From a virus, in IMG/VR virus record IMGVR_UViG_3300027712_000129, positions 1 through 26,317 of that record: a DNA stretch of 26,317 nt; one strand, 5' to 3'. The notes beneath the pieces were generated by a model, which worked only from the letters and a program-made list of their open reading frames with translations, made no database searches and was not told where the DNA came from. Both the position numbers and the translations under genes were made by a program. Positions 1 to 26,317 of this stretch are shown one piece after another. Numbering within the stretch: position 1 is the first letter of the stretch; each line of letters starts with the position of its first letter.

Positions 1-3000
1 ACCATCATTCCCATTGGATTGGAAGAATTAACCAATGATGGGCTACTATCTACGTAAATTTGAGAAGAAGGCACTCCCGCATTCTGCTCTCTTGAGATGG
101 CGGCTTGAATTGGATCTGCAAAATTGGGGATATAGCCCTTTGCTCCTGTTGCTCCCGCATATTCTGGATGTCTTCTTATATACTCTGCTTCGGCATAATC
201 ACGGGGTTCTCCAGCCTTAGGTAATCTGGTGTAAGTTCCAGACTTTCCTTTTATTGGAATTTCTTGGTACCAATTTTGCGGAAGAGTCTTTCCAGTTTTG
301 GCTGTTTCTTCTGATTTTTCAATTTTTGGAAATAATTCACTATGCAAATTTTCAACCTGCTGTGCAGTAACTCCCGCATAAGCAGTCATGATATTTTTTT
401 GAACTTCCGAATCTCTAAGAGATTTGCCAATCATTGTTCTGGTTGCAGAATCTGATCCAGTTTTTTTTGCATCTGCTCTGGCTATATCTGAAAAACCGAA
501 TGCTTGCAAAAATCCTGGTTCTGGATGCTCTCCTCTTTCGAAATCGAATGCTGGATTATCGGCTTGTTTAAATACCCCCAAACCTTGCATGCTCTTCGTC
601 CCAATTCTAGTGATGCCTTCAAATATTCCACCTATTACTGCATCCGAAAAGATCGCAGGATCATTTTCTTCGTTTTTTATTTGAGCCGCCATTTCGGCGT
701 GGTTTTGGCCTTTGAATGTTTTCCCAAACATTTCTTCTGCAAAATTGACCATTCCTTGGCCCATGTGCTGGTTTATTTTTTTTCTAAAATTGTGCTGAGC
801 ATCTCCAGATCCTTGCATGGATTTTAGAGTACGGGCTTCTATATTTTTTAAAGTGATGGTTTGGTAGCTTTTGGCTCCTTTTCGAAATTGTTCTGGAAAT
901 ATTTTAGACAAGATGTCTTGTTCAGATGAGCTAAGCGTATTAAAAGCTGTAGAAGTTGTCGATCTTTGATCTGCGGTTCCCTCTAAAGAAATACTAGCTG
1001 TTCCAATCCCTCCTAATTTTGAAGCGTCTAGAATAAGATCACGATTTGAGGGATCATCTTTCTTTGCAAAATTTGGTATGTAACCCGCTGCTCCATTAAC
1101 CATTTTAAAATGGATTCCAAGTTCTTTTTTAAGCAGGTCTATGAAATCTGGATTGTTTAATGGTGCGTAGCTTGTCCCCTTTAATGCAGATTCAGATCTC
1201 AAGTCTCCGTTGGCGGTGGTTCTTCCAGCTCGTCTATTTTTAATTTCATCATCTGCTACATTAAGATAGGAGAGCGTCCCACCGCTTGTTTTTACCGAGT
1301 TTACAATCTCCTGTAGCGCGGGCGACATCCCTCCCGCCTTTACCATTCCAGCTCCAGAAAGAATGGTAAATTTTGTAGCATTTTTTATATCCTCAAGACT
1401 TTTTATAAAAGTCCCAGTTTTTGCAGCTAACGTAGATTTCCCAGCTCCAGAGGGACCAAGAATAACATCTTTGGTGACCTTGGAACTCAATACCTGTTGC
1501 ATGAATTCTTTTTTCTGCTCCGAAGACAAAGTATCAGAATCGTAAATATAGTTTGCGAAGTTCGGAATAAATCCTCCAGCCGCGCCAATCTTTTGCGCAC
1601 CAGCGGGCATTCCCATTGATGCAATCATGTCTCTATTAAAGATGGCAGTTCCACCATTAGCAAAGTTGGGAACCATTACTTCTCCAGTATGAGCTACCAT
1701 TGGCCCAGAAACGCCGCCACCAAAAGCAAAGTTAGGAATCATTACTGGCTTATCGCCAGATCTTGCACCACCCACTCCTTGTTGAATGCTGTTTGATTCT
1801 GCTGATACCGCTGGAAGATATCCTTCGGCTTTGTTTTCTGGAACCCTAAGCCCTTGCGGAGTAGACCTAACTCCAGATTGGAATAATGGAGCGCCAAGAC
1901 TGGCTCCCATAGAAGCCATTCTTCTCATTGAAGCTTCCTGCAAAGCAATTTGTTCTGATATTAATCTTAGTTGGGCAGCTCTATTACCTTCTAAAGAAAA
2001 CAGTTTCTCTTGAAGACCAGCATTTTGAGATAATGCCATTATTATAGATTGTTCGACCGCTTGAATTTCTTTTGCGGCCTGACTTACTCCAAAAAATCCT
2101 TTCAAACTCGAAAATCCGAATTTGACTAAATCCACTGATAGTTTAGCAATTACAGCTCCAAATAAAGCCAAACCTGGCCCAGAGACTAAAGCTCCAATAC
2201 CTTTTGCTAGACCTCCTACGAAATCTCCCATTGGTCCCTTTTGATCTAAGATTTTTTGCAGCCCATCCAATAACCATTGCGCCCAATCAAGAATATTCTT
2301 GAGGTTGTCAGTAACTCCAATTTTTCCTAATGTAGCTCCAAGCTGTTCGGCACTAACAGAAACCTTGTTAAGCATCGCAGCCATGGTTTCATTAAGTGCT
2401 GCATTTTTTGCATAAGCTTCATTACCAGCATTTTGCGAGGCTGTTAGAGCGCCACCATATTTTGATTGCGCAGCTCCTAAATCTTGAAGCATCGCTAATA
2501 AATTTGAAAGTTGGAAAGTTCCGCCTAATTTTTTAGCCATTTCTATTTGCTTTGTTTGGCCTAATGATGTAAATGTTTTCGATAAGTTTTCAAGAATATC
2601 TATCGCTGGAAGAATTTTCCCGCTAGCTTCCGTAACTTCAACTCCCAGATCTTGAAGATCGTTTAAAGCAGATTTATCTTGAATTTTTGAAAATATTGTT
2701 TTTAAAGAGTTGCCAATAACGGCTCCCCCTCGCGCAGTCACGGATTGAACAGATGTAATAATTGCGGTTAATTGATCGAATGATACTCCTGCCTGCTTAG
2801 CTACAGAAGCGGATCTTTTAAGACCTTCAACAAGATCTCTTTCAGACACTGAATATTTTTGAGAAACAGCGACCATCTTATTCACTATTTCTGACATTGT
2901 TATTCCAGTAGATGCAAATGAGTTATAAGCAGCAGTTAGACCCTCAACAGAATCTGCAGCACTGAGTCCAGACAGTCTAGAAAGAACCAAAGCGTCATTA

Positions 3001-3464
3001 ATTCTCTTCAAAGTCTCTTCGGTACTTAAACCTTGCCTAGCTAATTCCAACGCTCCTTCTGCTACAGTATTAAATGATTGTCCCGTGTTTTTAGCCACAT
3101 CAAACAAAACATTTCCAAATTTTTGCAACTCTCCAGAACTCACGCCCAAAACAGAATTGATGTCCGCCAAAGATTTTTCAACTTTTATAGTGTCAGCGAC
3201 CAATGAAGATAGAGCCTTTGAAACAGCGCCAATTACTCCGACAGATGCTCCGAAAGCAAACACGCGGGCATTCGCAGCTTCCATCGATTTGGTGAACTGA
3301 TCGGCCTGACCTGTGATTTTTCCAAGCGGTTGAGATAAAGAGCTTATGCTTTGGGCGCTAGCACCCAAATTGATTTGAGCGCCTTTGCCAGCGCTTTTCA
3401 TAGCATCTTGAATGCTTTGCTCTAGCCCGACTTGTGTTACTGGTATTTGAATTGAAGATGCCAT
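1..3464 (-). CDS. Phage tail tape measure protein with cargo-like domains (partial, C-terminus outside window)
   Basis: The frame opens at ATG 3464 and stays open for 1154 codons to the left edge, so the C-terminus is missing. An AGAGG lies 8 nt before the start. Residues about 60-330 look like the TP901-type tape measure core (a segment reading EGALELARQGLSTEE, then LSGLSAADSVEGLTAAYNSF). Residues about 415-450 are hydrophobic and Gly/Ala-rich. After about 570 the protein changes character. Five (I/V)PNFA motifs begin at residues 576, 598, 633, 796 and 1112. Between the third and fourth sits a P-loop (GPSGAGKST, 670-678) with a later RRAGR lid-like stretch. Between the fourth and fifth are GGIFE (E949), a downstream FDF, and RADAK (996-1000), resembling a PD-(D/E)XK nuclease. 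The tape measure core sets tail length and is ejected during infection. The extra domains could be effectors delivered with it (inference). It follows two chaperone-position genes. Confidence 0.88.
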   Translation of the reverse strand, partial: MASSIQIPVTQVGLEQSIQDAMKSAGKGAQINLGASAQSISSLSQPLGKITGQADQFTKSMEAANARVFAFGASVGVIGAVSKALSSLVADTIKVEKSLADINSVLGVSSGELQKFGNVLFDVAKNTGQSFNTVAEGALELARQGLSTEETLKRINDALVLSRLSGLSAADSVEGLTAAYNSFASTGITMSEIVNKMVAVSQKYSVSERDLVEGLKRSASVAKQAGVSFDQLTAIITSVQSVTARGGAVIGNSLKTIFSKIQDKSALNDLQDLGVEVTEASGKILPAIDILENLSKTFTSLGQTKQIEMAKKLGGTFQLSNLLAMLQDLGAAQSKYGGALTASQNAGNEAYAKNAALNETMAAMLNKVSVSAEQLGATLGKIGVTDNLKNILDWAQWLLDGLQKILDQKGPMGDFVGGLAKGIGALVSGPGLALFGAVIAKLSVDLVKFGFSSLKGFFGVSQAAKEIQAVEQSIIMALSQNAGLQEKLFSLEGNRAAQLRLISEQIALQEASMRRMASMGASLGAPLFQSGVRSTPQGLRVPENKAEGYLPAVSAESNSIQQGVGGARSGDKPVMIPNFAFGGGVSGPMVAHTGEVMVPNFANGGTAIFNRDMIASMGMPAGAQKIGAAGGFIPNFANYIYDSDTLSSEQKKEFMQQVLSSKVTKDVILGPSGAGKSTLAAKTGTFIKSLEDIKNATKFTILSGAGMVKAGGMSPALQEIVNSVKTSGGTLSYLNVADDEIKNRRAGRTTANGDLRSESALKGTSYAPLNNPDFIDLLKKELGIHFKMVNGAAGYIPNFAKKDDPSNRDLILDASKLGGIGTASISLEGTADQRSTTSTAFNTLSSSEQDILSKIFPEQFRKGAKSYQTITLKNIEARTLKSMQGSGDAQHNFRKKINQHMGQGMVNFAEEMFGKTFKGQNHAEMAAQIKNEENDPAIFSDAVIGGIFEGITRIGTKSMQGLGVFKQADNPAFDFERGEHPEPGFLQAFGFSDIARADAKKTGSDSATRTMIGKSLRDSEVQKNIMTAYAGVTAQQVENLHSELFPKIEKSEETAKTGKTLPQNWYQEIPIKGKSGTYTRLPKAGEPRDYAEAEYIRRHPEYAGATGAKGYIPNFADPIQAAISREQNAGVPSSQIYVDSSPSLVNSSNPMGMM

Positions 3465-3484
3465 GCCTTTTACCTCTGTGATAT

Positions 3485-3490
3485 TTACAC
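3485..3490 (-). promoter_or_regulatory. GTGTAA element upstream of tape measure gene
   Basis: On the minus strand GTGTAAATAT lies about 20 nt before the tape measure ATG, in the 40-nt gap after the preceding gene. It is one of six matches described as a candidate late promoter element. Confidence 0.4.
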
Positions 3491-3504
3491 AGAAAAAACA
3501 TTTA

Positions 3505-4482
3505 TTAACCCATCAATTCCATCAACTGCTCCATATTTAAAGATCCTCCCTGCTTTGAAATTTCGTCATTAAGGGATATTTTTTTTGCATTTGGATCTAC
3601 AAAATCTAAATCGTCTCTTGTTGCTCCAAAAACAGCAGTGGCTCCGCTGTCGCTATTTTTCGATTTGCTATCAGAAGACTTTCCAGCTCTCTTTGATTCG
3701 GAGAATCTCAATATGGCGGCAGGATCTTTTTTCATATTCTCTGGCAAGTCTTCATTGTATTGAAAAATGTTAAAGAATATCCTAGCATATAAAGCTAATT
3801 TTAATTGAAAGATAGACAAGTGAATAATAGGCTTGCCGTAAAAAGAAGAAACATCTTCTGTTTGCGACAAATACATATTAAAAAAATCTCTCAACACGCA
3901 ATGTTGTATGTTATCCTCCCCTAATCTTCTTGAACACTCTTGATTCTGCAATAAAAGTGCGGTGATTTGCGTGTCGGTTAATTCTGAAAATTCATCATCA
4001 TCAAAAAGATGATCTTTTAAATCCGCGTCTTTGTAAATAATATATCTAATGAATTCCTCATTTGATCTGCTTGAGGCGTACTCTTCGGCGGTTCTGCCCA
4101 TTACGTCTTTTCTTATGGTCTTCAACCTATAGAGTTCTTGATTTTTTTCATCAATACTTTTTTGATAACTCTCTTTTTGAGATGGCAAATAAAGATCTCT
4201 TTTTGCTGCGGCAAGATTATCGACTTCAAATTCTAAGCTAGAAATTTTCAAATCATCTTTGTCAGACCATAGACCATCTTCTCTTAATTGTTCAAGCATC
4301 TCCTTTTCTGTGGGTATGCCTTTATTTATAGCGATATTTTTATACTTATCGTAAAATCTGTGAATATATCTTTGGTCACGAATAGAAAAATGTTTGAGGT
4401 ACGCAGTTTGACCAAAGTAGTCAAACTCCGTATACCCATCAAAAATTTCTCCAACTATTCCAATATACTCTTCTTCTGTCAC
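3505..4482 (-). CDS. Hypothetical protein in tail assembly chaperone position (325 aa)
   Basis: I do not recognise a family. The protein is soluble and strongly charged, with a helical, coiled-coil-prone middle (about residues 85-130, rich in Lys, Glu and Gln), an aromatic segment around 215-245, and a Ser/Lys-rich linker around 262-282 before a short C-terminal tail. It starts inside the stop of the upstream 253-aa gene (ATGA overlap), which implies translational coupling. It ends 40 nt before the tape measure start. In many long-tailed phages the two genes directly upstream of the tape measure encode tail assembly chaperones, often linked by a programmed frameshift. Here they are separate overlapping genes, so the assignment rests on position only. 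No transmembrane segment or signal peptide is visible. Confidence 0.75.
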   Translation of the reverse strand: MTEEEYIGIVGEIFDGYTEFDYFGQTAYLKHFSIRDQRYIHRFYDKYKNIAINKGIPTEKEMLEQLREDGLWSDKDDLKISSLEFEVDNLAAAKRDLYLPSQKESYQKSIDEKNQELYRLKTIRKDVMGRTAEEYASSRSNEEFIRYIIYKDADLKDHLFDDDEFSELTDTQITALLLQNQECSRRLGEDNIQHCVLRDFFNMYLSQTEDVSSFYGKPIIHLSIFQLKLALYARIFFNIFQYNEDLPENMKKDPAAILRFSESKRAGKSSDSKSKNSDSGATAVFGATRDDLDFVDPNAKKISLNDEISKQGGSLNMEQLMELMG

Positions 4483-5240
4483 AGCTCGTTATTTTCAAGT
4501 CTCTTCATGAGAGTGTCAAAAGAATCTTTGTCAGAAGCTTGGTTAAAGAACCAGAAAGCAAGAATAGTTGCGGCTTTCTTTGTAATCAAAAAGTAAAGAG
4601 AATCTTCTTCTTCTTCTCTTTTATAATACTCTTCCAATTTAGCTTCAAAGTTTCCTTTGCCAAAAAATGGAACTGGCTCATCATCTTTCTCTTCTTGAAT
4701 ATGAGTAAGCATAATGACATACCATAAAATCAATCTATTCTGAGCCTTGACATCAGCAGTATGATTAAACAATGACTGATAATTTGATTCAAACTCCACA
4801 ATGGTCTTTCTAACAGCGGTAAGCTCTGCGGCAATGTTGCTCACTCTTTCTGTCTGCTTTTCGCTCTTGTTTTGGATGATCTCAAGTCTTGAATATTCAT
4901 TTTGCAAATCAAAAATCTTCTTGTAAGAAACCACCAATGATTCGGCATCTTCCTCACTCATCAAACCGCCAGTATCGCTATACTTTTTTGCAAGCATGGC
5001 TTTTGTCAAGATTCCCTTCTTAACGCACTTGCTCATTTCAACACTGAACTCCAATTCTGCTTCTTCAAGATCTCTCCGAGAAGGTCTTTTGATTTTGATT
5101 GAAACAGGAACTTTTTCCTTTACCTTTTTGGTTACGGTAATTTCTTCCTTAGACTTCTTGTCTACTTTTGTTGTGCTGACTTCCTTTTCGATTTCTTTAT
5201 CCACCGTAAAGGTATATAGCTCTTTGAATTTCTTTTCCAT
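4479..5240 (-). CDS. Hypothetical protein in tail assembly chaperone position (253 aa)
   Basis: I do not recognise a family. The N-terminal 60 residues alternate Lys and Glu/Thr/Val (KEVSTTKVDKKSKEEITV), like an extended beta or low-complexity arm. Residues about 95-160 are helical and charged. The C-terminal third contains an acidic, Tyr-rich helix (EEYYKREEEEDSLYFL) followed by a hydrophobic aromatic stretch (AATILAFWFFNQ). Its stop overlaps the next gene's start in ATGA, and both lie immediately upstream of the tape measure gene. This makes a tail assembly chaperone role plausible by position, but no motif confirms it. The start ATG has an A/T-rich leader without a Shine-Dalgarno sequence, as is common in this window. 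Confidence 0.75.
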   Translation of the reverse strand: MEKKFKELYTFTVDKEIEKEVSTTKVDKKSKEEITVTKKVKEKVPVSIKIKRPSRRDLEEAELEFSVEMSKCVKKGILTKAMLAKKYSDTGGLMSEEDAESLVVSYKKIFDLQNEYSRLEIIQNKSEKQTERVSNIAAELTAVRKTIVEFESNYQSLFNHTADVKAQNRLILWYVIMLTHIQEEKDDEPVPFFGKGNFEAKLEEYYKREEEEDSLYFLITKKAATILAFWFFNQASDKDSFDTLMKRLENNEL

Positions 5241-5246
5241 ATTGAT

Positions 5247-5537
5247 TTATTGTTTAAATATAAAGCTGACTGAGACATTTTCCATTTCAGAAGAGAAATC
5301 TCTTAGAGATTCATTGCCCATGTCAAGAATCTTCTTTCTGATCCATGCGGATTTTTCAGCAGTAAAATGATCTGCCGTTTTTATTACTGGATGATACTCT
5401 GCGGGAATGTTTTCATACAGCTTATCATAATGATAAGTATGATCATTCTTCATGTCTTCAACAATTTTCAACATGTCTTTAAAAAGATCAGTAATAGACC
5501 TTTTATACTGTTGATATAAATAAATTTGAGCATTCAT
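5247..5537 (-). CDS. Small hypothetical phage protein (96 aa)
   Basis: This is a short, Tyr- and Lys-rich protein with no recognised family. It has a helical N-terminus (NAQIYLYQQYKRSITDLFKD) and a charged middle and end, with no membrane segment. It is the first gene of the leftward tail transcript and ends 6 nt before the 253-aa gene. Its start is preceded by AAGGGACAAGG, one of the more purine-rich leaders in the window. It diverges from the plus-strand gene starting at 5587, so the 49 nt between them should hold two promoters. A minor tail or neck role is likely from position only. Confidence 0.65.
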   Translation of the reverse strand: MNAQIYLYQQYKRSITDLFKDMLKIVEDMKNDHTYHYDKLYENIPAEYHPVIKTADHFTAEKSAWIRKKILDMGNESLRDFSSEMENVSVSFIFKQ

Positions 5538-5586
5538 CCTTGTCCCTTAGTTTATAATATAAAAAAAAGTGTAATATTCAATATAT
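5538..5586. promoter_or_regulatory. Divergent promoter region between tail and neck transcripts
   Basis: These 49 nt separate a minus-strand gene (start 5537) from a plus-strand gene (start 5587) and are almost entirely A/T. On the plus strand the GTGTAA element at 5569-5574 sits 12 nt before the ATG. On the minus strand a TATATTATAAA stretch precedes AAGGGACAAGG and the other ATG. Promoters in both directions are required by the gene arrangement. Exact start sites cannot be fixed by eye. Confidence 0.5.
5569..5574 (+). promoter_or_regulatory. GTGTAA element upstream of neck gene cluster
   Basis: GTGTAATATTCA lies 12 nt before ATG 5587 on the plus strand. It is the only plus-strand example among the late-type genes, which suggests the element is orientation-specific. 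Confidence 0.42.
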
Positions 5587-6051
5587 ATGGCGGGATTTAT
5601 TAATTCATTTAAACAAAAGTCTGTAGATGACACGTTGTTGAAGCTTCATGAGACGTTTGCTCAAGATATTGTTGTTTATAAAAATGCTATTGGGGTATCA
5701 ATAAATAGCTCTGCCCAGTACAATTCTCTGTATAAAAATGCTGGAGCATCCAATAGCGTTCAGTACGAAACCGTTCAGAAAACTTTTAAAGCAAGAATTT
5801 ACTATGTCAAATTTGAACAGGAGTTTTTTTATGGCACAAAAGCAAACTCATCAAATGATAAAGTCATCCTGCCCCAAGGTCTTGTAAAAATAATTGTTGA
5901 TCAAGAAGCTTATTTATTTATTAGAGAAGCTAGAAAAATTACATTTGACGACAAAACCTTTTCTATTAGGAGTGCTGGTAATCATACCAACCCAGATGGC
6001 TTCTTTTCTAATATACTATACGAATTTCAATTGATACCTCTTAATGAATAA
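5587..6051 (+). CDS. Putative neck / tail completion protein (154 aa)
   Basis: This is a compact, soluble protein beginning MAGFINSFKQKSVDDTLLKL. It is rich in predicted beta strands in the second half (segments around VKIIVDQEAYLFI, ARKITFDDKTFSIRS and LYEFQLIPL), the pattern of small head-tail joining or tail completion proteins. No family signature is clear to me, so the role is inferred from size, fold pattern and position at the head of a three-gene overlapping cluster before the major tail protein. It overlaps the next gene by one base (TAATG), implying coupled translation. A GTGTAA element 12 nt upstream may be its promoter. There is no Shine-Dalgarno sequence. Confidence 0.7.
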   Translation: MAGFINSFKQKSVDDTLLKLHETFAQDIVVYKNAIGVSINSSAQYNSLYKNAGASNSVQYETVQKTFKARIYYVKFEQEFFYGTKANSSNDKVILPQGLVKIIVDQEAYLFIREARKITFDDKTFSIRSAGNHTNPDGFFSNILYEFQLIPLNE

Positions 6052-6632
6052 TGTCTCGTCTACCATATGAAGTTCAACAAATTATTGATCAGCAAGTTTC
6101 CAAGTTAATTAGAAAAGACTCAGAAGCAATGATGCAAGACAAACTCTTGCTTTTAAAATCTGAATTGATAGAGGCTTTTTTAAACCATCCAGTTACAGAA
6201 GAAATACTTGCGGGACCAGAAGCTTCCAATACCAGCGGCACTCTAGGAGGGTACGGCAATTTGTTTTCTTTTATAGGATTTGAAGTTGACGATAAGCCCA
6301 TTGCTGAAATATTGAAGATTTTTGAGTCTATAGACTTTGTATTTTCTGGAGAAGTTAGTTCTGGTAATAATTTTAAAGTGACATTTCCTACCGCCCAAGA
6401 TATATTTGACGTTACGCCCATGCCTTGGGCAACAGGAAGAAGTTGGGCAAAAGGTATCGAAACTGGTATTTCTGGATTAGGATATTATATTTTTAGAAAA
6501 AATGCACAAAGTCGATCTGAACACGGCATACAAACAAGTGTAAACCCTAGAGGATCTGCCCAATTCAGCAACACAAAATATATTTCAGATTTGCTCAACA
6601 AGTATAAAATGAAATTTCTCAAATTATCATGA
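6051..6632 (+). CDS. Putative neck / minor structural protein (193 aa)
   Basis: The N-terminal 55 residues are helical (MSRLPYEVQQIIDQQVSKLI). Next come a Gly-rich turn (TSGTLGGYGNLFSFIGFE), a mixed alpha/beta segment, and a tail with WATGRSWAKGIETGISGLGYY followed by an Arg/Ser-rich stretch. The GxxFSFIGF and late GxxWxxGIExG pattern reminds me of small tail-completion proteins of long-tailed phages, but I cannot name a family. It is coupled to its neighbours at both ends: a one-base overlap upstream (TAATG) and a 4-nt ATGA overlap with the 283-aa gene downstream. It probably acts at the head-tail interface. Confidence 0.68.
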   Translation: MSRLPYEVQQIIDQQVSKLIRKDSEAMMQDKLLLLKSELIEAFLNHPVTEEILAGPEASNTSGTLGGYGNLFSFIGFEVDDKPIAEILKIFESIDFVFSGEVSSGNNFKVTFPTAQDIFDVTPMPWATGRSWAKGIETGISGLGYYIFRKNAQSRSEHGIQTSVNPRGSAQFSNTKYISDLLNKYKMKFLKLS

Positions 6633-7480
6633 TTCCACAATTTCAACACAACGTCACTACTTCTTTTTTTCTATGGTTTGATAACTATCTATTAAGAAGA
6701 GGTCAGGCTTTTTCAAATTTATCAAGTAAGTTCTATTACTATAGTGATGATCGCCTTGATCATAGATTTAAAACTTTTGGTAGCCCTTACAAACAGTGGG
6801 TCACAGATAGCTCTATTAGCGGAGTGAATATTCCCACTGGAGTCTCCATTAATGGAGTAATGAAAGGTAGAAATGATGGCGTCATCTTTGACTTTGACAA
6901 TGGAAGAATTTTATCTAGCGGAATCTCATCGACTGATTCTATCAGTGGGTCATTCTCAGTTAAAGATTTCAACATTTACTATACTAATGAAACAGAAGAA
7001 GATCTGCTCATTGACAAAAAATACATAGCAAATCCAAGGGTTTATAGCCCGTCTGCAAATTATATTTCTCCTTATGATGCTGTTATTCCAGCAATTTTCC
7101 TATCGAATGATTCAACTAAAAATGATCCGTTTGCTTTTGGTGGGCAGGACACCACTACATGTCGTTTGAAAGCTTTGGTTCTGGCAGAAAATCCTTATCA
7201 ACTTGATGGAGTGCTATCAATTTTTGCAGATTCAAGAAACGAGGTCGTATCTACCATTCCTTTTTCTGGACAACCTGCTACTGAATATGGAGACATTAAA
7301 AATGGCTCGTATTCTTACAGTCAATACAAGAGTGTGTATGACCCAATAAATCCTTTCTTTTTCGTCAATTCTGTAGTGTCTTCAAAACTCCCAGATAAGG
7401 CGGCGAAGACCATCCACAATGATTTATATATTGGATTTTTAGACTTTGAACTATGTCAGCAAAGGTATCCTAGAGCATAA
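6629..7480 (+). CDS. Putative tail / neck structural protein (283 aa)
   Basis: The family is not recognised. The protein is rich in Ser, Asn, Phe and Tyr, with many short beta strands and few charged helices, typical of a virion component. The C-terminus reads GFLDFELCQQRYPR. It begins within the stop of the upstream gene (ATGA), so all three small genes form one translationally coupled unit. It ends 54 nt before the major tail protein, leaving room for a separate promoter or leader for that highly expressed gene. A tail terminator or collar role is possible but not shown. No signal peptide or transmembrane segment is visible. Confidence 0.7.
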   Translation: MIPQFQHNVTTSFFLWFDNYLLRRGQAFSNLSSKFYYYSDDRLDHRFKTFGSPYKQWVTDSSISGVNIPTGVSINGVMKGRNDGVIFDFDNGRILSSGISSTDSISGSFSVKDFNIYYTNETEEDLLIDKKYIANPRVYSPSANYISPYDAVIPAIFLSNDSTKNDPFAFGGQDTTTCRLKALVLAENPYQLDGVLSIFADSRNEVVSTIPFSGQPATEYGDIKNGSYSYSQYKSVYDPINPFFFVNSVVSSKLPDKAAKTIHNDLYIGFLDFELCQQRYPRA

Positions 7481-7534
7481 AATAATTTCCCTTTATTATA
7501 GCGAAAATGTAAACACAAGAAAGATTTAACCAAT

Positions 7535-8704
7535 ATGGCACGAAACAGAGTAATTTACCAATCAGAAGCCTTATACGTCAGCGACACCATTGCATCCACT
7601 GGAGTTAGCGGCAATAGGCAATTAGATCGCGTTCAAAGCGCGAACTACAACTTCGCAATCAATCGTCAAAACATCAATCAATATGGCGAATTAGCGCGTA
7701 TTGATGCTATCGTACTTCAACCTCCTACGGTTGGCTTAGATTTCTCATACTATCTTACGGACGGAACCAATGAAAGAGCCTTGGGATTTTACGTCGCAAC
7801 AGGCGCTGCTACCTCAGGCAACTTTGTTTCTGGACACATGACAGCCACAAGTGGAAAAAATTTCTACATTGTCACTGATTCAGAAGGCACAGACGCTAAT
7901 AGCGCTGTAGCATCATCCACAACTGGATCTGCTGGAGCCGTGAAATCTATTATTGGTATCGGAAATGGTTTCTTGTCCAACTACAAATTGGACGTTGCAG
8001 TTGGCGCTCTTCCAAAAGTCTCGGTAACTATTGAAGCTGCCAATATGCTTGCTACTGGAAGTTATTACACTACTGGTGCTGGATACTCTGGCATTACTGG
8101 ACAAAATCCAGCCATTAATCCTCCTGATGGATTGAGCTATTCAAGCACTGGGGTCTTACTGCCAAGTGGACAAAGCAATCTTGGAAATTCTTTGATCAGC
8201 GCCTTACGCCCTGGCGATGTTACTCTTACTTTTGGAGCCATCACTGGAGACGGACAAGGAACCATCGGAGATCTTTCTCAAACCAGTAATGGTATTCACG
8301 TTCAAAGCGCAAGCCTTGACATTCCTTTGTCGAGAACCCCACTTCAACGCTTAGGAAGCAGATTCCCATTTGCTAGAACCGTCGATTTCCCAGTTGTGGC
8401 AAAACTCTCTGTTAATGCTGTTCTTAATGAAATTACTGCTGAGAATTTGGCTTCTGTTTTGAATCTCAGCAACGGAACTGATTTGACCCTAACCATTAAT
8501 AAAGCTGGAACAGCTACCCCAGCGATGTCTTATGTTATTAAAAATGCAAGGCTTGACAGCGAATCTTTTACTTCAAGTATCGGATCTAACAAGACTGTTG
8601 ATTTTACGTTCTCCACCCAAATCGGTGGTCCAAACGATATTATCAATGGCATATTTGTTAGTGGCATTGGTTCGGGCAGTGTGTTTTCGGCAGGCGCAAA
8701 CTAA
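7535..8704 (+). CDS. Major tail (tube) protein (389 aa)
   Basis: This is a beta-rich, Gly/Ser/Thr/Ala-rich protein with few charged residues. Near the end it has the arrangement typical of tail tube subunits: a strand pair (SYVIKNARLDSESF) followed by a conserved-looking end (SSIGSNKTVDFTFSTQIGG). The N-terminus (SEALYVSDT, later NRQNINQYGELARIDAIVLQPP) also fits a tube subunit with an N-terminal arm. Tube subunits stack as rings around the tape measure to form the tail. The gene stands alone between a 54-nt leader and a strong intrinsic terminator 25 nt after its stop, as expected for a highly expressed structural gene. The middle (about residues 85-200) is unusually Gly/Ser/Thr-rich and may be a surface insertion. 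A decoration or fibre-like role is less likely. Confidence 0.7.
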   Translation: MARNRVIYQSEALYVSDTIASTGVSGNRQLDRVQSANYNFAINRQNINQYGELARIDAIVLQPPTVGLDFSYYLTDGTNERALGFYVATGAATSGNFVSGHMTATSGKNFYIVTDSEGTDANSAVASSTTGSAGAVKSIIGIGNGFLSNYKLDVAVGALPKVSVTIEAANMLATGSYYTTGAGYSGITGQNPAINPPDGLSYSSTGVLLPSGQSNLGNSLISALRPGDVTLTFGAITGDGQGTIGDLSQTSNGIHVQSASLDIPLSRTPLQRLGSRFPFARTVDFPVVAKLSVNAVLNEITAENLASVLNLSNGTDLTLTINKAGTATPAMSYVIKNARLDSESFTSSIGSNKTVDFTFSTQIGGPNDIINGIFVSGIGSGSVFSAGAN

Positions 8705-8729
8705 TAAAGACTAAATAATAAAACATTAA

Positions 8730-8758
8730 GGGCGGGGATTTTGTCCCCGCCCTTTTTT
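8730..8758 (+). terminator. Rho-independent terminator after the major tail gene
   Basis: A perfect 9-bp G+C-rich stem (GGGCGGGGA at 8730-8738 with TCCCCGCCC at 8744-8752) encloses the loop TTTTG and is followed directly by six T. It lies 25 nt after the plus-strand stop and 22 nt before the stop of the convergent minus-strand gene. On the minus strand the stem is followed by a weaker T-rich stretch, so it may also stop leftward transcription. Confidence 0.92.
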
Positions 8759-8779
8759 GTTGCCTTTTTCTCGTTCCGA

Positions 8780-9262
8780 TTACCTGACTTTATTATAAAG
8801 CGTAATTGTAGAAAGGAATGTGGTTTCAATACCGCCCAACTGAAGAGGCTCTGCTTGATACATATTGTATTGATGAGACCATTTATCAATGCGCTTTTCG
8901 CACTCATCAATTAGCGTTTTGTAGACCTTGGCAACTTCATTTTTGTTAACAAAAGTAACAGCACTATTGGTATCTTTCAAATTCAAAATATCAGAACCAT
9001 TGGAACTATGTAAGATGCCTCTAAGAGCATTCCTTACCTGCTTTCTATAGTAGCTGCACATATACATCTCTTTATAGATAATCTGCGCTTCAAGACTCAT
9101 TAAGTCTGTGCCAGTGCCACTAAAGTTGCTATTGATTCTCGTGTTTAATTGTCCTACATTTTCATTTAACCAAGCTTCTATATATGATTCTGGAATATTG
9201 CCTGTGTCGCCGTCGAATTCTGTTTGAAAAATAGCTAAAGCTAAGTTGCTAATAACGCTCAT
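8780..9262 (-). CDS. Putative head-tail connector / neck protein (160 aa)
   Basis: This is a mostly helical protein with an acidic, Asn-rich N-terminal segment (ESYIEAWLNENVGQLNTRIN), a central Tyr/Met-rich helix (EAQIIYKEMYMCSYYRKQV) and a C-terminal helix (VAKVYKTLIDECEKRIDKW). That helical make-up fits head-completion adaptors that sit under the portal, and the gene lies just downstream of the capsid gene, where such adaptors are often found. No exact family is recognised. A GTGTAA element lies 8 nt upstream of the ATG, with no Shine-Dalgarno sequence. The gene is the last of the leftward block and converges with the plus-strand tail gene. Confidence 0.68.
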   Translation of the reverse strand: MSVISNLALAIFQTEFDGDTGNIPESYIEAWLNENVGQLNTRINSNFSGTGTDLMSLEAQIIYKEMYMCSYYRKQVRNALRGILHSSNGSDILNLKDTNSAVTFVNKNEVAKVYKTLIDECEKRIDKWSHQYNMYQAEPLQLGGIETTFLSTITLYNKVR

Positions 9263-9270
9263 ACATGTTT

Positions 9271-9276
9271 TTACAC
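9271..9276 (-). promoter_or_regulatory. GTGTAA element upstream of connector gene
   Basis: GTGTAAAAACAT on the minus strand ends 8 nt before ATG 9262 and overlaps the last bases before the upstream gene's stop. Confidence 0.4.
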
Positions 9277-9726
9277 TTAAACGTCATTAAGCAATTTGAT
9301 TAATTTATCATGTTCTGGATTGCTAGAATCTGGCACAAAAGAGTTGATTGCGCTTGGCATAATGTTTCGGCTGCTGTTTCTTGTGTTATAGCGAAATTCT
9401 TTTAACAAAGAAGTCTTTAAAAGAGTTCTATTGTAAAGGGGATTAACTCCAACTTTTCTTGCCAAAGATTGCATCTCCGATAGAGACATTTCTCTTATTT
9501 TTTCTTCAAATATTTCTATTTCATTTGTTCCAAAGGGACTGATTTGAGAAACTCCAAGCAAGATTTCCAACCGCTTCATCTTTGAAACAAATTCTTCGGA
9601 TCTAACTTCACCACGATTTCTCATGGCTTCTATTTCTTGGATTAAATTGCTATCGTCACTGCTTTCGTGAGAGCTATCTTGAGTTACTACTCCATTGGCT
9701 ACTTCCATATTTTCATGTGTCTGCAT
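9277..9726 (-). CDS. Small phage protein with SAP/Rho-N-like helix-extended-helix segment (149 aa)
   Basis: The N-terminal 60 residues are acidic and Ser-rich and probably disordered. Residues about 85-115 (MSLSEMQSLARKVGV, then NRTLLKTSLLKEF) resemble the short helix-extended-helix fold of SAP or Rho N-terminal domains, which bind nucleic acid. In phages such domains also occur on head fibre or head completion proteins. The gene sits directly after the capsid terminator, so it needs its own promoter; TATAAT lies immediately before the ATG. It precedes the putative connector gene by 14 nt. The assignment is tentative, but the coding frame is well supported by its neighbours. Confidence 0.65.
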   Translation of the reverse strand: MQTHENMEVANGVVTQDSSHESSDDSNLIQEIEAMRNRGEVRSEEFVSKMKRLEILLGVSQISPFGTNEIEIFEEKIREMSLSEMQSLARKVGVNPLYNRTLLKTSLLKEFRYNTRNSSRNIMPSAINSFVPDSSNPEHDKLIKLLNDV

Positions 9727-9760
9727 ATTATATACTAAGAGAAAAGTCTTTATTTTAAAT

Positions 9761-9791
9761 AAAAAAAAGCCGCCCCTTTCGGAGCGGCTTT
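9761..9791 (-). terminator. Rho-independent terminator after the major capsid gene
   Basis: Read on the minus strand, a GCCGC/GCGGC stem with one internal mismatch and a short loop is followed by a run of eight T (the A run at 9761-9768 on the plus strand). It begins 15 nt after the capsid gene stop. It separates the highly expressed capsid gene from the two small genes downstream. Confidence 0.9.
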
Positions 9792-9806
9792 AATTTGTTT
9801 AGGCGG

Positions 9807-10955
9807 TTAAGCGATACCAGAGGCAACTTTTCCAACCAAGGCTCTCACATCGAGAACCATACGTCCTTCTTGGACTGAACCGAAATAGCCGATCTTGCTC
9901 TGGCGCACAGAATACTGGTCGTCAGCGGTAAGATTGAACTCAGATCCATTTTCAGCGTCGATAGCAACGGCGCGGATAAGCGAATCTCTGGTGCGGTCAA
10001 TGCCAAGGATGATTTCATCGTTAGCTCCAAAAACTGCAGCATTAGTGCCATCAGAAGCTTTAAAGCTAGTAGAACCAGCAACAGCACTGAAGATTGAGTT
10101 ATAACGCTGACCTCTGCCGAATTCATTGATTTCCATAATGGAAACGCCATAAAATTCAGGGATACCAGCACTGTTATAGATCGAGGTTCTCATTTCGTCA
10201 GGAACTGCAATACCATTCTGATAAAGAGCGCCAGCAGGACTTGCGGGAGCGCCTTTAGTATTGATTGGATTGTAAGCCATAGCACGAAGCTCTTGCACAA
10301 CTTCAGGAGAGACGATCAAGTCGGTCAATCCACGGCTGGCGCGAGATTCTGGAGTACCACCAAGCCACGAGGTATTAATTCTCTTGGCGAGGGTGAAAAG
10401 CTCATTAAGGTCAGCGAGCAAGAATCGGCCATTGGTATTGCAACGCTGAACGTGTGCCTTTTTATTGGTTTGGGCCGTGGCCAACGAACCGAGAAGCAAG
10501 TTAGCAGAAGTCTTTTCCTGCTTGAACAAGATTTCCTGTGCCAAGCGGGTAAAGGTTTTGCTGATGACGTCCATGCGGCTCTTGGCGGCATAACGCTTGT
10601 CAAAGCTAAGAGCTGAGTCAAGGGTATATGTGCTGATCTTCATTTCAGACACGGTGGGCAACACCTGATTCTGAGGAAGACCACCAGCGGCACTCTGACT
10701 ATAAACAGTGATGTAGTCTTCAGCAGACACATCATAGTAAAGGTCAAGAGGAATGCTTGGATTGTCATCGGCATTGAATTGAAGGCTTGTGAAGAGGTTG
10801 CTCAATGTCGGGGCATTGTTGATAACTTCTGCAAGCACTGGACCGATAAAATCAGCCAAAGCGATCTGGGCCTCCATCGCAACATTGCGATTTTTCGAAG
10901 CCATAGCTTTAACCAACTCGATCTGTTCGGGAGTTCTTTTTAAAGTAATTTTCAT
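9807..10955 (-). CDS. Major capsid protein, HK97-like (382 aa)
   Basis: Length and layout fit an HK97-fold capsid subunit: a helical N-terminal arm (residues about 8-45), an extended segment with SIPLDLYYDVSAEDYITVY, a long spine-like helix (FTRLAQEILFKQEKTSANLLLG, about 135-156), a domain with LIVSPEVVQELRAM, and a C-terminal beta-rich part (DDEIILGIDRTRD-like segment, then QYSVRQSKIGYFGSVQEGRMV). Codon use is more G+C-rich than in the surrounding genes, as often seen in highly expressed genes. It lies downstream of portal, protease and head protein genes and is closed by its own terminator, which supports the assignment. Several hundred copies would form the icosahedral head after protease-driven maturation. 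No Shine-Dalgarno sequence precedes the ATG; the leader is A-rich. Confidence 0.88.
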   Translation of the reverse strand: MKITLKRTPEQIELVKAMASKNRNVAMEAQIALADFIGPVLAEVINNAPTLSNLFTSLQFNADDNPSIPLDLYYDVSAEDYITVYSQSAAGGLPQNQVLPTVSEMKISTYTLDSALSFDKRYAAKSRMDVISKTFTRLAQEILFKQEKTSANLLLGSLATAQTNKKAHVQRCNTNGRFLLADLNELFTLAKRINTSWLGGTPESRASRGLTDLIVSPEVVQELRAMAYNPINTKGAPASPAGALYQNGIAVPDEMRTSIYNSAGIPEFYGVSIMEINEFGRGQRYNSIFSAVAGSTSFKASDGTNAAVFGANDEIILGIDRTRDSLIRAVAIDAENGSEFNLTADDQYSVRQSKIGYFGSVQEGRMVLDVRALVGKVASGIA

Positions 10956-10973
10956 GTTTCTTTTGTGTTAAGA

Positions 10974-11609
10974 TTAGTAGCCAAGACCGATCATTGCATA
11001 CGAGCCAGTAGTCGTTCCAGCGAATTGGTCCGAAACTGAAGTGCTCGGAGTACGCGAGCCAGTGGCCATAACGATGGCAACCTTAGTTGGATCGGTATAG
11101 GAACATCCAGTCAAGAATCCGCTAGCTCCAGAAGGAAGCTTTAAGCCAGATCCAATTCCGATTGCACCACTATAAGCCTTATCGGTGATGGTAAAGAGTC
11201 CGCGAGTAGCAACTGGGACAGCTTGTCCTGGAAGCATACACATAAGTTCTTTGGCTTTTTGTGGATAATAAAGGAGCTTTTCTCCGTTTTCGTCATACTG
11301 AGCGGTCTGTCTCAAGGTCATGCCAAGAAGTCCGTCTCCAGAAGTGGCAGGCTTGATGCTGATGCTAACTCTTGGGTATTGATTAACTCCGACATATGGA
11401 TAATCCGTTTTGCCGAGATATGAACCGTAGGCTCCGTCATAAGTAATAGTGTCAACATTAAGGTTGCCAGATTCAACGGTAACGAAGATGCCAGCATCTC
11501 CCATACCCACAGTGGTAACTGCGTTGTTGACGTATCCAGTTCCTAATGCAAACATATTAACGACATCGCCTTCGTTGTATTGTCTGAATGGTAATATTCT
11601 AAGTGCCAT
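10974..11609 (-). CDS. Putative head decoration / structural protein (211 aa)
   Basis: This is a Gly/Thr/Ser/Val-rich, beta-type protein (MALRILPFRQYNEGDVVNMFAL, repeated short strands, a Gly-rich C-terminus ending YAMIGLGY). It lies between the protease-scaffold gene and the capsid gene, 18 nt before the capsid start, where decoration proteins are commonly encoded. It shares the G+C-richer codon use of the capsid gene, suggesting similarly high expression. Decoration proteins bind and stabilise the expanded capsid. A specific family is not recognised, and other virion roles are possible. Confidence 0.68.
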   Translation of the reverse strand: MALRILPFRQYNEGDVVNMFALGTGYVNNAVTTVGMGDAGIFVTVESGNLNVDTITYDGAYGSYLGKTDYPYVGVNQYPRVSISIKPATSGDGLLGMTLRQTAQYDENGEKLLYYPQKAKELMCMLPGQAVPVATRGLFTITDKAYSGAIGIGSGLKLPSGASGFLTGCSYTDPTKVAIVMATGSRTPSTSVSDQFAGTTTGSYAMIGLGY

Positions 11610-11629
11610 ATATTTGTTTGTTTAGATTG

Positions 11630-13198
11630 TTATGAGATAATTATGTTTTCGCGAGTGAATGCACTGGCAAATTTTTCACGTAAAGATGGAGTCTTCTTCG
11701 AAGTTTCTTCGTTGCTGTTAGGAAGGCGTTCTGAAGTTTCTTGGGCCTTGGCAAAAGCTTCTTCAGCGATTTGTTTATCGGTCTGCTTTTCAACAAAAGA
11801 AGCCTTGGCAATTCTCTTGGTAACTTCCTCTTCGATCTTGTCTTGAATAGCCTTGTCTCTAGCAGCCTTAGCTTCCTTGCTCTTGTGTTTAAACATGACA
11901 TCGACCTTGGCCTTATAAGCTGCAAAAGCTTCGTCTGAGGCGTCGAGGCTCTTGAGGTCATCAGCCAAAACTCTGCGATCTTCATCATCGAGTTCGAAGG
12001 ACTGGTCGATGGAGTCCATTCTTGAATTGAAACGAGCAATCGCCTGTTCCTGTTCCTTCATAGATTCGAAATCACCAATTTTAGCAACGGCATCCGAGAG
12101 CTGCTGCTGCATAGCTTCGACAGAAGCTTTTAGAGTTTCTCTCTCTTGGGCAATGTCGGTTTTTTCTTTTTCGGCTTTTGCGATTGTTTCGCGATATTCG
12201 GAATCTTTTTGCCTAATTGCTTCGGCGAAAGTTTCTGTCATATTAGCCACAGCTTCAGTAGAAAATTTCTTTTCAATTAGCATATCATTTAGTTCCGAAA
12301 GGACTTTTTCAATTTCCATAATATTTCCGTTTTTGTTTTTTACATTATCTAAAGCAATTTGGGAAATTGCTTCGTTTGATTTTTTATTTAATTTTAAGTT
12401 TTTGATGTCAAAGAAATATTTTCTATCTCTTTTATCTTTGATTTCGATTCCTTCATTGGAAGAAGGGTCTGAATACAAGCCTTTAACATTCGCCGCTGGA
12501 GTTGTGGTAAATCCAATTCCAAGAGGGTAAATTGTGCCGCGAAGAAGTCTATAGATGCGTGTTCCATCGTCTAGTTTTCCACTGCCTTTATAAGCTTTTA
12601 ATTTCGGCCTAAGCTCTTCAATGTGCTTGGCATTAGTAATGATTTCTGCTTCGCCCAAATTAACACTGCCCACGGCAATATCGTAGGCGCTAAATCCAAC
12701 TTCCCAGCTAGTAGAAATTCTTTGGTATAAAGAATCGGCTGGATTGATAGATCTCTCCAGCATACTGGTAAATGGCTTGTTTGCGTATTTATAAACAACA
12801 GCACCTAATGATATATTAAAAGGATTTTTTTCTTTTAAGACATCTTCAAGTTGAAGCATTTTATTATCTTCTCCATATTGACTAAATCCCGCTGATGTTA
12901 AATGACCAACGATCTTCGATTTATCGTGTTCAATGTTTGTTGGTTTATGAATGAAATTGCGAATGACTTCAGCGGCAGTTGCCGAATCCATGCCATCGTC
13001 ATTCTTATTAAACATATTAACAACCGCAGCATTAAATGCCAAACCAAGAAGATCAATATTCGTAGAAAAATCTATATCCTTTGAAATTAAAGGCTTTAAA
13101 TTTTCAAGAGAAGCCTTGGAGATAAACTCGCTATCTCCAAGGACACATGAATATACAGGATCTTCGAACCGTGTTGTGTATAGATAATTTTCAGTCAT
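11630..13198 (-). CDS. Prohead protease fused to a coiled-coil scaffold (522 aa)
   Basis: Residues about 1-195 look like a herpesvirus/T4-type prohead serine protease. IEHDKSKIVGH supplies a candidate catalytic His (H91) and STSWEVGFS a candidate Ser (S164). Residues about 290-510 are highly charged, Ala/Glu/Lys-rich and strongly coiled-coil, as in scaffolding proteins (for example AEKEKTDIAQERETLKASVEAM). Known phages often encode the protease and scaffold as separate or nested genes; here they are one polypeptide. The enzyme is expected to process the capsid arm and its own scaffold during head maturation. It is coupled to the upstream charged protein by a one-base TAATG overlap and sits between portal and capsid genes, matching the role. 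An internal start producing free scaffold is possible but cannot be shown here. Confidence 0.82.
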   Translation of the reverse strand: MTENYLYTTRFEDPVYSCVLGDSEFISKASLENLKPLISKDIDFSTNIDLLGLAFNAAVVNMFNKNDDGMDSATAAEVIRNFIHKPTNIEHDKSKIVGHLTSAGFSQYGEDNKMLQLEDVLKEKNPFNISLGAVVYKYANKPFTSMLERSINPADSLYQRISTSWEVGFSAYDIAVGSVNLGEAEIITNAKHIEELRPKLKAYKGSGKLDDGTRIYRLLRGTIYPLGIGFTTTPAANVKGLYSDPSSNEGIEIKDKRDRKYFFDIKNLKLNKKSNEAISQIALDNVKNKNGNIMEIEKVLSELNDMLIEKKFSTEAVANMTETFAEAIRQKDSEYRETIAKAEKEKTDIAQERETLKASVEAMQQQLSDAVAKIGDFESMKEQEQAIARFNSRMDSIDQSFELDDEDRRVLADDLKSLDASDEAFAAYKAKVDVMFKHKSKEAKAARDKAIQDKIEEEVTKRIAKASFVEKQTDKQIAEEAFAKAQETSERLPNSNEETSKKTPSLREKFASAFTRENIIIS

Positions 13199-13953
13199 TA
13201 CTTTTTCATTTCCTGATCAAGCGGCTTCTGGGGCTTTTTATCGTCTTTTGTTAAATTTCTTGTTGGTTGACTGGACGCTTTAGTATTCTCGCTATCGTTC
13301 TTTTTTTGAACCTGCTCCTCTTCGTCCTCTACATCTTTTGCGCTTTTGGCTTTTGACTTATGCGTTGCACAGCTAGGATCTTTGCAGGTGTTTGTTTTTT
13401 CTCCGTTTTGATTATCCTGATTATCTTTTGCTTTTTTAGAAGCAAGATCGTCTTGATCTTCATCTTGGGGTTGATTTTTGGAGAGTTTTGCAGCGGCTTT
13501 TTCTTTCTTTTCCATTTCAGGAGATTCAGCTTTTTCTTCTTCTTCAGTTTCACCAGGTTCTGGCTTTTCCTTCATGTCTTTAGCTTTTGCTTTGCTCTCG
13601 TCTTTCTCTTCCTTATCATCTTTGCCGCCTTTACCAGCCTTTTTATTCTTCAGAATAACTTTCTGAATAGCTGGTGGAAGCTTTTTCTGAGCAGGGCTTA
13701 ATTCTCCATTGTCACTAAAGGCCGCAGCTTCAGAAATGACTGCTTCATGCTTTTCATATTGATCGCAAGCTTCTTTAATCGCTTCTTCGCGAGAAGCAGT
13801 GGATTCATTAAGCGAAAGATAGTCGGCTACAAATTCTTGATATGCCAAACAAGCTTCGTCTGATCTCTTCGATAAAGAGACTTCTACTTCTCCTTTTTTA
13901 TATTCCATTTTTTTGATAAATGGCACTTTTATGTCTTTCGGATTAATTTTCAT
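13198..13953 (-). CDS. Highly charged prohead core-like protein (251 aa)
   Basis: The first 85 residues are an ordinary mixed helical segment (KVPFIKKMEYKKGEVEVSL). The remainder is a low-complexity Lys/Glu/Asp tract with KGGKDDKEEKDESKAKAKD-like runs and one short Cys pair (TCKDPSC). It overlaps the portal gene end by 11 nt and the protease start by one base. T4-like phages encode small, highly charged prohead core proteins (gp67, gp68) between portal and protease, and this gene has the same position and composition. The role is inferred from those two features, not from sequence similarity. Its low complexity means homology searches may give false matches. Confidence 0.72.
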   Translation of the reverse strand: MKINPKDIKVPFIKKMEYKKGEVEVSLSKRSDEACLAYQEFVADYLSLNESTASREEAIKEACDQYEKHEAVISEAAAFSDNGELSPAQKKLPPAIQKVILKNKKAGKGGKDDKEEKDESKAKAKDMKEKPEPGETEEEEKAESPEMEKKEKAAAKLSKNQPQDEDQDDLASKKAKDNQDNQNGEKTNTCKDPSCATHKSKAKSAKDVEDEEEQVQKKNDSENTKASSQPTRNLTKDDKKPQKPLDQEMKK

Positions 13954-16021
13954 TTAGTTGTTGTGAGTGATAGAGAATTGCAGCGGAGTAATCGTCTTCA
14001 AGTTCATAATCCGAAGCCATAGATAGAATTTCTGGCATTGTTACCAGTTCAGCAATCTGATCGAAATTATTTACACAAGAAAGAGCTTCTGCTTCCCAAG
14101 TTTTTATTTCTTTAGAAACAACAATTGCTTCGCAGAGTTTTTCAACCATTACTTCTTGATTTGGATTTAATTTATCCACTTTGAACTTCTCTTTAAGGTC
14201 GCTTTCTACAGAAGCTCTGATTGTCTCAATAGTTCTAATGATGTTTTGAATATTCTTCATTGAAACATTAGCCCTTGTTACTGGTATTCCCGTGGTGCCT
14301 TCTGGTCGTCCTGCTGCTTTTTGTGTTTTGTTGAGAATTGGATGAGGATTGCCTTTCTTAATTGGTAATTCCATTTTCTTATTAACAACATCTGCTTTTA
14401 GAGAAGTTTTGGGAGCTGGAGGCATTGCTGGAGAAATCATAGGAACTCCTCCGACAAGTGGATTATAATACCCCTCATCTCTTTCTTTAATAAACTTTTC
14501 TTGTGCTGGGGCGAGATCTTCTGCCTCTGGGAATTGTCCAGTATGAAACATATCCATTCCTTGCTGTGGAGTGAGAACGCCTAGCTCCATCAAGCGTGTA
14601 GTAACGCGCATGAGTTGTGTTTGATCTCTTACGTCAATATCTCTAAACTTTGCCACTGGATAAGATTTCATGCCAAGATTTTTGGCAATTCTCTTAATTT
14701 CAATTTGCAGGAAATCGTTTAAGAATGCGCATCTCGCCTCTTTCAATCTATCAACAAATATTTGAGCCTTAATTTCTGTGGCGCTATACTTCTCTTCTCC
14801 AACGACTATATTCTGAAGACCTTGTTTAATGTCTTCATTGAGGGTGGCATACTTTTCAGCACCCAAAACTTTATTAAGGTCTGGAAGCACGAAACTAGCC
14901 TTGGTGGTATAATCGGCAACTAGAACTCTGCCGACACTCTCATTCTTAAAAAGTGTTTGCATCGCTCGCACATTATTTTGATTAATGCCTCCCTTATCAG
15001 GATCTGTTCCCATTGTGATCAATAGAATGACGTTTTCAACGGTTCTAGTAATGGCTTGGTCCATTTTCTTTAGCTCCATCTTGGCGTTGATGTCTTCAAG
15101 CACTGGATATCCAAATGGAACCGCAAATGGTTCATAGTCTTGTTTTTTGTAAAATGAGAATGTGAGTTTCTGTGGGTCTAAGCGAATTTTTAATCCATTT
15201 TTATAGTACGCTCCCTTTTCGATGTCTTCTCTCACTCTTGGTGGAAGAGCTTTAAAGATTTCTCTATCATCATCTGTCAAAGGATTCTGCAATCTAGCGA
15301 ATTCATATTGAGAGAGAATTTTTTCATATACACCCGTAGCAAAACTAGAACTTCTTTTGGCAACGACATCAAAAGGATTAAGCATAATATATTTGAGCGG
15401 AATAGCATTCGTCGCTTTTTCCACATTGCCAAACTGCCTAAGAAGGTTTGCGAAATTCTGCAAATCAAATTTTCCATCAATTCTGTACAAGAAAACATTT
15501 CCACTTCTGTAATATTCTCTAAAATACTGATCCTTTAAATTCCACAGTCTTACTTTTTTAAACCATTCTTCAAAGAAGTCTCTGCTTTTCTTCGTTCCAC
15601 CTTCAAGGTATATTTCAGTATTGGCAAACTCTGACATAATGTCGATAGCATTTCTAAAAATGGAAACATTTGCATAGGCTTTTTGACATAGTTCAATTGC
15701 TTCTCTAACATTTACTCCGTCAATGGCGTAGCTATAAGGAAGAAGACCTTCTCTAATACTACTAAACCTATCAATCGTTCTTTGAAATGCCGCTCTATTC
15801 TTTCTGGCTCCAACTTTTTGGAAAGTAGCTTCACGCGCATAACCAGAATCACTTCCAGCATCACTTCCAGAAGCAACATAAAAAGGTTCTCCAGACAATT
15901 CTGGTTCGCAAGATGCCGATGACTGCATCATCATATGTGGCATTTCATTTGACGCTTGGGGCTGTCCAAATTTATCCCAGTATTGGGACTTTTTATTGTA
16001 TTGTCTCTTGGTTGAATCCAT
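13943..16021 (-). CDS. Portal protein (692 aa)
   Basis: The protein forms the dodecameric ring at the head vertex through which DNA enters and leaves. Residues 1-75 are polar and Met/Ser-rich and probably flexible. From about 95 the pattern is portal-like: YSYAIDGVNVREAIELCQKA, then VSIFRNAIDIMSEFANTEIYLEGG and a long helical region with REYYRSGNVFLYRIDGKF. Later there are segments around LMELGVLTPQQGMDMFHTGQFPE, a common portal C-terminal pattern. Length is within the range of large portals. It follows the large terminase by 44 nt and precedes the core, protease and capsid genes, the standard order. A GTGTAA element lies 9 nt upstream of the start, which has no Shine-Dalgarno sequence. Confidence 0.85.
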   Translation of the reverse strand: MDSTKRQYNKKSQYWDKFGQPQASNEMPHMMMQSSASCEPELSGEPFYVASGSDAGSDSGYAREATFQKVGARKNRAAFQRTIDRFSSIREGLLPYSYAIDGVNVREAIELCQKAYANVSIFRNAIDIMSEFANTEIYLEGGTKKSRDFFEEWFKKVRLWNLKDQYFREYYRSGNVFLYRIDGKFDLQNFANLLRQFGNVEKATNAIPLKYIMLNPFDVVAKRSSSFATGVYEKILSQYEFARLQNPLTDDDREIFKALPPRVREDIEKGAYYKNGLKIRLDPQKLTFSFYKKQDYEPFAVPFGYPVLEDINAKMELKKMDQAITRTVENVILLITMGTDPDKGGINQNNVRAMQTLFKNESVGRVLVADYTTKASFVLPDLNKVLGAEKYATLNEDIKQGLQNIVVGEEKYSATEIKAQIFVDRLKEARCAFLNDFLQIEIKRIAKNLGMKSYPVAKFRDIDVRDQTQLMRVTTRLMELGVLTPQQGMDMFHTGQFPEAEDLAPAQEKFIKERDEGYYNPLVGGVPMISPAMPPAPKTSLKADVVNKKMELPIKKGNPHPILNKTQKAAGRPEGTTGIPVTRANVSMKNIQNIIRTIETIRASVESDLKEKFKVDKLNPNQEVMVEKLCEAIVVSKEIKTWEAEALSCVNNFDQIAELVTMPEILSMASDYELEDDYSAAILYHSQQLNEN

Positions 16022-16030
16022 TTGCTTATA

Positions 16031-16036
16031 TTACAC
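16031..16036 (-). promoter_or_regulatory. GTGTAA element upstream of portal gene
   Basis: GTGTAATATAAG on the minus strand ends 9 nt before ATG 16021 in the short gap after the terminase gene. Two AAAGTTACT repeats lie just upstream. Confidence 0.42.
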
Positions 16037-16046
16037 CAAAAGTCTC

Positions 16047-16067
16047 AAAGTTACTTTTAAAGTTACT
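16047..16067. repeat. Two direct repeats of AAAGTTACT between terminase and portal genes
   Basis: AAAGTTACT occurs at 16047-16055 and again at 16059-16067, 12 nt apart, in the short gap between the terminase stop and the portal start. On the minus strand it lies upstream of the GTGTAA element at 16031-16036. It could be an activator site for the portal promoter, or chance in A/T-rich DNA. Confidence 0.4.
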
Positions 16068-19000
16068 ATAAAAACATTGGAGTAAAAGTTTCTTGGATAT
16101 TTTCGACTGGGGTAGCCATCATATCATAATAAACATGCATCATCCAGTTGCCTAAAACCAAGGCAGAATAAGAGTCTTTTCGAGCTTTGTCCGCTCCTCT
16201 TTGTTTTTTTAGATTATGGGGCAAATCAAAACTTTGAGAGCCTTGCGCCGTTGTTGTCACTTGGATAAGTGCGCATTGAACTTTGATCAGGTCAATCATG
16301 TCTTTCTGATGTTCTATAAAATCAATCTGCTTTCCTGCCGCTTCTTTCTCTTCGTCAGCTCTTGAATATTTTAAATTCATTATGGGGATATTGGCGGATC
16401 TTTGTCTAGAAAAACTATCATCAATTGCCATGCCTGCAAACCAAATTCTTCTATGGTCAAATGAAGCCTGCAACAATTCGTTTGCAGATCTAATCCAAAA
16501 AGAACTGGGTTTTCTAAGATGGACTATTCTTTTGGACGTTACGTTGTATTGGTTTCTTGCATCTCTTATGGCTGCTTGATATTCAACGGTATTGTCAAAA
16601 TCGGCATCAAAACACTCTAGTTTTAAATTCTGCTTTTTAAAAGCTTCACTTTCATTGCAGGCATTTAAGAATTGAACGCCACCATTGTAGTCTCCAACTA
16701 TCATTACAACTTTAAAATAAGTTAAAAGATAAAGAATATACTCAATATGCTTTTTTAGATTTGTGCCAGACATCGCATATGAATGCACAACAGTTCCAGT
16801 TTGTTTTCCAGGTTGAAGTTTTATTAGATTCATTGCGAAATCATCGGAGCCTTCGCTTTCGGACCAAGAAGGATCGAAAGACAAGATGTATTCAGCCGTC
16901 GGATCTCCTATCACTTCTACCGACTGCCCTTCGCCATCTACAATTGTACACAATGCCATTTTGCTTACTTTGAAAAATCCAGAACTATCATCTGTAAATA
17001 AAGATCCGAACTCTCTTCCAAATTGAGACTCACTCATGGTAGCCTTTGATTGATCCAATAGGTTTTGATCATAAAGCTGTTTAGGCGCACAATCGTAGCT
17101 TAGATGCATAATCACCCGATGGGCGTTGTCTTGCTTATCTTTGGTCAATATAGAATTCTCATATTGCTGATACAGTTTATACAAGTATTCGAATTTGTAA
17201 CTCGCTGAAGATAAGCCAATAATTTTATTGTGTGGCCATTCATGACGTTCATCTTCTGTCATTTGGCCCTCATTTATTAGTTGCGTTTCTAAATCATAAA
17301 TCTTCTGTCTTTCTGTTGGATTTTCGACAACAGCCAAGAAGGGCAAGATGACTTCGTTAAGAATCTTTTCTGGCATGAGCAAAAGCTCGTCAATAATCAT
17401 TCTTTGAAATCGAAATCCGCGAAGTTTTTCTCCATCACCCAATGGCAAAGCAGTGATTTTACTTCTACCAATTTCCATGACCCACTCGTCATTACTTTTA
17501 GAGACTTTGGTTATGCATTGCGATAGATATGCGGCTTTGGGGCTTCTTGATATGTCTTCTATCTTTCTGAAGATCATTTTTGAATTGTGGTTAATAAATC
17601 CATTGCCTACATAGCAGTGTTCATTATCGACTTCTATATCTACGGATTCTATAGACTCTTGAAATTCTATATTAGAGACCTTATCCCAAAAAATACCATT
17701 AGAAATCAATCCTTCGTATAGTTCTACATCAGACTCTTCTATTCTATCTTTATATTCATTTAAAATTCGCGATAATCTTTTTTTGCCCAAGTTATTTGCC
17801 AAAGTTTCTCTAAATGTATATTTGGAAGATAAGTATAATCCAGATCCATAAATAGGATCACAATTTCCTCTTATGCTTTCAGGAATAGATTTTTTTAAAG
17901 AATCTGATTTTCTTGTGAGTCTAAATCCTATTTGTTTTTCAAATTTTGAAATATTAGACTCTCCCATTATTCTTAGTTTGCAAGACTCTTTTCCAAAAGT
18001 TTTGACTCCACAAATTAACATTTCTCCCCGAGCCTTTTCTTTTTGAATTTTAGAAATGATTCCAAACTTTAATAAACACAACTGGACTTGCCTGATAATT
18101 GATATAGAAGAGGAGGCTAATTCCACTCTATCCTTTGCCACACTACCGTCAGCGTCAAATAGACCTTGTAAAAATGCTTTTAGATTCTCTTTGGTAGACC
18201 TTAATGCCTTATCTGGCACTTGTTTGAATGTCGCCGTTTTTTTCTCTTCTTCAAAGAAATTGTCGATAAATTCTTTATTGTTTATTCTTACTTGAGAACA
18301 TCTTCCATCTTTTTTTGTATGGATTGGATTTAAACCTTTTCTTTCACAAAAAGAATCTACAAAATCTAGAGTTTCTTGATCTGCCGAAGTGATTATAGCA
18401 TAATTGTATTTTTTGCAGAAACAGCCATCGCCCACCATCGAGCCATGAAAATAAGCATCATCTTTATCTAAGTAGTCATCTTTATCGGGGAAAATATCAC
18501 ACCCACTATGTATGGCAACCAAATCATCCAAGGTCATTTCTTCTGCTTTTTTCCATTCTTGAGATTGGGATTTTTGATTAAAGGTTAACAGCTTATGGCC
18601 CATCTTTCCCTCAATTAAATATCCTGATTTTGATGTTATCGAAAATCCATCGGCCAAATTATTTGTCCATTTGTTTTTGATTTGATTTGCGCCGTTAATA
18701 GAATAAACCAAATCTCCAATTTGAGCGTCTTTGATTTTAATAAGGCCCTTATCGGTTGGAATCAATGTATCAGGATGAGCGCACTGCCTGAATGACTTAC
18801 TAAGGATTCCTATATGAACTCCTTGATTAAGTATGGCATCTAGAATAGCAAATACAGCGGTGGAAAACGAATTGTGATTTATAATGCCATCCGATACATA
18901 ACAGTGTTCATTTTCTACGTGAATATCTACTGTCACAGCTTCTCCAATTTCTGTTGCAACAACTTTTTCAAAAGAAAAATCTTCTCTCATTAAGCAAGAT

Positions 19001-20457
19001 AGTTTATCAAATATCTCACCATGTACTCTTCCCGTATTTAGAATTTCTCCCAATAATCTTCTGCTAGTGTTCTTTCTAAAATTTAATTTATATTTGCTGT
19101 CTTTTTTGTCTACAATTGATTTCTTTCCAAAGTATTTCTCCAAACACTCTCCAACATACGGGACATAATCACAGAAAGATTCATTTTGAATCAATTGATC
19201 GTTTAACGCTTCTAGCAAATCGTTTTTTCTTTTTATTTTAAATCCTATTTGATCTCTAAATATTCTTGCGTCTTTTTGATTGCAACAAATTAAGCTCCAC
19301 GCTTTTTTGCATTCGTAAATTTTACCATTTGGGAAGTTCGACTTTCCACCTTTAAAACAAACGCTCTTTCTAAAAATAACCCCTAATTGTAAGCATAAAT
19401 TTTGGATCTGCTTCAACAGCATTTCGCTAGTGGATGTAAATCCGATTTTCACATTAGTTCCTTTTTTCTCTCTTTGTTGGAGGGAGCAATATCCGTCTGT
19501 ATCAAATAGCCCCATGAGAAGATTTTTGATATTTTCTTTTGAGTTGTTTGTCAATATTTCTGGTATTACTTTTTGATAAGCTTTCGATTCGTCGAATCCT
19601 AGAAATCGCAAAAAAGACACTAATTCTTTAGAATAAATCCTTAGATCTTGACATTCATTATCTTTGTTAGATATAGATAAATGAAGTCCTATCTTTTTGG
19701 AAAATTGATCTAAGAAATCTTTTGTTTCTTGATCTTGGGAAGTTATTGATACCCCCATCGGACTTTTTAATATACGCCCGCCTCCAATCAAGAGACCGAA
19801 AAAATAATACCAGTCAGAAATGTCTTTTTCGTTTTTAATAAGAGATTTTGGCTTATTGAAATTTTTGACATCATTAACGAATTCAAATCCATTGAAGATA
19901 TTTCTTTGCTTCAAATTTATGTCGCATCCTCTTTTTACAACCACATAGTCTCCATTGACTATATCTTTATTGTGTTTCCACTCTAGTTGCAGGTCTTTAT
20001 TTAAAACCATAATTTTATGGTAGTCCAAGCCCTCGGATTCAAAACCAGAATTTGTCGTTATTTTATATGTCGCATCTATGGGGTTAATTGTTTTTTCTAA
20101 GATCTTATTAAAAGAGTCTTTGCTTTGCACCTTGTCTCCGATCTTTGTATCTCCTATTTTTATCAAACCTCTATCTGTCCAAATTAAAGAGTCGTAATGA
20201 AGACACTTGCTAAGTCCTCGGCTCCACACGCCCAAGAAGTAATCAGTTTCCATCATTGCTTTAATCGCCATGTGCTGGAAGGGGAAAAGTGATACCCCCG
20301 AAATCAACTCAGAGGCGAAGGAAGGGTTTTCGCGTAGGAACTTGTACAAAAGGATCTTGGCCTTTTTTTCGTCAATATATCCCTCCGTAGAAAGGATCTC
20401 CTCATTGACGTTCTTAAATTTTTTCCTTAATTTTTGATTTCCTTCTTCCCAACTCAT
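16066..20457 (-). CDS. terL: Terminase large subunit interrupted by two inteins (1463 aa precursor)
   Basis: The precursor is 1463 aa; removing two inteins (445 and 400 aa) leaves a 618-aa protein, a normal terminase length. Exteins are residues 1-84, 530-558 and 959-1463. Joined, they give WSRGLSKSFSTA, a Walker A-like loop, then Walker B RMIIDEL (D1023, E1024). The C-terminal RNase H-like nuclease shows D1195 in SFDPSW, D1256 in VGDYNGG and a late KDSYSALVLG (D1428). The enzyme pumps DNA into the head at the portal and cuts the concatemer. It begins one base after the stop of the nuclease gene (TAATATG) and precedes the portal. Both inteins must splice out for activity, because the first splits Walker A. 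There are no frameshifts. Confidence 0.93.
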   Translation of the reverse strand: MSWEEGNQKLRKKFKNVNEEILSTEGYIDEKKAKILLYKFLRENPSFASELISGVSLFPFQHMAIKAMMETDYFLGVWSRGLSKCLHYDSLIWTDRGLIKIGDTKIGDKVQSKDSFNKILEKTINPIDATYKITTNSGFESEGLDYHKIMVLNKDLQLEWKHNKDIVNGDYVVVKRGCDINLKQRNIFNGFEFVNDVKNFNKPKSLIKNEKDISDWYYFFGLLIGGGRILKSPMGVSITSQDQETKDFLDQFSKKIGLHLSISNKDNECQDLRIYSKELVSFLRFLGFDESKAYQKVIPEILTNNSKENIKNLLMGLFDTDGYCSLQQREKKGTNVKIGFTSTSEMLLKQIQNLCLQLGVIFRKSVCFKGGKSNFPNGKIYECKKAWSLICCNQKDARIFRDQIGFKIKRKNDLLEALNDQLIQNESFCDYVPYVGECLEKYFGKKSIVDKKDSKYKLNFRKNTSRRLLGEILNTGRVHGEIFDKLSCLMREDFSFEKVVATEIGEAVTVDIHVENEHCYVSDGIINHNSFSTAVFAILDAILNQGVHIGILSKSFRQCAHPDTLIPTDKGLIKIKDAQIGDLVYSINGANQIKNKWTNNLADGFSITSKSGYLIEGKMGHKLLTFNQKSQSQEWKKAEEMTLDDLVAIHSGCDIFPDKDDYLDKDDAYFHGSMVGDGCFCKKYNYAIITSADQETLDFVDSFCERKGLNPIHTKKDGRCSQVRINNKEFIDNFFEEEKKTATFKQVPDKALRSTKENLKAFLQGLFDADGSVAKDRVELASSSISIIRQVQLCLLKFGIISKIQKEKARGEMLICGVKTFGKESCKLRIMGESNISKFEKQIGFRLTRKSDSLKKSIPESIRGNCDPIYGSGLYLSSKYTFRETLANNLGKKRLSRILNEYKDRIEESDVELYEGLISNGIFWDKVSNIEFQESIESVDIEVDNEHCYVGNGFINHNSKMIFRKIEDISRSPKAAYLSQCITKVSKSNDEWVMEIGRSKITALPLGDGEKLRGFRFQRMIIDELLLMPEKILNEVILPFLAVVENPTERQKIYDLETQLINEGQMTEDERHEWPHNKIIGLSSASYKFEYLYKLYQQYENSILTKDKQDNAHRVIMHLSYDCAPKQLYDQNLLDQSKATMSESQFGREFGSLFTDDSSGFFKVSKMALCTIVDGEGQSVEVIGDPTAEYILSFDPSWSESEGSDDFAMNLIKLQPGKQTGTVVHSYAMSGTNLKKHIEYILYLLTYFKVVMIVGDYNGGVQFLNACNESEAFKKQNLKLECFDADFDNTVEYQAAIRDARNQYNVTSKRIVHLRKPSSFWIRSANELLQASFDHRRIWFAGMAIDDSFSRQRSANIPIMNLKYSRADEEKEAAGKQIDFIEHQKDMIDLIKVQCALIQVTTTAQGSQSFDLPHNLKKQRGADKARKDSYSALVLGNWMMHVYYDMMATPVENIQETFTPMFL
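17584..18783 (-). other. Intein 2 in terminase, with intact LAGLIDADG endonuclease motifs
   Basis: The 400-residue intein runs from Cys559 to Asn958. It starts CAHPDTLIPTDKG and ends DNEHCYVGNG then INHN, with Ser959 as the next extein residue. It splits SFRQ from SKMIFRKIED, a conserved-looking stretch of the ATPase only 29 extein residues after the first insertion. Both endonuclease blocks look complete: HGSMVGDGCF (671-680) and FLQGLFDADGSV (762-773). It resembles intein 1 in the splicing blocks (DxLIxTDxGLIKI, NEHCYV) and in a late QIGF(K/R) segment, so the two are probably related. It is likely the more mobile of the pair. Confidence 0.93.
18871..20205 (-). other. Intein 1 in terminase, with degenerate LAGLIDADG endonuclease domain
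   Basis: The 445-residue intein runs from Cys85 to Asn529. The N-terminal splicing block is CLHYDSLIWTDRG, and the C-terminal end is VENEHCYVSDG then INHN, followed by Ser as the first extein residue. These are the expected splice residues. The insertion lies between Lys84 and the following Ser in the Walker A loop. The endonuclease part has two LAGLIDADG-type blocks: FGLLIGGGRI (residues about 220-229), where the usual acidic residue is Gly, and LLMGLFDTDGYC (313-324), which is intact. The missing acidic residue suggests impaired DNA cutting while splicing is kept. The block-B His is present (DYHK), but the Thr usual three residues before it is absent. Confidence 0.93.
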
Positions 20458-20458
20458 A

Positions 20459-21388
20459 TTATTCTTTATTATTAATGTCTAAGAAATATTGTACGTCAAC
20501 ATTCCATAATTTCTTCCCAACACATAAAAGTTTTGGGATGATCTTTTCGCTGTTGCTTCTATTGCCGCTAAAAACAAATTGACAACAATCTTTAAATTCG
20601 CGCTGTATGTCTCTCATAGAATGAAACACATAATTTAAATTGTATTTCTTGGGTGACCTTTTGTTGATGGCTTCCATTTTGTAAAGATCAACTTCGGTAA
20701 CTATAAACAAATAACAGCCCATCTCGCGACATCTTTGTAATTCTCTTACGAATCTAGCAGCGAATGATGTCATTGTGCCGCAAAAATCCCCAAATGACTT
20801 TCTATCTACATAGGTATAGCTATATTCATCTCCACTCACCGCATAATCTCCCACGTCTAGTTTTAACAATTCTGAAATTTTGAAGTGAAGAGGTTGCTGT
20901 TCGCGAGTGTCAATGAATATTTTATGATTTCCGTACTCATTGTTAAATTCATGGGGCATGACATCGCCAAACATTGGTTTGACATCACAGAGATTGCACG
21001 CTTTGCCATATTTACCAAAGACTTTTTTGTACAAATCCATTGTTGGCAGACCAGCAGTGTACAATTCAATGGTGCTTGGCGCACAAGATAATTGTTTTGT
21101 TTCTATTCTATTTTTTAGACAATAAATCAAATACTCTTCAACTTGTTGTGATGGCGCTGTATCGCACCATTCAATCATTTGGTTTCTATTGGAAAAATCA
21201 CTTTCAAAATATTGATCATAATTTTTGAATTCTAATAGAGATCCTGTTAATTTGTTTTTTCTTTGAAAATGTTTAACGTAGTAATCGCCCATCATTAAGT
21301 TATGCTTTTTGATATGAGCATGCAAACTTTTCAGAGAAGAGAAGCTTTCGCTGCATTCTTTGCAATCAAATGACGTTTCAGCAATCAT
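20459..21388 (-). CDS. C2H2 zinc finger / ERCC4-type nuclease (309 aa)
   Basis: A canonical C2H2 finger (C-x2-C-x12-H-x3-H, with FDCKEC near the N-terminus and HIKKH closing it) is followed by a helical linker with CNLC, and then an ERCC4-fold nuclease. The nuclease shows IDTREQQPL, LDVGDYAV and VDRKSFGDF, matching the family pattern in which Asp, Arg and Lys of a GDY..(E/D)RKS..D series coordinate metal and catalysis, then RFVRELQRC and YLFIVTEVDL. XPF/ERCC4 nucleases cut branched or flapped DNA. I chose ATG 21388 because the previous stop and this start form TAATATG, exactly as at the next junction to the terminase gene; an upstream TTG (21418) or ATGs at 21403/21400 are alternatives. Its place between the candidate small and large terminase genes suggests it trims branched DNA before or during packaging (inference). 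Confidence 0.85.
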   Translation of the reverse strand: MIAETSFDCKECSESFSSLKSLHAHIKKHNLMMGDYYVKHFQRKNKLTGSLLEFKNYDQYFESDFSNRNQMIEWCDTAPSQQVEEYLIYCLKNRIETKQLSCAPSTIELYTAGLPTMDLYKKVFGKYGKACNLCDVKPMFGDVMPHEFNNEYGNHKIFIDTREQQPLHFKISELLKLDVGDYAVSGDEYSYTYVDRKSFGDFCGTMTSFAARFVRELQRCREMGCYLFIVTEVDLYKMEAINKRSPKKYNLNYVFHSMRDIQREFKDCCQFVFSGNRSNSEKIIPKLLCVGKKLWNVDVQYFLDINNKE

Positions 21389-21389
21389 A

Positions 21390-22445
21390 TTAAATGACAT
21401 CATCCATTGAAAGGCCAAGAATACGAGCTTTCCAAGCGTCCATGCCTTCTAAGCGATGAGCTTCTTCTCTCACTAGTTTCTTTTGCATCTCTGCAATCTT
21501 AACCATATTCGCTCGTTCTTCTTCGTCTTGAAAGTACTGAACCAAAGCAAGCAACGAAGCATTTTCTTTATGCTTGTTTTTCATTCTTTCAGAACGGTCT
21601 CCTTGCAACTTTTTTGTGAGGGTTTCAATTCGCCCTTCACACTGATGATATTCAGTACTTTTGGCCTTGATTATTTCGGCCAATCTTACGCTCATTTCTT
21701 CTTGATCATTTGCTATGTCAAAAATGTCATTGAGCTTGTTGAGATGTTTGCTGATCACTTCAATGTTAATGATTTCTTTGCAAACATTCATATAAAGATT
21801 TAACTCATCTGACGTAAGATCTGGCTTGTCCCAAGTCAAGCGCACAAATTCTTGTTCAAATAGCTCTCTATTTTCTTTAGAGGTGTAGTTGTTGACAATC
21901 ATTAAAAATCGCGAATTGTTCAGATTAACACCTAGTCGGTCTACGCATATTTTGTGCTGTCTATTAATTTTATCTTCAATCAGCTCGTTGCCCGTCGCGT
22001 CATTTATTTTTTTAATGATTCGGCTGGTAGACTTTGGAGCCATGTAGTTGCTCAAGGCAACATCCACATCTTGCGAAGGAACATAGTCTGGATTTGTTTC
22101 GGCAATGTGTGCAAATACAGCCCGCTGCTGTATAGATAGGGGCTTAACGTCCATATCTGGAAACAATATCTCCGCGATTTTTAATGACGAAAGACCTTTG
22201 TTGGTGTGGCTAATGATTTGGTCTTTTTGTTCTTGAGTAAATTCTATGCCTTCTTGCTTTAGTTTGCGGGTTGTTTTAAAAGACAAGTTGGTGGAAATCA
22301 TATAAGAGCGAACAAGTCGGCCTTGTTTGCTGCGACCGTCAATATCTTTATTGTCAAAGACTTGCCGTACGATTTCATTGAGATCGCTGGTTCTGCTATA
22401 GCACTCTTTGACAGCTTCTTTTTGTTCATCTGTAAGCTCTTTCAT
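21390..22445 (-). CDS. Hypothetical DNA-binding protein, candidate small terminase (351 aa)
   Basis: No family is recognised with certainty. The N-terminus (LTDEQKEAVKECYSRTSDLNEIVRQVF) and residues about 68-95 (FTQEQKDQIISHTNKGLSSLKIAEILF) each look like helix-turn-helix DNA-binding segments. Residues about 230-330 are charged and helical, likely coiled coil (HQCEGRIETLTKKLQGD). A DNA-binding front plus coiled-coil oligomerisation is the usual architecture of terminase small subunits, and the large subunit lies two genes downstream, so that role is plausible. It is longer than most small subunits. Its start overlaps the sigma-like gene's stop (ATGA), so the two are translationally coupled. 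A regulator of late transcription is the main alternative. Confidence 0.7.
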   Translation of the reverse strand: MKELTDEQKEAVKECYSRTSDLNEIVRQVFDNKDIDGRSKQGRLVRSYMISTNLSFKTTRKLKQEGIEFTQEQKDQIISHTNKGLSSLKIAEILFPDMDVKPLSIQQRAVFAHIAETNPDYVPSQDVDVALSNYMAPKSTSRIIKKINDATGNELIEDKINRQHKICVDRLGVNLNNSRFLMIVNNYTSKENRELFEQEFVRLTWDKPDLTSDELNLYMNVCKEIINIEVISKHLNKLNDIFDIANDQEEMSVRLAEIIKAKSTEYHQCEGRIETLTKKLQGDRSERMKNKHKENASLLALVQYFQDEEERANMVKIAEMQKKLVREEAHRLEGMDAWKARILGLSMDDVI

Positions 22446-23131
22446 AATACTATGTCGTGTTCACTCATTAATTGAATGGCTTTTTGTTTTAGCATTTTTT
22501 TGAGGTTTTTTATTTGCTTGTATCCAGCTTTTCTGTTCTTTTCGGTAGTTTTGTAGCCCATTAGTTTTGCTACCTCCTCTTCGCTTTTGTCGTCAAAAAA
22601 CAACATGATGTAGACCTTGTAGTGGATCTCTGACAAATTGAGTTTTAATAATTTGTTGAGTTTATTGGTGGCTCCCTCGAAATCTATTGTGTGTTCTTGG
22701 TGGTGATCAACTTCTTGGGTATGATTCTCTATGGAAAGCGGCAACTTGATACCATATCCAGCCCGCTTTTGTTTTGCCCATTTTGCATACAAATCGCACG
22801 TTGTGTTTTGTGTGCCAGATCTGGTAAATGAGCATTGGTCTTCTCCCATGTTAAACTCGCAAGACATACACGGCTTCACATAGTTTGTGTAGTTATTTCT
22901 TATTATGTTTTTGATTTGGTTCGAAGATACTTGCGCGACCCAAGGTTCAAGTGGTTGTGTCTGGTCCCACAAATGCCATTTGTTAAAGATGTGCAGTTTA
23001 ACAACCTGCGCGACATCTTCAAAATCAAACCAGTTGATAGCTTTCAGTCTCCATTTTCTATGGAACTTGTTCACTACCTTATCTATGATATGGTAGCACT
23101 CCTCATACGTTTTGGGATTACTTTCCTCCAC
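22442..23131 (-). CDS. Sigma-70-like (ECF-type) transcription factor with Cys-rich insert
   Basis: The protein has a region 2-like core (WFDFEDVAQVVKLHIF, then WVAQVSSNQIKNIIRNN) and a region 4-like end (LSEIHYKVYIMLFFDDKSEEEVAKL, then a basic helix QIKNLKKMLKQKA), the two parts needed to bind a promoter and core polymerase. Between them is a Cys cluster (C-x2-C-x8-C-x11-C, beginning KPCMSC) that could hold a metal. No ATG precedes the core; I place the start at GTG 23131, which overlaps the upstream gene by 14 nt, though a TTG at 23227 is possible. Phage sigma factors such as T4 gp55 switch on late genes. Its place at the head of the packaging and head genes fits that role. The promoter it uses may be the GTGTAA element. 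Confidence 0.76.
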   Translation of the reverse strand: MEESNPKTYEECYHIIDKVVNKFHRKWRLKAINWFDFEDVAQVVKLHIFNKWHLWDQTQPLEPWVAQVSSNQIKNIIRNNYTNYVKPCMSCEFNMGEDQCSFTRSGTQNTTCDLYAKWAKQKRAGYGIKLPLSIENHTQEVDHHQEHTIDFEGATNKLNKLLKLNLSEIHYKVYIMLFFDDKSEEEVAKLMGYKTTEKNRKAGYKQIKNLKKMLKQKAIQLMSEHDIVL

Positions 23132-23501
23132 TGCGCGGTTTATCGTTAATAAAATCGCCAATGCTCTGAGAGTCTCTTCTTCTTGTAGAAGATGATGGCG
23201 GCGTGTTATCTGCAAATAAAGATCCAAACGTAAATGAAGATGCAGAATCGGTTTCTACTTCTATTTGTATTTTATTGATTTGCGGCACTCTATCTACGCT
23301 GGTGTTTTCGTTGTCATCATAATCGTCATAATCTTCATCCTCTTCAATAGGATCGCTATATGATGCTTTTGCTGGCTTGGCTTGTGGAGCGGCAATTTTA
23401 GAAGTTGCTCCTAGAGTTTGCCCACAACCAGAACAGAAATTTGGTTTGGCAAAGTTGAAAGTATGCTTCATGCCACAATTCGGACAGAACGATGTATTCA
23501 T
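23118..23501 (-). CDS. Zinc-ribbon protein with acidic tail (127 aa)
   Basis: Two Cys pairs near the N-terminus (CPNCG at 6-10 and CSGCG at 23-27) form a zinc ribbon. An Ala/Pro/Lys linker follows, then an acidic run (EEDEDYDDYDDNE, about 53-65) and a Ser/Arg-rich end. Zinc ribbons commonly bind nucleic acid or RNA polymerase. The stop lies within the start of the sigma-like gene, so the two are co-expressed, and a cofactor for late transcription is a reasonable guess. The start ATG follows a TAATAC sequence by only a few bases, with TTGAAA further upstream, so the transcript may be nearly leaderless or the promoter may lie further back. Confidence 0.78.
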   Translation of the reverse strand: MNTSFCPNCGMKHTFNFAKPNFCSGCGQTLGATSKIAAPQAKPAKASYSDPIEEDEDYDDYDDNENTSVDRVPQINKIQIEVETDSASSFTFGSLFADNTPPSSSTRRRDSQSIGDFINDKPRSGGK

Positions 23502-23688
23502 ATAGTATTATGACTTTTAAATACCTTTTTTCAAGTTAAAAATGGACACGAAAAGACAAGACCCCCAAAGTTTTTAATTTCGGCATACGCTGCGAGCGGT
23601 GAGGGTCTTGTCGAATATATTTACACTTGGTTTGGCGAATTTTTTAATTTTGTGAGCAAAAGATTTTTTTGTTTTGGGGTATTTTTTA
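23502..23688. promoter_or_regulatory. Intergenic control region with 10-bp inverted repeat
   Basis: This 187-nt gap lies between two minus-strand genes. GACAAGACCC (23555-23564) and its complement GGGTCTTGTC (23603-23612) can pair around a 38-nt loop that has a smaller CGCT/AGCG stem. On the minus strand the outer stem ends in TTTT, so it could be a terminator or a structured leader. A GTGTAA element (23621-23626) sits just upstream of it, and TTGAAA...TAATAC (about 23505-23540) lies just before the next gene. No open frame of note lies here. Confidence 0.5.
23621..23626 (-). promoter_or_regulatory. GTGTAA element upstream of the inverted repeat
   Basis: GTGTAAATATAT on the minus strand lies 8 nt upstream of the GACAAGACCC inverted repeat and about 120 nt before the zinc-ribbon gene. 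It could drive a structured leader for the zinc-ribbon and sigma operon. Confidence 0.35.
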
Positions 23689-24555
23689 TCATCTAATTAC
23701 TTCTTTTAGTGTCACTTCGCCATCTAGTATGCCACCATCTGAGATTGTTAATTTTTGATCTGTTATCTTTGCGGCAGAAGAGATTGAGAGAGTCATTAAA
23801 CTGCTCACTTTATTATCGCCCATCAAGTTGATGGAAAATGCTTCGCCCGTGCCATACTGATCAATTAACTTGCCCACGTTGGTTGATTTGATAGACATCT
23901 CTTTTGTAACACGATCTAGAAACATCTTTGACGCAAATTGTTGGCCAATTTCATAAACAGGAGTGCGGGCACATGAGACTTTGTATGTGATTTGTTGTTT
24001 AGATGGATCTGATAGATTATCGCTAGACCCTCCATTGACTATGGCATTGTGGCCGTGAATCAAACCACTGGTAAAATTGTATGCCGTCAAATTATTATTG
24101 ACAAGACTACTTGTAGAGCCTGTGAGTTTTTCTCCAGTGGGCATGTGTAAACAAGTAAAATCAGCAGTCAACATCGCTGGCGTAAAAGGTTGAACAGTAA
24201 CTGATGCGGTATTCAAATAGCAGTCAGGACCACCACCATCACCAAACAAATTGTCGCCTACACTTATATAACACGGCTCATCTCCCGTGAGAGATGTTAA
24301 TAAGAAGCGAGCATAAGAAGAGCCTGTATCATTCAATGCAAAATCTACAGGAAAAGTCATGGATATGTTTGCGCCAATGCCTCCTCCAATTCGCAATCCA
24401 TTCGGTTGAATCGCGCCAAGCAGTCTTGATTCTTCGAGTTTGTTTTGATATTGGATGGATACATTTGTGGCTGGTATAGCGACTCCCGCACCTACGAGGT
24501 TGCCGTCTTTAGTATATATTGATACTGGTAGGATTTGATATGTAATTGTAGGCAT
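23689..24555 (-). CDS. Putative tail-tube-like structural protein (288 aa)
   Basis: This is a beta-rich virion-type protein with few charged residues. Segments such as NKLEESRLLGAIQPNG, ANISMTFPVDF and LNTASVTVQPFTPAMLTADFTC, and an ending pattern DQKLTISDGGILDGEVTLKEV, resemble phage tail tube or related sheet-rich structural subunits. The major tail protein at 7535 has a similar end (strand pair, then a Gly-rich strand), so a distant paralogue is possible. The exact role is not certain. It is the first gene of the leftward late block, starting at the divergent control region. A GTGTAA element ends 8 nt before its ATG, which has no Shine-Dalgarno sequence. It ends before a 187-nt gap containing an inverted repeat. 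Confidence 0.68.
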   Translation of the reverse strand: MPTITYQILPVSIYTKDGNLVGAGVAIPATNVSIQYQNKLEESRLLGAIQPNGLRIGGGIGANISMTFPVDFALNDTGSSYARFLLTSLTGDEPCYISVGDNLFGDGGGPDCYLNTASVTVQPFTPAMLTADFTCLHMPTGEKLTGSTSSLVNNNLTAYNFTSGLIHGHNAIVNGGSSDNLSDPSKQQITYKVSCARTPVYEIGQQFASKMFLDRVTKEMSIKSTNVGKLIDQYGTGEAFSINLMGDNKVSSLMTLSISSAAKITDQKLTISDGGILDGEVTLKEVIR

Positions 24556-24563
24556 CTATGAGA

Positions 24564-24569
24564 TTACAC
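24564..24569 (-). promoter_or_regulatory. GTGTAA element upstream of the first late gene
   Basis: GTGTAATCTCAT on the minus strand ends 8 nt before ATG 24555, at the head of the leftward late block. Confidence 0.42.
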
Positions 24570-24710
24570 TCTGGGATTTTTTTTGATTTTTTTTATAATT
24601 GATTTTTGGTGTTGGTCGAAGTCTTTTCGAAGAATGGGGGGGTAGCTTGGCGAGAGGTATTGTTTGTTTGACTAGGGGAGATTGAGGAAACTGTCCCCCC
24701 GCCCCTATCC

Positions 24711-24774
24711 AAAATCTAACGGTTAGATTTTTTTGAGAAATGGGGGGGGATCTAACAATTGTTAGGTGTTAGAT
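24711..24774. promoter_or_regulatory. Cluster of GTTAGAT/ATCTAAC half-sites (candidate operators)
   Basis: A palindrome with 10-bp arms (AAAATCTAAC and GTTAGATTTT, one base apart) is followed 20 nt later by CTAACAATTGTTAG and then GTTAGAT. At least four half-sites of (A)TCTAAC occur within 64 nt. The same heptamer appears twice at the right edge of the window (around 26304-26316). The first palindrome is followed by T runs and might instead be a terminator. Confidence 0.5.
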
Positions 24775-24848
24775 GGTGGGGCGGGGTATTTGTCAACTTC
24801 AATCGTTCAGAAATCGAAAAATAAATTTCACAATAAATGCAGAAAGCT

Positions 24849-24911
24849 CTTGCGCGAAAGCGTAAAATGTTCCATTCTTTCCTTGTCAGCAACCCCCACC
24901 CCACCCCTACC
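24849..24911 (+). repeat. Small-gene leader, copy 1
   Basis: This copy contains TTGCGC-GAAA-GCGTAA, a possible hairpin with a GAAA loop, then AATGTTCCATTCTTTCC, TTGTCAGCAA and a (CCCCA)n tract that ends directly at the ATG. There is no Shine-Dalgarno sequence. It shares nearly all of this with copies 2 and 4. Confidence 0.85.
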
Positions 24912-25073
24912 ATGAATGCAATAACTGAAATCAAAGCCGCCTCCTTTGCCCACGCCTGCAAGCTGCAAAGCGCGGGAGTCATCACGTCCGCTGAATGGAA
25001 AATGTACGTTGACGCTTTGCATGACTGGCTTGAGATAAAAATATCTGAAAAAAAGTCTTGCGCGAAAGCGTAA
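24912..25073 (+). CDS. Small hypothetical early-type protein (53 aa)
   Basis: This small protein (MNAITEIKAASFAHACKLQS, then AEWKMYVDALHDWLEIKISE) is probably all-helical and soluble. The chosen ATG directly follows the conserved C-rich leader; an in-frame ATG 75 nt further up would put the whole leader inside the protein, which is unlikely. The last codons run into the next leader copy, whose GCGTAA supplies the stop, so the repeat has overrun the original gene end (an ATATCTGAA preceding both copies 2 and 4 suggests an ancestral stop there). No function is recognised. Confidence 0.65.
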   Translation: MNAITEIKAASFAHACKLQSAGVITSAEWKMYVDALHDWLEIKISEKKSCAKA

Positions 25074-25124
25074 AATGATTCATTCTCTCCCTGTCAGCAA
25101 CCCCCACCCCACCCCACCCCTACC
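25057..25124 (+). repeat. Small-gene leader, copy 2
   Basis: This copy has the same order of elements as copy 1: TTGCGC-GAAA-GCGTAA, AATGATTCATTCTCTCC, CTGTCAGCAA and a longer C-rich tract with four C runs before TACC and the ATG. Its complement has four runs of G separated by single T, a perfect G-quadruplex pattern. Confidence 0.85.
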
Positions 25125-25352
25125 ATGACCATTGCAATAACGGAAGTTAAGAACCTTGAGTTTGTCGAAGTTTTAGAAGTACTTGAACGTGGTCAATGGG
25201 CTGCTTGGCTTGTCACTTTCGAGCATGACGGCAAGCTTTGCGAGGGAGAGCTAGAAGCTTGCTGCAATGAGCCTGATGATTTTCACCATGACATGATCGG
25301 AAATTGCGAGCTTAGTTTACCCGTTGTCCCGCTTGCCCATCGCGATTATTGA
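25125..25352 (+). CDS. Small acidic hypothetical protein (75 aa)
   Basis: The protein (MTIAITEVKNLEFVEVLEVL, then QWAAWLVTFEHDGKLCEGEL) is acidic, probably alpha/beta, with a later Cys-rich acidic stretch (EACCNEPDDFHHD). It starts directly after leader copy 2. It has no similarity by eye to the other small ORFs apart from the ITE near its start, shared with the preceding gene (AITEIK/AITEVK). Soluble acidic phage proteins sometimes mimic DNA, but nothing here proves that. Confidence 0.7.
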   Translation: MTIAITEVKNLEFVEVLEVLERGQWAAWLVTFEHDGKLCEGELEACCNEPDDFHHDMIGNCELSLPVVPLAHRDY

Positions 25353-25360
25353 AAAAAAAC

Positions 25361-25420
25361 CTTGCGTAAAAACCCTTTTTCCTTCATTCTCTCCCTGTCA
25401 GCAATACCTCACCTCACCTC
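25361..25420 (+). repeat. Small-gene leader, copy 3 (diverged)
   Basis: This copy keeps CTTGCG at the start and the central TTCATTCTCTCCCTGTCAGC, but has lost the GAAA hairpin, and the C-rich tract is replaced by three ACCTC units before ATG. The pentamer period is the same, so the tract probably expands by units of five. Confidence 0.8.
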
Positions 25421-25666
25421 ATGAAACAAATCATTCACACTGCCGCCAAAGACTTCACCTTGACTCTCCTCAATTCCGAGATTCAATTCAGCCATGAGAA
25501 GCATCTGCCAAAAAAATGGTTCACGTTAGACTTCAAAAAAGGTCAAGACGTGCGCGTATCATGGTGCAAGGTGGTTCAACGTGATGGCCAGCTTTTGCTA
25601 GTATGCAGGGGCGGAGTTGCGCAGAGCTTCCCCTTTCCTCTTGACTGTCTAAATGAAGATATCTGA
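25421..25666 (+). CDS. Small hypothetical protein (81 aa)
   Basis: The protein (MKQIIHTAAKDFTLTLLNSE) is probably a small alternating strand/loop fold, basic in the middle (KHLPKKWFTLDFKKGQDVRVSW), with a central WCKVVQRDGQLLLVCRGG motif. It starts directly after leader copy 3. No family is recognised. The short LDFKKG...VRVSWCKV...LLLVCRG alternation resembles a small beta barrel, but this is by eye only. Confidence 0.7.
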   Translation: MKQIIHTAAKDFTLTLLNSEIQFSHEKHLPKKWFTLDFKKGQDVRVSWCKVVQRDGQLLLVCRGGVAQSFPFPLDCLNEDI

Positions 25667-25674
25667 AGAAAAGG

Positions 25675-25733
25675 CTTGCAGGAAAGCGTAAAATGATTCA
25701 TCCTCTCCTTGTCAGCAACCCCCACCCCACCCC
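25675..25733 (+). repeat. Small-gene leader, copy 4
   Basis: This copy matches copies 1 and 2 through GGAAAGCGTAAAATGATTCA, the central CTCTCCTTGTCAGCAA and the C-rich tract ending in CCCC directly before ATG. The left hairpin arm carries two changes, so the stem is weaker. The preceding ATATCTGAAG is shared with copy 2. Confidence 0.85.
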
Positions 25734-25904
25734 ATGTTCATTCAATTTCTTCCTACTATGCCACTAGGCACCCTAACAAACCACGGCGTTTTCGTTAGGG
25801 TTGACCCTAACGGTTACTGCTACTTCGAGAAAACCAAGCGCGACGGTTCTATTGTCCCTAGCTGGTGCGGCTCGAAAGCGTTGCATTGCGTTCAGCTTCG
25901 ATAG
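25734..25904 (+). CDS. Small hypothetical protein (56 aa)
   Basis: This 56-codon gene begins directly after leader copy 4 (MFIQFLPTMPLGTLTNHG) and has an aromatic, Gly-containing middle (VRVDPNGYCYFEKTKRDGS) and a Trp-Cys-rich end. The pattern GVFVRVDPNGYCYFEKTKRDG suggests a small beta-hairpin or sheet. It is short, but the leader supports the start and the frame closes with TAG. Within it lies an 18-bp palindrome (GTTAGGGTTGACCCTAAC, 25794-25811). Confidence 0.65.
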   Translation: MFIQFLPTMPLGTLTNHGVFVRVDPNGYCYFEKTKRDGSIVPSWCGSKALHCVQLR

Positions 25905-25925
25905 ACTATCCATTCCAATACTCAA

Positions 25926-25945
25926 GGGGGCGCGAAAGCGCCCCC
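25926..25945 (+). other. Perfect GC-rich hairpin with GAAA loop
   Basis: GGGGGCGC pairs with GCGCCCCC around a GAAA tetraloop. No T tract follows, so it is not a classical terminator. The GAAA loop and the CGC/GCG base of the stem match the hairpin in leader copies 1 and 2. It may stabilise or attenuate the transcript between two small genes. Confidence 0.7.
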
Positions 25946-25965
25946 GCTTCCCCCTTCACGCTCCA

Positions 25966-25992
25966 ATGAAACCAATCTACTTGCAGCCATGA
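25966..25992 (+). CDS. 8-codon leader peptide candidate
   Basis: ATG at 25966 opens an 8-residue frame (MKPIYLQP) whose TGA overlaps the ATG of the next small gene (ATGA). It lies just after the GC-rich hairpin. Such overlap implies translational coupling, but a frame this short could be chance. Confidence 0.35.
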   Translation: MKPIYLQP

Positions 25993-26087
25993 TTGCACGC
26001 CTCACTTTGTGCCTACTGCTTGCCCTTGCTGGTGCCGCCCGCTCATGTTCCCCTTCAACACCTAATCAAATACACCTAACAAAATGA
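25989..26087 (+). CDS. Tiny membrane or secreted protein candidate (32 aa)
   Basis: The product MIARLTLCLLLALAGAARSC continues for 12 further polar residues. A basic N-terminus, a hydrophobic core and a small-residue/Cys region give the look of a signal peptide or single membrane anchor; AARSC is only a weak lipobox. It overlaps the next gene in ATGA and may itself be coupled to the 8-codon frame upstream. Small phage proteins of this kind include lysis and superinfection-exclusion peptides, but no function can be assigned. Confidence 0.5.
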   Translation: MIARLTLCLLLALAGAARSCSPSTPNQIHLTK

Positions 26088-26308
26088 GAAACCGAGCAAT
26101 CAAACTAGTCAACAAAGCCGTCAAAGAGCTAACGGGGGGCGCGGTTGACATGAGCGACCTAGCAGACACGGCCAGCTTGTGCGCTGGGTTGGACGAGCTG
26201 CAAGAGCTGTTAGAGCTGGCCGATGAATTCACCCCCATGCAAGAACTGTTAGACGTAGCACAGACAATAGCCTACGACTTGTTAGAAGAAGAGGGTTTTC
26301 CAGTCTAA
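26084..26308 (+). CDS. Small acidic helical protein (74 aa)
   Basis: The protein (MRNRAIKLVNKAVKELTGG) has a short basic start and then two acidic leucine-rich helices (ELQELLELADEF and MQELLDVAQTIAYDLLEEE). It overlaps the preceding 32-aa gene by 4 nt, so it is translationally coupled. The fold suggests a small helical bundle. No family is recognised; acidic small early phage proteins are often inhibitors of host proteins, but this is only a guess. Confidence 0.68.
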   Translation: MRNRAIKLVNKAVKELTGGAVDMSDLADTASLCAGLDELQELLELADEFTPMQELLDVAQTIAYDLLEEEGFPV

Positions 26309-26317
26309 CATCTAACA

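Follow-up and report, generated by a model that had tools for sequence, protein, structure and literature searches.

Start-associated elements repeated before small phage genes have been described in cluster K mycobacteriophages, in which the SAS, a 13-bp, Shine-Dalgarno (SD)-containing sequence (GGGATAGGAGCCC, ≤2 deviations), lies 3-9 nt before the start codon (PMC3203893). The ESAS of these phages are repeated, intergenic, located before non-structural genes of different families and usually near the start codon, and are marked by 17-bp inverted repeats that are imperfect and separated by a 4-14 bp spacer (PMC3203893, PMC11373665). In phage T4, the early (Pe) promoter class needs no viral factor, and the late (Pl) class, which has a novel -10 box, is read by the phage sigma gp55 (PMC6024815). 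Bacteroidota and some Verrucomicrobia are among the bacteria in which SD motifs are scarce (PMC10783764).

We analysed a 26,317-base stretch of DNA (the window), a phage fragment from an uncultured phage group, in which a first-pass annotation had described four copies of a common leader ahead of small genes. The copies are present on the + strand at 24827-24908, 25035-25116, 25339-25420 and 25653-25734, where, beyond the minus-strand genes, they open a module of small genes on the + strand, and each runs to an ATG (24912, 25125, 25421 and 25734). The repeated unit begins 5′ of 24849, within an A-rich stretch, and its core, TTGCG-N18-CATTCTNTCCNTGTCAGCAA, occurs at 24850, 25058 and 25362 with 0 mismatches and at 25676 with 2, with 0 matches in 100 shuffles. 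All four copies precede genes, copies lying elsewhere having been named at the outset as grounds for abandoning the idea, and the C-rich pentamers reported before the ATG are indeed seen, as ACCCC in copies 1, 2 and 4 and ACCTC in copy 3. Since the window is a fragment, further copies were sought only in relatives, and were found there, again ahead of small genes, which form a syntenic module. The predicted layout of the module is as follows.

24834-24878 (+): promoter copy 1; A-rich upstream, -35 TTGCGC (24850-24855), 17-bp spacer (24856-24872) with GAAA hairpin, -10 CATTCT (24873-24878); 23.8 bits (relatives-only matrix)
24879-24911 (+): discriminator and 5′UTR of copy 1; TTCCTT, predicted +1 at G 24885, 27-nt UTR GTCAGCAACCCCCACCCCACCCCTACC, no SD, unstructured by folding
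24912-25073 (+): small gene 1, ORF of 53 aa; no Pfam family at default threshold
25045-25086 (+): promoter copy 2; A-tract, -35 TTGCGC (25058-25063), spacer (25064-25080), -10 CATTCT (25081-25086); 31.7 bits
25087-25124 (+): discriminator and 5′UTR of copy 2; CTCCCT, predicted +1 at G 25093, 32-nt UTR with four C-tracts (ACCCC repeats)
25125-25352 (+): small gene 2, ORF of 75 aa
25346-25390 (+): promoter copy 3; A-tract, -35 TTGCGT (25362-25367), spacer (25368-25384) of other sequence and hairpin-free, -10 CATTCT (25385-25390); 39.3 bits, best match to the relatives' matrix
25391-25420 (+): discriminator and 5′UTR of copy 3; CTCCCT, predicted +1 at G 25397, 24-nt UTR with ACCTC repeats
25421-25666 (+): small gene 3, ORF of 81 aa
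25660-25704 (+): promoter copy 4; -35 TTGCAG (25676-25681), spacer (25682-25698), -10 CATCCT (25699-25704); 17.4 bits
25705-25733 (+): discriminator and 5′UTR of copy 4; CTCCTT, predicted +1 at G 25711, 23-nt UTR
25734-25904 (+): small gene 4, ORF of 56 aa; weak relatives in kin, E about 1e-4
26084-26308 (+): next module gene, 74 aa; promoter copy not detectable, 71% identity to L105

Position-by-position comparison of the copies showed that TTGC, the 17-bp distance, CAT[TC]CT, six pyrimidine-rich bases and GTCAGCAA are kept, while the spacer varies. Because the constant parts are kept while the spacer is free, and because copy 3, with its other spacer, is the best match to the relatives, we read these parts as -35/-10 promoter anatomy with a start at the G of GTCAGC. 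The full promoter would comprise phased, UP-element-like A-tracts, a CTTGCNN -35, exactly 17 bp, a YAYTCT -10, six pyrimidine-rich nt and a purine at +1. Assignment to the sigma70 type rests on general architecture, namely -35 and -10 elements 17 ± 1 bp apart (17 bp in all four copies) and a purine about 7 nt past the -10 hexamer (by sequence, A/G in 29 of 30 promoters). With +1 at the predicted position, the G of GTCAGCAA, most of the leader would be untranscribed promoter DNA and only its last 23-32 nt would be 5′UTR, so that the mRNA would open with an unstructured, C-rich, G-poor, SD-free sequence followed by AUG. The initial description of the leader as mainly a start-associated, translational element thus gives way, for most of its length, to a sigma70-type promoter.

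We consider it very probable that the four leaders are copies of a strong sigma70-type promoter, one per small gene, that would be read early by the host and have been shuffled as cassettes. In this reading the phage sigma-like protein would then read the hexamer GTGTAA, and ribosomes would initiate on messages that are leaderless or lack an SD. The early timing is suggested by where the genes lie, by their strand and by the class of promoter; host RNA polymerase would most likely read these promoters at the start of infection, before the phage sigma-like protein is made. Coordinated early expression is the likely purpose of the repeated promoters, and the small genes may serve in host takeover.

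The promoter signal recurs in relatives. In seven records of the group, which were assembled from fetched pieces, TTGC-N-YANTCT gave 39 sites at N=19 (the 17-bp spacer) versus 4-16 at each other distance from 10 to 30. A matrix built from 27 relatives' promoters, excluding the window, scored the window's four sites at 39, 32, 24 and 17 bits and its next best at 1.5; among 20 shuffled windows, 18 peaked at ≤5.1 bits and the other two at 13.5 and 15.3. Conservation is highest at -35/-10, and A-tracts centred near -42 and -51 are also conserved; the -10 is TACTCT in most relatives, with the CATTCT/CATCCT of the window less canonical. A blind search of 2.9 million viral contigs with the composite promoter pattern returned 22 stretches, which included the known G001 and G002 as well as the new records L105, L113 and L114, whose portal and/or sigma protein identified them as kin. 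A stricter pattern found 35 stretches at the right spacing versus 14 at a control spacing, and a sigma homologue was present in 12 of 13 tested records from it; being kin by the sigma-like gene, these make the promoter pattern usable as a search key. The promoter with GTCAGC was also observed in phage contigs of 53-62% GC (L099-L101, L103, L108-L110, L112, L115-L117, L084/L085), and the four high-GC carrier records tested (L117, L100, L085, L084) held no portal or sigma homologue. When genome contigs were scanned with the pattern, 3 matches were obtained against about 2 by chance, only L118 having a short ORF close behind, and these were treated as chance.

The nearest described case is the ESAS of cluster K mycobacteriophages (PMC3203893, PMC11373665), which the window element resembles in being repeated, intergenic, before non-structural genes of different families and usually near the start codon. 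The likeness to SAS/ESAS proposed at first pass is apt with respect to ESAS, because ESAS were later reported with putative SigA-like -35/-10 hexamers 17-18 bp apart (PMC11373665), a distance also found in the window copies. The hexamers themselves differ, and the window element is without the 17-bp inverted repeat, SAS or SD; inverted repeats of the ESAS kind are absent from the leaders, whose spacer stems are not above shuffles. Many copies in relatives are also predicted to give leaderless messages, and the hosts are, as far as known, not mycobacteria. The SAS half of the analogy falls away: the window shares with SAS (PMC3203893) a conserved sequence just before the ATG of several unrelated small genes, but its conserved part is a promoter. 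The 13-bp sequence had no match with up to 2 mismatches, matches at 3 mismatches were at chance level and outside the leaders, and SAS membership was rejected. The window element would work like an early-promoter array and falls outside SAS/ESAS.

What has been copied is the leader and not the gene, as first suggested, and once the leader with a few codons, because the downstream proteins have no convincing similarity to each other except those of copies 1 and 2. These two are alike over a stretch close to the N-terminus (ITE.K, 20 residues, 35%, E 0.03), with a matching 18-nt DNA repeat, an exception to the original statement that the downstream proteins are unrelated; the remaining pairs among the four showed no convincing similarity. 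No Pfam family matched any of the four proteins (53, 75, 81 and 56 aa) at the default threshold, and at E ≤ 1 there were only weak, sub-threshold matches. Small gene 1 ends within promoter 2, whose -35 and spacer supply its final codons and its stop (25058-25073, +), a promoter/coding overlap. Past gene 4 lies a strong hairpin, GGGGGCGC-GAAA-GCGCCCCC (25927-25948, +), which is terminator-like with no clear T-run and whose GAAA-loop stem resembles the spacer hairpins of the promoter copies. It is followed by a 32-aa lipoprotein-like ORF (MIARLTLCLLLALAGAARSC...; 25989-26087, +), the stop of which overlaps the ATG of the gene at 26084-26308 (ATGA), with possible translational coupling. Orthologues of the latter gene occur in related phages that the promoter pattern had retrieved, and in L105 and L138 they have promoter-like hexamers upstream. 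A degenerate fifth promoter before 26084 (TTGCCC at 26020) was unsupported by the matrix and lies inside the 32-aa ORF, and was rejected.

The related phages are aquatic and uncultured, with kin genomes of 35-43% GC. The 692-aa protein at 13943-16021 (-) was identified as the portal by distant relatives and has at least 159 relatives among viral contigs; compared with cultured phages, it gave 23-24% identity to Bacillus phages over half its length and one Microcystis phage segment, and no cultured relative. No match to the sigma-like protein was found in a search for cultured relatives, and a plasmid search for relatives returned a single weak Bacillus match. A 1463-aa helicase split by an intein with a LAGLIDADG homing endonuclease is encoded at 16066-20457 (-). 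The window-type promoter does not resemble the Bacteroidota type. A promoter signal of this kind is absent from Verrucomicrobia phage P8625; in 116 genomes from the phylum to which G023, titled a Chlamydiae MAG, belongs, the leaderless form was not clearly in excess; and nine kin records encode no phage bS21.

Two types of start are found behind the promoter in relatives. In the leaderless type, six nt separate TACTCT from ATG or GTG, as in TACTCT-ttgcgc-ATG; in the leadered type the same six nt are followed by GTCAAC/GTCAGC or a near variant and an A/C-rich sequence, 15-35 nt in total, and then ATG. The leaderless ATG and the leadered G share column 35 counted from TTGC, the column that is A/G in 29/30 promoters, and this common purine is strong evidence, at the level of sequence, for the predicted +1. 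As the leaderless ATG falls on the predicted +1 column, messages of the first type are predicted to be leaderless; about half of the relatives' sites have ATG or GTG at or ≤3 nt from it, and the window copies, with 23-32 nt UTRs, are not of this form. Leadered 5′UTRs (15-35 nt) are 52% C, 27% A, 12% T and 10% G; the C-rich tract of the window is a local version of a generally A/C-rich, G-poor 5′UTR, and folding of the window's four 5′UTRs as far as the ATG gave 0 kcal/mol. The absence of an SD from the leader, noted at first pass, was borne out in the window copies and more widely: before 267 longer ORFs of the seven records, SD-like tetramers were found at 0-10%, no commoner than at random places (4-14%). 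Host ribosomes would have to start on SD-less or leaderless messages, given the lack of SD across the phage group. In having 5′UTRs of <8 nt or free of SD these starts resemble leaderless/SD-scarce initiation (PMC10783764), but they occur here in phages and as two types, leaderless or with a C/A-rich leader, behind one promoter. This pairing offers a handle on phage translation initiation in hosts that ignore the SD. Three leaders of the form TAnAGTG-N6-GTCAGCA(A/C)C at the predicted +1 were also observed in L002 (3001-2980, 5637-5616 and 6367-6346, -), an unrelated, GC-rich, apparently actinobacterial phage with an 18-mer common to the window leaders, by convergence or chance; a pattern based on it gave 90 stretches versus 12 in a reversed control, which does not correct for codon bias, with several sites only in L002.

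Next to the module is a phage sigma-factor-like gene, and a second motif precedes longer genes.

22442-23227 (-): phage sigma-factor-like gene, adjoining the module; PHROG 1740 sigma factor, E 5.5e-9, with Pfam Sigma70_r2 below cut-off (weak call); found in kin
24556-24569 (-): late-type motif GTGTAA (hexamer 24564-24569), 8 nt before the ATG of a 288-aa gene (23689-24555)
16022-16036 (-): late-type motif GTGTAA (hexamer 16031-16036), 9 nt before the ATG of the portal gene (13943-16021)

Upstream of the 267 longer genes we counted 44 GTGTAA hexamers against 3.1 expected, and about 36 of these genes have one 7-12 nt, mostly 8-10 nt, before the ATG, with no obvious -35. Further copies lie 8-12 nt before start codons at 9271-9276 (-) and 5569-5574 (+). 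From its sequence and position, GTGTAA is a candidate late promoter of the phage group, which the phage sigma-like protein may read ahead of longer genes, much as gp55 reads the late promoters of T4 (PMC6024815). The presence of one class with complete -35/-10 elements and another with GTGTAA, next to a phage sigma-like gene, recalls T4 Pe and Pl (PMC6024815), although the hexamers here are CTTGC/TACTCT and GTGTAA, no SD lies downstream and the order of use is inferred. With respect to a T4-like late system, GTGTAA is enriched 7-12 nt before longer genes, and the call of a phage sigma is weak. Together the two motifs could provide a legible regulatory code for this widespread group of uncultured phages, in which a promoter per small gene flags putative takeover genes and the second motif flags longer genes.

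That the phage sigma-like protein (22442-23227), and not host sigma70, reads the four promoters, making the module middle or late, would fit the position of its gene, which adjoins the module in the window and in G001, and its presence in the 12 of 13 promoter-carrying records. We nevertheless think this unlikely. Complete -35, -10 and A-tract elements, as in this promoter, are typical of recognition by a housekeeping sigma; GTGTAA, which has no obvious -35 and marks longer genes, would suit a small late sigma better as a target; and the promoter also occurs in contigs, all fragments, without a detected sigma homologue (L084/L085, the L099 family, L152). Distinctly improbable, in our judgement, is a mainly translational element in which GTCAGCAA and the C-rich tract recruit ribosomes without SD pairing, in the manner of a start-associated sequence. 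Most leadered relatives do keep GTCARC at +1, and the UTR is strongly C/A-rich despite genomes of low GC and free of SD, as this would lead one to expect, but about half of the same promoters are leaderless, the tract varies (ACCCC, ACCTC, ACC, CAA) and conservation peaks in the hexamers. The leader may have a translational role as a secondary function, not as its principal one. Such a role enters a broader scheme that we hold only tentatively, in which one promoter type serves two SD-free starts, one leaderless and one with GTCARC at +1 and a ribosome-recruiting C/A-rich tract, its cassettes being shuffled among host-takeover genes before a late switch to the GTGTAA class.

The GAAA-loop hairpin that the first-pass annotation had placed in the leader falls in the spacer between -35 and -10, 5′ of the predicted +1, and so would not be transcribed. 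Copies 1 and 2 have the whole hairpin (-7.2 kcal/mol), copy 4 retains little of it (-1.0) and copy 3 lacks it, and it was rejected as a conserved element. A regulatory RNA or DNA element in the spacer (GCGC-GAAA-GCGT), such as an attenuator or operator, is accordingly very hard to credit: some relatives' spacers also contain inverted repeats, but stem length in 30 spacers does not exceed that in shuffled ones (2.77 vs 2.61; 72 of 500 shuffles as high). We attach equally little probability to the C-rich tract being a Rho-utilisation (rut) site, or a G-quadruplex via its G-rich complement, that gates transcription. Copy 2 does have four C-tracts (TGGGGTGGGGTGGGGTGGGGG on the opposite strand), but copies 1 and 4 have three, copy 3 has none and none occur in the relatives' leaders listed; a typical rut site is also longer than the window leaders. 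With the tract not conserved, a G-quadruplex, i-motif or rut role was rejected.

Returning to the sigma70-type promoters, we found that identical or nearly identical spacers recur ahead of different genes. In G001, G002, G014 and L146, the spacer allele gggttcgatccccgtgc or a close variant precedes five or more different genes, and aatccgttcgcccgagt, exact or nearly so, is seen again in G001, G012 and G014; the genes behind common spacers were judged unrelated by eye, from their first codons. Because such spacers precede unrelated genes, and given the copies in the window, promoter-leader cassettes appear to have been duplicated and shuffled among small genes. Within the related module of G001 (L091), at about 16440-19330, intergenic repeats GTAACTCGTTGA...TCAACGAGTTAC / AAGTCCTTGATAATCAA were also observed between the small genes.
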